The notes below the pieces were generated by a model. It did not search any database. It was given only the letters and a program-made list of their open reading frames with translations, and had not been told where the DNA came from. Of a stretch of 64,000 nucleotides of DNA, positions 1 through 64,000 are shown piece after piece. Where the stretch lies: positions 682,001-746,000 of the forward strand of contig NZ_JACXBS010000001.1 of assembly GCF_014698015.1 (NCBI RefSeq), given 5' to 3'. Origin of the DNA: Kocuria sp. cx-455. Its GTDB lineage: Bacteria; Actinomycetota; Actinomycetes; Actinomycetales; Micrococcaceae. Every line of letters starts with the position of its first letter. Position 1 is the stretch's first letter. Both the position numbers and the translations under genes were made by a program.

Positions 1-41
1 CTCATGCCAACATTTTCTCCCGACCGAGCGGGGAAGCGAAT

Positions 42-76
42 CGGCGCCCCGGCACGAGGTGTGTGCCGGGGCGCCG
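42..76 (-). terminator. hairpin downstream of the acyl-CoA dehydrogenase gene
   Basis: A perfect 14-bp GC-rich stem (42-55 with 63-76) closes a 7-base loop just past the stop codon of the minus-strand gene ending at 94. There is no strong T tract after it on the minus strand, so it is a terminator-like or mRNA-end hairpin rather than a textbook intrinsic terminator. The position, directly after the last gene of a probable operon, supports a role in ending the transcript. Confidence 0.6.
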
Positions 77-93
77 TCAGGGTTGTGCATTGC

Positions 94-1296
94 TTACTTG
101 CGCTTACGGGTGAACGCGGAGATCCCGGTGATTTCGCGGCCCACGATGAGCGCCTGCATGGAATCGGTGCCCTCGTAGGTGGAGACCACTTCCATGTCCG
201 TTAGGTGGCGGCCAATGTGGTTCTCCAGCAGAATGCCGTTGCCGGCGAGCATGTCGCGGGCGGTGCGGCACATGTCCAGGGCCTTGCGGGAGGTGAACAT
301 CTTGACCATGGACGCCATGGCATCGGTGAGCTGATCATTCTCCGCCAGGTGGGCCATGCGGGTGCACATGAGCTGCATGGCGGTGAGGTCCGAGAGCATC
401 GTGGCAAGCTTTTCCTGAACGAGCTGGAAGCTGCCGATGGGGGCGCCGAACTGCTCGCGTTCCAGGGCGTAGCGTGCGGCGATCTCGAAGGCCGCCATGC
501 CGTGGCCCAGGGCCTCCCAGGACGCGCCACCTCGGGTTGCTTTAAGAACCAGGTTCACGTCCTTGAAGCTGTTGCAGTTGGGCAGGCGGTTCTCGTCGGG
601 GATCTTCAGGTTCTCGATCACGATGTCTGCCTGGTTGATGGCGCGCTTGGCGATCTTGCCGTTGATGACCTCGGGGCGGAAGCCCTCGGGGTATTCACCG
701 TTGTCCTGCTTCTCGACCACGAACGCCTTGACCTGACCGTCGGCCTCGTCGCGGGCGTAGAGCACAATGACGTTCGCGGCGTGACCGTTACCGATCCAGC
801 GCTTGTGGCCGTTGATGACCCACTGGTTACCCTCCTTGCGGGCGGAGGTCTCCAAGGACACGGAGTCGGAGCCGTGGTCCGGTTCGGTCAGGGCAAACGC
901 GCCGGTCTTCTCCAGCGTGGCCATGAGCGGAAGCCAGCGGTTGCGTTGTTCCTCGTTGCCGAGCATGTAGATACTTCCCATGCACAGGTTCGAGTGCACA
1001 CCCAAGAACGTGTTGAAAGAGCCATCGATGCGGCCGAATTCGCGCGCCACGATGCCCGCGGTCTGACGCGAGAACCCGGGGCAGCCGTAGCCGGGAATGA
1101 AGGACCCGATGATGCCCAACTCCGGCAGCTTGGCGAACACCGGTTCAGGGTGCTCGGCGCGCTCCCAGTAGTCATTGATGATCGGCAGAATTTCTCTCTG
1201 GCCAAAGGCCCGCACGTTGTCCCGCAGCTCGATGTCTTCGGGGGAGAGGTCCTGATCCAGGAGGAAGAAGTCGGGGTGATCGATGATGGCGGTCAT
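94..1296 (-). CDS. glutaryl-CoA dehydrogenase-like acyl-CoA dehydrogenase
   Basis: A 400-residue FAD-dependent acyl-CoA dehydrogenase. The layout is that of the glutaryl-CoA dehydrogenase/ACX4 branch: an N-terminal helical part with a GYGCPG turn, the TEPDHGSD FAD-binding segment, a central beta domain, and a C-terminal helical domain with RDMLAGNGI and TYEGT, whose Glu is the expected catalytic base. Glutaryl-CoA dehydrogenase turns glutaryl-CoA into crotonyl-CoA and CO2. The residues after YEGT (DSMQAL) differ from the HDIHAL-type sequence I recall for human GCDH, so a straight- or branched-chain acyl-CoA substrate remains possible. The start at 1296 has a GAAAGG ribosome site; a frame open to 1323 lacks one. 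It follows a thioesterase and a CoA-transferase on the same strand, probably as one operon. Confidence 0.85.
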   Translation of the reverse strand: MTAIIDHPDFFLLDQDLSPEDIELRDNVRAFGQREILPIINDYWERAEHPEPVFAKLPELGIIGSFIPGYGCPGFSRQTAGIVAREFGRIDGSFNTFLGVHSNLCMGSIYMLGNEEQRNRWLPLMATLEKTGAFALTEPDHGSDSVSLETSARKEGNQWVINGHKRWIGNGHAANVIVLYARDEADGQVKAFVVEKQDNGEYPEGFRPEVINGKIAKRAINQADIVIENLKIPDENRLPNCNSFKDVNLVLKATRGGASWEALGHGMAAFEIAARYALEREQFGAPIGSFQLVQEKLATMLSDLTAMQLMCTRMAHLAENDQLTDAMASMVKMFTSRKALDMCRTARDMLAGNGILLENHIGRHLTDMEVVSTYEGTDSMQALIVGREITGISAFTRKRK

Positions 1297-1356
1297 GGCG
1301 GGCCTTTCGGTCTGAGGGAACACGTGGTGGTTGCCGCAGCGGGGCGGCGGAGAAGG

Positions 1357-1788
1357 TCAGTTCTGCGGCGTGACCAGGGCGGCACCCAGGGCCTGCCGCA
1401 TGTGGTCATCCAGGGGTTCGGGCTTCTGGGTGTCGGGGTTGAGCTGCACGATCACGGTTTCCGCTACCACGCAGGCTTTGCCGTGTTGATGGAGTTCGTG
1501 GTGCACGGTGTAGGACGTGGAGCCGATGCGCGAGATCCACACGTGGGCCCACAGCTCGGGTCCGTAGTTGACGGGGCGGAAGAAGTCCACGTTCAAGGAG
1601 CGCACCACGCGTGGCCGCGCGCCGTTGGGAATTGTTCCGGTCCACTGCAGAGCGGCGCGCACGCGTGCTTCCTCGACCAGGGTGATGGCGCGGGCGTTGT
1701 TGACGTGGCCGTTGGCGTCCTGATCCGACCAGCGCAGCTCGATGTGCCGGGAGAATTTTTTGCCCTGCTCCCGCGGTGCTTCAGCCAT
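1357..1788 (-). CDS. acyl-CoA thioesterase, hotdog fold (4HBT family)
   Basis: A 143-residue single hotdog domain. The motif SDQDANGHVNN near residues 21-31 is the 4-hydroxybenzoyl-CoA thioesterase-type active-site segment, with an Asp followed by GHVNN; the following NVDFFRPV strand also fits. It would hydrolyse an acyl- or aryl-CoA thioester in the cytoplasm. The frame is open upstream to 1983, but that part reads antisense across the CoA-transferase gene. The ATG at 1788 starts the conserved domain and overlaps the end of the upstream CoA-transferase gene by 8 bases, which suggests translational coupling. The substrate is not known; in this operon it may relieve CoA trapping during acid degradation. 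Confidence 0.85.
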   Translation of the reverse strand: MAEAPREQGKKFSRHIELRWSDQDANGHVNNARAITLVEEARVRAALQWTGTIPNGARPRVVRSLNVDFFRPVNYGPELWAHVWISRIGSTSYTVHHELHQHGKACVVAETVIVQLNPDTQKPEPLDDHMRQALGAALVTPQN

Positions 1789-2956
1789 CACGACGTCGCT
1801 CCTCGAGCCAGGCGAGCACGGTGGCCTGATCCGCGCCCAACGCGGGCGGCGCCTTGTCGTATCCGACGGGCGTGCGGCTGAAGGAAATGGGGTTCTTAAT
1901 GGTCGGCACGGCCTGGTCCCCGCTGCCGGTTTCCACCACTGGACGCAGACCCAGACGGTCCGCGTACTCAACGCCCTCGTCAATGTCGAGGATGGGCGCG
2001 CACGGAATGCCCTGGGCCTGCAACCGGGTGAACCACTCGTCCGCGGTTGCTCGGGACAGCGCGTCCACCAGCATCGGCCGGAGAACGTCGCGGTGGTTGT
2101 TGCGGTCCTTCATGGTGGCAAAACGTTCGTCCTCCGCCAGGTGGGAGACACCTAAAGTGCCCACCAACCGTGCGAACTGATTGTCGTTGCCCACGGTGAT
2201 GATCAGGTCCTTGTCGCTGGTGGGGAACGGGCCATAGGGGTAGAGGCTCGGGTGATCGTTACCCAAGCGCTGGGGCACGTTGCCGCACGCCGCGTAGCCG
2301 GTGGTCTGATTGACCAAGCCGGACAGCGCGGAGGACAGCAGGTCCAGTTGCAGGTGTTGTCCCTGGCCGGACTGGGCCCGCTCGTGCAGGGCACCCATGA
2401 TCCCGAGGGCGGTGTGCAAACCGGTGATCACGTCGAACATGGCCACCCCGGCGCGCTGCGGCGGGCCGTCCGGGCTGCCGGTAACGGACATGAACCCGGA
2501 CATGCCCTGCACCAGCAGGTCGTAGCCCGGCATGGTGCGACCACCCTCGGTTCCGAATCCCGTGATGCTGGCGTGAATCAGGCGAGGCCAGCGCTCGGTG
2601 ACCGAAGCGGCGTCGAGCCCGAATTGCTCCAGGCCACCCGGCTTGAAGTTCTCGACGAAAACGTCTGCGGAGTCCACGATCTGGTGGGCTGTTTCCAGAT
2701 CCGCCGGATCCTTCAGATCCAGCACCACCGAATGCTTGTTGCGGTTCACGGACAAGAAGTAGGTGCTGACACCGTCCCGGTGGGGCGGGATCCACTGGCG
2801 GGAATCATCACCGCCGGGCCCCTCGACCTTGATGACCGTGGCGCCCATGTCTGCCAGGAGCATGGTGCAGTACGGTCCCGCAAGAATGCGGGTGAAATCA
2901 GCAATGACCACTCCGCTGAGAGGACCGCGGGGAACCTCGGTGAGGGGCAGCGTCAT
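1781..2956 (-). CDS. family III CoA-transferase (CaiB/BaiF type)
   Basis: A 391-residue family III CoA-transferase. It opens with the typical GVVIADFTRILAGPYCTMLLADMGA segment in two parts (about residues 15-39) and carries the GYD motif at 144-146, whose Asp is the residue that forms the aspartyl-CoA thioester intermediate in this family. Family members move CoA between carboxylic acids; human SUGCT, which activates glutarate, belongs here. With a glutaryl-CoA-dehydrogenase-like gene downstream, glutarate or a related dicarboxylate is a reasonable guess for the acceptor. The gene is divergent from the LysR regulator, with a palindromic operator 57 bases upstream of its start, and overlaps the downstream thioesterase gene. 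Confidence 0.88.
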   Translation of the reverse strand: MTLPLTEVPRGPLSGVVIADFTRILAGPYCTMLLADMGATVIKVEGPGGDDSRQWIPPHRDGVSTYFLSVNRNKHSVVLDLKDPADLETAHQIVDSADVFVENFKPGGLEQFGLDAASVTERWPRLIHASITGFGTEGGRTMPGYDLLVQGMSGFMSVTGSPDGPPQRAGVAMFDVITGLHTALGIMGALHERAQSGQGQHLQLDLLSSALSGLVNQTTGYAACGNVPQRLGNDHPSLYPYGPFPTSDKDLIITVGNDNQFARLVGTLGVSHLAEDERFATMKDRNNHRDVLRPMLVDALSRATADEWFTRLQAQGIPCAPILDIDEGVEYADRLGLRPVVETGSGDQAVPTIKNPISFSRTPVGYDKAPPALGADQATVLAWLEERRRDG

Positions 2957-3012
2957 GAAGGTGACCTCGAATGGTGGAGTCGAAATGCGTTTTGAACCAC
3001 ATAACCACCGGT

Positions 3013-3029
3013 ATTAGGCTCTGTCTAAT
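3013..3029. promoter_or_regulatory. LysR-type operator between divergent genes
   Basis: The sequence ATTAG-N7-CTAAT is a perfect 5-bp inverted repeat and contains the T-N11-A spacing typical of LysR-family boxes. It lies in the 123-base gap between the CoA-transferase gene (start 2956, minus) and the LysR gene (start 3080, plus), about 50-57 bases from each start codon. That is the usual place for the site at which a LysR regulator represses itself and activates its divergent target. Confidence 0.7.
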
Positions 3030-3079
3030 ATAAATTGCGTCCCTCGGTGATGCTCAATACGCAATAAAGGCGGTTTCTG

Positions 3080-4003
3080 ATGGAGGTTCACCAGGCCAAG
3101 GCGTTCCTCGCGGTGGCGGAGGAACTACATTTCGGCCGGGCCGCCACCACATTGCGGGTGGCCCAACCGCCGCTGAGCAGGCTCATCAAGCAACTTGAGA
3201 AGAGCTTGGGCGCGGAGCTGTTCGAACGGAGCACCCGGCACGTGGCGTTGACCCCCGCGGGTAAGGCCTTGATCGAACCGGCCACGCGACTCGTGGCCAC
3301 CTCGGAGGAGGCCAAGCAGGCCGTTCGTCATGCCCTGAGCGGTGAGACGGGGCGGGTAAGACTGGGATTTGCCGGAGCCTCCATTAACCACAAGGTGGGC
3401 GAGCTCGCGCGACAGGTCAAGGCCAAACGGCCGGGGCTCATGCTTGAGCTGCACAGTTCGCAGTTCTCACACCTGGGCCTGGAACGGCTTCTGGACGACT
3501 CGCTGGATTTGGTCATCGGACGCTGGGACTTCATTCCCGCGGAACTCAATTCCTGCATCCTCGCTCATGAAGAGGTCATGGTGGTGCTGCCCAAGAATCA
3601 CCGCCTGGCTCAGCAATCCCGGGTGAGCATGGCCAGCCTGTCCGAGGAATCGTGGGTCACTCTGCCGGGCGGCGCGGTGTCCGCGCTGTCGAACCGGTTG
3701 AACTCCCTGGCCATGAGTGCCGGTTTCGTGCCCCGCGTGGTGCAGACCGCCCCGGACTCCTGGACGTTGGTGGTGCTGGTCGGTGCGGAAATCGGATGCG
3801 CCGTCAGCTTGGACTCCGTGCGGGACAATGTCTCATCGGACGGTGTGGTGTTCCTGCCGCTGGCGGAGGAGCAGCGTCCGTTGGAAGTCAGACTCGTGTG
3901 GCGGGCCTCGGACCGGAACCCCGCACTTCGCTCAGTCGTCCAGATCGCGCGCACAATGTTCGCCCAGGCCCGCCCCACCGGGGAGCTCAACGCTCAGTCA
4001 TAG
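3080..4003 (+). CDS. LysR-family transcriptional regulator
   Basis: A 307-residue protein with the LysR layout. The N-terminal winged HTH covers about residues 1-60, with RAATTLRVAQPPLSRLIKQLE as the recognition region; the rest is a periplasmic-binding-protein-like effector domain starting near residue 90. It is probably the local regulator of the CoA-transferase operon, from which it diverges, and perhaps of the TRAP/beta-oxidation operon with which it converges. Its last 10 bases overlap the 3' end of the 3-hydroxyacyl-CoA dehydrogenase gene tail to tail. The HTH resembles the CatR/BenM-like group that responds to small organic acids, but the effector cannot be read from the sequence. Confidence 0.92.
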   Translation: MEVHQAKAFLAVAEELHFGRAATTLRVAQPPLSRLIKQLEKSLGAELFERSTRHVALTPAGKALIEPATRLVATSEEAKQAVRHALSGETGRVRLGFAGASINHKVGELARQVKAKRPGLMLELHSSQFSHLGLERLLDDSLDLVIGRWDFIPAELNSCILAHEEVMVVLPKNHRLAQQSRVSMASLSEESWVTLPGGAVSALSNRLNSLAMSAGFVPRVVQTAPDSWTLVVLVGAEIGCAVSLDSVRDNVSSDGVVFLPLAEEQRPLEVRLVWRASDRNPALRSVVQIARTMFAQARPTGELNAQS

Positions 4004-4875
4004 CTGTACCAACCCTGCCCGGACTTCCGACCGAACCGGCCGGCTTCGTAGAGTTCCTTGATCGCCGGGCGAGGGAGACTCTCCGGGTTGCCGGTCTGCT
4101 CGTACTCGGCCATGCGGATCAGATACACGACATCCACGCCCACCAGGTCCATCAATTCGAACGGGCCCATGGGGTGACGCAGCGCGGTCTTCGCGGCGAC
4201 GTCGATGTCCTCGAAGTCCGCGATGCCCTCCTCATAGAGCTTGAGCGCTTCCGTGCGCAGGGCGCCCAGCAGGCGATTGGCCACGAAACCGGGCGTTTCC
4301 CGTTTCAGCGTGACGGGTTTCTTGCCGAAGGACCGGGCCAGGGCCACGGCGGTCTCGACCGTCTCCTGGGAGGTGTGGCCATTGGGGACCACTTCCACGC
4401 ATTCCATGACCAGTGCGGGATTGAAGAAGTGGAAGTTGCAGACCTTGTCCGGTCGGCCGGTCGCATCGGCCACGCGGGAGGAGACGATGTTGGAGGAGTT
4501 CGTGGCCAGGATCGTGTGCGGCGGACAGATCCGATCCAGGTCCGCGAACAGCTCCCGTTTGATCCCCAGATCCTCCACGGCGGCCTCGATGACAAAGTCC
4601 GTCCGGGCGGCGCTGCCCTCGCGGTCGGTGGTGAACGTGAGTCGATCGAACGCGGCCGTGACGTCCTCCCGGGTGCGGCGGTTCTTGTCGACATCGCGAT
4701 TCATGCGGGATTCCAGTTGCGATGTGGCACGCGCCACGTACTCGTCGGCGATGTCCACGAGGGCGGTGGTGTACCCGGCCAGGGCGGAGACCATGGCGAT
4801 CTGGGAACCCATGGCGCCGGCGCCGATCACGGTGACGTGTTTGATGTCGGCCAGGGGATTGCTGGATTCGCTCAC
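3994..4875 (-). CDS. 3-hydroxyacyl-CoA dehydrogenase (3-hydroxybutyryl-CoA dehydrogenase type)
   Basis: A 293-residue NAD(P)-dependent dehydrogenase of the short, single-function HBD type. The Rossmann motif GAGAMG is at 18-23, and HFFNP at 149-153 supplies the catalytic His. The C-terminal domain includes RETPGFVANRLL, expected for the dimerising part, and HPMGPFELMDLVG. It would oxidise 3-hydroxyacyl-CoA, for example 3-hydroxybutyryl-CoA, to the 3-ketoacyl-CoA. Its start overlaps the stop of the enoyl-CoA hydratase gene as ATGA, so it is the last gene of the four-gene SBP-TRAP-hydratase-dehydrogenase operon. Hydration followed by this step would convert crotonyl-CoA to acetoacetyl-CoA. Confidence 0.9.
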   Translation of the reverse strand: MSESSNPLADIKHVTVIGAGAMGSQIAMVSALAGYTTALVDIADEYVARATSQLESRMNRDVDKNRRTREDVTAAFDRLTFTTDREGSAARTDFVIEAAVEDLGIKRELFADLDRICPPHTILATNSSNIVSSRVADATGRPDKVCNFHFFNPALVMECVEVVPNGHTSQETVETAVALARSFGKKPVTLKRETPGFVANRLLGALRTEALKLYEEGIADFEDIDVAAKTALRHPMGPFELMDLVGVDVVYLIRMAEYEQTGNPESLPRPAIKELYEAGRFGRKSGQGWYSYD

Positions 4876-5675
4876 GCCTCATCGTCCTTTCGCTGGGCTG
4901 CTCGGTAGTCCGGGGTGCGCTTCTCCAGGAACGCGTTGGTGCCCTCGACCTTCTCTGCGCTGCTGTAAAGCACCGCTTGGGCGAGGCGTTCCAACAGGAT
5001 CCCGGTGCCGTGGTCTGCATCGAAGCCGTGGCGCACCACGGTTTTGGCCAGCTGGGTGGCCAGCGGTCCCTTGGACAGGATCGTCCGCGCGGTGTCCTTG
5101 GCCTTGGGCATGAGTTCTTCGGGTTCGACGACGTCGGTCACCAGCCCCATGGCCAGGGCTTCCCGGGCTGTGATGCGCCTGCTGGTCAGGATCATTTCGG
5201 TGGCTCTACCCACTCCCACCAACCGTGCCAGGCGTTGGGTACCACCCGCGGCGGGCATGATGCCCAGGCTGGTCTCGGGCAGGGCGAACTGCGCGTTGGT
5301 GGACGCGATCCTGATGTCACAGGCAAGAGCCAGTTCGTGTCCGCCGCCAAAGGCATAACCGTTGACCGCCGCAATGGTCGGCTTGTGGAACTGCTCGACC
5401 TTTTCGTAAACGCCCTGCATTGCGGCGCGCAGTCCGTCCTTCGGCTTGCGGACGGCCAACTCGTTGATGTCCGCCCCGGCCACGAAGGCCTTGTCACCGG
5501 CGCCCGTGAAGATCACGATCTGAGCGTCGTCGTTGTCGGCAAGTTCGTCCAAGGCCCGTGAGATGTTGCCGAGCACCGAGGCGTTGATTGCGTTGCGTAC
5601 CTCGGGGCGGTCGATCGTGATCACGGCCATGCCGTCCTGGATGTCCACCGTCACGGTGTTGTCAGCGGAAGTCAC
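4872..5675 (-). CDS. enoyl-CoA hydratase/isomerase family protein
   Basis: A 267-residue crotonase-fold enzyme. The oxyanion-hole segment AFVAGADI is at about 63-70. GGGHELALACD contains Glu114, and PETSLGIMPAAGG contains Glu134; these match the two catalytic Glu residues of true hydratases, so hydration of a 2-enoyl-CoA such as crotonyl-CoA is likely. The gene overlaps both neighbours by four bases (TRAP permease upstream, 3-hydroxyacyl-CoA dehydrogenase downstream), so it is translated as part of one operon. It acts in the cytoplasm, between the dehydrogenase at 94-1296 and the 3-hydroxyacyl-CoA dehydrogenase if the pathway inference is right. Confidence 0.92.
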   Translation of the reverse strand: MTSADNTVTVDIQDGMAVITIDRPEVRNAINASVLGNISRALDELADNDDAQIVIFTGAGDKAFVAGADINELAVRKPKDGLRAAMQGVYEKVEQFHKPTIAAVNGYAFGGGHELALACDIRIASTNAQFALPETSLGIMPAAGGTQRLARLVGVGRATEMILTSRRITAREALAMGLVTDVVEPEELMPKAKDTARTILSKGPLATQLAKTVVRHGFDADHGTGILLERLAQAVLYSSAEKVEGTNAFLEKRTPDYRAAQRKDDEA

Positions 5676-7822
5676 TGAGCGGGCTCCTTTTCTTGGGTCT
5701 GGGGAACTCGGGATATTTCACCGGTCTCGGGGTCGATGACCGGCGTGGGTTTCATGGCCCGGACGAGCAGCGCGGTGGCCACCACAATGGCCAACCCGAT
5801 CAGCGTGACCAGCAGGCCCGGGAGGAACATCATGAACCCACCCACGGCCAGCATCACACGGAAGGCAAGGGGCACCTGGCGCTCCACGAAGGTCAACCAG
5901 CCGCCAATGGCACCGGCCAGCGCATACACGGCAATGATGCTGAACACGAAGGCCAGGATGACCTTGCCCGGCGAGTCCTGAGCGACCAAGGCGGGGTTCA
6001 GGGCGAAGCCGAACGGCACCACGTACTTGACCGCGCCGAGCCTCATGGCCGAGAAACACGTGGCCATGGGTGAGGCCTTGGAAATGCCCGCGGCGGCAAA
6101 TGCGGCCAGCCCCACGGGAGGGGTGATGTAGGAGACCGAGGCCCAGTAAATGACGAACAAGTGGGCGGCAATGGGATCCACACCGAGCGCAATCACGGCC
6201 GGGGCCATCACGATGGCCAGGAACACGTATGCCGCGGAAATGGTCAAGCCCATACCGAGCACGAAACACACGGCCGCGCCGGCGATGAGCAACAGCACCA
6301 CGTTCTCGCCGACCAGGGCCACGAGGTCGCGGGACAGGGACAGCGCCACCCCGGTGGCGCTCAGACCGCCGAGGATCAGGCCCACGCCGGCAATGATGGC
6401 CACGATCTGGCCCAGGGTCTTTCCGACATCGATGCCCATCTCGACCCACTGTTCGGGGCCGAACGTCAGGCTCGGCTTCACCAGGGCGATCAGCAGAAGC
6501 ACACCGACCACCCAGTAGGGCACCTGGGACTCGGAGTCTCCGGTGAACAGCAGCACGGTCAACAGGGCAAGGGCGCCGAGATAGGGCCAGCCCTCGACCA
6601 GGGCCGCACCGGCGCGGGGGAGCAGGGCGCGGGGCGTTCCGCGCAGCCCGCGTTGGGCCGCGTACCCGTCGATCTGCAGGAAGATACCCAGGTAGTAGAG
6701 GACCGCCGGGATGATCGCGGCCACCAGGATGGTGGTGTAGGGCACGCCCACGAAGGAGACCATCAGGAACGCTGCGGTGCCCATGATGGGCGGGGTGATG
6801 GAACCGCCGGAGGATGCCGTGGCTTCCACCGCGCCGGCCACCTTGGCGCTGAACCCTGACTTCTTCATGGCCGGAATGGTCATGGGGCCCGTGGTCAACA
6901 CGTTGGACACCGCCGAGCCGCTCATCATGCCCATGGCTGCGGAGCTGGCCACGGAGACCTTGGCCGAACCACCGCGGTAGCGGCCGAAGATGGCCATGGA
7001 GAGGTTGTGGAAGAAGTCCGCGCCGCCGGTGTGTTGCAGCACGGTTCCGAACAGCAGGAAGCCCACCAGGATGGTGCCCGCGGTCTGCAGGGGAAGGCCG
7101 AGAACACTGTCCGCGCCCATGGTGTGCACCTGGGCCAGGGTGGGTAGGTCGTAGGAAATACCCTGCAGGAAGGACAGCGGGATCTGACCCGCGAACAACG
7201 GGTACACCGAGAACAAGAAGGCAATGACGGTCACGATCCAGCCGGAACCGCGGCGCAGGCCCTCCAGGACAATCAGCCAGAACACGAAGCTCAGAACGGT
7301 TGCCAAGGTCGGGGCAATGAACTGCCAGCCGTACTCCTGAATGCGCACACCGTTCACGGAGAAGTAAACGCACGTGCCGATGGTGACCAAGATCAAAAGG
7401 ACGTCGTACCACGGGACGCCGCGAGCGCCGTCGTGCTTGCCGAGCCCAGCCGCCGTGGAACCCGAGCCGTCGCTGGAATCGGTCACGGCCACGCCACCGG
7501 TTGGTGCGGTCTTAATGCGCAGCGGATTGACGATAAACACGATCGGTATGAAGCACGCCATCAGCAGGTACAGGAACGAATTGGTGAGCACCGCGAGGTC
7601 GCCCAAGTTCCAGAAAAACACCTCGTTCATGGTCAGCAGGATGCCCGCCACGGTGAGCGCAATGATGATCGCGCGCCAGAGCGGGGTTAGGCGGGGGTTG
7701 TGGTCGTGCAGGACCGCGTCACCGGCGTGCATGAACTCATCGCCTGCCGAGTTCGTGGTGTGCTCGGAAGTCCTGTGCGAGGCCCGGGGAGCTTGCTCGG
7801 CCGGTTGCTGGACAGTGCTCAT
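5672..7822 (-). CDS. TRAP transporter permease, fused small and large subunits (4TM/12TM)
   Basis: A 716-residue polytopic membrane protein. After a hydrophilic N-terminal tail of about 45 residues, an initial group of membrane helices corresponds to the DctQ-like small subunit, and the long remainder, with segments such as GSAVSNVLTTGPMTIPAMK and ITPPIMGTAAFLM, is the DctM-like large subunit. Such fusions pair with TAXI-type binding proteins, and one is encoded directly upstream with an ATGA overlap. TRAP systems are sodium-driven secondary importers of organic acids. The downstream CoA-ester enzymes suggest a carboxylate substrate. The exact ligand is not readable from the sequence. Confidence 0.92.
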   Translation of the reverse strand: MSTVQQPAEQAPRASHRTSEHTTNSAGDEFMHAGDAVLHDHNPRLTPLWRAIIIALTVAGILLTMNEVFFWNLGDLAVLTNSFLYLLMACFIPIVFIVNPLRIKTAPTGGVAVTDSSDGSGSTAAGLGKHDGARGVPWYDVLLILVTIGTCVYFSVNGVRIQEYGWQFIAPTLATVLSFVFWLIVLEGLRRGSGWIVTVIAFLFSVYPLFAGQIPLSFLQGISYDLPTLAQVHTMGADSVLGLPLQTAGTILVGFLLFGTVLQHTGGADFFHNLSMAIFGRYRGGSAKVSVASSAAMGMMSGSAVSNVLTTGPMTIPAMKKSGFSAKVAGAVEATASSGGSITPPIMGTAAFLMVSFVGVPYTTILVAAIIPAVLYYLGIFLQIDGYAAQRGLRGTPRALLPRAGAALVEGWPYLGALALLTVLLFTGDSESQVPYWVVGVLLLIALVKPSLTFGPEQWVEMGIDVGKTLGQIVAIIAGVGLILGGLSATGVALSLSRDLVALVGENVVLLLIAGAAVCFVLGMGLTISAAYVFLAIVMAPAVIALGVDPIAAHLFVIYWASVSYITPPVGLAAFAAAGISKASPMATCFSAMRLGAVKYVVPFGFALNPALVAQDSPGKVILAFVFSIIAVYALAGAIGGWLTFVERQVPLAFRVMLAVGGFMMFLPGLLVTLIGLAIVVATALLVRAMKPTPVIDPETGEISRVPQTQEKEPAQ

Positions 7823-9003
7823 GCCGCACCTCCGTTTTCTGACGGTTCGGGAACATCGTTAATAGGGGGAAGCGCGGGGAGATTATCGCGTTTCCACTCG
7901 ACCCACATGGTGCGCACGTTGTCGTTGTCGCCGTTCTCCTCCCAGAACCCGGGCCATTCCGCCATCATGAGGCGCTCGCGTTCGAGCAGCGCATCATTGC
8001 GTGCCTGCAGGCCGGGCGTCCAGCGCTTCTTTTGTTTGAGGAACTCGACCATTGCATCGTGGAACGGCACCACCAGGGGTTCCAGCAGGATTCGGTCGAA
8101 GGCGAAGTTCTTGGCGTCCGGGGTGGCGCTCTTGAAGTAGTCGAAGTTCTCGTCCAGGGCGGTGGCCAGGCGGGTGACCTCGTCATTGGGGCGTTCGGCG
8201 AGCGTGGTCAGGGGGATCGTGTATTGCATGTTGACGGCCGAGTCGCCCTCGTCCATGCCTGCGCCGTTCACGAATCGGCCCGGCCGCACCATGGGTGCCA
8301 GTTCTTCCCAGGTCTCGTACTTGGACTGGTCGTTGCCGCCCAGATCCAGCCAGTGCACCGGGTACTGCGAGGCCAGTTCCTCGATATTCGCGCCGACGAC
8401 GTTCTGGTACAGCGCGTCGATCTGTCCCGTTTTCAGGCCCTCGATCTGGCCGCCGTAGGAGATGTCCACGAGTTCGACATCCGAACTCGTCAGTCCGCCG
8501 TAATTGAGAATGCCCTCGAGTTTGCGGTTCATGGAGGTGCTCGCGACCAGGCGGGGGTACTTCTTGCCCTTGAGGTCTTCGACCTTTTCGATACCGCTGT
8601 CCTTGCGGACCAGCACGCCGTAGTTGCCCGGGGGAGTCCAGACCAGGCGGACGGGCTGAGGACCCCAGGTTTCGGAGGTGAACTCGTCGTTGCCTTCGAA
8701 GGCGTAGTAGTACTCGTCCCCGGCGCGGGAGTACTGCGCGGTGCCGTTGATGAGGGGGGCCAGCCGGCCGATGCCGGTGTCCGAGGTCATCAGGCGGATC
8801 TGGCGCCCCGTGCGGCCGGTCAGGGTGTTGGCCACGGCCGCGAGGTCGTTGTACGTGCCGGTGCCTACGCCGTAGGTGGACCACACAAGTTGCTCGGAAC
8901 GATCGGTTGCCCGAGGGCCGGATGAGCAGCCCGACAGCATTGCCAATGCAGACACCGACGACATGCCCATGAGCAAAGAGCGTCGGCTGATAGGACGTGG
9001 CAT
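7819..9003 (-). CDS. TAXI-family TRAP transporter solute-binding lipoprotein
   Basis: A 394-residue extracytoplasmic binding protein. The N-terminus combines a twin-arginine-like SRRSLLMG at 7-14 with a lipobox LSGC whose Cys26 would be lipidated, so it looks like a Tat-exported lipoprotein. The body has the TAXI layout (about VWSTYGVGTGTYNDLAAVANTL after the signal, then VEDLKGKKYPRL). The start at 9003 is preceded by GGAGG; an in-frame GTG at 9021 lies upstream of that ribosome site and is less likely. It is the first gene of the TRAP operon and would deliver an organic acid to the permease encoded next. Confidence 0.9.
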   Translation of the reverse strand: MPRPISRRSLLMGMSSVSALAMLSGCSSGPRATDRSEQLVWSTYGVGTGTYNDLAAVANTLTGRTGRQIRLMTSDTGIGRLAPLINGTAQYSRAGDEYYYAFEGNDEFTSETWGPQPVRLVWTPPGNYGVLVRKDSGIEKVEDLKGKKYPRLVASTSMNRKLEGILNYGGLTSSDVELVDISYGGQIEGLKTGQIDALYQNVVGANIEELASQYPVHWLDLGGNDQSKYETWEELAPMVRPGRFVNGAGMDEGDSAVNMQYTIPLTTLAERPNDEVTRLATALDENFDYFKSATPDAKNFAFDRILLEPLVVPFHDAMVEFLKQKKRWTPGLQARNDALLERERLMMAEWPGFWEENGDNDNVRTMWVEWKRDNLPALPPINDVPEPSENGGAA

Positions 9004-9146
9004 GGTGCCTCCATGAATCACGGGTGGAGAGGTGTCGCTCGGCAGACGCGCGAGGAACGAGAGGACGTTGCGCGGTCTCGGAAACCGGTGTGGTCCATTC
9101 TTACCGTCATTGCGTGATGCACAACACTATGCGGGGTGATTCATGT

Positions 9147-9169
9147 TGAACCGGTCATAATTCGGTTCA
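9147..9169. promoter_or_regulatory. inverted repeat in the promoter region upstream of the TRAP operon
   Basis: TGAACCG, nine bases, then CGGTTCA form a perfect 7-bp dyad in the roughly 350-base region between the divergent TAXI and cds1 genes. The spacer contains CATAAT, a plausible -10 element on the plus strand. It looks like a binding site for a dimeric regulator. It differs from the LysR operator at 3013-3029, so a second regulator may act here. No direct evidence links it to either gene. Confidence 0.45.
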
Positions 9170-9356
9170 TGTGCGGCAATGGGCGGCCCATTGGCTCGGG
9201 CGTCGGCACTTCCGGCGCTGCCCCTGACCCGTCCGGGGACGGGTGAGAGAACGCACGGGGGCTTCGCGCCCATGGGGTAGGGTCCAAGACGCAGCGGCGC
9301 CGGCATCCGGTGGGCGCTTCATCCGAATAGTTTTCGCGTTGACCCAAGGAGGAAGG

Positions 9357-10481
9357 ATGACGGATCGCCCGGCGACGGCGCCCGTGAACCCCGAGGAAGA
9401 CATTGACCGCTTCGACCCCGCGCACAGGCAGTGGTGCGCCGAGGTCGTCGCGAAGGTGCGCGCGGAGGCCAACCGGTCCTCGGACACCCACCTGCTCTCG
9501 GTGCCTCTACCCGCCGAGTGGGGTATCGACCTCTACCTCAAGGACGAGTCCACCCACCCCACGGGGTCCTTGAAGCACCGCCTGGCCCGCTCACTGTTCC
9601 TGCATGCCTTGTGCAACGGGTGGCTGCACCGGGACCGGCCCGTGATCGAGGCCTCCAGCGGCTCCACAGCGGTCTCAGAGGCCTACTTCGCCCGCCTGAT
9701 TGGTGTGCCTTTCATTGCGGTGATGGCCAGGGGCACCAGCCGCAACAAGATCGACCTCATCGAGCTGCACGGGGGCCGCTGCCATTTCGTGGACCGTCCC
9801 GATCAGGTCTACGACGTGGCCGCGGGCCTCGCGCGCGAGACCGGCGGTCACTACATGGATCAGTTCGCCTACGCGGAGCGAGCCACCGACTGGCGCGGCA
9901 ACAACAACATCGCCGAATCGTTGTTCGCGCAGATGTCGCAGGAACGCTATCCGGAGCCTGCGTGGATCGTGGCCACGGCCGGCACCGGTGGGACCTCGGC
10001 CACCATTGCCCGCTACGTCCGTTATACGGGGCGCCAGACCGGGATCTGCGTGGCGGACCCGGAGAACTCGGCCTTCTTCCCGGCCTGGCGGGAAGAAGAT
10101 GCCTCGGTGACCACCTCGATCGGCTCCCGGATCGAGGGCATTGGCCGGCAGCGCGTGGAACCGAGCTTCATGGCGTCGTCCATCGACCGGATGATTCGCG
10201 TTCCCGACGCCGCCGCGGTCGCCGCCGTCCGCCACCTGGACACCCTGCTCGGCCGCAAGGCCGGGGCCTCGACCGGCACGGGCCTGTGGGCGGCGTTCCG
10301 CATCATCTCCCAACTGCTCGGCAAGGGGGAGCAGGGCAGCGTGATCGCCCTGCTGTGCGACCCCGGCGACCGCTACCTGGACAAGTACTACTCCGACGAC
10401 TGGTTGGCCCGGGAGGGCATCGACATCACTCCCTACCTGGCGCGCTTGGAATCGTTCATGCGCACCGGAGAGCTCGACTGA
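9357..10481 (+). CDS. cds1: PLP-dependent L-cysteine desulfhydrase-like protein (Cds1 type)
   Basis: A 374-residue fold-type II PLP enzyme of the cysteine synthase/cystathionine beta-synthase superfamily. HPTGSLKHRLA carries the probable PLP Lys73, EASSGSTAVSEAYFA binds the substrate, and the glycine-rich TAGTGGTSATI cradles the cofactor phosphate. The close family feel, including WRGNNNIAES and the C-terminal DRYLDKYY, matches what I recall of mycobacterial Cds1, which degrades L-cysteine to pyruvate, ammonia and sulfide; cysteine synthase activity is the alternative. An AAGGAGGA ribosome site decides the start at 9357 over an open frame to 9243. Its last 49 bases overlap the convergent membrane-protein gene. 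Confidence 0.8.
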   Translation: MTDRPATAPVNPEEDIDRFDPAHRQWCAEVVAKVRAEANRSSDTHLLSVPLPAEWGIDLYLKDESTHPTGSLKHRLARSLFLHALCNGWLHRDRPVIEASSGSTAVSEAYFARLIGVPFIAVMARGTSRNKIDLIELHGGRCHFVDRPDQVYDVAAGLARETGGHYMDQFAYAERATDWRGNNNIAESLFAQMSQERYPEPAWIVATAGTGGTSATIARYVRYTGRQTGICVADPENSAFFPAWREEDASVTTSIGSRIEGIGRQRVEPSFMASSIDRMIRVPDAAAVAAVRHLDTLLGRKAGASTGTGLWAAFRIISQLLGKGEQGSVIALLCDPGDRYLDKYYSDDWLAREGIDITPYLARLESFMRTGELD

Positions 10482-11689
10482 GCCTGCCCCACAACAAGGC
10501 GGCGGGTTCCCTTCGCGGCCAAGGCGACTATCCGCTCGAGCGGCCCCTGGCCCAAGGTCAGTTGCCAAACCACCGCGAAACCGGCGGCCACCAGCAGGTG
10601 CACGATGTACCAGAGGTACCGGGCGTCTTCGTGCAGTCCCAGGGCCAGCACCAGCAGGTGTGCTGTGTAGAGCGTGAGCGTCATGGAACCCATTGCGGAC
10701 AGCGGTAGGAGCCAGCCCCCAATTTTTCGGCTGATCAGCAGGAACACCCCCAGCACCGTCATGCCCACCCCCAAGCTGGCCGCGATGGCGAGCGGTGTGT
10801 TGGAATGCGGGGTCGTGATGGCCAGCCACCACCCGGTGGTGGTCGGCAGCGAACCCGCGCCCCACACCAGGATCTCGTCGAGTTTCTCCTCGCTCAGGTG
10901 CGATGCCGCCTGCAGCTTGAAGTATCCCTCGAAGCCGTAGAGAAGCACGTAGGAGATGGTCTGGGCAGCGATCCACAGCGACGCACCCACGATTACCAGG
11001 CGGACCTGGGTGCTCACGGCCCGCAGATCCAGGCGACCCAGTCCCATCCCGACCAGTAGATAGGTCATGTAGGGCAGCGCCGGGTAGCTACCGGTCAGCA
11101 GGAGCTGGGATACCGTGCCTGCCGGGTTGCTCAGCACATTGCTCAGCGTGGGGTTGTAGTACCACCATGCGGGGAGCACATCCAGCAGGCCCTGCATCAT
11201 CAGGGGCGCGAGGATTCCGAATCCGGTCGCCCACACGAACAGGGCCGGGGCCTTCGCGTGCAGGAACGGGATGGCCAGGAGGAAGAACACGCCGTAGTAG
11301 AACAGGATGTCGTACGCGGGAGGGTTCTCCGGCATCGCGGCGTTGATGCACAGACCGACCGTGGTGATCAGCAGGGCGCGTACCAGGACACTAACGCGCT
11401 CGCCGGCCAGGGCTCGTCCCTCGCGCGGGTGCCGTCCGCCGGATCCGAGGGCCAGGCCCACCCCGGCCAGCAGCGCGAACAAGGCCGCCGAATCGCCGGA
11501 GAACAAGCGCCAGGACCAGGTGGCTTCTCCGGTTTCCGTGTTCCACGAAGGAAGTATGTGGATGGCCATGAGCCCGATCAACGCCAACCCGCGGGCGGCG
11601 TCGATTCCCACCAGCCGACGCTTGGAGTGCCCTGTTGGCTCCGTCGTGGCTGTCTGGTCTGTGGCGCCCCCGCGCCGTATTGTTTCCAC
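10433..11689 (-). CDS. polytopic membrane protein, DUF1624/DUF418-like
   Basis: A protein of about 418 residues with some ten hydrophobic segments. It begins with RRLVGIDAARGLALIGLMAIH, typical of the heparan-alpha-glucosaminide N-acetyltransferase (DUF1624)/DUF418 membrane families, and ends with a long basic cytoplasmic tail. Members are often membrane acyltransferase-like proteins of unknown substrate. A GTG at 11689 is preceded by AGGAG at good spacing; the frame also extends to a GTG at 11743 without a ribosome site. The 3' end overlaps the convergent cds1 gene by 49 bases, so the C-terminal tail of each protein is constrained by the other. Function unknown. Confidence 0.75.
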   Translation of the reverse strand: METIRRGGATDQTATTEPTGHSKRRLVGIDAARGLALIGLMAIHILPSWNTETGEATWSWRLFSGDSAALFALLAGVGLALGSGGRHPREGRALAGERVSVLVRALLITTVGLCINAAMPENPPAYDILFYYGVFFLLAIPFLHAKAPALFVWATGFGILAPLMMQGLLDVLPAWWYYNPTLSNVLSNPAGTVSQLLLTGSYPALPYMTYLLVGMGLGRLDLRAVSTQVRLVIVGASLWIAAQTISYVLLYGFEGYFKLQAASHLSEEKLDEILVWGAGSLPTTTGWWLAITTPHSNTPLAIAASLGVGMTVLGVFLLISRKIGGWLLPLSAMGSMTLTLYTAHLLVLALGLHEDARYLWYIVHLLVAAGFAVVWQLTLGQGPLERIVALAAKGTRRLVVGQAQSSSPVRMNDSKRAR

Positions 11690-12080
11690 CCGTTCTCCTG
11701 TGTTCCCCCGACCCCGGTACGGGGCGTATGAGCTTTCGTTCACAGGTCACGGGCGTCGTTGGCCGAGACCGTCCCGGCGCTTTGTCCCGCCGGTGCCCCC
11801 AAAGGCTAGGGCGTCGATGATTAGAGGAGCCTGAGAAACGCTCGACGGGCACCCGCGAGACTCGTCACAGTCTCCGGTGATGTTCGCCTGGATTCTCCTT
11901 CGGGGCCGGTGCCGTTCCGTGCGAGGTCGTCGCCGCGTGGCCGCGGTGACCGGGCACATCAGGGTGAGTAACTGCAACAGCCTGCTGATCATGTGGCAGT
12001 CCCCGGAGTACGTCTTAGGCAGCCGCGTGACCAGGGTGGCCGAGGGCGTGAATCGGAGCCACCTTTATCGTGCCCGGCGC
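11690..12080. other. intergenic region without a recognised gene
   Basis: About 390 bases between the membrane-protein gene and the acetyltransferase gene. Short frames exist on both strands, but they show no ribosome site, domain motif or typical composition. I see no convincing RNA gene or repeat. Confidence 0.5.
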
Positions 12081-12668
12081 TCAGGGTGCGACGGGCGCCC
12101 ACCCGTCCTGGGGTGCGCGGGAATCCGAGGCGAGTAACCCGGCGCACGCCAGGTCCTGCGGCCGCCCCCGGTGCAGCACCGCGGCGCGGCGGAGCCCCTC
12201 CCACCGGAACCCGGCCTTCTGCGCGATGCGCGCGGAGGCCGCGTTGGAGGGCACCGCTTGCCACTGCAGACGGCGCAGCCCCAGCCCCTCCGGTGGCTGG
12301 GCGAAACCGAAGTCTACGACGCGCTCGACCGCCTCCGTCATGACACCCCGGCCCCGACCGGCCGCACCGAGCCAGTACCCGAGAGAGCCCGCCCCGTCGT
12401 CGACGTCGTGGATGGACACGACACCGAGCAACCCACCGGCGGCGTCGTCGCGCAGAGTGATCGCCCAGGTGCATCCCGTGCCGGCTGCCCAGCCGTGCGG
12501 GACGGCCTCGGTCACGAAAGCCTCCGCGTGCTCGCGACCGTAAGGGCTCGGCACGGTGGTGAACGCCACTATCTCCGGCCCCTGGCAGACGGCGGTGATC
12601 GTCTCGATGTCGGATTCCACCGGGCGCCTCAGTCGCAGTCGCGCGGTGGTCAGTTCCACGAACTCCAT
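12081..12668 (-). CDS. GNAT-family N-acetyltransferase (RimJ/RimL-like)
   Basis: A 195-residue acetyltransferase. It starts with the RimJ/RimL-like TTARLRLRRPVESD, has the beta4 strand LGYWLGAAGRGRGVMTEAV with the acetyl-CoA pyrophosphate loop GRGRG, and continues with NAASARIAQKAGF before the end. Such enzymes transfer acetyl from acetyl-CoA to protein N-termini, amino sugars or small molecules. The neighbours give no hint about the acceptor. Its start at 12668 is a clean ATG. The gene sits just outside the restriction-modification block and could belong to the host background. Confidence 0.88.
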   Translation of the reverse strand: MEFVELTTARLRLRRPVESDIETITAVCQGPEIVAFTTVPSPYGREHAEAFVTEAVPHGWAAGTGCTWAITLRDDAAGGLLGVVSIHDVDDGAGSLGYWLGAAGRGRGVMTEAVERVVDFGFAQPPEGLGLRRLQWQAVPSNAASARIAQKAGFRWEGLRRAAVLHRGRPQDLACAGLLASDSRAPQDGWAPVAP

Positions 12669-12739
12669 TGCGTCAGCCTACGGGTTGGCCGGGCGGGGAC
12701 CACACGAGCGGTGGACACCTCCGGGCCGCGAAGGCGCTG

Positions 12740-13000
12740 TTACCTCGTCGCCGTATCCGTGGGCACCTGGAAATAGGAACCATCCGTAGCAGCCTCGCGG
12801 GTCGCTTCCCGCAGGCAGACTCGACGGCACCTGGTCAGGTTTTCCTCGTAGGCGACCAGGTCGGTGAGAAGAACTCGGCGGTGTCTGCCCACCGTGGAGA
12901 AGGGGATGTCCTCGTGGTCCAGAAGCTTCACGAGCGTCGAGCGCGAAATTCCTAGGTGGTCGGCCGCCTGCTGCGTGGTTAGCTGCGCGTTGGTGGGCAC
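12740..13000 (-). CDS. excisionase-type HTH protein, antitoxin-like
   Basis: An 86-residue protein whose first 60 residues form an excisionase (MerR-like) winged HTH: LTTQQAADHLGISRSTLVKLL followed by IPFSTVGRHRRVLLTDLVAYE. In actinobacteria this domain is typical of antitoxins encoded next to PIN-domain toxins and of phage or element excisionases. No PIN toxin follows it (downstream is the acetyltransferase), and the N-terminal dimerising part found in many such antitoxins is missing. Its start overlaps the end of the small gene at 12979-13176. It may be an orphan left from a toxin-antitoxin or integrative element at the edge of the restriction island. Confidence 0.75.
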   Translation of the reverse strand: MPTNAQLTTQQAADHLGISRSTLVKLLDHEDIPFSTVGRHRRVLLTDLVAYEENLTRCRRVCLREATREAATDGSYFQVPTDTATR

Positions 13001-13176
13001 TGCGAGTCCTTTTCGTTCGCCGGAAGGCGCTTACGGCGCCTTGCTCCCATGTAACCGTGACAGGCAGCAACCTCGGCCTCATAGGAGTCGGTAGCGGCGT
13101 CGTAAACCACGGCGGCTTCCTCGGACCAGGTCTCCTTGGCCCGAGCTGCAAGCTCCCGGAAGTTGCGACTTCCCAT
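12979..13176 (-). CDS. small protein, N-terminus resembling XRE-type antitoxins
   Basis: A 65-residue frame on the minus strand that overlaps the start of the excisionase-like gene by 22 bases. The first 40 residues (ELAARAKETWSEEAAVVYDAA) resemble the helical leader that precedes the HTH in some XRE-type antitoxins, but the HTH is absent and the tail is a basic, low-complexity stretch. It may be the remnant of a longer antitoxin gene, or a short leader gene coupled to its neighbour. The ribosome site is weak (AGAAGAG). Function unknown. Confidence 0.45.
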   Translation of the reverse strand: MGSRNFRELAARAKETWSEEAAVVYDAATDSYEAEVAACHGYMGARRRKRLPANEKDSQCPPTRS

Positions 13177-13267
13177 GGCTGCTCTTCTCTGTTGGCGCGT
13201 GATGCATCACCAGGATCGCAGATCTTTCCCCGCTGTGCTGCGGCAAGCTCCCGATGTCGCAGCGGCC

Positions 13268-16200
13268 CTACCCCGCCTCCCGCAGCCGCTCCCACAGGTT
13301 GAACGCCATGGCCAGGTCCACCAGCTGCGTGGAGGACAGCTCCTGGAAGCGCTTGGCGATCGCCTCTGACTGGCGGTTCTGGCTCCAGACGCTGTCCTCT
13401 AGCACCACTGGCAGCCGCGGTGAGAACGCGAAGTCCGCCTTGGTATTGTTCCGCGCCTGCTGGCGCAGCTCTTCGTTCCCGGCAACCTCGCTGACCAGCA
13501 GCTCCGCTGCGCTGAGCTTGTGCTCGTCCGAGGCGTCCAGGTCCCCGAGGTATTTGTTGACCTTCTCAACCAGCTCCGCCTTCGCGGCCCGCTCGCGCTC
13601 CTGCTGGCGGGCCATGCCGGCCTCGGTCATGCCCTGCAGCCCCCGGCCCTCGCCGTCCTGCAGCTCCAGGTCCTCGCCCCGTTGCTTCTCCAGGCGGTAA
13701 TGGGTCAGCAGCACGTCCTCCGCGGTCACGGTCTCGCGCTCGCCGGTGTCCAATTGCTCGCGCAGCAACCGCCCCAGGAGGTCCGCGAACACTGAGAGCT
13801 TCAGGTAGTACGGATCCCCGAAGTTCAGGATCTGGGAGAAGAACGCGTAGGACGTCACGTACTGGGCCAGCAGGGAACGGAACTCGTCGAGCTCGTCGCG
13901 CGCGGCGGCGTCGTCGTCCTCCAGCGCGAGAGACCAGCGGCGCATGAAGCGCTCGACCGCCGGTACCAGCGCCGCGGACAGCGCGCCGTGCTTGCCTCGC
14001 CTGGTCGACCACGCCGCCCACACCCGGTCGACCTCCGCGGGCGTGTAGATGTTCGCGGCATCCAATTTGGTCATCTGCTTGGCCACGAGGTCCGGGTCCG
14101 AGTCCGTCTCGATGCGCGCGTCCTCGTAGTAGTCCTGGAACGCCGCCAGGATCTGCGCGGGGTCGTTGACGAAGTCCAGCACGTACGTGTTGTTCTTGCC
14201 GTCCGCGCGCCGGTTGAGCCGCGACAGCGTCTGCACGGCTGCGATCCCGGAGAGCTGCTTGTCCACGTACATGGCCGTGAGCAGTGGCTGGTCGAAGCCC
14301 GTCTGGTACTTGTTCGCCACGATCAGGATGTTCTGGTCCTCCTGGCTGAACACCCCGGCCAGGTCCCGTCCGCGCAGTTCCGGGTTCATGGATGTCTCGG
14401 TCACCTCGGGCACCGGCGCATGGCCGATCGCGGTGACGTCCGGGTCCGGCAGCGACCCCGAGAACGCCACGAGCGTCTTCAGCGGCAGCTTCTCCCGTTC
14501 GATGTGCTTCTGGAACGCCCGCTGGTACTTCACCGCCGCCGCGCGCGAGCCGGTGACCACCATCGCCTTCGCGCGCCCGCCCAGCTCCTGCTTCACGGTG
14601 TGCTGGTAGTGCTCGAGGATCACGTCCACCTTGGAGGCCACATTCGTGGGGTGCAGCTCCACGAACCCGATGTACGCGCGCGTTCCCCGCCGCACGTCCA
14701 CCTCCTCGTCCGACGACGCCGCCGCACCCACGGCCTTCCTGCCCTCCGGCACCATTGCCGGGTCCGAGCCCTTCAGGGCGATCCGCGCGGCCATCTCGTA
14801 AGAGGTGTAGTTCTTGAGTACGTCCAGAATGAAGCCCTCCTGGATGGCCTGCTTCATCGAATACAGGTCGAACGGCTGGGACTTGCCGTCCGGGCCAGGG
14901 GTGCCGAACAGGTCCAGGGTTTTGGCCTTGGGTGTGGCGGTGAAGGCGAAATAGCTGATGCGCCGGCCGTCGTCCGCCTGCGCCGCCATTTGGATCAGAG
15001 CGTCCTGGTCCGCGCCGGGCTCCAGCTCGGTCTCCTCGTCCACTCCCGCCGCGGCAGGGTCGTTGCGGTACAGCAGGTCCTTAACCGAGGACGCCGCCGC
15101 GCCGGTCTGCGACGAATGCGCCTCGTCCGCGATCACCGCGAAGCGCTTACCCTCGAACGTGCCGCCTTTTTCTCGGATCTTGGCTAGGGCGTACGGGAAG
15201 GTCTGCAGGGTCACGCCGATGATCTGCGTGCCCGCCCGCAATGCCTCCAGCAGGCGCTCGGTTTTGGAGCCCTCGGAACCAGAGGTGATGGGTTCGAAGG
15301 TCCCGGTGGCGACCACCAGTTGGTCCACCGCGTCCTGGAGCTGACGGTCCAGCACCTGGCGGTCCGCAATGACGAACACGGTGTCGAAGACCTTTTCGCC
15401 ATCGGGCGTGTGCAGGGACGCCATGCGGTGGGCGGTCCACGCAATCGAGTCCGTCTTGCCCGAGCCCGCCGAGTGCTGGATCAGGTACTTCTGCCCCGGG
15501 CCCTCCGCCCGGGCGGCCTCGGTCAGCTTGGTGACCGCACGCCACTGGTGGAAACGGGGGAACCGGATCCGGCTGGACTCCGTGATCCGCCCGGTCCGGG
15601 GGTCGGTCTTTTTCTCGTGGTTCACGTATACGAACTTCGTGAGGATCGTGATCCACGTGTGCTTGTCCAGGATTTGCTCCCAGAAGTAGGACGTGGCCAC
15701 GCCATTTTCCGACGGCGGGTTGCCCGCGCCGTTGTCATGCCCCTGGTTGAAAGGCAGGAAGAATGTGTCCGCGCCCCTGAGCTGGGTGGTCATGAACACG
15801 TCGTTCTCGGTGAGCGCGAAGTGCACCAGCGCACCCCGGTGCGGGGTCAGCAGCGGTTCACCGGCTGGCGTGCGGTCCGTCTTGTACTGCTCGATGGCCG
15901 CCTGCAGCGACTGCGTGAAGTTCGTCTTGATCTCAATGGTCGCCACGGGCAGCCCGTTGAGGAACAGCACCAGGTCGATGCGGTCGCTCTTCCGCGTCGA
16001 GTAGCCGACCTCTTGCACCACCCGCACCCGGTTCTTCGCGTAGCGCTCCGTGATCCGGGGATTGCGGTTGTCTGCCGGGGGAGCCGTGAGCATGCTTAAC
16101 CGCTGCGCCCCGGGGACCGAAAAGCCGCGACGAAGCGTATTGAGGGTGCCACCGCCAGCCTTTTCCGACTGCTCCAGCTGAGATGCCAGACGGTCCAGAA

Positions 16201-16423
16201 TCCGGCGCTCGCCCTTGGCCCGCGCGGCGTCATCCCCGTGCTCGGGCACGATCCGGGCGTACTGCTCCGGTTGCGTGTCCTGCAGCCACCCGAGGACGTC
16301 CTCGGGGAACAGCGCCCGCTCTTTGTCGTAACCGCGGGAGTCGGGGGAGTGATACCACCCGTGCCCCTCCAGGTACTCCGCGATCTCCCTCTGGAATGGT
16401 TTTTCCTGATGCGGTGCGCTCAT
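13268..16423 (-). CDS. hsdR: type I restriction endonuclease subunit R
   Basis: A 1051-residue HsdR, a normal full length. The N-terminal nuclease has the PD-(D/E)XK pattern: Asp in RIDLVLFLNG and Glu/Lys in ATIEIKTN, around residues 145-165. The translocase has Walker A SAGSGKT near residue 318, DEAH near 432, and SF2 motifs such as FTATPKAKT and QTGFDQP. A C-terminal helical domain would contact the methylase-specificity core. It cleaves DNA lacking the cognate methylation after ATP-driven translocation. It is the last gene of the hsdM-hsdS-hsdR operon; its start overlaps the hsdS stop by four bases. It appears intact. Confidence 0.95.
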   Translation of the reverse strand: MSAPHQEKPFQREIAEYLEGHGWYHSPDSRGYDKERALFPEDVLGWLQDTQPEQYARIVPEHGDDAARAKGERRILDRLASQLEQSEKAGGGTLNTLRRGFSVPGAQRLSMLTAPPADNRNPRITERYAKNRVRVVQEVGYSTRKSDRIDLVLFLNGLPVATIEIKTNFTQSLQAAIEQYKTDRTPAGEPLLTPHRGALVHFALTENDVFMTTQLRGADTFFLPFNQGHDNGAGNPPSENGVATSYFWEQILDKHTWITILTKFVYVNHEKKTDPRTGRITESSRIRFPRFHQWRAVTKLTEAARAEGPGQKYLIQHSAGSGKTDSIAWTAHRMASLHTPDGEKVFDTVFVIADRQVLDRQLQDAVDQLVVATGTFEPITSGSEGSKTERLLEALRAGTQIIGVTLQTFPYALAKIREKGGTFEGKRFAVIADEAHSSQTGAAASSVKDLLYRNDPAAAGVDEETELEPGADQDALIQMAAQADDGRRISYFAFTATPKAKTLDLFGTPGPDGKSQPFDLYSMKQAIQEGFILDVLKNYTSYEMAARIALKGSDPAMVPEGRKAVGAAASSDEEVDVRRGTRAYIGFVELHPTNVASKVDVILEHYQHTVKQELGGRAKAMVVTGSRAAAVKYQRAFQKHIEREKLPLKTLVAFSGSLPDPDVTAIGHAPVPEVTETSMNPELRGRDLAGVFSQEDQNILIVANKYQTGFDQPLLTAMYVDKQLSGIAAVQTLSRLNRRADGKNNTYVLDFVNDPAQILAAFQDYYEDARIETDSDPDLVAKQMTKLDAANIYTPAEVDRVWAAWSTRRGKHGALSAALVPAVERFMRRWSLALEDDDAAARDELDEFRSLLAQYVTSYAFFSQILNFGDPYYLKLSVFADLLGRLLREQLDTGERETVTAEDVLLTHYRLEKQRGEDLELQDGEGRGLQGMTEAGMARQQERERAAKAELVEKVNKYLGDLDASDEHKLSAAELLVSEVAGNEELRQQARNNTKADFAFSPRLPVVLEDSVWSQNRQSEAIAKRFQELSSTQLVDLAMAFNLWERLREAG

Positions 16424-17736
16424 GCGTACTCCCTGTGCAGACCCTGCGCGATGTCGTCCTCGATCTGCTCCGCCGCGGGCTTGTTCTTAGCGGTGACGTC
16501 GATTTGCCCGGTCACCGCTGCTGTAATGAGGGCCGCTCGGCGCTCGCGGGCGAGGTCGATTGCTTGAGCTATATCGAGGCCAACAGAAGCAACCTTCTCG
16601 CGGGATTTCGACAATGCATCAGCAATCTCGTGTTGTTCGTGCACCGGCGGGATGGGCACTTCGAGGTTAGCGAGTTTATCGGCAGTCAGGTGTTGAATGG
16701 TGGACTTGTTGGCGACTACGTCAAATACACCTCGATCCCTGTATGCGTTCAAAACCTCCGAGTAGTAGTAGCTACTTGCTCCTAATCGAGGGCGCATCCG
16801 ATTAACTGTTTTCTGAAAGTACATGCCTGGCAAGTCCTGGTTCAGAACAACGTTAGTTCCCACGGACCCACCTTCTACTACCAGTAGGTCCATTTCCCGA
16901 AGTGAGAACTTGGCCTGCTCCCCAGGGGTAAAGGGCATGGTGTTGACATCTTCAAGTTCCAGCAGACCGTCCTGGATGTTCCCCGCGCGGATATAAGGAT
17001 GGCGTTCTGCGGTTTCTACGTGCTGCTTCTCATCGAGCATCTTTCCCAGTGTGATGTCGAACAGTCGTTTGAGGGGTCCCTCACTCCAGTCACCGCGTTG
17101 TACGTGGAACCAAGTAGCAGACTTGCGGGTGCGCCCTCCGTCGCCTGAAACCCCAAATGCCAATGCGCGATCCCTGCCACTGCGCCAGCGTTCTTTCTTA
17201 AGCTCTCCCGCGCCACGAAGATCGGCAATGAATGCATCGATTTCAGCGGTCTCGTGGTCGAGGTAGTCCGCGATCTGCTGCTGTTCACAGCCCCCAAATA
17301 CAGGGACTCTCGAATTTAAAAAGCTTGAAACATTTAAGTTCGGCACTGCGCCGGGATTCATATGCGGTCGCAATTCAATTGCGCACAGGAGATAAAAAAG
17401 ATACCTTGGTTCAGTATTTGTAGCTGGAACCAGGGCCATCATGTTGTTGTCTATACAGCACTTCGTTCTATTTTGACGCACCTTTTGAAGTAAGGTCGCT
17501 GCTCCAATTTTTGCCATCAAAATGCTTTGGGGTGGGATCAGTTCAGCCCCGAGCTCCTTGGCGGTTTGCGCGCTAATCGTATTTTCAGGCTGGAGAAGTT
17601 GGCCGAAGGTGTCGGCGTGTTGAAGAGATCCCACCTTGAAAAAAGGGATCGGCTCATCGCTAATCCCTTGAACCGAGTGTGGGAATCCGGCCCCTGAAAT
17701 TACTCGGCAGATCCGCTTTAGCTGTGCAGTGCTCAC
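16420..17736 (-). CDS. hsdS: type I restriction-modification specificity subunit S
   Basis: A 438-residue HsdS with two target-recognition domains. The first runs to about residue 150 and ends at the conserved helix EQQQIADYLDHETAEIDAFI. The second covers about 210-370 and ends at HEQHEIADALSKSREKVASVGLDIAQAI. Each recognises half of a split DNA target. The gene has four-base overlaps with hsdM upstream and hsdR downstream. The part encoding the first recognition domain (roughly 17270-17720) is visibly richer in A and T than the flanking hsdM and hsdR genes, as expected for a domain exchanged by recombination. The target sequence cannot be predicted. Confidence 0.93.
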   Translation of the reverse strand: MSTAQLKRICRVISGAGFPHSVQGISDEPIPFFKVGSLQHADTFGQLLQPENTISAQTAKELGAELIPPQSILMAKIGAATLLQKVRQNRTKCCIDNNMMALVPATNTEPRYLFYLLCAIELRPHMNPGAVPNLNVSSFLNSRVPVFGGCEQQQIADYLDHETAEIDAFIADLRGAGELKKERWRSGRDRALAFGVSGDGGRTRKSATWFHVQRGDWSEGPLKRLFDITLGKMLDEKQHVETAERHPYIRAGNIQDGLLELEDVNTMPFTPGEQAKFSLREMDLLVVEGGSVGTNVVLNQDLPGMYFQKTVNRMRPRLGASSYYYSEVLNAYRDRGVFDVVANKSTIQHLTADKLANLEVPIPPVHEQHEIADALSKSREKVASVGLDIAQAIDLARERRAALITAAVTGQIDVTAKNKPAAEQIEDDIAQGLHREYA

Positions 17737-19721
17737 CGCTTCACCTCCTCCAGCCGCGCACGGATGCGGCCCAGGGCCTCGTCGAGGTCGCGGTCGATCT
17801 CCGCCAGGGGCCTGGGTGGGACGTACTCATAGAAGTGGCGGGTGAAGGGAATCTCTGCGCCCTCCCTGGTCTTGGACTCGTCGATCCAGGCGTCGGGAAC
17901 GAAGGGTTTGACCTCGCGCTCCAGGTACTCGTGGATGTCCTGGTCCCATGGGACGTTCTCGGTGTCGCGCAGCGTGGGGTCCGGTTCCGGGTCCTTCACA
18001 CGATTGGTTTGCAGTTCCCCGTTCTCATCCCGTTCGCTTAGCTCGGTGACGATGGCCTTGAGCACCGCGGGCTTCACCTGCAGCCCGGCCTCGGCCAGGA
18101 CCTCGAGAAGCTCCGAGGTGAACGCGCTCTTGTTGGTGCTGACCTCTCCGGCCGCGCGCTGGGACCGGGCGTGGAGGGCGGAACGGAGCGCGGCGGCGTC
18201 GTCGTCGGAGAGCTTGGTGACGGTCCTGGAGGCCATGACGCGCTCGATGCGCTCGGCGGTGAACGCGAAGTTGAGGCGCAGGGGGCGCTCGACCGTGATG
18301 GTGCGGTAGAAGAAGTCCTCGGTGCGGAAGATCTTGGAATGCTTGGACTCGGTGAACTCGTCGTAGATCCGGCTGATCTCCGTGATGTTTTCCTTCGAGA
18401 GCTCCTTGCGCTTGGAGCCCACGGATTTGCGCATCTTCACGAACATGCCGGTCGCATCGATTAACTGGACCTTGCCGCGGCGCTGCGGGGCCTTGTCCTT
18501 GGACAGCACCCAGATGTAGGTGGAGATGCCGGTGTTGTAAAACATATCCGTGGGCAGGCCGATGATGGCCTCCAGATAGTCGTTGTCCAGCACCCATTTG
18601 CGGATGTTGGACTCTCCGGAACCGGCGCCGCCCGTGAACAGCGGGGAGCCGTTGAGAACGATGGCCGCGCGGCCAGCCGACTGATGCTCGTCCGTGGCGC
18701 TGGGCTCGCGCATCTTGGAGATCAGGTGCATGAGGAACAGCAGTGAGCCGTCCGAGACACGGGGCAGGCCGGGGCCGAAGCGGCCGGTAAATCCGGCGAT
18801 CTGGTGCTCGGTCTCCACGGCCTTGCGGTGCTGCTTCCAGTCCACGCCGAACGGCGGATTGGACAGGCAGTAGTGGAACGTGCGGTTCTCGAACGCGGGG
18901 TTGGTGAGGGTGTTGCCGAGGACGATGTTGTCGATGGGCTGGCCCTTGACCACCATGTCCGCCTTGCAGATTGCATAAGAGGCGGGGTTGATCTCCTGGC
19001 CGAGCAGGTTGACCCAGGCCTCGCTGTTGAACTGCTTGATCTTGTTCTCGGCGGCGGAGAGCATGCCGCCGGTGCCCGCGGTGGGGTCGTAGACGTCGCG
19101 GCCGATGCCGGGGGTGGTGAGCTCCTCGTCGTCGTGGAGCAGCAGCGTGACCATGAGGTCGATGACCTCGCGCGGGGTGAAGTGCTCACCCGCGGTCTCG
19201 TTGGACGCCTCCGCGAACTTGCGGATCAGTTCCTCGAAGATGTGACCCATCTGCTCGTTGGACACCGCATCCGGGTGCAGGTTGGCCTTGGTGAAGTGCT
19301 GCAGGACCTGCAGGAGCAGATCGTGCTGGGCGAGGCCGGAGATGGTCTGCTCGAACTCGTACTTCTGGAAGATCTCGCGCACGTTCTCCGAGAAGGCGTT
19401 GACGTAGTCCCGCAGGTTCTCCTCGAGGTTGTCGGGGTCACCCTGCAAGGTCTTGAGGGTGTGGCGGGAGCGGTTGAAGAAGTTGTACGTGTGCTCGTTG
19501 CCGGCCTGCTTGGTGCGGTTGCGGATCATCGCCAGGGGCGGCTCAGTGTCCACGTAGGTGGGGCCGATGGCCTCGAGGACGTCCTCTTTGGTGGGCGCCA
19601 GCACGGCGTCCAGGCGGAACAGGACCGTGAACGGCAGGATCACATCCCCGTACTGGTGCTGCTTATAGGTGCCGCGCAGGATGTCCGCGGCACCCCAGAT
19701 GAAGGAGGCGTGGTTGAACAC
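17733..19721 (-). CDS. hsdM: type I restriction-modification DNA methyltransferase subunit M
   Basis: A 662-residue N6-adenine methyltransferase subunit. The N-terminal HsdM bundle begins at the start codon, the SAM-binding motif DPTAGTGGM is near residue 212 and the catalytic NPPFG near 286. It is longer than the roughly 530-residue EcoKI type, because of an extended C-terminal region ending in RIRARLEEVKR that probably packs on HsdS. It methylates the target chosen by HsdS. The start is a GTG at 19721 preceded by AAGG. It is the first gene of the operon, and a long leader separates it from the inverted repeat at 19837-19889, which may hold its promoter. Confidence 0.95.
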   Translation of the reverse strand: MFNHASFIWGAADILRGTYKQHQYGDVILPFTVLFRLDAVLAPTKEDVLEAIGPTYVDTEPPLAMIRNRTKQAGNEHTYNFFNRSRHTLKTLQGDPDNLEENLRDYVNAFSENVREIFQKYEFEQTISGLAQHDLLLQVLQHFTKANLHPDAVSNEQMGHIFEELIRKFAEASNETAGEHFTPREVIDLMVTLLLHDDEELTTPGIGRDVYDPTAGTGGMLSAAENKIKQFNSEAWVNLLGQEINPASYAICKADMVVKGQPIDNIVLGNTLTNPAFENRTFHYCLSNPPFGVDWKQHRKAVETEHQIAGFTGRFGPGLPRVSDGSLLFLMHLISKMREPSATDEHQSAGRAAIVLNGSPLFTGGAGSGESNIRKWVLDNDYLEAIIGLPTDMFYNTGISTYIWVLSKDKAPQRRGKVQLIDATGMFVKMRKSVGSKRKELSKENITEISRIYDEFTESKHSKIFRTEDFFYRTITVERPLRLNFAFTAERIERVMASRTVTKLSDDDAAALRSALHARSQRAAGEVSTNKSAFTSELLEVLAEAGLQVKPAVLKAIVTELSERDENGELQTNRVKDPEPDPTLRDTENVPWDQDIHEYLEREVKPFVPDAWIDESKTREGAEIPFTRHFYEYVPPRPLAEIDRDLDEALGRIRARLEEVKR

Positions 19722-19836
19722 TGGAGTGGGTGCCTTACTCGCGGGGTTGGGGGTCTCCCCAGCAGTCTACGAGGGGGATCGCTTCGCGCCCGGAACTGAA
19801 CGCGGTGCGGCTCCAGAATCCCCTGCCCGCGAGTTC

Positions 19837-19889
19837 TAGCGAAGTCTAGGTGAGTATAGCGTTTTGCTATACTCACCTAGACTTCGCTA
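19837..19889. repeat. perfect 24-bp inverted repeat between hsdM and the AAA+ gene
   Basis: Positions 19837-19860 and 19866-19889 are exact reverse complements separated by the five bases GTTTT. Because the repeat is symmetrical, the -10-like hexamer TATACT appears on both strands (19868-19873 on plus, 19853-19858 on minus), each pointing away from the centre toward one of the divergent genes. There is no T tract, so it is not a standard terminator. A two-way promoter/operator or a recombination-related structure are the main possibilities. Confidence 0.85.
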
Positions 19890-19907
19890 TCCCCCGGGAG
19901 GGACTTA

Positions 19908-21074
19908 ATGGATCCTGTGCGCAACCCCTACTCCCCAGGATCCGGTCGCAAGCCGTCTGCGCTGGTCGGACGCGACGATGTCATCGATGCCTGGAGCGTT
20001 TCCTTGCAACGAGCTGAACGAGGCAAGACGGATCAGCCGATAATCCTTTATGGCCTACGCGGAGTCGGGAAGACGGTTCTCCTGTCGCGGCTGCGCCGAG
20101 ATGCCGAGACGCGGGATTGGATCACCGTCCAGCTCGAAGCCGGTTCTGGTCGCGCTCTGCGCGAGATGGTGGGCGAAGGGCTGTACGGCCCCCTGTCGGA
20201 CCTGGCGCGACCGTCTGCGGGGAAGAGGCTCCTTCGCGCCCTAAAGACTGCTCTCTCATTCAAGGCTTCGTACGACACCACAGGCACTTGGAACTTCGGT
20301 GTCGACCTGAGCGGCGCTACCGGTGGCGCCGCAGACAGCGGCTTTCTGCTGACTGATCTGGGCAAACTGGTCCGCGACGTCTCCTTGGCTGCCGGTGAAG
20401 ATGGGGTAGGCCTGGCGTTGCTCATCGATGAGGCTCAAGACCTCAGCTCTGAGGAGATCCAGACCCTTGCGGCCGTCATGCAGTCCGCTGCGACCGACGA
20501 CCTGCCGGTACTGTTCGCTCTGGCGGGTCTACCCAGCCTGCCCCAGACCCTGGCGGAGGCGAAATCGTACTCGGAGCGTTTCCGTTACAGCGTGATCAAG
20601 AAACTCGATAGCGACGGTGCCCGCGAGGCGATCCTCAAACCCGCTCGGAACGAAGGTGTTAACTGGAGCGCCGATGCGCTTGAATACGTTGTCACGGCGT
20701 CAGGTCGCTACCCGTACTTCATCCAACAGTTCGGTCAGGAGACATGGAACGCAGCGACCGGGGCCGCGATCGAGTTCGAAGACGCTCGGCTGGGGGTAGC
20801 TGTCGGCCAGGGACAACTGGACAACGGCTTCTTCCGCGCCCGGTGGGACCGGACAACTGCAGCGGAGAAGCAGTACCTACGGGCGATGTGCCCCGAAGGG
20901 GACGAGGGGATCGGATCCGGCGAAGTTGCCAACCGGCTGAAGCGGGCAGGCAGGAGCTTGGGGCCGACTCGAGCGAATCTGATCAGTAAGGGGCTGATCT
21001 ATGCACCGGACCACGGGATCGTCGCCTTCACCGTCCCTGGAATGGCGGGGTTCATCTCCCGTCAGCATGATTGA
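19908..21074 (+). CDS. AAA+ ATPase (AAA_16-like), possible defence-associated
   Basis: A 388-residue P-loop ATPase. Walker A GLRGVGKT is at 49-56 and Walker B LALLIDEAQD at 169-178, with DE at 174-175. A lid region with a sensor-like SERFRYSVIKKLD follows, and the C-terminus ends in a winged-helix-like segment. The N-terminal NPYSPGSGRKPSALVGRDD is the entry typical of Orc1/Cdc6-like and STAND-like ATPases. A GGAGGG ribosome site precedes the ATG. It diverges from the restriction-modification operon across a perfect 24-bp palindrome and lies inside the same island, which suggests a linked role in DNA defence or element maintenance. No nuclease or toxin domain is visible. Confidence 0.85.
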   Translation: MDPVRNPYSPGSGRKPSALVGRDDVIDAWSVSLQRAERGKTDQPIILYGLRGVGKTVLLSRLRRDAETRDWITVQLEAGSGRALREMVGEGLYGPLSDLARPSAGKRLLRALKTALSFKASYDTTGTWNFGVDLSGATGGAADSGFLLTDLGKLVRDVSLAAGEDGVGLALLIDEAQDLSSEEIQTLAAVMQSAATDDLPVLFALAGLPSLPQTLAEAKSYSERFRYSVIKKLDSDGAREAILKPARNEGVNWSADALEYVVTASGRYPYFIQQFGQETWNAATGAAIEFEDARLGVAVGQGQLDNGFFRARWDRTTAAEKQYLRAMCPEGDEGIGSGEVANRLKRAGRSLGPTRANLISKGLIYAPDHGIVAFTVPGMAGFISRQHD

Positions 21075-21299
21075 TCGACACCGACATCGACATCGACGCC
21101 AAGGGCGAGGGCGACCTGGACGTCCGCGGCCTGTTCGGCACGGACGACGCCGTCCGGCCGGGCTTCAGCGAGGTCCGGCTGACGGTGTCCATCAGCGGCC
21201 CGGAGTCCCCGGAGCGCTATGAGGAGCTCGGGCCCGTCGTGGAGTCCCGCTGCCCCGTGCAGGTACGTCTTCGCCAACCACACGCCCGTCAGTAGTTAG
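21075..21299 (+). pseudogene. 3' remnant of an OsmC-family peroxiredoxin gene
   Basis: The frame right after the ATPase stop reads as the C-terminal third of an OsmC/Ohr-like protein: DVRGLFGTDDAVRPGF, EVRLTVSISG, then ESRCPVQ, where the Cys belongs to the conserved second peroxidatic-site CPV motif. The 5' two thirds of the gene are missing. After CPVQ, near 21263, a one-base shift is needed to continue with VFANHTPVS, the expected family ending, to a stop at 21297-21299. It is therefore a truncated, frameshifted remnant. The truncation coincides with the end of the ATPase gene, so it marks the right edge of the inserted restriction block. Confidence 0.7.
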
Positions 21300-21336
21300 T
21301 GATCGCTTCGTGAGGCGTCAGGGAAACTCGCGGTGC

Positions 21337-21684
21337 TTATGAGGGGCGGGCAGGGTCCGCCCGGTCCTCGTGCCGGTTTTGCCGGTAGAAGACCGTGGCC
21401 ATACCAATGCCTGTGATCCAACCCGCGTAGGGGAAGTCGTAGCCCCAGCCAATGAGGCCGAAAGGGAGGGTCAGGAGCCAGGCCACGCCCGTCAACAGTC
21501 CCCACATGACAATCAGCCTGCCCCAGCGGCGTTTCGTCGCCAGGGCGAGCCCGACGGCGATCACCGAGGCGGAGATGACGGCGGCCCATCCCAGCGCGAA
21601 CCCCCGGGACAGCTGGAGCAGGCCCGAAACGAGGAAGATCACAGCCGCCGCGCTGAAGATTCTTTTTGCGGTATTGCGGGACAT
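21337..21684 (-). CDS. small membrane protein, function unknown
   Basis: A 115-residue protein with three or four hydrophobic helices (for example FSAAAVIFLVSGLLQL and AAVISASVIAVGLALA), a basic loop KRRWGR between them, and a polar C-terminus rich in charged residues. The ATG at 21684 is preceded by GAGGAA at good spacing. The frame stays open upstream in another phase, but only this one has membrane-protein composition. It belongs to no family I recognise. It sits between the osmC remnant and another small membrane-protein gene on the opposite strand. Confidence 0.65.
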   Translation of the reverse strand: MSRNTAKRIFSAAAVIFLVSGLLQLSRGFALGWAAVISASVIAVGLALATKRRWGRLIVMWGLLTGVAWLLTLPFGLIGWGYDFPYAGWITGIGMATVFYRQNRHEDRADPARPS

Positions 21685-21803
21685 GTGTACATTCCTCGTG
21701 ATTTGTTCCGAACCCCTGACGTGGGCGCTTGTGACAAGACGCTACCGCGGATGAATGCCGACTCCCCGAGACGCCGAGTGGTGGCGGACAGTAGGTTTGA
21801 CGA

Positions 21804-22361
21804 ATGGACCAGTATGCCGCTGCAGCAGCCGAGGACACCTCTCAGCTTGTGAGCCCCTCGGTGCCGGCTGCCGGACGAGTCGTGGTGCGCACTCTGCCCG
21901 CCTGCGCGGTGGTTGTCGTTGGTATCCCAGTCGTGGGCTGGTTCCTGCCCCGTAGCAGTGCCGGGAGAGGGACGCCGTGGGAGCTGTTGGTCTTCATTGC
22001 CGCGCTCGGGCTGTTTTGGCTCGTGCATTGGTTCACGAGAGCACCGCGTCCCCGCTTCGACAGGGAGGTCGACAAGGCCCAGTGGAAGCGGACATTGGCC
22101 TCGGCTGCCAGGTCCCGGTCCCTACCGTCACTACCCGACGTGCGGATCGCTACGGGTGTGGTCGCCTGCAACCTGATCGAAGGGTTCATGATGGGTGCTG
22201 CCGTTCTCCTGGGAGCGCTCCTGGCCCAGTTCGTCCGGCCTGACCTGTCCTGGTTGGCGCCCTCCGCCGGAGCCCTGGGACTGGCGATCGGCTACTCTTT
22301 TCAGTTACGCCGCAGTTGGCGGTACCTGCGCGCCCTGCACGCCCGGACGGAAGCCAAGTGA
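21804..22361 (+). CDS. membrane protein, function unknown
   Basis: A 185-residue protein with four predicted membrane helices in two pairs: VVVVGIPVVGWFLP and LLVFIAALGLFWLVHW near the N-terminus, then IEGFMMGAAVLLGALLAQF and WLAPSAGALGLAIGYSF near the end. A basic cytoplasmic segment of about 50 residues separates the pairs. The C-terminus RSWRYLRALHARTEAK is basic. I recognise no family motif. The ribosome site is weak, so the start is uncertain. Confidence 0.6.
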   Translation: MDQYAAAAAEDTSQLVSPSVPAAGRVVVRTLPACAVVVVGIPVVGWFLPRSSAGRGTPWELLVFIAALGLFWLVHWFTRAPRPRFDREVDKAQWKRTLASAARSRSLPSLPDVRIATGVVACNLIEGFMMGAAVLLGALLAQFVRPDLSWLAPSAGALGLAIGYSFQLRRSWRYLRALHARTEAK

Positions 22362-22813
22362 TTCTGGCCCCGCCTCCGAAGGCCCGGGGGACTCTCCCAC
22401 CCCCGTTCTGTCGCGGCAAGTTTCTTCGCATAGGCCCCACCGGGCACAAAACGTGCCACGACGTGTGTGATTCACCTGGGGTTCTGTTTGGTACCCAACA
22501 TCTGCGGAGACCGTCGAGCGGCGGCTGTGCGATGCCTACTACATCATCGGCCTGCTGGTCGAGCGGGAGGTGGCGTGTAGCGGACAGGGACGCGTTGCAT
22601 GAGCCGAAGCGCTGGGAGTTCCAACGGACGACCGGGAAGTTCGGCCGTGGAGCCGGTGGGATCCGGCGGATTTTCAAAGGGGTGTGTGGGGGAGAGAGAC
22701 CGACTTGGCCGGAACAGGAATTCAACCACGCAAACCGCCCTGATTCGTCTCCGCTCAAGCACCCTCTTGTTATATTTGTACTACGACGAGCCGGTTACCG
22801 GAGCGTTGTCCGT
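22362..22813. other. intergenic region without a recognised gene
   Basis: About 450 bases. One plus-strand frame around 22500-22600 reads through a short protein-like stretch (CDAYYIIGLLVEREV) but has no start, ribosome site or recognisable family and ends soon after. It may be a gene remnant. The right part, near 22760-22790, is AT-richer than its surroundings. Confidence 0.4.
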
Positions 22814-22838
22814 CTGAAGCCCCGTAGAGGGGCTTCAG
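22814..22838. terminator. hairpin at the 3' end of the DUF3800 pseudogene
   Basis: A perfect 10-bp stem (22814-22823 with 22829-22838) with a 5-base loop lies just past the minus-strand stop codon at 22854. It lacks a clear T run on either strand, so it is called a terminator only by shape and position. Confidence 0.5.
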
Positions 22839-22853
22839 TGCTTTGAGAGCCTT

Positions 22854-23579
22854 CTACGGGTACCACTTTCGACAGCTGGCAATGGCTGGTTCCAATGTCC
22901 CATAGAGGCTTCGGGTCGCCCTTCTGGCTCTAGTACTCTGTCCGAGCTCCGGTTCCAGGTGCCGTCGCATGAGGTACACGACCATGTCGGCCGCTTGCAG
23001 GCCCATCTCCGTGTGGGAGTCCCGGAACCGGATGGGCTGCTGAATGTGCTGCAAGGTGGAGAACTTGTACCCAGGGGTACCCGTGCGCGTGTACCCCTCG
23101 ATGGCGGCCGAGTACAGCGCTTTGTCCTGAATGTTGTCCGCCACGACGTAAACCTCGTCCTTTGCCGAGCGCGCATGCGCGTTCACGTTCTCCAGCAGGT
23201 GTCGCAACGTGATCTCATACGGCGGGTCGGGGTACTTGTACCGCGCATTCAAGCGGGCCACGTCCACGCCCTCCATGTACACGAGCACGCCGGATGCCAC
23301 CACTCGCTTGAAGAACTCCCGATACACCCAGACGGCTTCGTGGACCTGGCCGTGCATACACTGCCACGGGGCGCGGCCCTGCATTACGCGGTGGCCGTGG
23401 AACTCGGTCTCCGGGTCGATGCCGTACTTGGTCACCAGCTCTTCACTGCGCCAGTCCTCCAGAGTGCCCTCCAGGACGGCCAGTTGCTCCGACGTGGCAA
23501 GCACTCCACCAACGTAGTAATGGTCTCGTTAGTAGGACTCGTCCAAGAAGGTATATAGCACTTGTAAATTATCGCTCAC
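22854..23579 (-). pseudogene. DUF3800 protein gene with premature stop codon
   Basis: The gene begins with GTG at 23579 after a CAGAGG-type ribosome site and reads MSDNLQVLYTFLDESY. It is then stopped by TAA at codon 17 (23529-23531) and continues in the same frame as RDHYYVGGVLATSEQL and on to RKWYP at 22854. The FLDES motif is the first-strand signature of DUF3800, an RNase H-like family common near mobile and defence genes, and its Asp is expected in the active site. The open part after the stop (216 residues from a GTG at 23504) lacks that motif. Unless the stop is read through, no complete protein is made. Confidence 0.8.
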
Positions 23580-23849
23580 ACCTCTGACAGGCTTGCATCA
23601 TTCCTTCGTTGGTGCAGCAGCACGCGACGCCGCTATGGTCGCCGACGCCTGGGCAGCTTCCACCGTCGCGCCGCCGTTCCCTCCGCTCTCCTGGAAGCGC
23701 TTTGGCCCAGGTACCCGGTCCGACCCGTCACTGGTGGGTGTCCTCCGGCGGAGCCCCGGGCGTGGCTTGATGGCTTCTGGGCGCAAGCCGACGGACAGGC
23801 ATACGCGAAGCCTTGACCGGGTAACCGTGCCGGCGCCTAGAGTCGGGTC

Positions 23850-25025
23850 ATGACCTCTTCCCTGGACTGGATCAGCCGCCTCGTCTCCTTCGACACCACT
23901 TCGCGCAACTCCAATCTGGAGCTGATCGAGTGGGTGGCGGAGGGGCTGCGGCGCGCCGGCGTCAAACCGCTGGTCCTGCCCGAGGAGGACGCCGCCGGGG
24001 TGCGTAAGGCCAACCTTTTCGCCACCATCCCCGCTCGGGACGGTAGCACCGAGGGCGGCGTGGTGCTCTCCGGGCACACCGACGTTGTGCCCGTGGACGG
24101 GCAGGACTGGCACAGCGACCCTTTCACCGCCGAGCAGCGGGACGGCCGGATCTACGGCCGGGGCACCACTGACATGAAGGGCTTCCTGGGCGTCGTGCTC
24201 AGCCGACTACCGCGGATGCTCGAGGCCGAACTGACCGAGCCCATGCACCTGGCCCTCTCCTACGACGAGGAGGTCGGCCTGCTCGGAGCGCAGCAGATGA
24301 TCGGCCGTCTGGGGGAGCGGGGCATCCGGCCGTGGTGCTGCATCGTGGGCGAGCCCACCGGCATGCGGGTGGTGCGTGGACACAAGTCCATCAACTTGTT
24401 CGAGGCCCGCTTCCACGGGGTGGCGGCCCACTCCTCCCTCACCCCGAACGGGGTCAACGCCATCCACTACGCGGGGCGGTTTACTGAGTTCTACCGGAAA
24501 TTGGCGACGGACTGGCGGGAGAACGGCCCCTTCGACGATGCCTACCCCGTGCCGTTCACCACCGGCGGGGTGAACCAAATCGCGGGCGGCATCGCGAACA
24601 ATACTGTCCCGGACGCGTGCACTGCCGAATTCGAGTTCCGGGCGCTGGGCACCGTCGATCCCGGGCCGGTCGTCGAGAAGATCCGCGGCTTCCTCTTCGA
24701 TGAACTAGAGCCCGAGATGCGCGCGGAGAACCCCGCGGCCCGCATAGAGCTGGCCGTCAAGGCCCAGGGCCCCGGCCTGGAGACCGCCGCGGATGCTGAC
24801 GTCGTGCGGCTGGCCCGGGACTGCGGCGGGCTGCCCTCGGATGAGAAGGTCACCTACGGCACCGAGGCAGGCCTGTTCCACGGGGCCGGGATCGAGACCG
24901 TGGTGTGCGGCCCCGGGAACATTGCGGTGGCCCACACCGCGAACGAGTATGTGGAACTGGAGCAGCTGCAGGCCTGCGAGGCCTTTGTAAACGCCTTGAT
25001 CGACCGGCTCGACGCCGCGTCGTGA
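23850..25025 (+). CDS. argE: M20 family deacetylase, acetylornithine deacetylase-like
   Basis: A 391-residue zinc metallopeptidase-fold enzyme. The metal-binding residues are visible: SGHTDVVP (His76), GRGTTDMKGF (Asp108), DEEVG (Glu140/141, the first being the likely catalytic base) and GEPTG (Glu168), with a dimerisation insert from about 180 to 290. The layout matches ArgE-type N-acetylornithine deacetylases that release ornithine. Actinobacteria usually make arginine through ArgJ instead, and the gene is followed by a broken transporter and, further on, an amidohydrolase, so a catabolic N-acyl amino acid substrate is at least as likely. The gene symbol reflects the family, not a proven role. 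Confidence 0.8.
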   Translation: MTSSLDWISRLVSFDTTSRNSNLELIEWVAEGLRRAGVKPLVLPEEDAAGVRKANLFATIPARDGSTEGGVVLSGHTDVVPVDGQDWHSDPFTAEQRDGRIYGRGTTDMKGFLGVVLSRLPRMLEAELTEPMHLALSYDEEVGLLGAQQMIGRLGERGIRPWCCIVGEPTGMRVVRGHKSINLFEARFHGVAAHSSLTPNGVNAIHYAGRFTEFYRKLATDWRENGPFDDAYPVPFTTGGVNQIAGGIANNTVPDACTAEFEFRALGTVDPGPVVEKIRGFLFDELEPEMRAENPAARIELAVKAQGPGLETAADADVVRLARDCGGLPSDEKVTYGTEAGLFHGAGIETVVCGPGNIAVAHTANEYVELEQLQACEAFVNALIDRLDAAS

Positions 25026-25074
25026 CGCACCGTCTCGGCATTCTCGTCCGGACCCGAACAGATGGAGAAACAGC

Positions 25075-26215
25075 ATGAGCACGGCTGCAGAAAACCCGGG
25101 CGCGAGAACGCACGGAACGCCCGTCACGGCGCAGGACCGCTCGCGAGCGCGGCGGGCCGTGGTGGCGTCGTCCATCGGGAATGCCCTGGAGTGGTTCGAC
25201 GTGATCGTCTACTCGTCGTTCGCCGTGGTGATCTCCGCGCTGTTCTTCGAGCCCGCGGGCAGTGAAGGCGGTCAGGTCCTCGGCATCCTGCTGACTTTCG
25301 GCACCTTTGGCGTGTCCTACCTGATCCGGCTGCTGGGGGCCATGGTGCTGGGCTCCTACGCAGACTGACACGGGCGCAAGGGTGCGCTGACGTTGACCAT
25401 TCTGCTGATGATGCTGGGCACGCTGATCATGGCCACCGCTCCCACCACGGCCGTCCTGGGCCCGGCGGCGGCCCTGGTGATCCTGGTGGCCCGCCTCATC
25501 CAGGGTTTCTCCGCCAGTGGCGAGTTCGGCACGGCCACGGCGTTCCTGATTGAAAACGCCCCGGATCGCAAGGCGTTCTACGGCAGCTGGCAGGTGGTCA
25601 CACGGAGCGCGTGAAGTCGCCCCTGGGCGCCACCCTCATTCATGCGGCACCGAGGTGGCTGACCTCCGCGGCGGTCGTGGGCCTGGCATCGGTGTCGGTC
25701 TAACTCATCCTGTTCATGCCCACCTACGCCGTGCAGAACCTGCACCTGCCCGGGTACGCCGGATACCTGGGCGGCATCATCTCTGGAATTGTCACCCTCG
25801 TCGGGGCGCCCCTGGTGGGCAAGCTCGCGGACCGGGTGGGGCCCGCACGGGTGATGACGGTCGCGGCGGTAGCCGCCGTCGTGGTGACCTACCCGCTGTT
25901 CGTGATCTTGGTGGCCTCTCCAGGCGTAGGGATGCTGACCGCGGTTCAGGTGGTCCTGGGTGCGCTGATGGTGCTGTACTTCGGCCCGCTGCCGGCGCTG
26001 CTGTCGGAGATGTTCCCCACCAACATCCGCACCACCGGCATGTCCATCGCCTACAACGTGGGCGTGACGCTGTTCGGGGGCTTTGCCCCGCTCGTGTTGG
26101 CGTGGCTGGTGAACTCTACGGGCTCGCTACTGGCCCCAGCTATTACTACATCGCCATCGCACTGATCTCGCTGCTGGGTCTGGTGGTGACGCGGACGAAG
26201 TTCGGCAAGCGCTGA
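25075..26215 (+). pseudogene. MFS transporter (metabolite:H+ symporter type), degraded
   Basis: The start has a GGAGAA ribosome site 49 bases after the deacetylase gene and encodes a normal MHS-type N-terminus (SSIGNALEWFDVIVYSSFA). At least four lesions follow: TGA in place of the Arg codon in the conserved loop after GSYAD, before HGRKG; loss of several central helices with a frame change near 25600; TAA at 25701-25703; and a one-base shift near 26130, before SYYYIAIALISLLG. The pieces align end to end with one transporter (MFPTNIRTTGMSIAYN is typical of the family). It probably once imported the substrate of the neighbouring deacetylase. Confidence 0.88.
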
Positions 26216-26284
26216 GCCGGCCGGGCATGCGCGCGGGCCACCCGTTCAACGGTGCCGAGTGGCAGACTCGGACCCTGATTTACG

Positions 26285-26301
26285 TACTACAATATTTAGT
26301 A
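26285..26301 (+). promoter_or_regulatory. likely leaderless promoter with operator dyad
   Basis: TACTA-N7-TAGTA is a perfect inverted repeat that ends on the A of the ATG at 26301. Inside it, TACAAT at 26288-26293 is a good -10 hexamer, and seven bases downstream of it is the start codon, so transcription would begin at or next to the ATG. No ribosome site exists upstream. A DNA-binding protein encoded right behind a dyad over its own promoter suggests self-repression. Confidence 0.55.
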
Positions 26302-26558
26302 TGAGAATGTTCAACGGCCGCCCTGTTGGAGACGAGCAGATTCAGACCTGGGCTGACGAGGCCGAGGCTGGTTACGACGTGGAGGAGATGCGTCGTCGGG
26401 GACGACCACTGGTGCTGGGCAAGACCGCTGGTAGCGTGGTTCAGTTCCGCATGGATCAAGAACTGTTGGAACTGTTGGCACGGAAGGCCCAAGACCAGCA
26501 CATGAACCGCTCGGAGGCTCTACGCGCCGCAGTACGCGCCTGGGTCGATGCTGCCTGA
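26301..26558 (+). CDS. ribbon-helix-helix protein, antitoxin-like
   Basis: An 85-residue protein. The C-terminal 38 residues look like a ribbon-helix-helix DNA-binding domain: a strand VVQFRMD followed by helices QELLELLARKAQDQ and RSEALRAAVRAWVDA. The N-terminal half is charged (ADEAEAGYDVEEMRRRGRP), as in VapB/RelB-like antitoxins that wrap a partner. No toxin gene follows: the next gene is the amidohydrolase 143 bases away. The start at 26301 is favoured by the promoter geometry over a frame open to 26259. It is an orphan regulator or a remnant of a toxin-antitoxin pair. Confidence 0.7.
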   Translation: MRMFNGRPVGDEQIQTWADEAEAGYDVEEMRRRGRPLVLGKTAGSVVQFRMDQELLELLARKAQDQHMNRSEALRAAVRAWVDAA

Positions 26559-26701
26559 ATAGCATGGAGATCCACCGCTCGGCGTTGATGCCGCGCTTGC
26601 CGCCGGGAACGTACTCGCCGTACTCGCTTCGCGGTTCCTGGCCCACACCTCACCAAGTACTACTAGCCTGAGCCCATGTTCCATCAGAGAGGACCCCGGT
26701 C

Positions 26702-28381
26702 ATGAACTTCGTCCCTGCCGACCTGCTGCTTATTCATGGCGTTATCGACACTCTCACGCCCGAGAAACCTCGAACCTCCGCTCTGGCGGTTCGGGACGGG
26801 CAAGTCGCCGGGCTCGGTGAAGACGCCATCAGGTTGCAGGACGCGACGACCACCGTGGTGGACCTGGACGGCGCGTACGTGATGCCAGGGCTGCTGGACG
26901 TGCACAACCATCATCTACTGGCCGGGCAGATGGACCTCTTCGAGCTGGATGCACCGCCGACTTTGGGTGTGGACAAGCTGCTGGAAGCCGTCGCCGCCCG
27001 CGCCGCACAACTGGGACCGGAGGAATGGGTGGTGGGCGGTAGCTGGGGCTCAGGGCTGCTCGGCGAGATCAACAGTGTCGAGGCGCGCGCCCGTTTGGAC
27101 GCCGCTACCGGGGGGCGCCCTGCGTTGCTCAAGGACGACAGCAAACACAACCGCTGGGCGAACAGCCGCGCCCTGGAACTGGCAGGGATCGACGATGACA
27201 CCCCGGATCCGGAGGGCGGGCAGATCCTGCGCGACAGCGGTGGGCAGGCCACCGGGGCATTGCTGGAAGCCGGTGGAGTGCTGGTGGAACAGGCCCTGGC
27301 CCGGCTGCGGCCGACCTCCACGGCCGACATGGCCCGGGCTGCGATCCGCGGTATTGAGATCCTGCACTCCTATGGCATCACCGGCTTCCAGGACGCAGCC
27401 GCTTCCGTACAGCTGATGCAGGCGCTGAAGACCCTCGACGACACCGGGCGGCTGAGCGCATGGGTCGTCACCTCCATGCAGGTCAATGACTTCATCTTCG
27501 GCACCACTCCGCTGGGGGAGGAGATCATCGCTCACCGCGTGGAGACCCGCAGCGAACACCACCGCCCCGACTTCATCAAGGTCTTCCTCGACGGTGTGCC
27601 TCCCGCCGGCACCGGCGCCTTCCTGGAGCCCTACCTGCCCGAGGCGGGGTTCCCCGCCTGCCACTGCGGAACCACCACCATGGATCCTGGCGAGCTGGAA
27701 GGCTGGTTACTACGCACCGCTGAGCGTGGAATCTCCGCAAAAATCCACTGCACCGGTGACGCCTCGGTGCGTCTGGTACTCGACACCGTGGAGAAGGTCC
27801 GTGCCGCCGGGCATACGGGATCGAGGTACCATATCGCCCACGGTCAATTTGTCCATCCCGATGACATTGCCCGCTTCGCCGAGCTTGATGTCACCGCAGA
27901 CATCTCACCGGCCCTATGGTTTCCCGGAGTGATTTCCGAGGCCATCGCCACTGTCCTGCCTGCCGATCGGGCTTCGAGGATGCAGCCGAATCGGGCCTTA
28001 CTGGACGCCGGAGCCCGGATCGCAGGCGGCTCGGACTGGCCTGTCAGCATCTCTCCCAACGTCTGGGAAGCGATCTACGGCCTGGTCACTCGACAGGACC
28101 CAACCGGAAGTTTCCCCGGTGCCCTATGGCCGGAGCAGGCGGTTACTTTAGCGGAAGCCGTCCGCATCTACACCACCGCCTGTGCCGAAGCCATGGGTAT
28201 CGAGGACATCGCTGGTTCACTCGCGCCGGGAAAGTCCGCAGACTTCGTGGTTCTCAGCGACAACCCGTACAAGATCGACATTGACCTCGTCCGGTTCATC
28301 ACCGCACGCCAGACCTGGTTTGCCGGCACCAAGGTTTATGATGCCACTTCAGCTGACAAGGTGAACTCGGCCAGGACCTGA
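26702..28381 (+). CDS. amidohydrolase family protein (YtcJ-like)
   Basis: A 559-residue metal-dependent hydrolase of the amidohydrolase superfamily, YtcJ-like subgroup. The first metal motif is DVHNH at 66-70. Later come FIKVFLDG (Lys of the shared metal site), KIHCTGD, YHIAHGQF and GGSDWPV, which together give the full set of ligands. The C-terminal part GSLAPGKSADFVVLSDNP returns to the small beta-sandwich domain. Family members cleave amide or formyl bonds in diverse small molecules. A GAGAGGA ribosome site precedes the ATG. Its proximity to an ArgE-like deacetylase and a lost transporter hints at a shared, now decaying, N-acyl compound pathway. Confidence 0.88.
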   Translation: MNFVPADLLLIHGVIDTLTPEKPRTSALAVRDGQVAGLGEDAIRLQDATTTVVDLDGAYVMPGLLDVHNHHLLAGQMDLFELDAPPTLGVDKLLEAVAARAAQLGPEEWVVGGSWGSGLLGEINSVEARARLDAATGGRPALLKDDSKHNRWANSRALELAGIDDDTPDPEGGQILRDSGGQATGALLEAGGVLVEQALARLRPTSTADMARAAIRGIEILHSYGITGFQDAAASVQLMQALKTLDDTGRLSAWVVTSMQVNDFIFGTTPLGEEIIAHRVETRSEHHRPDFIKVFLDGVPPAGTGAFLEPYLPEAGFPACHCGTTTMDPGELEGWLLRTAERGISAKIHCTGDASVRLVLDTVEKVRAAGHTGSRYHIAHGQFVHPDDIARFAELDVTADISPALWFPGVISEAIATVLPADRASRMQPNRALLDAGARIAGGSDWPVSISPNVWEAIYGLVTRQDPTGSFPGALWPEQAVTLAEAVRIYTTACAEAMGIEDIAGSLAPGKSADFVVLSDNPYKIDIDLVRFITARQTWFAGTKVYDATSADKVNSART

Positions 28382-28437
28382 ACCTTGCCAGAATAGCGAT
28401 GACCTTTCAGTACGGAAGGGACTGCTGCAGGGGTCGG

Positions 28438-28560
28438 TCACATTAGGCCAGTCACATACTCCGGCCTGTGGCAGACGGCCTGGACATTGTTGCCGTCCGG
28501 GTTCCGGACGAATGCCCCATAGTAGTTCTCGTGGTATTCCGGCCAATGCCCGCCCGGCGG
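28438..28560 (-). pseudogene. C-terminal fragment of a VOC (glyoxalase/bleomycin-resistance) protein
   Basis: About 40 codons on the minus strand read GGHWPEYHENYYGAFVRNPD then GNNVQAVCHRPE before a TGA at 28438. This is the recognisable ending of a VOC-superfamily protein: the final strand and loop with the YYGAFVRDPDGN-type motif and metal-binding Glu region. Everything upstream of about 28560 is unrelated and runs into the divergent DHFR-like gene, so at least two thirds of the gene is missing. It is a remnant, not a functional gene. Confidence 0.7.
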
Positions 28561-28609
28561 AAAACACAGTAATCTGTTCGGACACTCGCGCTCGCGGAAA
28601 GAAGCCATC

Positions 28610-29200
28610 ATGCGTCGGCTACTGCTCACCGAGAACATCACCGTCGACGGGCGCATCGAGATGCTCGACGACTGGTTCGACCCCTCGCCCCAGGATGATG
28701 TCGGTGACCTCCAGGAGGAGCTGGACCGCCAGGGCGCCTCCTCGGATGCGGTGCTGCTGGGTCGGCAGACGTTCGAGGACTTCCGCGGCTACTGGCCCCA
28801 CCACACGGACGAATCAGCCGGCGCATACCTCGACCAGGTGCAGAAGTACGTGGTGTCCTCGTCGATGACCGAGCCCCGGTGGCGCAACTCGACCGTTCTC
28901 TCCGGCGACCCGGTGGAGGAGGTGCGCCGTCTCAAGACCACCGCCGGCGGTGACATCGTACTGACCGGCAGTATCACCCTGGCCCATGAGGTGATCGCCG
29001 CCGGGCTCGTCGACGAGATCAGGCTGTTCGTGTACCCGGCCGTCCAGGGGCGCGGGAAGGGGCTCGTCGCCGAGAACACCTCGTTGCCAGCTCTCGAACT
29101 GCTCGGCACGCGGACCTTCCGCTGCGGCGTGGTACTGCTCCGCTACGCCGTCACCGCGGGCGGGGGTTCCCGGGAATCGAGCACGGAACCCGGCCGCTGA
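28610..29200 (+). CDS. dihydrofolate reductase-like protein (RibD C-terminal family)
   Basis: A 196-residue protein of the RibD C-terminal/DHFR-fold family. It starts with RRLLLTENITVDGRIE, contains DAVLLGRQTFEDFRGYW (NADPH-pocket strand and helix), then KYVVSSSM and GGDIVLTGSITLAHEVIAAGLVDEIRLFVYP, and ends with a strand pair typical of the fold. Such stand-alone proteins are NADPH-dependent reductases of unknown substrate rather than true DHFR. The start codon is an ATG at 28610; the same frame does not extend further. It sits next to a VOC fragment and a small membrane-protein gene. Confidence 0.85.
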   Translation: MRRLLLTENITVDGRIEMLDDWFDPSPQDDVGDLQEELDRQGASSDAVLLGRQTFEDFRGYWPHHTDESAGAYLDQVQKYVVSSSMTEPRWRNSTVLSGDPVEEVRRLKTTAGGDIVLTGSITLAHEVIAAGLVDEIRLFVYPAVQGRGKGLVAENTSLPALELLGTRTFRCGVVLLRYAVTAGGGSRESSTEPGR

Positions 29201-29216
29201 TCCTGCACGCACCCAC

Positions 29217-29576
29217 TCACGCCGCCGCGACCTCCGGTGCCACACGGCGCCGCCCCCGCAGCACCACGTAGAGCACGAACGCCTGCACGAGTCCGGAGAG
29301 GATCAGTACGAGCACCGCCACGCCGGGTCCGACGATGCTGAAGGCGTCGAGGGGGCCCGTGACGGAGAGCAGCAGCAGCGACGTGGGTGCCGTCAGCGCG
29401 ATGGCGGGCAGTCCCTCGAACGTGGCACCGATCGCCTCCGGGTCCGGGTTGAACTGGTAGTACAGCAGGTACGCGAGAGCCAGTACCACCAGGAAGAGGT
29501 ACACCCCCGTCACCACGATCGCGAATGCGCCCAGGTTGTACTCGCGGAAACGCAATTGCCGTCGGAAGAAGTCCAT
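29217..29576 (-). CDS. small membrane protein, possibly SCO4225-like
   Basis: A 119-residue protein with three hydrophobic segments: GAFAIVVTGVYLFLVVLALAYLLYY near the N-terminus, a middle AIALTAPTSLLLLSV, and GPGVAVLVLILSGLVQAFVLYVVL near the end (each given in part). The C-terminus is basic (RGRRRVAPE). The layout recalls the SCO4225 family of actinobacterial membrane proteins, but only by length and topology. The ATG at 29576 has an AAGGA ribosome site; the longer frame to 29630 does not. Function unknown. Confidence 0.65.
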   Translation of the reverse strand: MDFFRRQLRFREYNLGAFAIVVTGVYLFLVVLALAYLLYYQFNPDPEAIGATFEGLPAIALTAPTSLLLLSVTGPLDAFSIVGPGVAVLVLILSGLVQAFVLYVVLRGRRRVAPEVAAA

Positions 29577-29636
29577 GCGGGGTCCTTGTCCACGGATCCC
29601 CGCCCAGCCGCCCAGCAGTGCGGGAACCATTGCTTT

Positions 29637-29674
29637 GAGGTTCGGGCCCGAGTAGATCCTCGGGTCCGAACCTC
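29637..29674 (-). terminator. hairpin downstream of the SDR gene
   Basis: A 16-bp stem with one G-T wobble (29637-29652 with 29659-29674) and a 6-base loop lies 41 bases past the stop of the minus-strand SDR gene and upstream of the small membrane-protein gene. It probably separates the two transcripts. Confidence 0.65.
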
Positions 29675-29714
29675 AGGATATCCCGCTCTGAGGTGATTCA
29701 GGTCACATGCGGGC

Positions 29715-30524
29715 TCAGTTTTTCGCGGGGTCCGGCAGCAGCGCCCGGCGGTCCTCGGCGATCGACGAGTGGCTGGACATCCCGCCGTCCACCGTGAGCA
29801 CTTGACCGGTGAGATAGCGGGACTCGTCCGAGGCCAGGAACACCATGGCGTGGGCGATGTCCTCCGGGTCCCCGATGAACGGCAGCGCGTTGTGCGAGCG
29901 GATGGACTCGATGGCCTCCGCGGGCAGGTTGTCCCGCAGCGCCGGAGTCATGATGGCCCCGGGGGCCACGGCGTTGCAGCGCACGTATTGGGCACCGTAC
30001 TGGGTGGCGATGTACTGGGTCATGCGGATCACCGCAGCTTTGGCGGTGCCGTAGGCCACCTGCAAGAAGTCCCCGGACAGCCCACCCACCGAGGCGGTGT
30101 TGATGATCGACCCGCCCCCTGCGGCGATCAGGTGCGGCAACGCCGCGCGCGCGCCCACCAAGGTGCTGCGCACGTTCAGCTGCATGGTGCGGTCGAACTC
30201 AGCCATGTCCAGGCGCAGCAGGTCCAGGTCCTTACGGGGATTGCTGCCGCCCACGTGGTTGCACATCACGTGCAGCGCCCCGAAACGCTCCACCGCGCCG
30301 TCCACCAGGGCAACGATGGACGCCTCCTCCATGGCATTGACTGCCATGCCCACGGCCTGCCCACCGGCCTCAGTGATCTTCCCGGCGGCGTCGACGGCGG
30401 CCTCCTCCGCGAGGTCCCCGATCACCACCGAGGCACCTTCGGTGGCCATCAGCCGCGCGGCGGCGAAGCCGATCCCGCTGGCACCCCCGGTGATGACCGC
30501 GACCTTGTCCTGCAACCGTCCCAT
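29715..30524 (-). CDS. SDR family oxidoreductase
   Basis: A 269-residue classical short-chain dehydrogenase. The cofactor motif TGGASGIG is at about 12-19, with Asp in VIGDLAEEAA favouring NAD. The catalytic Ser (NTASVGG) and the YGTAK pair (Tyr/Lys) are present, and the ending YLTGQVLTVDGGMSSHS is typical of FabG-like enzymes. The ATG at 30524 is preceded by AAGGAG; the frame runs open to 30635 without support. The substrate is unknown: alcohols, 3-oxoacyl groups or sugars are all possible for this fold. It is transcribed toward the accessory region and away from the exopolysaccharide genes by strand order, with 154 bases between it and the DUF2334 gene. Confidence 0.88.
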   Translation of the reverse strand: MGRLQDKVAVITGGASGIGFAAARLMATEGASVVIGDLAEEAAVDAAGKITEAGGQAVGMAVNAMEEASIVALVDGAVERFGALHVMCNHVGGSNPRKDLDLLRLDMAEFDRTMQLNVRSTLVGARAALPHLIAAGGGSIINTASVGGLSGDFLQVAYGTAKAAVIRMTQYIATQYGAQYVRCNAVAPGAIMTPALRDNLPAEAIESIRSHNALPFIGDPEDIAHAMVFLASDESRYLTGQVLTVDGGMSSHSSIAEDRRALLPDPAKN

Positions 30525-30678
30525 GTCCTGCTCCTTCCGATGAGTGGGCCGTTCTCGGCCCCGTACTCCACTCATCACCCTACGCGCCGTCTTCCCACTA
30601 CCCGAGACCAGCGCCACCGCGAAGAGGCCCATCACGTGCTCGTCCCCGGTGCTCCGGCTCGATCGGTGAGCCGTCCCG

Positions 30679-32454
30679 CTACTTCAACTCCGTCACCGGC
30701 ACGAACTCGTATCCCAACTCCTGGATGCCCTCCACCGTCTTTTTGAGGTAGTTGACGTCCAGGTAGGGGTGGAAGAAGAAGCTCGCCGTGGATTCGCGAA
30801 CGGCCAGGTGCGCCTCGGCCCGGGAGATCAGGAACTCCGGGTCGCGGGTGGCGTGGTTGTTCTGTTCCGACTCGGTGATGTTGCCCAGGTTCTCCGGGTA
30901 CACCGTGCTGCCGTAAATGTCGTGCACGGTGTACGGGAAGTGCTGACTGTAGACCCGGCCTGCCTCGCTGGGTTCACCCGAGAGGATTCCCGCGAAGTAG
31001 TCGCTCTGCTCGTACCGGGCGTCGTAGACGTCGGTCATGGCCGCGTACGCATTGGGCGATGCGGCGTAATGCGGGGTCTCGAAAATCTCCGGCTCGCCCA
31101 GCCCGGCGTCGATCATGACTTGCCGGCCCTTCTCGATCCGCGCGGTGTGCTGTGCCACGGAGTCCTCGGCGATCCGGCCGATCTGGCGAATGTAGGAGGT
31201 GTTCGTGCACTCCCCGAACTTGTAGGGCTGGCGTGCTGTGGCACTGCATCCGTAGCGGTAGAACTCGTAATCCTCACCCGAGCGGCCGCTGTACGGATTG
31301 TCGAGGGTGCCGAACTGGTGCGTGGTGCCGTGCTGGACCAGCGTGCCACCGCGCTCCTGCATGTACTTGAGCGCATCCACCACCTCGGGGCGATCCAGCA
31401 GACTCAGCCCGTACCAATCGTCTCCCTCGGGAGTCTTGGCCATGTGAATCGGCATCACGGCCACCTGGAACGGCACGCCGGCTTCCTGGAAGTAGTCGGC
31501 CATGGTGCGCAGGTCGGCGGGATCGGACTCCGGCCCCACGTCCTCCAAGCGCACCGCGGCCTGCTTCACCGGGGCGGTATCCGGCGCCAGCAGGCCGTAG
31601 AACAAATCCGAATAAATGAGATAAACGTCATTCTCGTCGATGTAATCCAACGGGATCTCGCTCACGAACGTCAGATTCTCGGAACGCACCGCCCACGGAA
31701 CGTCCTGGGCGCCGTCGGCTTTGCCGGGCTCGCAGGAAACCGGGGCGTCGTCCTTCCGGCACTGCGCGCTGGCCAGCACCTCCACGGAGCTGCCGGGTTC
31801 CACGACGGGCGATTCCAAGGTCTCCGTGGAATCGGTGTACCGCGCCACGTCCTTGTCGTTGTAGCGGACCGAATGGAGCAGGTCGCTGCTGACGGCCTGC
31901 GTCTGGCCCGCATCCCACCCGAATTCGGAACGGAACTGCGCCGTTCGGTCGCTCTGCCCGCTCGTCATCGTGTTCAGGTTCTCGCCCACCCACATCACCG
32001 GGGTGTCCAAGGTCAGAACATCGTCCAGGAACGCCGGCGGGGGAGTGGCCGCGGCATCCGTGCCGATGTACACCACGGCGTCATAGTCGGTCATGGCGTT
32101 GTGCACGTACTCGGCCACCGGTTTGATCTCCGCCGTTCCGAAATGGGACACCAGGTTGCCCGTGGCCACGGCGTACAGCTCACCGTCGGAGGACGTGTTG
32201 TCCGCCTTGTCGTACAGCACCAGGGTGGAGGCCTTACCTTCCTCGCCGAACGTGGCGGGGAAGCTGGCTTCCGAACCCTCCCCGTCGGCGTCGGAGACCG
32301 TTGTGTACTCCCTGACCAGGGGTGAACCCTGGCCTTCGCGCAGCGAATCATTGGTCAACCCGAAAACTATCGCGGTGGACACGAGCAGCAGAACGAGCAG
32401 TCCCGCCACCCAGGCGGCGCGTTGGCCCCTCGACAATTGAAAAGATGTGCTCAT
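30679..32454 (-). CDS. DUF2334 polysaccharide deacetylase-like protein, membrane anchored
   Basis: A 591-residue protein with one N-terminal membrane helix (about residues 13-33) and a large extracellular part. The first half is a flavodoxin- or Rossmann-like region with VVYIGTDAA and VMWVGENL; the second half is the DUF2334 domain, distantly related to polysaccharide deacetylases. RLEDVGP at 302-308 (Asp) and HGTTHQ at 375-380 (two His) match the expected metal site. Homologues occur in the Bacillus YdaL and Listeria Pss exopolysaccharide operons. It would modify or trim the polymer outside the cell. It is the last gene of the cluster, separated from the epimerase gene by a hairpin. Confidence 0.85.
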   Translation of the reverse strand: MSTSFQLSRGQRAAWVAGLLVLLLVSTAIVFGLTNDSLREGQGSPLVREYTTVSDADGEGSEASFPATFGEEGKASTLVLYDKADNTSSDGELYAVATGNLVSHFGTAEIKPVAEYVHNAMTDYDAVVYIGTDAAATPPPAFLDDVLTLDTPVMWVGENLNTMTSGQSDRTAQFRSEFGWDAGQTQAVSSDLLHSVRYNDKDVARYTDSTETLESPVVEPGSSVEVLASAQCRKDDAPVSCEPGKADGAQDVPWAVRSENLTFVSEIPLDYIDENDVYLIYSDLFYGLLAPDTAPVKQAAVRLEDVGPESDPADLRTMADYFQEAGVPFQVAVMPIHMAKTPEGDDWYGLSLLDRPEVVDALKYMQERGGTLVQHGTTHQFGTLDNPYSGRSGEDYEFYRYGCSATARQPYKFGECTNTSYIRQIGRIAEDSVAQHTARIEKGRQVMIDAGLGEPEIFETPHYAASPNAYAAMTDVYDARYEQSDYFAGILSGEPSEAGRVYSQHFPYTVHDIYGSTVYPENLGNITESEQNNHATRDPEFLISRAEAHLAVRESTASFFFHPYLDVNYLKKTVEGIQELGYEFVPVTELK

Positions 32455-32493
32455 GGCTCCCCCGCCTGAACGTGATGTGGATCGTGAAATGTA

Positions 32494-32517
32494 GGTGTTC
32501 GCCCCAGTTCGAACACC
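32494..32517 (-). terminator. intercistronic hairpin between the epimerase and DUF2334 genes
   Basis: An 8-bp perfect stem (32494-32501 with 32510-32517) with an 8-base loop lies directly after the epimerase stop codon at 32528 and 40 bases before the DUF2334 start. It may lower read-through into the DUF2334 gene or protect the upstream mRNA. Confidence 0.4.
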
Positions 32518-32527
32518 GTGTGAAAAC

Positions 32528-33727
32528 TCAGTGGGCGGTGGCCCGGGTGAACGGTGGTTGATCGAAGGAGAACTCGTTCACGGCATCCCCCATGCCGAAG
32601 TAACGAGCCACCGCGTGCACCGTGCGTTCCGCAGCACGGCCGTCCCCGTAGGGATTGAGCCCCCGCGCCATGCGACCGTACGCGAGACTGTTGCTGAGCA
32701 ACGTGGAAACCTCTCGGGTAATGGTGCTCTCATCGGTTCCGACCAACTTCACCATGCCGGTTTCCACGGCTTCCGGTCGCTCGGTGGTCTCACGCAGCAC
32801 CAGGACCGGTTTGCCCAATGAAGGACCTTCCTCCTGCACACCGCCACTGTCGGTGAGGATGATCTTGGACCGTTCCATCAGCGCGCAGAACTGCGCGTAG
32901 GGCAACGGATCAATCAGCACCACGTTGTCTCGCCCCCCGGGGGCGGGCTGGATCGCCTCGCGCACCCGTGGATTCGGCTGCGCGGGGACAATGAAGTCGT
33001 GGTCGGGGTGCCTCCTGGCCAGCGTGGCAATGGCCCGGCCCACGGCCTTCCACGGTTCACCCCACGATTGCCCATGGTGGGCCGCGACCAGAACCACCGG
33101 GCGACCGCGGTCCAGGCGCCGGGCCAGGGCGGCGTCGGCGATCCGGGGCCGGGACGCCACGGTGGCCAACAGCGCGTCGACGCCCGAATTGCCCGTGACC
33201 ACAATGTCCGACGCCGCCACGTTCTCCCGCAGCAGATTCTCGCGGCTTGCCGCGGTGGGGGTCAGGTGCAGGCTGGCGATCTGCCCGGTGAGACGCCGGT
33301 TGATTTCCTCCGGGAACGGCGAGGACCTGTTGCCCGTGCGCAGCCCGGCCTCAGTATGAATCACCGGAATCTCCGCGTAGGAGGCCGCGAGCGCGCCCGT
33401 GAACGACGTGGTCGTGTCGCCCTGGACCAGCACCGCATCGGGACGCTCGGTCTGCAGGACCTGCGTCAGCCCTTCGAGGATGCGGGCGCTGATCTGTGTG
33501 AGTGGCTGTCCGCGCGAAGGGATGTCCAGGTCGTGATCCGGCACGATCCCGAAATCCTCGTTGACCTGCTCCAATACCTCGCGGTGCTGCCCCGTGACGA
33601 CCACGCGCACGCGGAAACGCGGATCGTTGCGCAGCGCCAGGATCAGCGGCGCCATTTTGATGGCCTCGGGAAGGGTCCCATAGACCGCCATGACGGTGAC
33701 CGGTTGAAAGGGGGGTGTTCGTACCAT
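32528..33727 (-). CDS. wecB: UDP-N-acetylglucosamine 2-epimerase homologue (non-hydrolysing), divergent
   Basis: A 399-residue GT-B-fold epimerase of the WecB/MnaA family, which makes UDP-N-acetylmannosamine from UDP-GlcNAc. Present are QGDTTT (Asp104), HTEAGLR (Glu126), PFPEE (Glu140/141), ILTDSGGVQEEGPSLGKPV and NPYGDG. Two conserved loops are changed: the usual GTRPEAIK reads GTLPEAIK at 17-24, and the usual HRRES/N segment reads HHGQS at 217-221. Catalytic acids remain, but nucleotide or sugar contacts may differ. The ATG at 33727 has AGGAG; the frame is open to 33853. In this operon it probably supplies the amino-sugar donor for the GT2 synthase. Confidence 0.82.
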   Translation of the reverse strand: MVRTPPFQPVTVMAVYGTLPEAIKMAPLILALRNDPRFRVRVVVTGQHREVLEQVNEDFGIVPDHDLDIPSRGQPLTQISARILEGLTQVLQTERPDAVLVQGDTTTSFTGALAASYAEIPVIHTEAGLRTGNRSSPFPEEINRRLTGQIASLHLTPTAASRENLLRENVAASDIVVTGNSGVDALLATVASRPRIADAALARRLDRGRPVVLVAAHHGQSWGEPWKAVGRAIATLARRHPDHDFIVPAQPNPRVREAIQPAPGGRDNVVLIDPLPYAQFCALMERSKIILTDSGGVQEEGPSLGKPVLVLRETTERPEAVETGMVKLVGTDESTITREVSTLLSNSLAYGRMARGLNPYGDGRAAERTVHAVARYFGMGDAVNEFSFDQPPFTRATAH

Positions 33728-33773
33728 GAATTCTCCTCTGGGATGCCGGCCCACGGCACCCCGATTGTTAGCG

Positions 33774-34436
33774 TCAATCTCCCGGCGCGGTGGCCACGCT
33801 GAGGTCCATGAAACGGACCCGGGCGTCCTCCGTGTACAGCCCGATGGAGCCACCGCGGTACGGCCGCTCCGAATCAGTCACCGTGGCCAATACGTGACCG
33901 TCCACCTTGACGGTCATCCGGGGCCAGTCCTGCTCGATCTCCACTCGGTAGTCCTGCCCGACGGGAAATTGCACGTCATCCCCGGTGGCCAGGAAACGTT
34001 GGCTTCCCGGGTACTCGGGGTCCTGTTTGGAAATTTCCCAGCCGTTGGGTTTGAGCGCCACGGCGTAGAAATGCTCGTTGTCCCGGAAATTCCACAGCAC
34101 CCAACCCACCTCCCACACATTGGGAGAGCCCTTGCGCACCTGCTCCTCGGTGTTCATGGTGATCTCGAAGTCCGCGTCCTGATACGTCTCAGTGGTGCGC
34201 ACCAGTGACGCGTGTGTGACGTCCGCCGACGTCGCCGCGTTGGGTTCCAGCACCACCTGCTGGTCCGTACCGACCGTCCGGCCGTGCCCGTTGTAGACCG
34301 TCGTCCACCGGCCGTGGGTTTCCCCGTCCGCCCAGGGTTGGAGCCGCCACACGTTATTGACCCCTGCCATGACCAACAGCGCGAGGAGCAGGACTCCCAG
34401 TAGCACCGCCGGCAATTTCCTCGGGTATGGCCTCAC
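33774..34436 (-). CDS. membrane-anchored jelly-roll (DUF1080/LamG-like) protein
   Basis: A 220-residue protein with a single N-terminal membrane helix (LPAVLLGVLLLALLVMAG, residues 8-25) and an extracellular beta-rich domain. The pattern DADFEITMNTEEQ, VGWVLWNFRDNEHFYAVALKPNGW (in parts), DYRVEIEQDWPRMTVKVDG and GGSIGLYTEDARVRFMDL is that of concanavalin-like jelly rolls (DUF1080/LamG), often carbohydrate binding. The GTG at 34436 has a GGAGGAG ribosome site that lies inside the end of the GT2 gene, giving an 83-base overlap. It may bind the nascent polymer at the cell surface. It has no catalytic motif I can name. Confidence 0.75.
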   Translation of the reverse strand: MRPYPRKLPAVLLGVLLLALLVMAGVNNVWRLQPWADGETHGRWTTVYNGHGRTVGTDQQVVLEPNAATSADVTHASLVRTTETYQDADFEITMNTEEQVRKGSPNVWEVGWVLWNFRDNEHFYAVALKPNGWEISKQDPEYPGSQRFLATGDDVQFPVGQDYRVEIEQDWPRMTVKVDGHVLATVTDSERPYRGGSIGLYTEDARVRFMDLSVATAPGD

Positions 34437-35760
34437 CGGTCAGCTCCTCCGCGGACACGTCCACTTGATTTTTACTTTCGACATTGCGTTCCGTCTTGGC
34501 CCACGAGTTCTTGCCGAGGACGGCGCGGTAGGCCGCCTTCCAGCCCGCCACATACCAGAGCACCGCGTAGAGGACGTACCCGTGGATCAGCGCCACGGCC
34601 ACGAACGGGTTCAATCCCTGCTGTTTCTCCTGCGACCAGTACACGAATCCGAACAGCACGGCGGGCCCGAACGCCACTAGATAGGCGGAGAGCCACCAGG
34701 GGGAGACCACCGCCTGTCCCAGGGCGATGTCGAGCAGGACGTCCAGGACCCAGAACGCGAATGCCGCACTCAGGAAGGACGTGACCAGGAGCAGGAACGG
34801 GCTGGTCAGGTGGTACAGAATGTCTGTCCTGCGCGTCCCGGTCAGATCGCGCAGCACCCAGGGCACCAGGTTCCAGGACTGAAGGTGCCCCTGGAACCAG
34901 CGGGTGCGCTGTTTGATCCACCGCTTGACGTCCACCAGGCCCTGCTGGTGCACGGACGAGGTGGAGCAGAACTCGATGTCCCACTCGTCGATGTGCAACC
35001 GGACCCCCAGGTCCAGGTCCTCCGTGAGACTGTGGGACCACGGAGCCGGGCCCAACCCTGTGAGTGCGGACAACCGCACGAACTGACCGTTGCCGCCCAG
35101 GCCCACACTGCCCAAATGCCGGCGACCGCGCTGGAACACGTGAGTGAACAGCACGAATTCGATGTCTTGCATGCGGGCCAACAAGTTCTGCTGGCGGTTG
35201 TTGATACGAACACCGACCTGCACGGCACCCAGCTGATCATCCCGGAACAGGGGCATGACCTCATCCAGAGCGTCGGGATCGAGGCGCCCGTCCGCATCCA
35301 TGACGCACACGATCACTTCCGACTGGGGCAATCCGGCGAGCAATTCGCTGCCCACGAGGTGTCGAACGGCCGCGTTCAACGCTTCGCCCTTGCCCTGACG
35401 GGCCTCCGGGAGAACACGTTGGAACAGGCGAACCCGCGGATCCGGGTGTGAGCGAACGATATCCGCGGTCCCGTCATCGGAACCGTCATCAATCACGAGA
35501 ATATGAATTCTGGGATAATCAAGACTGGTCAGGCGGTCCAGACTTGCTTTCAGAACGCGATCCTCGTTCAAACACGGGACCACGAAGACCACGGTTTTTT
35601 CAGAGCCAACATCCTGAGTCTGACCAGCGGAAATTCCCCGACCGCGGGGTTCAAAACGAGAAAGCATCAATAAGGTCAAACCGTACAGAACACTAATCAG
35701 CACCAGCGCAATAACGAGCCACAGGACCAAATCGATCCTGTTTCCGAAAAACATAATCAT
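34354..35760 (-). CDS. processive family 2 glycosyltransferase (exopolysaccharide synthase)
   Basis: A 468-residue membrane glycosyltransferase like IcaA/PgaC, NodC and hyaluronan synthase. One N-terminal helix (about 9-33) precedes the cytoplasmic GT2 domain with DDGS at 91-94, DADG at 155-158 (the metal-binding DxD), TEDLD at 246-250 (catalytic base) and QRTRW at 284-288, the Q(Q/R)xRW hallmark of processive synthases. Three or four C-terminal helices would form the polymer channel. A charged C-terminal tail of about 50 residues overlaps the next gene by 83 bases. It probably polymerises a UDP-activated amino sugar and extrudes the chain. Confidence 0.92.
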   Translation of the reverse strand: MIMFFGNRIDLVLWLVIALVLISVLYGLTLLMLSRFEPRGRGISAGQTQDVGSEKTVVFVVPCLNEDRVLKASLDRLTSLDYPRIHILVIDDGSDDGTADIVRSHPDPRVRLFQRVLPEARQGKGEALNAAVRHLVGSELLAGLPQSEVIVCVMDADGRLDPDALDEVMPLFRDDQLGAVQVGVRINNRQQNLLARMQDIEFVLFTHVFQRGRRHLGSVGLGGNGQFVRLSALTGLGPAPWSHSLTEDLDLGVRLHIDEWDIEFCSTSSVHQQGLVDVKRWIKQRTRWFQGHLQSWNLVPWVLRDLTGTRRTDILYHLTSPFLLLVTSFLSAAFAFWVLDVLLDIALGQAVVSPWWLSAYLVAFGPAVLFGFVYWSQEKQQGLNPFVAVALIHGYVLYAVLWYVAGWKAAYRAVLGKNSWAKTERNVESKNQVDVSAEELTGEAIPEEIAGGATGSPAPRAVGHGRGQ

Positions 35761-35770
35761 GACGGATGCT

Positions 35771-36079
35771 CTACCGCTGACCGTGGTATTGGTCCGAACC
35801 GGTTTTCACGTGGGCACCCCGCACGCGGTGACCCGTGTGTTGCACGTGCGATCCGCCGGTGAGGGCCGCAACAGTGCGGGATCCGGGGTGCTGCCGAAGC
35901 GATGTCCACGTGGTGAACGCGCTTGAGATGGCTACTGCGCACACCATGAACAGCATGTAGGCCAAGAAAAGCGCCATGGCGATCATGAGCAGTAGTCGCC
36001 CGCCACTTTGCAGGATTGAATGAGTGTATTCCGGCATACTGCCCACGCCGTTCAATGGCGCGTTTGTAGCTACGAGCAT
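35771..36079 (-). CDS. small single-helix membrane protein at the head of the exopolysaccharide operon
   Basis: A 102-residue protein with one long hydrophobic helix (LLLMIAMALFLAYMLFMVCA, about 29-48) flanked by a polar 28-residue N-terminus and a basic, His-rich tail of about 50 residues. The ATG at 36079 has a GGGGGAA ribosome site, and its stop is 10 bases from the GT2 start, so the two are translated together. It resembles no family I know. In related systems a small partner protein or a c-di-GMP receptor controls the synthase, and this gene sits where such a partner would be expected. It has no GGDEF or PilZ motif. Confidence 0.7.
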   Translation of the reverse strand: MLVATNAPLNGVGSMPEYTHSILQSGGRLLLMIAMALFLAYMLFMVCAVAISSAFTTWTSLRQHPGSRTVAALTGGSHVQHTGHRVRGAHVKTGSDQYHGQR

Positions 36080-36451
36080 GTGTTTCCCCCAAATGGATCA
36101 GTCCCGTTCCCCAACAGGACTCCTGGCGCCATTCATCGATGAGGCGCCGGATTAGGCCAGTGTGCCATTACCCACTTGTTATCGCAAGAATTTCCAACGT
36201 GTTTGAATCATGTGCCCGCACAACGGGGGACTAAATCATTGGGGTCTGAAAATACTCACAAACGAGGAATACCCGTTCTACCTGCGGAAACGTTGTCGGA
36301 ACGTGGGTACGGGTCCTCGGTTCGTGGCTGGCCGGGTGGGCCGTTCGGTGGTCCGGCCTCCTAGCGGGGCCTCCTAGCGGATGGGGTCGGGTTGCTCCCA
36401 CCGGGTGTTGTGGAGCTCACGCCCGCCAGCACGCAAAAAATTGTCCAAACC
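36080..36451. promoter_or_regulatory. upstream region of the exopolysaccharide operon
   Basis: A gene-free stretch, AT-rich from about 36165 to 36290, that must hold the promoter of the minus-strand operon. Two structures stand out. At 36125-36148, GGCGCC occurs twice around a CATCGATG palindrome, giving a hairpin about 45 bases upstream of the first start codon. At 36355-36380 the 13-base unit GGCCTCCTAGCGG is repeated exactly in tandem. No confident -35/-10 pair could be assigned. Confidence 0.45.
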
Positions 36452-36471
36452 TTTTGATGAGTAACTCAAAA
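36452..36471. promoter_or_regulatory. candidate FurA operator
   Basis: TTTTGA, eight bases, TCAAAA form a perfect 6-bp dyad, with the smaller palindrome GAGTAACTC between and across the arms. It lies 18 bases upstream of the furA start codon in AT-rich DNA, the usual place for self-regulation by FurA in actinobacteria. The short distance to the ATG leaves room only for a very short or absent leader. Confidence 0.55.
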
Positions 36472-36488
36472 TATGACATAGTGTCGTT

Positions 36489-36995
36489 ATGACCTCGACC
36501 ACTTTCTCTGCGCAGCAGCCGCAGCACGAGAACGCCGGCACCACCGCCGTCGCTCCCGGGGCGTGGGCCGCGCGGATCCGGGAGGCTGGACTGCGTGTCA
36601 CCAAACCTCGGCTGGCCGTGCTGGACGCCTTGGAGCGTTCCCCGCATACCACTGCCGATGAGGTGCTCTCCGCGGTCCGCACAGTGATGCCCAGCATCAC
36701 CGTGCAATCCGTCTACGTGGTGTTGCACTCGCTCACCAAGGCCGGTCTGTTGCGTCAGCTTGACCTGGCACACTCTCCGGCCCGTTACGAGACGCGGGTG
36801 GCCGACAACCATCACCATGCGGTGTGCACGGTGTGTGGGCGCATTGAGGACGTCGCCTGCGCCGTCGGGCACGCTCCCTGTCTGGCCCCCACCGAAACCC
36901 ATGGGATGAACATCCACGTGGCGGATGTCGTATACCAAGGCGTCTGTTCCGACTGCTCGGCTCAAGAATCCGACACGGCGACAGCGCAGAGCTAG
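36489..36995 (+). CDS. furA: Fur family transcriptional regulator (FurA type)
   Basis: A 168-residue Fur-family repressor. The winged HTH covers about residues 25-100 ([22 protein letters not shown], in part, then [15 protein letters not shown]). The dimerisation part carries the metal motif [11 protein letters not shown] and a second Cys pair CSDC for structural zinc. Its position directly upstream of katA, 76 bases away on the same strand, is the classic furA-catalase arrangement in actinobacteria, where FurA senses peroxide or iron state and represses both genes. A palindrome just before its start is the likely operator. Confidence 0.9.
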
Positions 36996-37071
36996 CCCCT
37001 TAGTCCTCCGCGAGGCCCATCCAGGGCCGACCGGTTCACCCACCCGTCCCAGCCCAACCAAGGAGTACGTG

Positions 37072-38595
37072 ATGACGGACACCACCCCACACGGTACAGG
37101 TTCGACCACCCAGGCCGGCATCCCCGCAGTCAGCGACCGCAACTCGCTGACCACCGGTCCCAACGGAGCGATCGTGCTTCACGACCACCACCTGGTGGAG
37201 ACCCTGCAGCACTTCAACCGCATGAACGTTCCCGAGCGTCGTCCGCACGCTAAGGGCTCCGGCGCATTCGGTACTTTCGAGGTCACCGAGGACGTTTCCC
37301 GGTGGACCAAGGCGGACTTCCTGCAGCCCGGCGAGAAGACCGAGATGCTTGCTCGCTTCTCCACGGTGGCAGGCGAGCTGGGTTCCCCGGACACCTGGCG
37401 CGACGTCCGCGGCTTCGCCCTGAAGTTCTACACCCAAGAGGGCAACTTCGACCTGGTCGGTAACAACACCCCCGTCTTCTTCGTGCGCGACCCCATGAAG
37501 TTCACCCACTTCATCCGCTCGCAGAAGCGTTTGCCGGACTCCGGACTGCGTGACGGCACCATGCAGTGGGACTTCTGGACCCAGAACCCCGAGTCCGCTC
37601 ACCAGGTGACCTACCTGATGGGTCAGCGTGGTCTGCCCAAGACCTGGCGTCACATGAACGGCTACGGTTCCCACACGTTCATGTGGGTCAACGAAGCCGG
37701 CGAGAAGTTCTGGGTCAAGTGGCACTTCGAGTCGAACCAGGGCGTGGACTTCCTCTCCAACGACGAGGCCGAGGCCCTGGCCGGTGCCGACGCCGAGGCT
37801 CACCGCCGTGACCTGTTCGACGCCATCGAGCGCGGCGAGCACCCCTCGTGGGACCTGTACGTGCAGGTCATGCCGTACGAGGAGGCCAAGACCTACCGCT
37901 TCAACCCGTTCGATCTCACCAAGACCTGGTCGAAGAAGGACTACCCGCGTCACAAGGTCGGCACCATGACCTTGAACCGCAACCCGGAGAACTTCTTCGC
38001 GCAGATCGAGCAGGCCGCGTTCTCCCCGGCCAACGTGGTTCCCGGTATCGGCATGAGCCCGGACAAGATGCTGCTGGGCCGCAACTTCGCCTACGCGGAT
38101 GCTCAGCGCTACCGCATCGGCACCAACTTCCAGCAGCTGCCGGTGAACCGCCCGATCAACGAGGTCCACACCTACAACTTCGAGGGCAATATGTGGTATG
38201 AGCACAGCGGCAACCGCAGCGTGTACGCACCCAACTCCTTCGGTGATTCCTGGTCGGACGAGGTCGGACCGGTCGACACCGGCTGGGAGGACGACGGCGC
38301 CCTGGTGCGCGAGGCTTACACCCTCCGCGAGGACGACGGCGACTTCGTCCAGGCAGGCATCTTGGTCCGCGAGGTGTTCTCCGACGCCCAGCGCGACGAG
38401 TTCGTCGAGACCGTTGCCGGCGCCCTGGACGGTGTGAAGGAACCGGTGTTGTCCAACGCCTTCCAGTACTGGAAGAACGTGGACGAGACCATCGGTCAGC
38501 GCATCGAAGAGGCCGTCAAGGCCGGAGCCACCGGCACCGAGGTCCCGGGTATGGGCGTTGACGAGGACGAGAACGTCGCCGCCCCGGCCAACTGA
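37072..38595 (+). CDS. katA: monofunctional catalase, small-subunit clade
   Basis: A 507-residue haem catalase, typical small-subunit length. The distal His59 lies in [13 protein letters not shown], the distal Asn in [11 protein letters not shown], and the proximal haem Tyr in [12 protein letters not shown]. It degrades hydrogen peroxide to water and oxygen in the cytoplasm. The ATG at 37072 has an AAGGAG ribosome site; the frame is open to 36925 inside furA without support. The codon use is clearly biased toward C-ending preferred codons, as expected for a highly expressed protein. Transcription ends at a strong terminator at 38624-38657. Confidence 0.97.
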
Positions 38596-38623
38596 CGAGT
38601 AGCGTTAGTCTGACTCACTGAGC

Positions 38624-38657
38624 AAACGCCCGGCTGGATTCCTCCAGCCGGGCGTTT
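38624..38657 (+). terminator. intrinsic terminator after katA
   Basis: A perfect 15-bp stem (38624-38638 with 38643-38657), a 4-base loop and a following TTTGTTT on the plus strand, 29 bases past the katA stop codon. Confidence 0.9.
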
Positions 38658-38722
38658 GTTTGCCCGGCGAACTGTGAGCGGTGCGGACCGAGGGTCGCTC
38701 CGGCGAGACTTACCCTGGGTTC

Positions 38723-39730
38723 ATGGCCTCCGCTCACGCTCTGAACCTGCCGCCCGTTGCCGACCTTCTGGACACCGTTCGCGTGGTTGCCCTTCCGATG
38801 CGCGTGAAGTTCCGGGGCGTCACGGTCCGCGAGACCGCCATCTTCCGGGGGCCCGCCGGGTGGGGTGAATTCGGCCCGTTCCCGGAATACGGGGACGTCG
38901 AGGCCGCCCAGTGGCTTCGTGCCGGTCTTGAAACCGCGTGGAGGGGATTCCCCGACCCCGTGCGTTCGACCATCCCCGTCAACGCCACCGTCCCGGCCGT
39001 TCCCGCCAGCCGGGTGGCCGAGGTGCTCGCCGGGTACGGCGGTGCGGTACCCGCCGTGAAGATCAAGGTCGCCGAGCGCGGTCAATCCCTGGCGGACGAC
39101 GTCGCTCGAGTGACCGCCGTCCGCGACCTCCTTCCCGACGCGCGGCTTCGCGTGGACGCGAACATGGGCTGGGGTGACGATGAGGCCGTCGCGGCGCTCA
39201 CGGAGTTGGCGGCGTTCGACCTGGAATACGCAGAACAGCCCGTGGCCGGCATCGCAGGGTTGGCAGAGGTGCGCGGGCGACTGCGGGACAAGAATATCGA
39301 CCTGAAGATCGCCGCGGACGAGTCGGTGCGTAAGGCCGAAGATCCCCTCGCGGTGGCCCGTGCCGGTGCCGCCGACCTGATCATCGTGAAGGTGGCCCCG
39401 CTCGGGGGAGTGCGCCGGGCGCTGGGGATCGTGCGGGACGCGGGCCTACCCGCCGTGGTGAGTTCCGCGATCGACAGCTCCGTGGGGATTCGGGCGGGTG
39501 TCGCCCTGGCAGCCGCGCTGCCCGAGCTGCCGTACGCGTGCGGGCTGGGAACGCTGTCACTCATGGAGGCGGATGTGACCCGTGAGCCACTCAAACCGCA
39601 GGACGGCTTCATTCCAGTGCGGGACGTAGCCGTGGATCAGGATCTCGTGGCGGAGTTTGCGGTGACGGGTGAACGTCGGGACTGGTGGCTCGACCGGATC
39701 CGCCGGACGCACGCGGTGCTGGCTCGTTAG
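38723..39730 (+). CDS. menC: o-succinylbenzoate synthase
   Basis: A 335-residue enolase-superfamily enzyme, the short actinobacterial MenC type. The catalytic Lys in AVKIKVAE, metal ligands in RVDANMGW (Asp), YAEQPV (Glu) and AADESV (Asp), and the second Lys in IIVKVAPLGG are all present. It dehydrates SHCHC to o-succinylbenzoate in menaquinone synthesis. The ATG at 38723 begins the family-like N-terminus; the frame extends to 38681 but overlaps no ribosome site. It is transcribed alone here, between two strong terminators, with menD 12 kb away on the same strand. Confidence 0.9.
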   Translation: MASAHALNLPPVADLLDTVRVVALPMRVKFRGVTVRETAIFRGPAGWGEFGPFPEYGDVEAAQWLRAGLETAWRGFPDPVRSTIPVNATVPAVPASRVAEVLAGYGGAVPAVKIKVAERGQSLADDVARVTAVRDLLPDARLRVDANMGWGDDEAVAALTELAAFDLEYAEQPVAGIAGLAEVRGRLRDKNIDLKIAADESVRKAEDPLAVARAGAADLIIVKVAPLGGVRRALGIVRDAGLPAVVSSAIDSSVGIRAGVALAAALPELPYACGLGTLSLMEADVTREPLKPQDGFIPVRDVAVDQDLVAEFAVTGERRDWWLDRIRRTHAVLAR

Positions 39731-39758
39731 AGCGACTTGCGTTGTCAGGCAGAAATGG

Positions 39759-39811
39759 GTGAAGCGGCGAGGTCGTCTTCTGAGCGGTATGTGACGACCT
39801 CGCCGCTTCAC
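39759..39811. terminator. bidirectional terminator between menC and vanK
   Basis: A perfect 19-bp stem (39759-39777 with 39793-39811) with a 15-base loop sits between the convergent menC and vanK genes and could serve both. Confidence 0.85.
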
Positions 39812-39825
39812 TCGGCAATAAAACC

Positions 39826-41172
39826 TCAGGTTGTTGTGACCATAGGACTGTTACCCGAAATTGAATCCTCATTCGCTTTGTATGGGCGCAACTTGAGTAG
39901 TGCCAGAGCCGCGAGGACAACAACAACGGCCACACCGATGTACAGCTGAGTTGGGCTCCACCCGGAGTCCAGGAGCGCGCCGACGAGGATGGGTGCCAAG
40001 ATCGCCCCGATTCGTCCTACGCCGATTCCCCAACCCACGCCGGTGGTTCGAATGTCAGGTGAGTACGTCTGTGGCGCGACCGTGTAGAGGCCTGCCACGC
40101 ATCCGTTGATCAACATGCCGACCAAAACACCACTTATGAACGCCAAAGTCGGAATCGATGTTGTGGTGATGAACAGGACCAGGGTTACTGCCGCTAATAC
40201 GGTGAACGCGATGAGTGTTAGTCGCTCGTTGCGACGCGTCGTGATGACTCCATAGAGCAGCGACCCGAAAGTGCCGCCCATCGTTAGCATGAGGCCGCCA
40301 AGAATTCCTTGTTGCTCAGACATGCCGGAATCGACCAGTAGTTTGGGTGTCCAGGAGTTGGCAAAATAAAAACCGAACATGATCACGAAGAACGAGATCC
40401 ACAACAGTAGGCTCGGAACGCGATAGCGAGTGTCGAAGAGTTGTCCAACGCTACTCTTGTTTTCGCTGGTGATTGAGACTGATGGGGCACCGAATTCGAT
40501 ATCGCCCTCCAGACCGATCCGACGGGCTATTCGTGCCAGCTTCTCATCAGCACCGCGGGGCTGTCGTGCACGGTAGTAGTCCACTGACTCAGTGAGCAAG
40601 AGAATAACGAGTATGACCGACGCGGCCGTCACGATTGCTCCCGCCAAGAAGACTGATCGCCAACCAAAAGCTGGGATGAGTTGGGTTGCACCCATACCCC
40701 CGAGCGTGGCTCCCACGCCGTATCCCGCGGTGTAGATACTGATGGCCATGCCGCGGTGACGATTGTTCGAGTACTCACTCGTGATCACGGTGACCGTGGC
40801 AAGAATTCCTCCCACTCCCAGACCGGTGAGAACCCGCCACAAGCCGAGTTCGATGGCTGAATCAGCGGTAGACGACAAAAGTAGGCCGAGACCATTGAGT
40901 CCGAGAGACACGAGAAGAATCTTGCGACGTCCATAGCGGTCAGCGAATGGTCCCAGCGCAAGTGACCCGGCCGCCATTCCAATGAGTCCGGCACTCAAGA
41001 GCCAGCCCAATTGAGACCCGGACAATGAAAATTCTTGGGTTACGGACGTTGCAGTAAACGCCATGGCCAGCACGTCATAACCGTCCAACGCATTGAGTAA
41101 AGCGGCCAGCGCAACTATGACCCATTGATAAGCAGACATGCGGGACACGTCGATCTTGCGGCGAATATCCAT
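39826..41172 (-). CDS. vanK: aromatic acid:H+ symporter (AAHS-type MFS), probable vanillate importer
   Basis: A 448-residue MFS transporter with twelve membrane helices. The first helix carries the AAHS signature LDGYDVLAMAF with the key GYD Asp, and the loop between helices 2 and 3 reads GPFADRYGRRK. Transporters of this group (VanK, PcaK, BenK) import aromatic acids with protons. It is the last gene of the vanA-vanB-vanK operon, 11 bases after vanB, the order known from Corynebacterium glutamicum. A GAAAGG ribosome site fixes the start at 41172; the frame is open to 41370. Vanillate is the inferred substrate; protocatechuate is possible. Confidence 0.87.
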   Translation of the reverse strand: MDIRRKIDVSRMSAYQWVIVALAALLNALDGYDVLAMAFTATSVTQEFSLSGSQLGWLLSAGLIGMAAGSLALGPFADRYGRRKILLVSLGLNGLGLLLSSTADSAIELGLWRVLTGLGVGGILATVTVITSEYSNNRHRGMAISIYTAGYGVGATLGGMGATQLIPAFGWRSVFLAGAIVTAASVILVILLLTESVDYYRARQPRGADEKLARIARRIGLEGDIEFGAPSVSITSENKSSVGQLFDTRYRVPSLLLWISFFVIMFGFYFANSWTPKLLVDSGMSEQQGILGGLMLTMGGTFGSLLYGVITTRRNERLTLIAFTVLAAVTLVLFITTTSIPTLAFISGVLVGMLINGCVAGLYTVAPQTYSPDIRTTGVGWGIGVGRIGAILAPILVGALLDSGWSPTQLYIGVAVVVVLAALALLKLRPYKANEDSISGNSPMVTTT

Positions 41173-41183
41173 GACGGCACCTT

Positions 41184-42185
41184 TCAAGGAGTTTCGATAG
41201 TCACGACCGCATGGCCCGTGGATGATGCGGGAGTCGAAGAGTGCGCAACAGCTCGGGAGACGCAGCAGCACATTTTTGTGTTTGGTGCCTTTTGGCGGTC
41301 GGAGTAGAAAATGTCCCGGTGGTCGACTTGCCCACTCAGTTCCAGAATTTTCACCTGGCAAAGACCGCACTCGCCCCGTCTGCAGTCGAACATGGTGTCT
41401 ACTCCAACTCGCTGCAATGCCTCGAGCATGGTCTCGTCCGAGTGGACCACGGTTTCGATGTCGAGTTCCGGGACGCGAACGGTGAAGGGCTCGGCGTCGA
41501 ACCAGCCACTATTGCCAAACGTTTCGAAACGCAGGTTCGTCGGATCCAAGTCCCTGTCGATCCAGGCCCGACGAACGGCGTCCATGAGGCGTATGGGGCC
41601 GCACATGTACAGTTCCACGTGATCGGGCAGTGAACCGATCAAGCCGGGGACATCGAGTGTTTGCCCCTCATCATTGATATGCGTTTCCAGCCGGTCTCCG
41701 TGGGCGGCCCGCAGTTCTTCTTCGTAGGCCATGGCCGATCGTGATCGTGCGGTGTAGATGATTCGGTAGTCGGCACCAAGTCTTTGGAGCAGGGATGCCA
41801 TGCCTGCAATGGCGGTGATTCCTATCCCGCCTGCGAGCAGGACATACCGAGGTGCGCCCACTCGGAGCGGGAAGTTTTGAAGTGGTTCAGTGACCTCCAG
41901 TGTGTCGCCGGCGTGGATGGCATGCATGAATTCGGACCCGCCGCGCGATGTGGAAGTCAGAAAGACACTCAGGGCCACCAGAGAACCGTCGCTTGCCGCA
42001 TCAACTATCGAATAGGACCGAATGTGCAGCTGCCCTTCGATCAAGACGCGAACATCGATGTGTTCCCCCGGCTTTACAGGTTTGGCCCGCGCCGGGCGGA
42101 GGACAATTCGGCGAATGTTTTGAGCGACGTCTCGCACATCCTCGACTATCGCTTGTTGCCATCTCACATGATGTGAATCAGCCAT
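41184..42185 (-). CDS. vanB: vanillate O-demethylase reductase subunit
   Basis: A 333-residue phthalate-dioxygenase-reductase-type protein. The FMN domain includes IRSYSIVDAASDG, the NAD domain VLLAGGIGITAIAGM and YMCGPIRLMDAV, and the C-terminal plant-type [2Fe-2S] domain has CRRGECGLCQ followed about 30 residues later by the final cluster Cys. It passes electrons from NADH to the VanA oxygenase. The ATG at 42185 lies 16 bases after vanA; the longer frame runs backward into vanA and is not used. Together with vanA it removes the methyl group of vanillate, giving protocatechuate and formaldehyde. Confidence 0.9.
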   Translation of the reverse strand: MADSHHVRWQQAIVEDVRDVAQNIRRIVLRPARAKPVKPGEHIDVRVLIEGQLHIRSYSIVDAASDGSLVALSVFLTSTSRGGSEFMHAIHAGDTLEVTEPLQNFPLRVGAPRYVLLAGGIGITAIAGMASLLQRLGADYRIIYTARSRSAMAYEEELRAAHGDRLETHINDEGQTLDVPGLIGSLPDHVELYMCGPIRLMDAVRRAWIDRDLDPTNLRFETFGNSGWFDAEPFTVRVPELDIETVVHSDETMLEALQRVGVDTMFDCRRGECGLCQVKILELSGQVDHRDIFYSDRQKAPNTKMCCCVSRAVAHSSTPASSTGHAVVTIETP

Positions 42186-42201
42186 TCGAACTCTGCCCCC
42201 T

Positions 42202-43329
42202 TCAGGACTTCGAAGTGTGGGTAGCTGCGGCCTTGTTGTCAGTGCCCAGTCGGCCCTCGGCTTCCAACGCGCGTTCAAGGAGGCGGCGAACCCACATCCC
42301 GCCGGCATCAATGTTCAAGTTGTAGAATTCGTAGTTCGGGTTTGCGTCGATAGCTTCCTGCTGCGCCTTCAACATTTCCTCGTCCTCACCGAATACCCCG
42401 TGCACGCCGTTGCGTAATTGGGTAGTGATGAGCTGGCTGTCCAGCCGGTAGTTGCGCATGAAAGCCCAGAAATAGTGGCACGACCGTTCGGTCTCCGGGG
42501 TAATCGTGTTCATGACGTAACCATTGACGCCCCGCGAACGGTCCCCCTCCGGTGCACCTGTGCCAGCCTCAGCGACGCCCACGTCGATGCAGATAGTGGA
42601 GGGGGAGTAGTAATGGATGATCTGCCACCGATCCACCTTGCCTTCGAACTCGGGGAATTTGTCCCTCATGTTCTTCAACCAGAAAGGCGGGGCATCAATA
42701 TTGTGCATCCAGCGCGAAACCGTCACCGAGTCCTCCGAGTGGGTGACCTCGAACTCGGATTCAGACAATTCGTCCTGACCGATCGATGATGAGTGGACGA
42801 ACTCCTCATGTGTGAGATCCATGAGGTTGTCCAGCACCAATTGGTAGTTGCACGAAGCGTGGATCGTTTCTCCGTCGCCGGCCCATTCATTGCTGCCGAG
42901 CTGGTGCATGTCAGGCACTAACGAAGGATCGGCCAAGGTCGGGTCACCAAGCCAAACCCATACGTAGCGATTCTCCTCCACCACAGGAAAAGAGGGAACG
43001 GTGGCGGAGGGGTTGAGGGTTTCTTGTGCGGGCATAGAAGTACATCGACCGGCGGAGTTGTACTGCAGCCCGTGGTACGGGCATTGGATTCCATCTGTGC
43101 CAACTAGCTTGCCCTGTGACAAGGGGGCGAGGCGGTGCCAGCATGCGTCGGCCAAGGCTGCGGCGCGACCGTCCTGGGTGCGGTAAAGAGCAAGGGGGCG
43201 CCCGGCTACGGTCCGCGCCAGGATCCCTTTACTAGTGATTTCATGGTCCCAGCCCGCGACATACCAGGCGTTGAGCGGGTGGTCCAGCAGTTTTGCTGTG
43301 GTGGTCCGGGTGGAAGGTGCAACGGTCAT
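42202..43329 (-). CDS. vanA: vanillate O-demethylase oxygenase subunit (Rieske)
   Basis: A 375-residue Rieske non-haem iron oxygenase. The Rieske cluster ligands are Cys63/His65 (CWHRLAPLS) and Cys83/His86 (CPYHGLQY). The mononuclear iron site is Asp171, His174 and His179 in NLMDLTHEEFVHSSSIG, the VanA pattern. It demethylates vanillate using electrons from VanB. The ATG at 43329 has an AAGGA ribosome site. The promoter region toward vanR contains a 9-bp palindrome, the likely VanR operator. Other aromatic O-demethylations by the same family (dicamba, syringate) are the alternatives. Confidence 0.9.
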   Translation of the reverse strand: MTVAPSTRTTTAKLLDHPLNAWYVAGWDHEITSKGILARTVAGRPLALYRTQDGRAAALADACWHRLAPLSQGKLVGTDGIQCPYHGLQYNSAGRCTSMPAQETLNPSATVPSFPVVEENRYVWVWLGDPTLADPSLVPDMHQLGSNEWAGDGETIHASCNYQLVLDNLMDLTHEEFVHSSSIGQDELSESEFEVTHSEDSVTVSRWMHNIDAPPFWLKNMRDKFPEFEGKVDRWQIIHYYSPSTICIDVGVAEAGTGAPEGDRSRGVNGYVMNTITPETERSCHYFWAFMRNYRLDSQLITTQLRNGVHGVFGEDEEMLKAQQEAIDANPNYEFYNLNIDAGGMWVRRLLERALEAEGRLGTDNKAAATHTSKS

Positions 43330-43366
43330 GGTTAGTCCTTCAGACGATGGTGAGTCCCCGATGAAT

Positions 43367-43394
43367 AACTATGTAACTACCTATATACATAGTT
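43367..43394. promoter_or_regulatory. VanR/PadR-type operator upstream of vanA
   Basis: AACTATGTA, ten bases, TACATAGTT form a perfect 9-bp inverted repeat with the ATGT/ACAT ends typical of PadR-family sites. It is AT-rich in GC-rich surroundings, 38 bases upstream of the vanA start codon, and lies in the gap shared with divergent vanR. A repressor bound here would block the vanABK promoter. Confidence 0.75.
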
Positions 43395-43533
43395 AAAATG
43401 TGAAGTGCAGCACACGCTAGCAGGGGATCGGGAGCTCTACAAGGGCCCTGGTGCCGCCTCGCAGTCCCGGCGGGGTAGCCGCAGGTGGCCCGATATGCTC
43501 GAAGCCTGGGTATCAACGAAATGAGGTAACATC

Positions 43534-44142
43534 TTGACCCTTCGATCCGCGTTGCTGGCACTTTTGTCATCCGGACCCATGACCGGGTATGACGTGGGCA
43601 AGCAATTCAGCACCTCGGTTGGTCATGTGTGGCATGCTCCCGACTCGCAGATCTACCCCGAACTCAGAAAAATGGAAGCGGAGGGGTTGTTGAAGGGGGA
43701 GCAGATTCCGTGGGGCAACCGAGGCGCGACCAAGACTGAGTACACATTGACTCTGGCCGGGGAGGCGGCTCTGCGGGAGTGGCAGGCGCAGCCACTGTCC
43801 TATGTCCGGGATAGAAACCCTGCCCGGCTGAAGGCGGCATATTTTGAATGGGCTCCTCCCGGGGCCGCAGCCATTCAGCTGCGGGCTCATGCCGCCCATT
43901 ATCAGGAGCAGAAGGTCCAGGCGATCCAGATGATCGACGAACTGGAAAGTCGGACGAATTCGACGCTCGCTCGCCGACTAGCTCGTTTTCCCGGGACGGG
44001 CCATGAAAGGATCGTCCGCTTCAAGATCTTCGCCTATCAGGGCACAGTCGCTCATGCAGAGCAGGAGATTGAGTGGGCCGAGCGTGGGTTGCGACTGCTC
44101 GACGAGCTGGGTGATCTCCAACAGCCCGATGACAACCGGTGA
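43534..44142 (+). CDS. vanR: PadR-family regulator, probable VanR
   Basis: A 202-residue PadR-type repressor. The N-terminal winged HTH runs through SSGPMTGYDVGKQF, SQIYPELRKMEAEGLL and the beta wing TKTEYTLTLAGEAAL; the C-terminal half is a helical dimerisation domain (Vir_act_alpha_C-like). In C. glutamicum a PadR-type VanR represses vanABK and is released by vanillate; the divergent arrangement and the palindrome at 43367-43394 match. It begins with an alternative start codon (TTG) at 43534 after GAGGTAAC, and an alternative start could move it a few codons. Confidence 0.87.
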   Translation: MTLRSALLALLSSGPMTGYDVGKQFSTSVGHVWHAPDSQIYPELRKMEAEGLLKGEQIPWGNRGATKTEYTLTLAGEAALREWQAQPLSYVRDRNPARLKAAYFEWAPPGAAAIQLRAHAAHYQEQKVQAIQMIDELESRTNSTLARRLARFPGTGHERIVRFKIFAYQGTVAHAEQEIEWAERGLRLLDELGDLQQPDDNR

Positions 44143-44188
44143 AGCGACCGGGAGCAGTTAACCTCCCGTTTCACCTGGCGTCGTTCTC

Positions 44189-44249
44189 AGCTCACTCTCA
44201 GGTGGTGAGCTAGGCGTGGAAATAACTCGCTGACATGCGTATTTGCATG
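44189..44249 (+). promoter_or_regulatory. inverted repeats upstream of the phosphatase gene
   Basis: Two dyads lie in the 127-base gap before phoX: AGCTCAC-N9-GTGAGCT (44189-44211) and CATGC-N6-GCATG (44234-44249). Phosphate-regulated actinobacterial genes carry PhoP sites built from direct repeats, which these do not clearly show, so the link to phosphate control is only a possibility. Confidence 0.35.
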
Positions 44250-44269
44250 TTCTCACCCAGGGAGATCCC

Positions 44270-46495
44270 ATGACGCAGACACCCGAACGCCGCAAACTCC
44301 TGCCCATGCTGGGCCATGTCAAGGGCAAGCGCAGCCCGCTGACCTGTGAGCTCAAGTGCGGCAGTCAGTGCACGAACCCGGACTGCAACCAGTCCGGAAA
44401 CGAGTACGCGCACGACATCATTTCCGCGGCCGTGAGCCGCCGTTCCGCCCTGGGCCTGGGGTTGGCAGGTGCCGTCACGGTGGGGGTCGTGGCCGGAACC
44501 GCTGACCCGGCCAACGCAACCTACGCGTACTGGGGCAAGGGCCGCGGTCGCTTGGACTTCACCCCGATCAAACCCGTGGGCATGACCGTGGACGACTTCA
44601 ATGTCCCAGAGGGCTATGACTGGTCCCCGATCATCCGCTGGGGCGACCCGCTGTTCTACGACGCCCCGGAGTTCGATCCCAAGAACCAGACCCCGGAGGC
44701 CCAGGCCAAGCAGTTCGGTTTCAACGCCGACTATCTGGACATCATTCCGGACCCCAACGGGCTGACCGGTGTGCTGGTCAACAACCACGAGTACACCAAT
44801 GAGAACACCATGTTCCCCACGGGGGAGCAGGAGAAGAACCTGGCCAACGTGGTGCGCACCGCCATGGCCGCACACGGTATGTCGGTCGTGGAGATCACCC
44901 GCACCAAGGTGGGCGAACCGTGGTCCTACGTGCGCGGCGGTGCCCGTAACCGTCGCATCACCCTGAGCACCCCGTTCGTGGTGGACGGCCCCGCCGCCGG
45001 CTCGGACCTGCTCAAGACGCAGGACGATCCCACGGGCAAGCGCGTTGCGGGCACCCAGAACAACTGCTCCGGCGGTGTGACCCCGTGGGGCACCATCCTC
45101 TCCGGCGAGGAGAACGTGCACCAGTACTTCATCACCTTCGGCACCCTGGAGGAGAAGCGCTACGGATTCCCCACCACCATGCCATCGCGCCGCTGGCCCG
45201 AGGTCGAGAAGCGTTTCGACGCCCGCGTCGAGGGCTACAAGAACGAGCCCAACCGCTTCGGCTGGATCGTGGAGATCGACCCGCAGAACCCGAACTCCGC
45301 ACCGGTCAAGCACACCTCGCTGGGCCGCTTCAAGCACGAGGGCGCCAACGTCCACGTGGGTGATGACGGCACGGTGGTCGCCTACTCCGGTGACGACGAG
45401 AAGTTCGAGTACATCTACAAGTTCGTCTCCTCCCGCAAGTACAAGGAGGCGGACAAGCGCCACAACATGACGCTGCTCTCCGAGGGCGACCTGTACGTGG
45501 CCAAGCTCACGGGTAACTCCTCCCCGGCCCAGATCACCGGTGACGGCACCCTGCCCGCGGACGGTGAGTTCGACGGCTCCGGCCAATGGCTGCCCCTGAT
45601 CAAGGGCGGCAAGTCCATGATCGAGGGGATGGCCGTGGACGAGGTTCTCGTGTACACCCGCCTGGCTGCGGACAAGGCCGGCGCCACCAAGATGGACCGC
45701 CCCGAGGACGTGGAACCCAACCCGCACACCGGCAAGGTGTACGCCGCGCTGACCAACAACTCCGACCGCGGCAAGCCCGGCTTCGCTCCGGTGGACGAAG
45801 CCAACCCGCGCACCGGCAACCGCGACGGCTACGTCCTGGAACTCACCGAACGCCATGGTCGCGTGAACGCCACGCGTTTCGACTGGAACCTGCTGCTGGT
45901 CTGCGGTGATCCCACCAAGGACTCCGGCACGTACTTCGGTGGTTACCCCAAGGAGCAGTTATCACCCATCTCTTGCCCGGACAACGTGGCCTTCGACCGC
46001 GCGGGTAACCTGTGGATCTCCACGGACGGCGCGCCGTCCAAGATCGGCTACAACGACGGTCTGTTCAAGGTGGGCCTGACCGGTTCCGAGCGCGGCCGTG
46101 TGCAGCAGTTCTTGTCGGTCCCGCAGGATGCCGAGACCTGCGGCCCGGTCATCCATGACACCGAGGACATGGCCTACGTGGCGGTGCAGCACCCGGGTGA
46201 GGACGGCTCGTTCGAGGAGCCCCGGTCTTACTTCCCGGACTACGCGCTGCCCACCCGCCTCGAGGAGGGTGAGTTCTCCATGCCTCGCCCCGCGGTGGTG
46301 CAGGTCTTCAAGCTCGAGCGTGGCAAGGATCCGGAGTTCCCGGGCGGTGTCAGCGACAAGCCGGGCCACGGACACGGCCGCGGCAAGCGCCGCAAGAACG
46401 GGCCCAAGGGTCCCAAGTACCGCGGCTACCGGGGCAAGTCGAATCCGGAGACCCGCGACCGCGCTCGCCGGGCCCGCCGCTCCTACGACGGCTGA
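44270..46495 (+). CDS. phoX: PhoX-family (DUF839) phosphatase, Tat-exported
   Basis: A 741-residue secreted phosphatase. The long N-terminal region contains the twin-arginine motif SRRSALGL at 56-63 followed by a hydrophobic stretch and a probable cleavage after PANA near 83. The mature DUF839 domain has LVNNHEYTNENTMFP, NCSGGVTPWGTILSGEE, NVHVGDDGTVVAYSGDDE and PDNVAFDRAGNLWISTDG, all typical of PhoX. PhoX enzymes bind Fe and Ca and release phosphate from organic esters outside the cell. GGGAG sets the start at 44270. The last 40 residues are a Lys/Arg/Gly-rich tail that may hold the enzyme on the anionic cell wall. Confidence 0.88.
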   Translation: MTQTPERRKLLPMLGHVKGKRSPLTCELKCGSQCTNPDCNQSGNEYAHDIISAAVSRRSALGLGLAGAVTVGVVAGTADPANATYAYWGKGRGRLDFTPIKPVGMTVDDFNVPEGYDWSPIIRWGDPLFYDAPEFDPKNQTPEAQAKQFGFNADYLDIIPDPNGLTGVLVNNHEYTNENTMFPTGEQEKNLANVVRTAMAAHGMSVVEITRTKVGEPWSYVRGGARNRRITLSTPFVVDGPAAGSDLLKTQDDPTGKRVAGTQNNCSGGVTPWGTILSGEENVHQYFITFGTLEEKRYGFPTTMPSRRWPEVEKRFDARVEGYKNEPNRFGWIVEIDPQNPNSAPVKHTSLGRFKHEGANVHVGDDGTVVAYSGDDEKFEYIYKFVSSRKYKEADKRHNMTLLSEGDLYVAKLTGNSSPAQITGDGTLPADGEFDGSGQWLPLIKGGKSMIEGMAVDEVLVYTRLAADKAGATKMDRPEDVEPNPHTGKVYAALTNNSDRGKPGFAPVDEANPRTGNRDGYVLELTERHGRVNATRFDWNLLLVCGDPTKDSGTYFGGYPKEQLSPISCPDNVAFDRAGNLWISTDGAPSKIGYNDGLFKVGLTGSERGRVQQFLSVPQDAETCGPVIHDTEDMAYVAVQHPGEDGSFEEPRSYFPDYALPTRLEEGEFSMPRPAVVQVFKLERGKDPEFPGGVSDKPGHGHGRGKRRKNGPKGPKYRGYRGKSNPETRDRARRARRSYDG

Positions 46496-46504
46496 TTCGG
46501 GCAG

Positions 46505-46537
46505 GGGCGCGAGCGGCCACACCGGCCGCTCGCGCCC
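46505..46537 (+). terminator. hairpin terminator after phoX
   Basis: A perfect 14-bp GC-only-type stem (46505-46518 with 46524-46537) with a 5-base loop, ten bases past the stop codon. There is no T run. Confidence 0.7.
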
Positions 46538-46780
46538 GCGGGTGCCGACCCGCACCCTTGGGGGTGCGCCGCGCCCGACATGCCACAGGGCCGAGCGGCG
46601 GCGTCGTGGCGTCCGCCGACCTATGTGACGCCCTGTGACACCTGGCTACCGGGGATGGCCGGGCATCGGTAGTTTTTACGCAACGGGTCACGCAGAACTG
46701 TGCCGCTCGGGGACCTCACCCGTACCCCCGAAGTCTCGTGGCGCACCTGACGATCACTAGTTTGCGTTCAAGGAGCTGCC

Positions 46781-48493
46781 ATGGCCGCGCACACGACCTC
46801 AACCGAGAGCCCTGCCACGTCGGCCGCCCCGCGCGTGCGCGGACCGCGCCCCGGCACCAACCTGGGGCAATGGAAGATCAGCGGTAAGGACCCCCTCAAC
46901 CACAACGAGGAGTTCAAGGCCGAGGGCAATCCGCTCGCCGTCCGTGAGCGCATCATCGACACCTACTCCAAGCAGGGTTTCGATTCGATCCCCACGGATG
47001 ACGTGCACGGGCGGTTCCGCTGGATGGGGCTCTACACCCAGCGCAAGCAGGGCGTGGACGGCGCCTCGACCTCCAAGCTGGACGCGGAGTCCCTGTCCGA
47101 CAAGTACTTCATGATGCGCATCCGCACGGACGGCGGCCGGCTGAGCGTGGCGCAGGCCCGCGTGATCGGTGAAATATCCCGTGACTTCGCCCGGGACACC
47201 GCCGATGTCAGCGACCGTCAGAACATCCAGTTGCACTGGATCCGCATCGAGGACGTCCCCGAGATCTGGGAGCGCCTGGATTCCGTGGGTCTGTTGAGCG
47301 TCGAGGCGTGCGGCGACACCCCGCGCGTGTTCCTGGGCAGCCCGGTGGCCGGTGTGGATGCCCACGAGATCATCGACTGCACACCGCAGCTTGACGCCCT
47401 GGGCGAGGCGTTCGTGGGCAATCCGGACTTCGTGAACCTGCCCCGCAAGTTCAAGACCGCGATCACCGGCAGCAAGAGCCTGGACGTGGTGCACGAGATC
47501 AACGACGTCAGCTTCGTGGGCGTCGAACACCCCGAACTCGGGGTCGGATACGACCTGTGGGTGGGCGGCGCGCTGTCCATCACCCCGCGCCTGGCCGAGC
47601 GGCTCGGCGTGTTCGTGGCACCGGAAGACGTGGTGCCCGTGTGGGCCGCCGTGGCCGGCATCTTCCGTGACTACGGGTACCGCAAGCAGCGCACCAAGGC
47701 CCGCCTCAAGTTCCTGCTGGCCGAATGGGGCACCGAGAAGTTCCGCCAGGTCCTCCAGGACGAGTACCTGGGCCGCGAGCTCCCGGACGGCCCCGCGCCC
47801 GCGCGCGCCGTGGGCCGCCCCGATCACGTGGGTGTCCACGAGCAGCACGACGGCAAGAAATACGTGGGCTTCGCCCTCACCGTGGGTCGTCTCAACTCCG
47901 CCGCGCTGTTGGCGCTCGCCCAGGCAGCCGAGGCCGTGGGCTCCGACCGCATCCGGCTGACGCCCTACCAGAAGATCTTGGTTCTGGACGTCCCCGAGGA
48001 ACGTGTGGCGGAGCTGACCACCGCGCTCGAACCCCACGGCTTGGACGCGCACCCCAGCCCGTTCCGCCGCGCGACCATTGCGTGCACGGGCATTGAATTC
48101 TGCAAGCTCGCGTTCGTGGAGACCAAGGGCCTGGCGGCCCAGGTGATCGATCAGCTCGAAGAGCGGCTCACGGACCTCGAGATCACGAACCCCATTTCCC
48201 TGCACATCAACGGCTGCCCCAACTCGTGCGCGCGCATCCAGACCGCGGACATCGGGCTCAAGGGCCAGTTCATCGGCGAGGAGTTCGTGTTCCAGGTGCA
48301 CCTGGGCGGCGGGCTCGCCTCCGTTGACCGCGAGGAGGGCGGGCTGGGTCGCACTGTGCGGGGCCTGAAGGTCACGTCCGACGGCCTGGCCGATTACGTG
48401 GAGCGCGTGACCCGCCGCTACATGGCAGAGACCAACGGCGAACTCACCTTCGCCGAGTGGGCACAGAACGCCGAGGAGGATTACCTGCGATGA
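46781..48493 (+). CDS. nirA: assimilatory sulfite reductase, ferredoxin type
   Basis: A 570-residue sirohaem/[4Fe-4S] reductase of the ferredoxin-dependent type. The cluster ligands are CTGIEFC and GCPNSC; other conserved parts are RFRWMGLYTQRKQG and SDRQNIQLHWI. The Tyr in MGLYTQR and the Cys in VEACGDTPR correspond to the Tyr-Cys pair described in mycobacterial NirA. It reduces sulfite to sulfide; nitrite is the alternative, but the downstream cysH-cysD-cysN genes point to sulfite. GGAGC precedes the ATG closely. It is the first gene of the sulfate operon, and its stop overlaps the cysH start. Confidence 0.93.
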   Translation: MAAHTTSTESPATSAAPRVRGPRPGTNLGQWKISGKDPLNHNEEFKAEGNPLAVRERIIDTYSKQGFDSIPTDDVHGRFRWMGLYTQRKQGVDGASTSKLDAESLSDKYFMMRIRTDGGRLSVAQARVIGEISRDFARDTADVSDRQNIQLHWIRIEDVPEIWERLDSVGLLSVEACGDTPRVFLGSPVAGVDAHEIIDCTPQLDALGEAFVGNPDFVNLPRKFKTAITGSKSLDVVHEINDVSFVGVEHPELGVGYDLWVGGALSITPRLAERLGVFVAPEDVVPVWAAVAGIFRDYGYRKQRTKARLKFLLAEWGTEKFRQVLQDEYLGRELPDGPAPARAVGRPDHVGVHEQHDGKKYVGFALTVGRLNSAALLALAQAAEAVGSDRIRLTPYQKILVLDVPEERVAELTTALEPHGLDAHPSPFRRATIACTGIEFCKLAFVETKGLAAQVIDQLEERLTDLEITNPISLHINGCPNSCARIQTADIGLKGQFIGEEFVFQVHLGGGLASVDREEGGLGRTVRGLKVTSDGLADYVERVTRRYMAETNGELTFAEWAQNAEEDYLR

Positions 48494-49308
48494 CCACCCC
48501 CACTACTTCATCCCCGACGACGCCGCCGGCGGCACCTGCCCCGGGTACGGCACCGGCCGCACCAGGCCGCGCCGAGGCGCCCGACGCGGCGTCGGCGCCC
48601 CAGCGAACTCGCTCCGAGGCCGAGCTGAAGGCCCTGGTCGAGGAGGCCAACGAGCTGTTCGGTCAGCGCAACGCGGACACCCAGGAACTGCTGGCCTGGG
48701 CCGGCAGGACGTTCGGGAAGTCGCTTGCGGTGGCGTGCTCCATGGCCTCGGACACCGTGGTGCCCGCCCTGGTCAGCCAGCACATCAAGAACGTGGACGT
48801 GCTGTTCCTGGACACCGGCTACCACTTCCAGGAAACCATCGACACCCGGGACTCGTTCGCTTCGGACTGGCCCGTGAATGTGCGCACCCTGCTGCCGCGG
48901 CTGACCGTACCCGAGCAGGACGCCGAGTTCGGTGCGAAACTCCACGACCGCGAGCCCGCCATGTGCTGCGGGATGCGCAAGGTCGAGCCGTTGGACAACG
49001 CCCTTGCGGGCTACGAGGCCTGGGTGACCGGGCTGCGCCGCGAGGAGACTCCCCATCGCGCCAACGCTGCGCCGGTGGAATGGGACGAACGCCATCACAT
49101 GGTCAAGATCAACGCAATCGTGGACTGGACCTTCGACGACGTCGTGAGCTGGGCCGAGACCAACCTGGTGGTGGTCAACCCGCTGCTGACGCAGGGTTAC
49201 CCGTCCATTGGTTGCGCTCCGTGCACACGAAAGGTTGCCCCCGGTGAGGACCCGCGCGCTGGTCGCTGGTCCGGGCTGGGCAAGACAGAATGCGGGATTC
49301 ACGTATGA
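48490..49308 (+). CDS. cysH: adenylyl-sulfate (APS) reductase
   Basis: A 272-residue thioredoxin-dependent reductase. After an Ala/Pro/Thr-rich N-terminal tail of about 40 residues, the PP-loop domain has AVACSMASDTVV, VLFLDTGYHFQET and VTGLRREE. The cysteine pairs in AMCCGMRK and IGCAPCTRK mark the [4Fe-4S] APS reductase type rather than a PAPS reductase, and the ending GKTECGIH carries the catalytic Cys. It reduces APS to sulfite. The ATG at 48490 overlaps the nirA stop as ATGA. There is no cysC in the operon, consistent with direct APS reduction. Confidence 0.93.
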   Translation: MTTPTTSSPTTPPAAPAPGTAPAAPGRAEAPDAASAPQRTRSEAELKALVEEANELFGQRNADTQELLAWAGRTFGKSLAVACSMASDTVVPALVSQHIKNVDVLFLDTGYHFQETIDTRDSFASDWPVNVRTLLPRLTVPEQDAEFGAKLHDREPAMCCGMRKVEPLDNALAGYEAWVTGLRREETPHRANAAPVEWDERHHMVKINAIVDWTFDDVVSWAETNLVVVNPLLTQGYPSIGCAPCTRKVAPGEDPRAGRWSGLGKTECGIHV

Positions 49309-50237
49309 CCACCACAGTGACCTCCACCTCGGCACCGCACGCGGCCGCGCTCTCCCAGTTGCAGCGGCTCGAAGCCGAGTCCATGCACATTTTCCGCGAG
49401 ACCGCCTCGGAGGGTGAACGTCCCGTGCTGCTGTTCAGCGGCGGCAAGGACTCCGTGGTGATGTTGCATTTGGCCGCCAAGGCCTTCTGGCCCTGCCCCA
49501 TCCCGTTCCCCGTGCTGCACGTGGACACCGGGCACAACTTCCCGGAAGTTCTCGAGTTCCGCGACCGAACCGCCGAGCGGCTCAAGGTGCGCCTGGAAGT
49601 GGCCAGCGTGCAGGACTACATCGACGACGGGCGGTTGAGCGAGCGCTCGGACGGCACCCGCAACCCGTTGCAGACCGTGCCGTTGTTGGACGCGATCACG
49701 GACGGTCGTCACGACGTGGTCTACGGTGGTGCCCGCCGTGACGAGGAGAAGGCCCGGGCCAAGGAACGCATCATCAGCCTGCGCGACGAGTTCGGCCAGT
49801 GGAACCCGCGCGACCAGCGCCCCGAGTTGTGGAGCCTGTACAACACGCGCCACCGCCCGGGTGAGCACGTGCGGGTGTTCCCGCTGTCCAACTGGACCGA
49901 GCTGGACATTTGGCGCTACATCGCCGCGGAGAACATCGAGCTGCCGCCGCTGTATTACGCACACGAACGGGACGTGATCCTGCGCGACGGCATGCTGCTG
50001 GCCGTGGGGGAGTACGTGAGCGCGCGCGAGGGCGAGAACATCGAACGCCGCACCGTCCGCTACCGCACCGTGGGTGACATGAGCTGCACCGGAGCCGTGG
50101 AATCACCGGCCGCGAATGCCCAGGATGTGCTGGCGGAGGTCGCGACCAGCACACTCACCGAACGCGGTGCCACGCGAGCGGATGACCGCATGTCCGAGGC
50201 CGCCATGGAAGACCGCAAGCGAGAGGGCTATTTCTAA
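49305..50237 (+). CDS. cysD: sulfate adenylyltransferase subunit 2
   Basis: A 310-residue PP-loop ATP pyrophosphatase. The motif LLFSGGKDSVVMLHLA is the PP-loop, followed by PVLHVDTGHNFPEVLEFRD, GGARRDEEKARAKER and FPLSNWTELDIWRYI, all standard for CysD. With the CysN GTPase it makes APS from sulfate and ATP. Its ATG at 49305 overlaps the cysH stop as ATGA, and its TAA is followed by one base and the cysN start. Length and motifs are intact. Confidence 0.95.
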   Translation: MTTTVTSTSAPHAAALSQLQRLEAESMHIFRETASEGERPVLLFSGGKDSVVMLHLAAKAFWPCPIPFPVLHVDTGHNFPEVLEFRDRTAERLKVRLEVASVQDYIDDGRLSERSDGTRNPLQTVPLLDAITDGRHDVVYGGARRDEEKARAKERIISLRDEFGQWNPRDQRPELWSLYNTRHRPGEHVRVFPLSNWTELDIWRYIAAENIELPPLYYAHERDVILRDGMLLAVGEYVSAREGENIERRTVRYRTVGDMSCTGAVESPAANAQDVLAEVATSTLTERGATRADDRMSEAAMEDRKREGYF

Positions 50238-50238
50238 A

Positions 50239-51576
50239 ATGAGCGTCGACACCCGAGGAAGCCTGCTGCGCATTGCCACGGCGGGCAGCGTGGACGATGG
50301 CAAGTCCACCCTGGTGGGGCGCTTGCTCCACGACACCAAGAACATCCTGGTCGACCAGCTCGAGGCCATCGAGCGGGTGAGCCAGGCGCGCGGTCTCGAC
50401 TCGGCGGACCTGGCGCTGCTGACCGACGGTCTGCGGGCCGAACGCGAGCAGGGAATCACGATCGACGTGGCCTACCGGTACTTCGCCACGCCCGCCCGCA
50501 ACTTCATCCTGGCCGACTGCCCGGGACACGTGCAGTACACCCGCAACACCGTGACGGGCGCCTCCACCGCGGATGCGCTCATCATCCTGGTGGACGTGGA
50601 ACACGGGATCGTGGAGCAGACCCGACGCCACCTGGCTGTGGCCGCGCTGCTGGGTGTGCCGCACTTGATCGTGGCGCTCAACAAGATCGACCTGGTCCCG
50701 GACGCCGAGCAACGGTTCGCGCGGTTGAACACGGACCTGCACGAGCTGGCCGACCAATTCGGTGTGTTGGCGTTGCAGACCATCCCCATTTCCGCGCTGC
50801 GCGGTGACAACGTGGCGGAGAAATCGCCAAACACCCCGTGGTACGAGGGCCCCAGCCTGCTGGAATGGCTCGAGACGCTGCCGGATTCGGCCGAGCTCAC
50901 CCGGTCCGAGGATTTCGCGTTCCCGGTGCAGACGGTGCTGCGCCCGCAGTCCGCCGCGGTGGATCCCGCGTTGGTGGACTACCGCGGTTACGCGGGACAG
51001 ATCGCCTCCGGAACCGTGGGTGTGGGAGATACCGTGGCGGTGCAGCCGGCTGGCCGTCGGACCACGGTCGAGGCCATCGACCTGGCCGGTCAGCCCCTGG
51101 AGGTGGCCGTGGCCGGGCAGTCCGTGACCCTGCGGTTGAGTGACCAGATCGACATCACCCGCGGCGATCTCATCTCCGGTGTGGAGGCGGGCGCCGAACC
51201 CAGCCAGTCCGTGGAAGCCGTGGTCTGCTGGCTGGACGAGAAGCCGTTGCACGAGGGCCAGCGTGTGCTGCTTAAGCACACCACGCGGGTGGTCCGTGGG
51301 ATCGTCGGGTCGATCGACGGTCGCCTGAACCTGGACAGCCTCAGCGCGGAATCCGTGGACTCGTTCGGGCTCAATGACATCGGCCGGATCACGGTACGGG
51401 TGGCCGAGCCGATCTTCGCCACCGGCTACACCCGGTCGCATGCGCTGGGATCGTTCCTGTTGATCGACCCGCAGACCGGCCGCACGCAGGCCGCGGGCAT
51501 GATCCAGGACGACAGCGTTGAGACTCCCGGAGTGCTGGGAAGCCTCAAGGCAGAAAACGGCGACTGGCGGATCTGA
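50239..51576 (+). CDS. cysN: sulfate adenylyltransferase subunit 1 (GTPase)
   Basis: A 445-residue EF-Tu-like GTPase. G1 is AGSVDDGKSTLVGRLL, G2 lies in EQGITIDVAYRYF, G3 is DCPGHVQYTRN and G4 is ALNKIDLV. The usual two beta-barrel domains follow, ending at GSLKAENGDWRI. GTP hydrolysis drives sulfate activation by CysD. It is not fused to an APS kinase, matching the APS-reductase route. The ATG at 50239 comes one base after the cysD stop; a longer frame to 50116 lies inside cysD and is unsupported. Confidence 0.95.
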   Translation: MSVDTRGSLLRIATAGSVDDGKSTLVGRLLHDTKNILVDQLEAIERVSQARGLDSADLALLTDGLRAEREQGITIDVAYRYFATPARNFILADCPGHVQYTRNTVTGASTADALIILVDVEHGIVEQTRRHLAVAALLGVPHLIVALNKIDLVPDAEQRFARLNTDLHELADQFGVLALQTIPISALRGDNVAEKSPNTPWYEGPSLLEWLETLPDSAELTRSEDFAFPVQTVLRPQSAAVDPALVDYRGYAGQIASGTVGVGDTVAVQPAGRRTTVEAIDLAGQPLEVAVAGQSVTLRLSDQIDITRGDLISGVEAGAEPSQSVEAVVCWLDEKPLHEGQRVLLKHTTRVVRGIVGSIDGRLNLDSLSAESVDSFGLNDIGRITVRVAEPIFATGYTRSHALGSFLLIDPQTGRTQAAGMIQDDSVETPGVLGSLKAENGDWRI

Positions 51577-51706
51577 GGTTCGCGCGGCGGCGTCGTCCTT
51601 GCCCGGGCGACTCCGCCCCACGTCATGCGCGCGCGTGACCTCGTGATGGATCCTCGCATGATGCGGGTGACCGTGGGTGTCCGAGGGGCTCACTAGAGTG
51701 GGCTCC

Positions 51707-53566
51707 ATGATCACTCCGAGCCTGCTGACGGCCACCACCGCATTGAGTGCCCTCGCACGCGCGGGCATGGAGCACATGGTGGTCGCGCCGGGTTCTCGCT
51801 CCGCACCCGTGGCCTATGCCGCCGCAGCGGCCCAGGAGAGCGGGGCGCTGGGCGTTCACGTGCGTATCGACGAGCGCGCGGCGGCCTTCACTGCCCTGGG
51901 GATTTCCCGTTCCACCGGCCGACCCGTCGCGGTGCTCACCACCAGCGGCACCGCGGTGGGCAACCTCTTGCCCGCGGTCATGGAGGCCTCGCACTCGGGG
52001 ACTCCGCTCGTGGCCCTCACGGCTGACCGGCCGCCCGAACTGCGCGGCACCGGCGCCAACCAGACCACGTTCCAACCGGGAGTGTTCGGGGCTTTCGTGC
52101 GCGCCCAAGTGGATCTCGTGCCCGACGATCACAACCCCGCCGCGGAGATGCTGGATCGCGCGCTCGCGGCCGCCGGGGGACATGACACCACCGCACCGGG
52201 CCCGGTACACCTCAATCTGGGGTTGCGGGACCCGCTGTACCCGCGGGCCGAGGAAGACCACCTGTTCCTCACGAACTGGGCGGCGGAACTGGCCGCGGAA
52301 TTGGCCGAGCATCGCGCCGCACGCATCGCCCACCCCTGGGCCGTCTTCGATGAGGCCCTGGTGGTCGAGGGGCCGGACACCGATACCACCGAACGGCCGC
52401 GGGGCGTTGGCTCACGGGGCCGCGGTCATGACGAGCGCGGTAGCGATGATTCCTCACCCTCGGGTGAGAACCCCGGGAAGCTGCCCACCACCCCGGACGG
52501 CGCCCGGGCCGTGGTCATGGCCGGTGACGGCGCGGGGCCGGCTGCCGCGCGGTTCGCAGCGGATGCCGGACTGCCGCTCATGGCCGAACCGTCCTCGAAC
52601 GCGCGTTTCGGCCCGTCCGCCGTGCACTCGTACCAGAACGTGTTGGAGCTGGACCTGGTCGATCAGGTGGACACCGTGGTGCTCGTGGGCCGTCCCACGC
52701 TATCCCGGCACGTTGCGGCCCTGCTGCGGCGCGAAGACGTGCGTGTCCTGGCCGTACGGCCCGAGCCGGTTGCGTGGTTCGAGGAGGGGCGCCGTGACGA
52801 GGAGGTTGTCCGCTCCTTCCACGAAGCCCTCGACCGTCTCGGGCCCGTGCGTGACGGGTGGTTCGAGTTATGGGAGGCCACCGGCGTGGCCGCGGGCGAG
52901 GCCCTGCGCACGCAGACCAATTCCACACCCGCCCTCACCGGCCTGCACGTGGCTCACGCCGTGTGGGATGCGTGCGCGGCAGACGGTGCCGTACTCGTGG
53001 CCGGCTCGTCCAACCCGATCCGCGACCTGGACCTGGTCGCCTTGCCGGGGGACCCGGTGGCCGTGGTGGCTAACCGCGGTGTGTCCGGGATCGACGGCAC
53101 CGTGGCAACCGCCCACGGTGTGGGATTGGGAACGGGGCGCCCGGTGCGCGTGTTCCTGGGCGACCTCACGTTCCTGCATGACGCCGGCGCGTTACTCGTG
53201 GGCGATGGCGAGGACGTCCCGAACGTCCAGCTCGTGGTCCTCAACGACAACGGCGGGGGAATCTTCGGGAAACTCGAACACGGTGCCGTGGCTCAGGACA
53301 CCCGGTACACCAGTACCGTGGAGCGCTTCTTCGGAACACCGCACCGGGTGTCCCTTCCGGACCTGTGTGCGGCCTACGGGGTCGAGTACAGTCGTGCGGA
53401 CACCGCCATCGAGTTGGCCGCACTGTTCGCAGCCCCTGTCCGTGGTCGCCGCGTGATCGAAGTCCCGATCGACCGCGCCGGTCTGCGGGAGTTCCACCAG
53501 GGTCTTCGTGAGGCAGCGCAAGATGCGGCTAGGCAGTTCCTGGCCAAGTACCCCGTGGAGAAGTAG
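51707..53566 (+). CDS. menD: SEPHCHC synthase (MenD)
   Basis: A 619-residue thiamine diphosphate enzyme. The N-terminal domain has VVAPGSRSAPVAYAA and the cofactor Glu56 in RIDERAAAF. The C-terminal domain has NRGVSGIDGTVATAHG, LGDLTFLHDAG and VVLNDNGGGIFGKL, typical MenD motifs. It joins 2-oxoglutarate to isochorismate, the first committed step toward menaquinone. Between the domains, about residues 223-258, is a Gly/Ser/Asp/Arg-rich insertion not expected in the core fold. The ATG at 51707 is favoured by the family start. Confidence 0.93.
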   Translation: MITPSLLTATTALSALARAGMEHMVVAPGSRSAPVAYAAAAAQESGALGVHVRIDERAAAFTALGISRSTGRPVAVLTTSGTAVGNLLPAVMEASHSGTPLVALTADRPPELRGTGANQTTFQPGVFGAFVRAQVDLVPDDHNPAAEMLDRALAAAGGHDTTAPGPVHLNLGLRDPLYPRAEEDHLFLTNWAAELAAELAEHRAARIAHPWAVFDEALVVEGPDTDTTERPRGVGSRGRGHDERGSDDSSPSGENPGKLPTTPDGARAVVMAGDGAGPAAARFAADAGLPLMAEPSSNARFGPSAVHSYQNVLELDLVDQVDTVVLVGRPTLSRHVAALLRREDVRVLAVRPEPVAWFEEGRRDEEVVRSFHEALDRLGPVRDGWFELWEATGVAAGEALRTQTNSTPALTGLHVAHAVWDACAADGAVLVAGSSNPIRDLDLVALPGDPVAVVANRGVSGIDGTVATAHGVGLGTGRPVRVFLGDLTFLHDAGALLVGDGEDVPNVQLVVLNDNGGGIFGKLEHGAVAQDTRYTSTVERFFGTPHRVSLPDLCAAYGVEYSRADTAIELAALFAAPVRGRRVIEVPIDRAGLREFHQGLREAAQDAARQFLAKYPVEK

Positions 53567-53648
53567 GTGCGTGCTGCCGGAGCGATTGCCGCTGATTCGC
53601 CCGGGGTGCAGCGATCGTGGGTGAGCCCCTCGTGGCTAGCATGGGTCC

Positions 53649-54389
53649 ATGACTGATCAGCAGATTACTTCCAGCGCGTCACCGCGCACCGCCCTGGTCA
53701 CCGGGGCCACCCGGGGTATTGGGCGAGCCGTGGCCGAGGATCTCGCCCGTGACCGCGTGGTGTTCGTGGGCGGCCGGCGTTCCGCGGATGTAGAGCGGGT
53801 GCGTTCCGAACTCGAGGGGCTCGGCCCGGGCACTCGGCCGTTCGTCGCCGAACTCACCGACGACGCCGCGGTCAAGACCGCGTGGGCGCCCCTAGCCAAT
53901 GAGTTCCCGGGGCTGAACGTGGTGGTGCACTCCGCCGGTATCGCACCCATGGCCCGCGTGGAAGAGGCCACTCGTGAGCAGTGGCGCGAAATTTTCGAGG
54001 TCAACGTCTTTTCCGTGGCTCAACTGACCAGGTTGGTGTTGCCCCAGCTGCGAGTGGCTGGCGGGGACGTGGTGGCCATCAACTCGGGTTCGGGTTTCAC
54101 CGCCGGGCCGGCGTCGTTGTTGTATTCCGGCACCAAATTTGCCCTGCGAGCCTTCACGAACGCGCTGCGCGAAGAGGAACGTGAGAACGGCGTGCGGGTG
54201 TCGTCGGTGCATCCGGGTCGGGTGGCCACGGACATGCAGGAAGAGCTGCACGCTTACCTGGACAAGGAATATCGCGCCGAGGAGTGGATCCAGCCGACCC
54301 AGATCGCAGCCGCCGTGCGCCTCGTTGTCGATGCCGAGCCAACGGCGCAGGTGGAGGTCATCACCGTGCGGCCGTCGGGCACGCATTAG
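53649..54389 (+). CDS. SDR family oxidoreductase
   Basis: A 246-residue short-chain dehydrogenase. TALVTGATRGIG binds the cofactor, GGRRSADVERV suggests NADP preference through the Arg pair, and the catalytic residues are Ser in INSGSGF and Tyr/Lys in LYSGTKFAL. The second half (VSSVHPGRVATDMQ) resembles the actinobacterial YdfG-like SDRs. Substrate unknown. It follows menD by 82 bases on the same strand and could be co-transcribed, but its family has no known place in menaquinone synthesis. Confidence 0.87.
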   Translation: MTDQQITSSASPRTALVTGATRGIGRAVAEDLARDRVVFVGGRRSADVERVRSELEGLGPGTRPFVAELTDDAAVKTAWAPLANEFPGLNVVVHSAGIAPMARVEEATREQWREIFEVNVFSVAQLTRLVLPQLRVAGGDVVAINSGSGFTAGPASLLYSGTKFALRAFTNALREEERENGVRVSSVHPGRVATDMQEELHAYLDKEYRAEEWIQPTQIAAAVRLVVDAEPTAQVEVITVRPSGTH

Positions 54390-54585
54390 GTAGTTATGGC
54401 TGCAAATTAGCATCCACTCATATGCAGAGGAACATTAACACCCCCTGGCGAAACCCTGGGGGTTATCCCCGTGTGGTAAGGCTCACAGTGCTTCAGGATT
54501 AAGTTCTAACGCGCAACCATTTTAGGAAACGCACCGGGGGTCTAGGGGCTCTCCGGAAGATCTTTGATCCGAGAGGACCACCACC

Positions 54586-55971
54586 ATGAGCAACACACTC
54601 GTTGCCGCCAACCCGCGAAAAGAGGCGAGGACCGCCGCCTGGGTCGCCGGTATCGCCTGCGCCGCACTGATTTTCGACGGTTTCGACCTCACCATTTACG
54701 GGACCGTCCTCACCACATTGATGGCAGATCCCTCCCACATCGGCGCACTTGACGCCGCCACCGCGGGAAGCCTGGGTTCCTACGCCCTGATCGGCGTGCT
54801 CATCGGCGCCCTGATCTGCGGCTCCATCGGTGATTACGTGGGCCGCCGTCGCATCATCCTGGTGGGTATTGCCTGGTTCTCCATCGGCATGTTCGTCACC
54901 TCGCTCTCCACCTCGATTTTCGCGTTCGGTGCGCTGCGCTTGCTCACCGGCATCGGCCTGGGCGCGATCCTCGCCACGGCCGGCGCCACCATTGCGGAGT
55001 TCGCTCCCGCCGGACGTCGTAACTTCTACAACGCCATCGTGTACTCGGGTATCCCCGCCGGCGGTGTGCTCGCCGCACTGCTGGGAATGCTCCTTCTTGA
55101 GCCCTTGGGCTGGCGTGGTCTGTTCATGATCGGCGCGACTCCCATCCTGTTCCTGTTGCCCATTGCATTCTTCAAGCTCCCTGAGTCCCCGCGCTGGTTG
55201 CTCTCCCGTGGTCGCCGTGAAGAGGCGGAGGCCGTTTCCGCCAAGACCGGCACACCGTTGTTGGAAGAAGTCGTTGTCCAGAAAGCCGGCGCCACTCCCG
55301 CCAAGACCGGTTTCGCGGCCGTGTTCTCCTCGCAGTTCCGTGTGGGCGCCATCCTGTTGGGTTTCATGTCCTTCTCCGGCCTACTGCTGACCTACGGTCT
55401 GAACACCTGGCTCCCCAAGATCATGGAGGGCTACGGCTACGGCAAGACCTACTCGCTGGCATTCCTGCTGGTGCTCAACTCCGGCGCCGTCATCGGTGGT
55501 GTGGTGGCCTCCAAGCTGGCCGACCGCCGCGGACCCCAGTTCATCGTCTCCACCACCTTCGTGGTGGCAGCCATCACGCTGGTGCTGATGACCTTCCACT
55601 TCCCGCTGCCGGTGCTGTTCATGTTCATCGCCGTGGCCGGTGTGGGCACCCTGGGCACCCAGGTACTGATCTACGGCTTCACCTCCAACTACTTCACCAC
55701 CAACGCTCGTGCAGCCGGTGTGGCCTGGTGCTCCGGCTTCGGCCGACTGGGCGGCATCTTCGGCCCGCTCATCGGTGGCTGGCTGGTTGCAGCCGGTCTG
55801 GGTGGTGCCGCTGCGTTCTACATCTTCGGTGGCGTGGCACTGTTCGGCGCACTCGTGACCGTGTTGGTTCCCCGCCAGAAGGCCGTGGAAGCCGCCAAGG
55901 AAAAGGCAGAGGAAATCCTGGAGTCTTCCGACAACCAGGACGTCAACACTCCCTCGACCGTCCTGAACTGA
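54586..55971 (+). CDS. MFS transporter, aromatic acid:H+ symporter family
   Basis: A 461-residue, twelve-helix MFS protein. Helix 1 carries the AAHS motif FDGFDLTIYGTVL, loop 2-3 reads GSIGDYVGRRR, and LPESPRWLLSRGR follows helix 6. The charged tail of about 35 residues is cytoplasmic. Proteins of this kind import benzoate, gentisate, 4-hydroxybenzoate or related acids. It differs from the vanillate transporter at 39826-41172 and has no catabolic gene next to it. The codon bias is strong and a good terminator follows, suggesting a well-expressed single gene. The ATG follows GAGAGGACCACCACC. Confidence 0.88.
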   Translation: MSNTLVAANPRKEARTAAWVAGIACAALIFDGFDLTIYGTVLTTLMADPSHIGALDAATAGSLGSYALIGVLIGALICGSIGDYVGRRRIILVGIAWFSIGMFVTSLSTSIFAFGALRLLTGIGLGAILATAGATIAEFAPAGRRNFYNAIVYSGIPAGGVLAALLGMLLLEPLGWRGLFMIGATPILFLLPIAFFKLPESPRWLLSRGRREEAEAVSAKTGTPLLEEVVVQKAGATPAKTGFAAVFSSQFRVGAILLGFMSFSGLLLTYGLNTWLPKIMEGYGYGKTYSLAFLLVLNSGAVIGGVVASKLADRRGPQFIVSTTFVVAAITLVLMTFHFPLPVLFMFIAVAGVGTLGTQVLIYGFTSNYFTTNARAAGVAWCSGFGRLGGIFGPLIGGWLVAAGLGGAAAFYIFGGVALFGALVTVLVPRQKAVEAAKEKAEEILESSDNQDVNTPSTVLN

Positions 55972-56044
55972 TGTTCCGGGAACGACAGTCGACCGGCGAA
56001 TCAGCGCGCTGACCCCGACTGCCTCGGGATGCAGAGAAACACCA

Positions 56045-56079
56045 AGGGTGCCGTTGCTCATGGCGAGCAACGGCACCCT
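56045..56079 (+). terminator. intrinsic terminator after the AAHS transporter gene
   Basis: A perfect 15-bp stem (56045-56059 with 56065-56079), a 5-base loop and CTTTTG after it, 74 bases past the stop codon. Confidence 0.88.
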
Positions 56080-56172
56080 GCTTTTGTGTTCCCCACATGT
56101 CCCGCGTCCCCGCGGCCGTACCCTGCTGCCACGCTCCGCCACTCCACGTGCGGTCAGGGCCGCGCCGCGCAT

Positions 56173-56188
56173 CTGAGGGGCCGTTGGA
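56173..56188 (+). repeat. 16-base direct repeat, copy 1 of 2
   Basis: CTGAGGGGCCGTTGGA occurs here and again, identically, at 57493-57508 at the end of the DUF559-like gene, so the two copies flank that gene. The surrounding 56080-56475 region has no gene I can support. Confidence 0.6.
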
Positions 56189-56475
56189 ACCTTTTGGCGG
56201 GCGGAGAAGAGCTTCACCCTCACTTGAGGTGGGTTCGACGGCGCCACCGGCCCCTGTCGTGCGTAGCGCGCGTTCGCCATCGTGTCACCGCCGCTCACAT
56301 CAGCGCCGCACCGGGTCACACCGCACCCGCAGATGGGTGCCCTCTTAATCGCAGCGCCGATCGCCGCGCGGAGCGCCCTCCACAGGTGCCGGGGTGACAA
56401 CAGCTGGGGTGAGGAGACGGCGTTAACCGAGAATCCGACGACCGAGCGGCGTCGTCGGGCTCTAAGGTCCGTCCC

Positions 56476-57537
56476 ATGCGAACTCTCGAAGCAATGGACC
56501 TGGGACCGAAACTGACGGCGCTGAGCGCCCGGGAATGGGAACGACGACCGCGGGAGCTGCGGCGCAGGCCGTACATGCACCACCTGGCCAGGGGAGCGTG
56601 GGTGCGCAGCGCTGAACCGCTGAGCGTTCAGCAGCGGTCGGTTCTGCTGCGGGAGCACCTGGAACGACACCGCGGTCAGGTGGCAGTGACCGGGCTGACG
56701 GCGCTCGAGATGTTGAACCTCCCTGTCGGTCACTCGTACGGCTGGGAACAACGCCTCTTGGGCCACGCCCCGGCGCCACGGGCTCGGGAGTACGCGGCGC
56801 GATCACACACAACACACTTGGCGTGGAACGGCACCAGGTTGTCATCGAGTCAACGACTGACGTGCGTATCCAAGTCGCTGGGGCTGCCGGGGATCGTGGG
56901 CCCGTGGGATTGTCCTCTGACCCACCCGGTGGAGGCACTCGTGGTCGCAGCTCCGGTCCTTCCCCTGTGGCGCATCACCGCGTGCGTGGATGCCCTGATG
57001 TCCCTGCGGGTCATGGCCGAGGGGCGCACGGTGGTCCAACCGCTTGCTGTGGATCATGTGGGGGAGCTGCTGAATCAGCTACCGCAGCGGGCCCAGAGCG
57101 TGGTGCGGGTTCGGCAGGCCCTGAAACTGGCTCAGGGGCCCACGATTTCTGCCATGGAAACTCTGCTCCGCTTGGTGCTCCTCACCTGCGGACTACCGCC
57201 CATGGAGACCAACCATCCGGTCATGATGGACGGAAAATATGTGTACCCGGACCTTGCCTGGCCCGCAGAAATGGTTGCCCTGGAATACAACGGGCGCCCG
57301 CATTGGGAGAACGGGAAGGCATACGGGGACGAGAATTATCGGATTCAACGCCTGCGGGATCACGGGTGGCAGGTCCGCGTGGTGGTCCTCAACGACCTCA
57401 GGGATCCCAAGCGACGCAGGGAACTCCTGCAGTGGTTGTTCCAGCACCTGGACCGAGCGCGCGCCAGGCGTACCCAGAGCCCACTGCAACACCTGAGGGG
57501 CCGTTGGAGCCCTCTCGCCAGCGAGAACAGGTTCTAA
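56476..57537 (+). CDS. DUF559-like protein with Vsr-type endonuclease fold, function unknown
   Basis: A 353-residue actinobacterial protein. The N-terminal half resembles AbiEi-like antitoxin/regulator proteins (ARGAWVRS then a helix rich in charged residues). The C-terminal 110 residues look like a DUF559/Vsr-like PD-(D/E)XK domain: SAMETLLRLVLL, YPDLAWPAEMVALEYNGRPHW with Asp and Glu in the expected places, then YRIQRLRDHGWQVRVVVLND. Many such genes occur as orphans in actinobacterial genomes. Whether it cuts DNA is unknown. The canonical EYDG is EYNG here, changing one residue near the metal site. The 3' end forms half of a long hairpin. Confidence 0.75.
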   Translation: MRTLEAMDLGPKLTALSAREWERRPRELRRRPYMHHLARGAWVRSAEPLSVQQRSVLLREHLERHRGQVAVTGLTALEMLNLPVGHSYGWEQRLLGHAPAPRAREYAARSHTTHLAWNGTRLSSSQRLTCVSKSLGLPGIVGPWDCPLTHPVEALVVAAPVLPLWRITACVDALMSLRVMAEGRTVVQPLAVDHVGELLNQLPQRAQSVVRVRQALKLAQGPTISAMETLLRLVLLTCGLPPMETNHPVMMDGKYVYPDLAWPAEMVALEYNGRPHWENGKAYGDENYRIQRLRDHGWQVRVVVLNDLRDPKRRRELLQWLFQHLDRARARRTQSPLQHLRGRWSPLASENRF

Positions 57538-57547
57538 CGGCCCCTCA
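57494..57547. terminator. long hairpin at the convergent 3' ends
   Basis: Outer 12-bp arms (57494-57505 with 57536-57547) enclose an inner 6-bp hairpin (57513-57518 with 57521-57526). The structure covers the end of the DUF559-like gene and the gap before the convergent ABC transporter ATPase gene. Its left arm lies in the second copy of the 16-base repeat. Confidence 0.6.
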
Positions 57548-57593
57548 CGTGTGGTTGACGGTCCTGGCGGCCCCCAAGCCCGATCGGCGGCGC

Positions 57594-58397
<804 letters not shown>

Positions 58398-58405
58398 CGT
58401 GGCTC

Positions 58406-59203
58406 CTAGGAGGACTTCTTGACGCGGTCGGTCTTGGTTTCAAAGCGGCGGGACAGGAGGCCCAGCGGCACGGTGATGATCAGGTAGCAGATGCCCGCCG
58501 CAACCAGCGGCGTCAGGCCCGCGCCGGCGCCGGAAATACCTTCGCGGCCGAACTTGGTGAGCTCGTACTGGGCAAGTCCCATGCCCAACAGGTAGACCAG
58601 GGAGGAGTCCTTGGTCAGCAGGATGACCTCGTTGGTCAGCGGCGGCAACACGATGCGCAGGGCCTGGGGGATGACAATGGTCACCATGGCGCGGGTGTGG
58701 GACATGCCCAGGGACCGGGCGGCTTCGTACTGGCCCGCGGGAACGGCTTGCAGGCCGGCGCGCAGGGATTCGGCGATGTACGCCGCGGCCACCACGCCCA
58801 GGGCGATCATCACGGTCACGTAGTGATTGAACCGGAAGCCGAACGCCAACGGGATGCCGTAGCCCAGGGCCAGGAACACCAACAAGGCGGGGACGCCGCG
58901 GAAGAACTCGATGTAGAGGGTTGCGATCCACCGGTACGGCGCCACGGAGGACAGTTTCATGAGCGCCAGGATCACACCCAGGCTCAACCCCACCACGAAA
59001 CCCAGTGCCGTATAGATGAGCGTGTTCTTCAAGGCAATGGTGATGATCCCGGGGAACTGATCCGCAATCACCGCGGGGTTGAACACTCGTTCGTACAGAA
59101 TCTGCCAGTCCGCGAGAACGACCAGGGCGATCAACACCAGTATCAGCACGGCGTACTGGATGCCCCGCGACAGCTTGGCACGCTGTCGGGTGGTCATGGC
59201 CAT
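58406..59203 (-). CDS. polar amino acid ABC transporter permease
   Basis: A 265-residue inner-membrane permease with five or six helices. The cytoplasmic EAA loop reads [24 protein letters not shown], the hallmark for contact with the ATPase. An extended N-terminus of about 25 residues contains the first helix ([16 protein letters not shown]). The first codons MAM allow a start at 59203 or 59197. A single permease gene means that a homodimer forms the channel. It lies between the ATPase and binding-protein genes; a strong hairpin separates it from the latter. Confidence 0.92.
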
Positions 59204-59273
59204 CAGTTTTCTCCCTCAGTCATCACAAAAGTCATCCCAGAAATTCTCGTTCCATCATCTCGCACCGCGCTGA

Positions 59274-59312
59274 CAACGGGTGCCGGGCGAGAGACTCGCC
59301 CGGCACCCGTTG
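59274..59312 (-). terminator. intercistronic hairpin between binding-protein and permease genes
   Basis: A perfect 18-bp stem (59274-59291 with 59295-59312) with a 3-base loop lies 38 bases past the stop of the binding-protein gene and 70 bases before the permease start. No T tract follows. Such structures typically cause partial termination or stabilise the upstream mRNA, giving more binding protein than permease. Confidence 0.75.
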
Positions 59313-59350
59313 CAGATCGACTCAGCTTCTACCATCAGCGGTTCGCCGGA

Positions 59351-60121
59351 TCAGAGTCCGATCCACTCTTCGCGCATCTTGTCCATGGTGCCGTCCTCGT
59401 TGAGGCGGTCCAGGGTCTTGTTCACGGAATCGAGTAGTTCGGTGTTGCCCTTCTTCACGGCCACACCCAGGTTCTCGCCGGTGTCCACGGTCTCCACGAT
59501 TTCGAGGTTCTCGTTGTCCTCCACGCGGTTGCCCAGTGTGGAGATGTTACCGGACACGGCCTTCACGCCGCCGGTCTCCAGGGACTGGAACATGAGCTCC
59601 ACGTCCTCGAACTGCTGGACGGTGGCACCCTTTTCCTCGGCGTACTTCTCACCGGAGGTGGCCTGCTGCACTCCCACAGCGGCGTCGCCAATGGAGTCGA
59701 AGCTGGTGATGCCGGAATCCTTGGTGGTCAACAAGCCGATCTCGTCATTGAAGTACGGCTTGGAGAAGTCCATGGAGGCCTTGCGCTCATCGGTGATCCC
59801 CATGCCGGAAATGACCATTTCGCACTGGTCGGTATCCAGGGCAGCGCCGGACTCCAAGGTTTCGAAGTTCGCCTGGATGAACTCCTTTTCCTTGCCCTGG
59901 TCCTTGGCGATCTCGTCCGCCAGGGCCATGTCGAAGCCCACGACCTCGCCGTCGCGCTCGAACTCGAACGGGGGATAGGGCGAATTGGCGCACACGGTGA
60001 GCTTGCCGCCCTCGCCGCCGGCCTGGGAATCGGACTCGGACGTGGATTCGCAGCCGCTCAGGATCAGCCCGGTGGCGGACAGCAGGGCCAGTGCGGGCAT
60101 TACGCGGCGAAGCTTGAACAT
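59351..60121 (-). CDS. polar amino acid ABC transporter substrate-binding lipoprotein
   Basis: A 256-residue binding protein. The signal peptide ends in the lipobox LSGC with Cys24; a Ser/Glu/Gly-rich linker follows. The SBP_bac_3 domain has CANSPYPPFEFERDGEVVGFD (in part), MVISGMGITDERKASMDFS and the ending MDKMREEWIGL. It catches an amino acid outside the membrane for the permease/ATPase pair downstream. GAGGGAG before the ATG at 60121 fixes the start; the open frame to 60316 is unsupported. First gene of the three-gene transporter operon. Confidence 0.93.
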   Translation of the reverse strand: MFKLRRVMPALALLSATGLILSGCESTSESDSQAGGEGGKLTVCANSPYPPFEFERDGEVVGFDMALADEIAKDQGKEKEFIQANFETLESGAALDTDQCEMVISGMGITDERKASMDFSKPYFNDEIGLLTTKDSGITSFDSIGDAAVGVQQATSGEKYAEEKGATVQQFEDVELMFQSLETGGVKAVSGNISTLGNRVEDNENLEIVETVDTGENLGVAVKKGNTELLDSVNKTLDRLNEDGTMDKMREEWIGL

Positions 60122-60209
60122 GGGATCTCCCTCGGGAAGCAGTAACGCTGTGTAGTTTGTGGCAAACCTTACTACGCCGTTATTTCCGGCGCCCCGAACG
60201 CGGAGGGAC

Positions 60210-61607
60210 TCAGGCGCGCGTAGCAGGCAAGGATTCAAGCATGGGTCGCAGTTTGGCCCAGGTCTCGGCCAGTTCGGCCCGGGGGTCGGATTCCGCAACG
60301 ATCCCGCACCCTGCACTCACCCGGGCCCGCCGCGCATCGAGTTGCACCGCACCGCGCAGCGCGATACCCCATTCACCGTTACCGGAGGCATCGAGCCAGC
60401 CCACGGGGCCGGCGTACAAACCGCGATCCATGCGTTCGAGGTCTTCGATCACACCGCCGGCCACATCGGTCGGGGTTCCGCACACGGCCGCGGTCGGGTG
60501 AACGGCCTCGGCCAGTTCGAGCGGTGAGGGCAAGGTGCCGTCGACACCGGTGCGCAGTTCGGCGCGGACGTCGGAGGCCAGGTGCCACACGTTGGGCAGG
60601 GCCAGGATGAAGGGTTCAGTCTCGCCGTGCACGGTCTCGGCATACGGTGACAGCCCCGCGAGCAGGGAGTCCACGGCGAACTTGTGCTCGCGTTGCTGCT
60701 TGTCGGATCCGCCCAGGGCCACACCGGCGAAGTCCTCCGGATTGGCGCCTTCCGGGAGGTCGCGCCGGTCCAGGGTTCCCGCGAGCACGCGCGCAGAGGC
60801 GGTGCCCTGCTTCACGCGGATCAGCATTTCCGGGGTCGCACCCAGCAGCCGCCCCGCGTCCGGGTCGTCGGTGCCACCGGGGCGCACGCAATACGTCCAG
60901 CACGAGTCGTACCGCTCACTCAGCCGCGCAAGTACCGCACTGAGCTCGATGGGCCGCCCCGCATCAACCACCACGTCGCGCGCCAGCACCAGCTTGTCCA
61001 GGTCACCCGCGCGGATCATGTCGACACCGTCCGCCACGGCGGCCATCCAGCGGTCCTCGTCCAGGGCACCCGGGGTCGCGGTGGGGTACGACGCCGCCGC
61101 CCGCTCCGTCTCGGGCGCATCTCGCGTGGGGAGCGCGGTCGGTGATTCGACCACGTGAGCCCGCCACGCGGCGTCGGCGTCGGAGACCGTGAGTGCCGCG
61201 CCACCGGTGCGGATCAGCGTGACCCACGCGCCATGATCGTCGGAACCGATCACCAGTTCCGGGACCACGAGCCCCGAATCAGCGGTGGACGAGGGCGAAA
61301 AGGCGAAGGCCCCGAAAGCCAGCAGGCCGGTGCCGGGACGGTTTACACGGTCGTCCACGGCGGCGGAGTCACGCACGGCGTCCCACCACACGCGAGCGGA
61401 GGTGAAGCGGGTCCCGCCGCGCACCCGGAACTCGGCGGACCGGCCCAGCCCCACCACCCCTTGCCCGCGCAGGATCCACGTGGCCGGATCGCGGCTACCC
61501 AGGAGGCGGCGGACGTCCGAGTGGGTGGCGAAATGTGCGGCGGCCGGCACATCGGCCGCGGGCACCGTGAGAACGCTCATGCTGGGTGGGAAAGTATCGA
61601 TGGTCAT
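60210..61607 (-). CDS. menF: isochorismate synthase
   Basis: A 465-residue chorismate-utilising enzyme. The C-terminal catalytic region has DKLVLARDVVV, GGSDKQQREHKFAV, LAEAVHPTAAVCGTP, GPVGWLDASGNGEWGIALRG and the ending GCGIVAESDPRAELAETWAKL, all typical of isochorismate synthases. It converts chorismate to isochorismate, the substrate of MenD. A GGAGG element precedes the ATG at 61607; the open frame to 62075 runs across the promoter and menJ and is not used. It diverges from menJ with a 108-base gap that must hold both promoters. Confidence 0.92.
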   Translation of the reverse strand: MTIDTFPPSMSVLTVPAADVPAAAHFATHSDVRRLLGSRDPATWILRGQGVVGLGRSAEFRVRGGTRFTSARVWWDAVRDSAAVDDRVNRPGTGLLAFGAFAFSPSSTADSGLVVPELVIGSDDHGAWVTLIRTGGAALTVSDADAAWRAHVVESPTALPTRDAPETERAAASYPTATPGALDEDRWMAAVADGVDMIRAGDLDKLVLARDVVVDAGRPIELSAVLARLSERYDSCWTYCVRPGGTDDPDAGRLLGATPEMLIRVKQGTASARVLAGTLDRRDLPEGANPEDFAGVALGGSDKQQREHKFAVDSLLAGLSPYAETVHGETEPFILALPNVWHLASDVRAELRTGVDGTLPSPLELAEAVHPTAAVCGTPTDVAGGVIEDLERMDRGLYAGPVGWLDASGNGEWGIALRGAVQLDARRARVSAGCGIVAESDPRAELAETWAKLRPMLESLPATRA

Positions 61608-61715
61608 TGCCCTCCAGCATAGGTCGGCCGCGGGCGGAGAAAGCTCATCGGCAATGACACAATGGACGACGGACCGAGCAGTAACGGCTAGGGGCACACG
61701 GAGGGCCACAGCACA

Positions 61716-62987
61716 GTGAAGGTATTGATCAGCGGGGGCGGGCCCGCCGGAGCCACCGCGGCCTACTGGCTGGCCTCCCAGGGAATCTCCGTCACGGTGT
61801 TGGAGAAAACCAGCTATCCGCGCGAGAAAGTGTGCGGTGACGGATTGACCCCGCGCGCCGTGAAGCAAATGCAGCTCATGGGTCTGCCCCACCAGGCCGA
61901 GCACGGTTACAAGCGCAATCAGGGGCTGCGCCTGGTGGCCGCCGGGCGCACCGTGGAATTCCCGTGGCCCGAGCTCACCGACTTTCCCTCCTACGGGCTG
62001 GTGCGCACGCGTGCCGGTTTCGACGAGGATCTCATCCGGCATGCCCAGGGCGCCGGCGCCACCGTGATCGAACACCGTTCCGTGCAGGACGTGTTACGCG
62101 ATGACACCGGTCGGATCGTGGGCCTGCGAACCACCGTGATGGACCCCGCCACCGGGCGCCGGACCTCGCAGACCGAGGATCACCACGCGGATCTCGTGAT
62201 GGCCGCGGACGGCAACTCGACCCGCACAGCGGTCGCGGCCGGTCTGCACCGCCGCAAGGACCGGCCCATGGGTGTGGCCGTGCGCACCTATTACCGCTCT
62301 CCGCGTTCGGAACTGGACTGGATGGAGGGCTGGCTCGAACTCGTGGACGGCACCGATCCCAAGCGGTCACTGCTGCCCGGCTACGGCTGGGTTTTCGGCG
62401 TGGGGGACGGCACCGCCAACGTGGGCCTGGGCATCCTGGACACCTCACCCGCGTTCGGCACCCTCGACTATCGCGCCGTGCTGCGCGACTGGGCGGCGTC
62501 CACGCCCGCCGAGTGGACCTTCGACCCCGAGCATCAAGAGGGCCGCGTGGGTTCGGCCGCCCTGCCCATGGCCGCCAACCGCACTCCGCACTACGTTCCC
62601 GGCCTCATGCTGCTCGGTGATTCCGCCGGATTGGTGTCCCCGTTCAACGGCGAGGGCATCTCCAACGCCATGGAATCGGCGCTGTTCGCGGCCTCCTGCG
62701 TGGTGGATGCCGCAGCGGCCCACGGACCCCAACAGCGCGAGAATGCGCTGGCTCGCTATCCGCAGCTGGTACAGCACGAATGGGGCGCCCACTTCGTGCA
62801 GGGCCGCGCGCTCGCCGAACTCATCGGGCACCCGGCTTTATTGAGCGCGGGGGTGCGCGCGGGGATGCGCATGCCCCAGTTGATGCGGTTCGCGGTGCAG
62901 ATCATGACAGAGCTCTCGGACCGCCCCGCCCGAACCGTGACCGACCGTGCCGTAGCGCTCATCGATGCGCTAACACCGGCCCGCTGA
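61716..62987 (+). CDS. menJ: geranylgeranyl reductase family FAD enzyme, MenJ-like
   Basis: A 423-residue flavoprotein. The N-terminal GGGPAGATAAYWLA binds FAD, YPREKVCGDGLTPRAV is the typical geranylgeranyl reductase loop, and LLGDSAGLVSPFNGEGISNAMESG-like sequence (GEGISNAMESALFA) completes the FAD site. Mycobacterial MenJ partly saturates the isoprenoid tail of menaquinone, and its gene adjoins a polyprenyl diphosphate synthase gene, as here. The start is GTG at 61716, after GGAGGG. It is 22 bases from the synthase gene on the same strand, so the two are probably co-transcribed. Confidence 0.88.
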   Translation: MKVLISGGGPAGATAAYWLASQGISVTVLEKTSYPREKVCGDGLTPRAVKQMQLMGLPHQAEHGYKRNQGLRLVAAGRTVEFPWPELTDFPSYGLVRTRAGFDEDLIRHAQGAGATVIEHRSVQDVLRDDTGRIVGLRTTVMDPATGRRTSQTEDHHADLVMAADGNSTRTAVAAGLHRRKDRPMGVAVRTYYRSPRSELDWMEGWLELVDGTDPKRSLLPGYGWVFGVGDGTANVGLGILDTSPAFGTLDYRAVLRDWAASTPAEWTFDPEHQEGRVGSAALPMAANRTPHYVPGLMLLGDSAGLVSPFNGEGISNAMESALFAASCVVDAAAAHGPQQRENALARYPQLVQHEWGAHFVQGRALAELIGHPALLSAGVRAGMRMPQLMRFAVQIMTELSDRPARTVTDRAVALIDALTPAR

Positions 62988-63009
62988 ATTGTCGATAGAG
63001 TGGTACACC

Positions 63010-64000
63010 GTGACTGAAACCAGCCGACTGAATGGCTCATTGCGTTTGCCCGGAGGATTTGAGCTCATTGCCCGGGACGACCGCCTGGGTCCGCTCGTCG
63101 TGGAATCACTCGCGCAGATCGAAACGCGGCTGGAAGAGGCCCTGCGCTCGACCGATCACCTGGCGGACGTCACCGCGCGTCATCTGCTGCAAGCCGGCGG
63201 CAAACGCGTGCGCCCGCTGCTCACACTGCTTGCCGCGGAGGTGGCCGGCCAGGTCAATCAAAAGGTGATCGAGGCTGCGGCCGTAGTGGAAATGACGCAC
63301 CTGGCCACGCTCTACCACGACGACGTGATGGATTCCGCCCCCCTGCGACGCGGTGTCGAGACCGCGCAGACGGTGTGGGGCAACTCCGTGGCGATCCTCA
63401 CCGGTGACCTGATCTTTGCCCGCGCCTCCGCCATGGTCTCCGCACTGGGCCAGGAGCCCTTGCTGATCCAGGCTAAGACGTTCGAGCGGCTGGTCATCGG
63501 GCAGCTGCAGGAAACCACGGGCCCCACGCAGGGCGAGGATCCCGTGGCCCATTACCTCAAGGTGTTGGCGGGTAAGACCGGTTCCCTGATTGCCGCCAGC
63601 GGTCAGTACGGTTCCCTGTTGGGCGGAGCCCCGGGAGACGTCATCGACATGCTGGTCGAGTACGGCGAGAAGGTGGGCCTGGCCTTCCAGCTCGCGGACG
63701 ACATCATTGATCTCACGGGACACGACGACGTCTCCGGCAAGACCCCGGGCACCGACCTGCGCGAAGGCGTGGACACGCTGCCCGTGCTCCTGCTGCGCCG
63801 GGATGCGAAGAGCGAGAACCCGTCGGTTGCGGATGCCGCCCGGGAGGTCCTGGACCTCATCGACGGTGACCTGGCCAGCGATGACGCACTGGCCCGAGCG
63901 GTGGCGGCCGTGGCCGCCCATCCCGTGTCCGAGGAGGCGTGGGACACGGCCAACCGGTGGGCCGATGATGCCATTGCCGCGATCCGGCCCCTGCCGGACA
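63010..64000 (+). CDS. polyprenyl diphosphate synthase, 3' end outside the window
   Basis: An open frame from GTG at 63010 that continues past the window edge (330 codons seen). Translation shows LLQAGGKRVRPLLTLL, the first Asp-rich motif HDDVMDSAPLRRG, and the second LADDIIDLTGHDD, the standard trans-isoprenyl diphosphate synthase set. Residues before the first Asp motif are small (THLATLY), consistent with a long-chain product. It would make the heptaprenyl- to nonaprenyl-diphosphate side chain of menaquinone. It follows menJ by 22 bases. Only the last part of the C-terminal helical bundle is missing. Confidence 0.93.
   Translation, partial: MTETSRLNGSLRLPGGFELIARDDRLGPLVVESLAQIETRLEEALRSTDHLADVTARHLLQAGGKRVRPLLTLLAAEVAGQVNQKVIEAAAVVEMTHLATLYHDDVMDSAPLRRGVETAQTVWGNSVAILTGDLIFARASAMVSALGQEPLLIQAKTFERLVIGQLQETTGPTQGEDPVAHYLKVLAGKTGSLIAASGQYGSLLGGAPGDVIDMLVEYGEKVGLAFQLADDIIDLTGHDDVSGKTPGTDLREGVDTLPVLLLRRDAKSENPSVADAAREVLDLIDGDLASDDALARAVAAVAAHPVSEEAWDTANRWADDAIAAIRPLPD

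Follow-up and report, generated by a model that had tools for sequence, protein, structure and literature searches.

A candidate WecB-linked, synthase-dependent exopolysaccharide operon of Actinomycetota, examined in Kocuria sp. cx-455

Five genes on the minus strand of Kocuria sp. cx-455 raised the question of whether they make a polymer and, if so, from which sugar. They lie within a window, the whole stretch of DNA that was analysed, of 64,000 nucleotides. An earlier note had described them as a tightly ordered actinobacterial exopolysaccharide operon, a variant of the Listeria Pss and Bacillus Yda systems that lacked their c-di-GMP receptor but had a WecB-type epimerase making UDP-ManNAc. 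The present analysis favors, with a probability of about 0.6, a synthase-dependent exopolysaccharide operon of Actinomycetota in which WecB, GT2 and DUF2334 proteins would make and edit a ManNAc chain without the use of c-di-GMP.

The five genes and their products

All five open reading frames were found on the minus strand in the order previously described, an arrangement confirmed by the reading frames themselves and by family profile matches. The first (35771..36079) encodes a small membrane protein of 102 residues, recognized from its reading frame and hydropathy, with hydrophobic segments at residues 21-40 and 43-61. A relative occupied the same position in most loci of Kocuria and its family, and also in Arthrobacter, while the match was only 21 bits in one Microbacterium and one Corynebacterium locus. 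Kocuria is a member of the Micrococcaceae, and Arthrobacter belongs to the same family. No model in the family profile search scored the small protein above its cut-off; its position suggests an accessory subunit.

The second gene (34354..35760) encodes a GT2 polysaccharide synthase of 468 residues that matched PF13641 with 106.4 bits (cut-off 27). The elements that define a processive GT2, the D, DxD, TED and QxxRW motifs together with membrane segments, were all found in the cx-455 protein, as had been claimed: D91/D92, D155-A-D157, E247-D248 and Q284-x-x-R287-W288 were kept in 14 or 15 of the 15 aligned sequences, cx-455 included, and the hydrophobic segments were at residues 1-37, 318-336, 355-375 and 383-401. 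The best named model was the XrtP-associated glycosyltransferase NF053846 (296.7 bits, below its cut-off of 520), followed by PgaC/IcaA (103 bits, cut-off 422). The GT2 family models name no donor sugar.

The third gene (33774..34436, GTG start) overlaps the end of the GT2 gene by 83 bases. Its product of 220 residues, a membrane-anchored, CBM66-like jelly-roll beta-sandwich, matched PF06439 with 30.8 bits (cut-off 26.8) and probably binds or modifies glycan outside the cell, although the search of solved structures returned nothing firm. The fourth gene (32528..33727, 399 residues) encodes the WecB-type UDP-GlcNAc 2-epimerase in a degenerate copy. It starts at an ATG preceded by GAGGAGAA; a longer reading frame from 33853 is mechanical, and the start at 33727 was used.

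The last gene (30679..32454) encodes a membrane-anchored DUF2334 protein of 591 residues, the family membership being secured by a PF10096 match of 166.5 bits (cut-off 26). E304-D305, H379 and P461-H462-Y463 were present in 44/44 aligned sequences and H375 and H562 in 41/44, those of cx-455 included in each case, and on the basis of these motifs the protein is predicted to be a polysaccharide deacetylase-like enzyme, in agreement with the earlier reading. Of these residues, D305, H375 and H379 are candidates for the metal-binding D and HxxxH expected of a polysaccharide deacetylase with a NodB-like fold. Solved structures gave weak matches only. In the literature searched, the term DUF2334 occurs in one paper (PMC3597751).

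When cx-455 was compared with a related locus (L035), dN/dS was 0.12 for the GT2, 0.16 for the jelly-roll protein and 0.12 for DUF2334, indicating that these three genes are under selection; the small membrane protein evolved fast (0.41). Profiles for GGDEF, PilZ and MshEN found no match anywhere in the cx-455 genome, while they matched 8/14, 5/14 and 5/14 control genomes, respectively, so that the claimed absence of a c-di-GMP receptor holds for the known kinds.

Conservation across Actinomycetota

The GT2, WecB-type epimerase and DUF2334 genes travel together in Actinomycetota. Among 59 untruncated named loci, 20 truncated ones having been left out, the GT2 gene had DUF2334 nearby in 58, the epimerase in 56 and the jelly-roll gene in 37, and the conserved gene set upholds the view of an exopolysaccharide-type operon of this phylum. 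All three named loci that had no epimerase were from Kocuria. Linkage to WecB extends beyond the DUF2334 type: an epimerase was also near four of the six GT2 loci of the sister type without DUF2334 (L046, L048, L127 and L132, not L047 or L049). The clustering of neighboring reading frames chained overlapping frames and served just for picking a few extra genes.

In the GT2 tree, which did not include B. subtilis YdaM or hyaluronan synthase, the actinobacterial proteins formed a single starred clade (100/99) apart from PssC, PgaC/IcaA, NfrB, NodC and BcsA. PssC, PgaC/IcaA and the two NfrB sequences were each on a separate starred branch. The earlier note had expected kinship with the Listeria Pss synthase rather than with hyaluronan, chitin or cellulose synthases; the protein was indeed not grouped with BcsA or NodC, but the kinship with PssC was not supported.

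No description of the operon was found in the literature searched, which is weak evidence of absence since most subscription journals were outside the search. The exopolysaccharide clusters of Actinoplanes missouriensis are described as Wzx/Wzy or GtrA types in PMC13390465, whose text never mentions an epimerase, and represent a different system. CslZ of Streptomyces, considered as a possible relative, had no link to the operon in a literature listing and the opening lines of abstracts.

The operon epimerase and the donor sugar

The cx-455 epimerase belongs to the WecB family, as claimed (Epimerase_2, 358.9 bits; wecB TIGR00236, 430.6 bits, cut-off 210.15), but it departs from a typical WecB: 8 of 88 near-invariant positions are altered, and the near-invariant residue set of the active-site region is incomplete. 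In E. coli numbering, the changes include R10L, T211A, R214H, R215G, E216Q and H246Q, while K15, D95, E117, E131 and H213 are still present. Leu19 (codon 33671-33673) aligns with Arg10 of E. coli WecB. This Arg is present in 80 of the 82 rows of the alignment (79 distinct), in all but those of cx-455 and L035, and a partial copy in G023 that was left out of the count likewise has Leu. The K15A variant of E. coli WecB is inactive, according to PMC8669472. The loss of near-invariant residues indicates that the cx-455 copy is probably inactive. A second, canonical WecB is encoded elsewhere in the genome, unlinked to the operon. For both reasons, production of UDP-ManNAc by the operon's own epimerase, as the earlier note proposed, is doubtful, while a ManNAc polymer is still the best reading of the operon.

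The degenerate epimerase and the fast-evolving small protein could also mean that the cx-455 operon is already decaying and makes no product. Other members of the genus have a broken operon: in G012, DUF2334 shows a frame change and a gap of some 100 residues, and G006 and G022 retain scars only. We nevertheless regard decay as unlikely, if the least so of the alternatives, in view of the open GT2, jelly-roll and DUF2334 frames with their low dN/dS and retained motifs, and of the canonical WecB in the same genome.

The ManNAc reading gains support from a reciprocal pattern of epimerase loss, although it comprises few independent events. In the four family carriers that have no other WecB (G008 with two copies, G014, G213 and G370), the motifs of the operon epimerase were intact. 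In the nine with an unlinked canonical WecB, the operon copy was missing (G002, G010, G012, G024, G027 and G137) or degenerate (G000, G018 and G023). With relatedness considered, the pattern reduced to two starred independent pairs, or three when all branches were counted (sign test, p 0.5). More widely, in a set of 15 named genomes chosen by the analysts, the operon copy was the sole WecB in seven, while eight retained the operon epimerase despite a second WecB match (253-297 bits in six, 359-371 bits in two). The Kocuria losses amount to a natural experiment through which the identity of the donor sugar can be tested directly.

Somewhat less probable than decay is a PNAG-type GlcNAc polymer, with WecB serving another purpose or tuning UDP-GlcNAc. 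PgaC/IcaA was the best named GT2 model after XrtP, and a membrane GT2 with an extracellular deacetylase-like partner would also suit the PgaC/IcaA and PgaB/IcaB systems. However, the position of PgaC/IcaA in the tree, the linkage of WecB in 56 of 59 loci and the reciprocal losses argue against it. The E. coli pga stretch has no wecB, and the PNAG deacetylase is of the CE4 type, in contrast to the DUF2334 protein of the actinobacterial operon.

A little less probable again, the epimerase may feed a different polymer, such as a teichuronic acid containing ManNAcA, while the GT2, jelly-roll and DUF2334 proteins make an unrelated product, such as a glucan. WecB products do have other uses in the genus, since the unlinked WecB is paired with a nucleotide-sugar dehydrogenase, both in cx-455 (L053) and in five of eight other carriers (G018, G002, G023, G010 and G012; not seen in G024, G027 or G137). 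No such dehydrogenase occurs among the five operon genes, however, and the seven genomes with the operon copy as their only WecB also speak against this alternative.

For the ManNAc chain that we favor, we infer the UDP-ManNAc donor, the linkage, deacetylation, binding and surface location as follows. Cytoplasmic WecB would convert UDP-GlcNAc to UDP-ManNAc, which the membrane GT2, with the small membrane protein as accessory, would polymerize while extruding the chain. Outside the cell, the anchored DUF2334 enzyme would edit the chain, most likely by N-deacetylation, while its binding or guidance would fall to the anchored CBM66-like protein; c-di-GMP would play no part. In cx-455, where the operon WecB is probably dead, the unlinked second WecB would supply UDP-ManNAc. 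If so, a mannosamine polymer undescribed in the literature searched would be a product of many Actinomycetota, including species of Streptomyces, Actinomyces, Corynebacterium, Actinoplanes and Kocuria.

A broader proposal, which we put forward only tentatively, is that of a phylum-wide, c-di-GMP-independent poly-N-acetylmannosamine system in which DUF2334 is a deacetylase dedicated to poly-ManNAc, with the same enzyme family acting in the wecB-linked nfr loci of Betaproteobacteria, and a genome retains the operon WecB only for as long as it lacks another good source of UDP-ManNAc. DUF2334 would then gain a function, and WecB-dependent synthases of Gram-positive and Gram-negative bacteria would be tied together.

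Comparison with known systems

The analogy with Pss and Yda proved weak, and common descent with PssB and PssC is hardly credible. A DUF2334-annotated gene does adjoin the GT2 gene in Listeria pssA-E (L136), and a review (PMC6307706) describes the polymer as beta-1,4 ManNAc with galactose and lists PssB as its deacetylase. However, PssB aligned with the cx-455 DUF2334 protein over only 108 columns, scored 23.3 bits against PF10096, below the cut-off of 26, and lacks the D, HxxxH, PHY and FHP residues retained in the cx-455 protein. On these grounds and on the GT2 tree, filing the operon under Pss/Yda was rejected. The Listeria system also has BcsB-like and GGDEF proteins, while no BcsB-like gene is among the five of cx-455, and no wecB was present in the Listeria pss stretch examined. 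For the yda polymer, the lectin evidence reported in PMC13274460 points to Gal and/or GalNAc, not ManNAc. In the E. faecalis glycosyltransferase neighborhood (L137), the gene before the transferase was not a recognizable DUF2334 (6% probability; no Pfam match).

The XrtP-associated glycosyltransferases (NF053846) form the sister subclade of the actinobacterial GT2 proteins, but the stretches examined at their loci (L046-L049) contained no match to DUF2334 or to the jelly-roll protein.

The Nfr, or N4-glycan-receptor, pathway (NfrB, NfrA, YbcH and WecB) is a better analogue than Pss/Yda. Its GT2 has processive motifs and depends on WecB, and the E. coli polymer requires WecB and was proposed to be based on ManNAc, as stated in PMC8669472 and PMC8669469. 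The latter paper also describes linkage to wecB as frequent, and mentions rare NfrB homologues in Gram-positive bacteria, Eggerthella lenta being an example. The actinobacterial operon differs in that its GT2 is on another branch and has no MshEN c-di-GMP domain, and in that its five genes include a jelly-roll protein instead of NfrA. In an nfr-like locus on a Comamonadaceae plasmid, genes for WecB, an NfrB-like GT2, DUF2334, an NfrA-like TPR protein and DUF4434 occur in a row, and this DUF2334 protein aligns with that of cx-455 over 482 columns, as a full-length homologue.

Gene content and spread of the operon

The five minus-strand genes were found in the ORFs of the window in the place and order that the earlier note had claimed. 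Pfam and NCBIfam upheld the assignments of the DUF2334 protein, the WecB-type epimerase and the GT2 with its synthase-like domains; the jelly-roll protein matched PF06439 (Pfam) at a score barely above the cut-off. The genome of the window comprises 10 contigs and 3.06 Mb, and the closest named relative of its GT2 among the best 80 of 334 confirmed candidates was that of a Kocuria MAG (93%). Measured against the related locus L035, dN/dS was 0.12 to 0.16 for the GT2, jelly-roll and DUF2334 genes and 0.41 for the small membrane protein. The stretch 36489-38595 of the window holds a Fur/PerR-like regulator and an ORF that resembles a catalase, both on the strand opposite the operon and reading away from it.

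The search of genome contigs with the GT2 yielded 79 distinct loci from these best 80 of 334 candidates, and linkage was counted in the 59 with at least 6 kb on either side of the GT2, the 20 shorter loci being excluded. Within 7 kb of the GT2, 58 of these loci had a gene for DUF2334, 56 had one for an epimerase and 37 had one for a jelly-roll protein. All three occurred together in loci of Kocuria, Arthrobacter, Corynebacterium, Actinomyces and Peptidiphaga, among others, and also in Kitasatospora, Actinomadura, Acidithrix and Streptomyces, the DUF2334 of the last being divergent. Actinoplanes and its kin had the GT2, epimerase and DUF2334 without a jelly-roll gene, and a Streptomyces plasmid carried the full set of GT2, epimerase, DUF2334 and jelly-roll genes, its annotation assigning the jelly-roll gene to glycoside hydrolase family 16. 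An orthologous GT2 was present in 9 of 27 genomes of the genus; at family level, 395 genomes were sampled and 15 gave a GT2 match at E 1e-60. One of these, G171, showed no DUF2334 or jelly-roll match, leaving 14 family carriers. The operon is thus patchy in the family (14 among 395 genomes) and scattered over the phylum.

K. rosea TA 28 has the complete five-gene operon twice, in tandem (L056:3142-15151, also L039). A protein of about 540 residues is encoded near the operon in Actinomyces and Acidimicrobiia (L105:15456-17048, with homologues in L044, L066, L069, L078, L081, L089, L098, L099, L102 and L104); it had no match in Pfam or NCBIfam and is possibly a further operon component. Several Actinoplanes operons have a CBM2 protein a few kb downstream (L123:15856-17409 and Actinoplanes homologues) with a GH18-like stretch slightly below its cut-off. 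In three DUF2334 variants (L099:8147-9907, L102:8053-9822, L104:5265-7025), His375 and His562 (window numbering) were replaced by Glu and Asp, respectively, which could still bind metal.

Remnants in three genomes indicate that the operon has been lost repeatedly in Kocuria. In K. marina (G012; L037:10603-11801, the same stretch as L055), DUF2334 was split into two frames with about 100 residues gone, while the adjacent GT2 and jelly-roll genes were open. In G006 and G022 (L212:6197-7395, L213:6700-7676), the start of the small protein ran into the rear part of DUF2334, which resumed at about residue 227 in both and contained a further frame change; no GT2, jelly-roll or epimerase match was seen in these 14 kb stretches.

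The operon epimerase and WecB elsewhere in the genome

The window epimerase was aligned with other operon copies, with paralogues and with E. coli WecB, whose numbering is used here (82 rows, 79 distinct). It deviated at 8 of the 88 positions that were at least 93% conserved among the remaining rows, where the median was 0; only the remote sequences L132 and L048 deviated more. The substitutions T211A, R214H and H246Q were unique to it, R215 was altered in it and also in L132 and L048, V173G and E216Q were common to it and L035, and Arg10 was replaced by Leu in both and in the partial G023 copy. K15, D95, E117, E131 and H213 were retained. A canonical WecB is encoded elsewhere in the same genome (G000:C2:741370-742458), adjoining a nucleotide-sugar dehydrogenase. 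From these replacements, the window epimerase is read as a copy on its way to losing function. It is not evolving freely, since its dN/dS against L035 was 0.19; a function that has changed instead of being lost is a possible alternative.

For each of the 14 family carriers, the state of the operon epimerase was set against the presence of other WecB copies in that genome. Nine had an unlinked WecB. In six of them (G002, a draft 79% complete, G010, G012, G024, G027 and G137) the operon epimerase was missing; as the jelly-roll and DUF2334 matches stood only about 20 to 180 bases apart, an assembly gap does not account for this. In the window genome, G018 and G023 it was degenerate, the G023 copy also being broken off. 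The four carriers without an unlinked WecB (G008, with two tandem operons, G014, G213 and G370) had operon copies with intact motifs, that of G370 running to the contig end with its DUF2334 beyond view. The remaining carrier, G068, had no WecB match in its genome and an internal TGA in its GT2, which fits operon decay, a draft error being a possible alternative, and was excluded from the count. The exact probability of the 9-to-4 split is 1/715 if counted naively; tree-aware pairing gave two independent pairs in the same direction on well-supported branches and three on all branches, significance being unreachable with fewer than six.

Fifteen named genomes picked from the 79 GT2 loci (best 80 of 334 candidates) provided a further test. 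The operon WecB was the sole one in seven, and a second match was found in eight, scoring 253-297 bits in six and 359-371 bits in two, against 390-454 bits for the operon copies of those eight. One of the 15 is an Arthrobacter, of the same family as the window, with the same epimerase motifs intact. Together, the loss pattern and the picked genomes make a good but not conclusive case that the operon would require the WecB product. The N-acetylmannosamine polymer proposed in the earlier note remains the best reading, with a probability of roughly 0.6; the WecB loss pattern supports it, but the independent events are few.

Comparison with Pss and Nfr

The operon is rated a variant of the synthase-dependent exopolysaccharide systems and, as had been suspected, appears undescribed, no description having been found in the open-access literature searched. 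The c-di-GMP receptor of the known systems was, as noted earlier, absent: the window genome, which is 99.8% complete, gave no match to GGDEF, PilZ or MshEN domains. Of 14 control genomes, 8, 5 and 5, respectively, had matches. On this domain content, the operon is unlikely to be under any known kind of c-di-GMP control.

Filing the operon under Pss did not hold up. PssB of the Listeria pss operon is annotated as DUF2334, and is given as a deacetylase in a review (PMC6307706), but it aligned over 108 columns only and none of the DUF2334 motif residues was present. In a tree of 44 GT2 sequences, the 35 actinobacterial ones formed a single clade (100/99), with PssC, PgaC/IcaA, NfrB, NodC and BcsA outside it in unresolved order, the long branches of NodC and BcsA meeting. 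By the ancestry of its synthase, the operon thus belongs to neither Pss nor Nfr. A sister subclade inside the actinobacterial clade holds XrtP-associated glycosyltransferases (NF053846; L046 and L047 above the 520-bit cut-off) without DUF2334. Four of six loci of this type (L046, L048, L127, L132) had a WecB-like epimerase nearby, again without DUF2334, and their polymer may also use ManNAc.

A plasmid search with DUF2334 gave three records: the Streptomyces plasmid already described, one from Burkholderia vietnamiensis and one from a Comamonadaceae. In the second (L135:12953-14596), DUF2334 lies near diguanylate cyclase genes, with no annotated wecB or GT2 near it. The Comamonadaceae plasmid encodes consecutively wecB, an NfrB-like GT2, a 100-residue protein, DUF2334, an NfrA-like TPR protein and DUF4434; its DUF2334 matched the actinobacterial profile across 482 columns and retained the motif residues. 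Passages of two papers on the E. coli Nfr pathway (PMC8669472, PMC8669469) state that, of the common-antigen pathway, Nfr requires WecB alone and that nfrB is linked to wecB in other bacteria too; their authors propose that the polymer is based on ManNAc. With UDP-ManNAc as its donor, the operon would work like both Pss and Nfr; by analogy, the Nfr pathway is probably the closer functional model than Pss/Yda.
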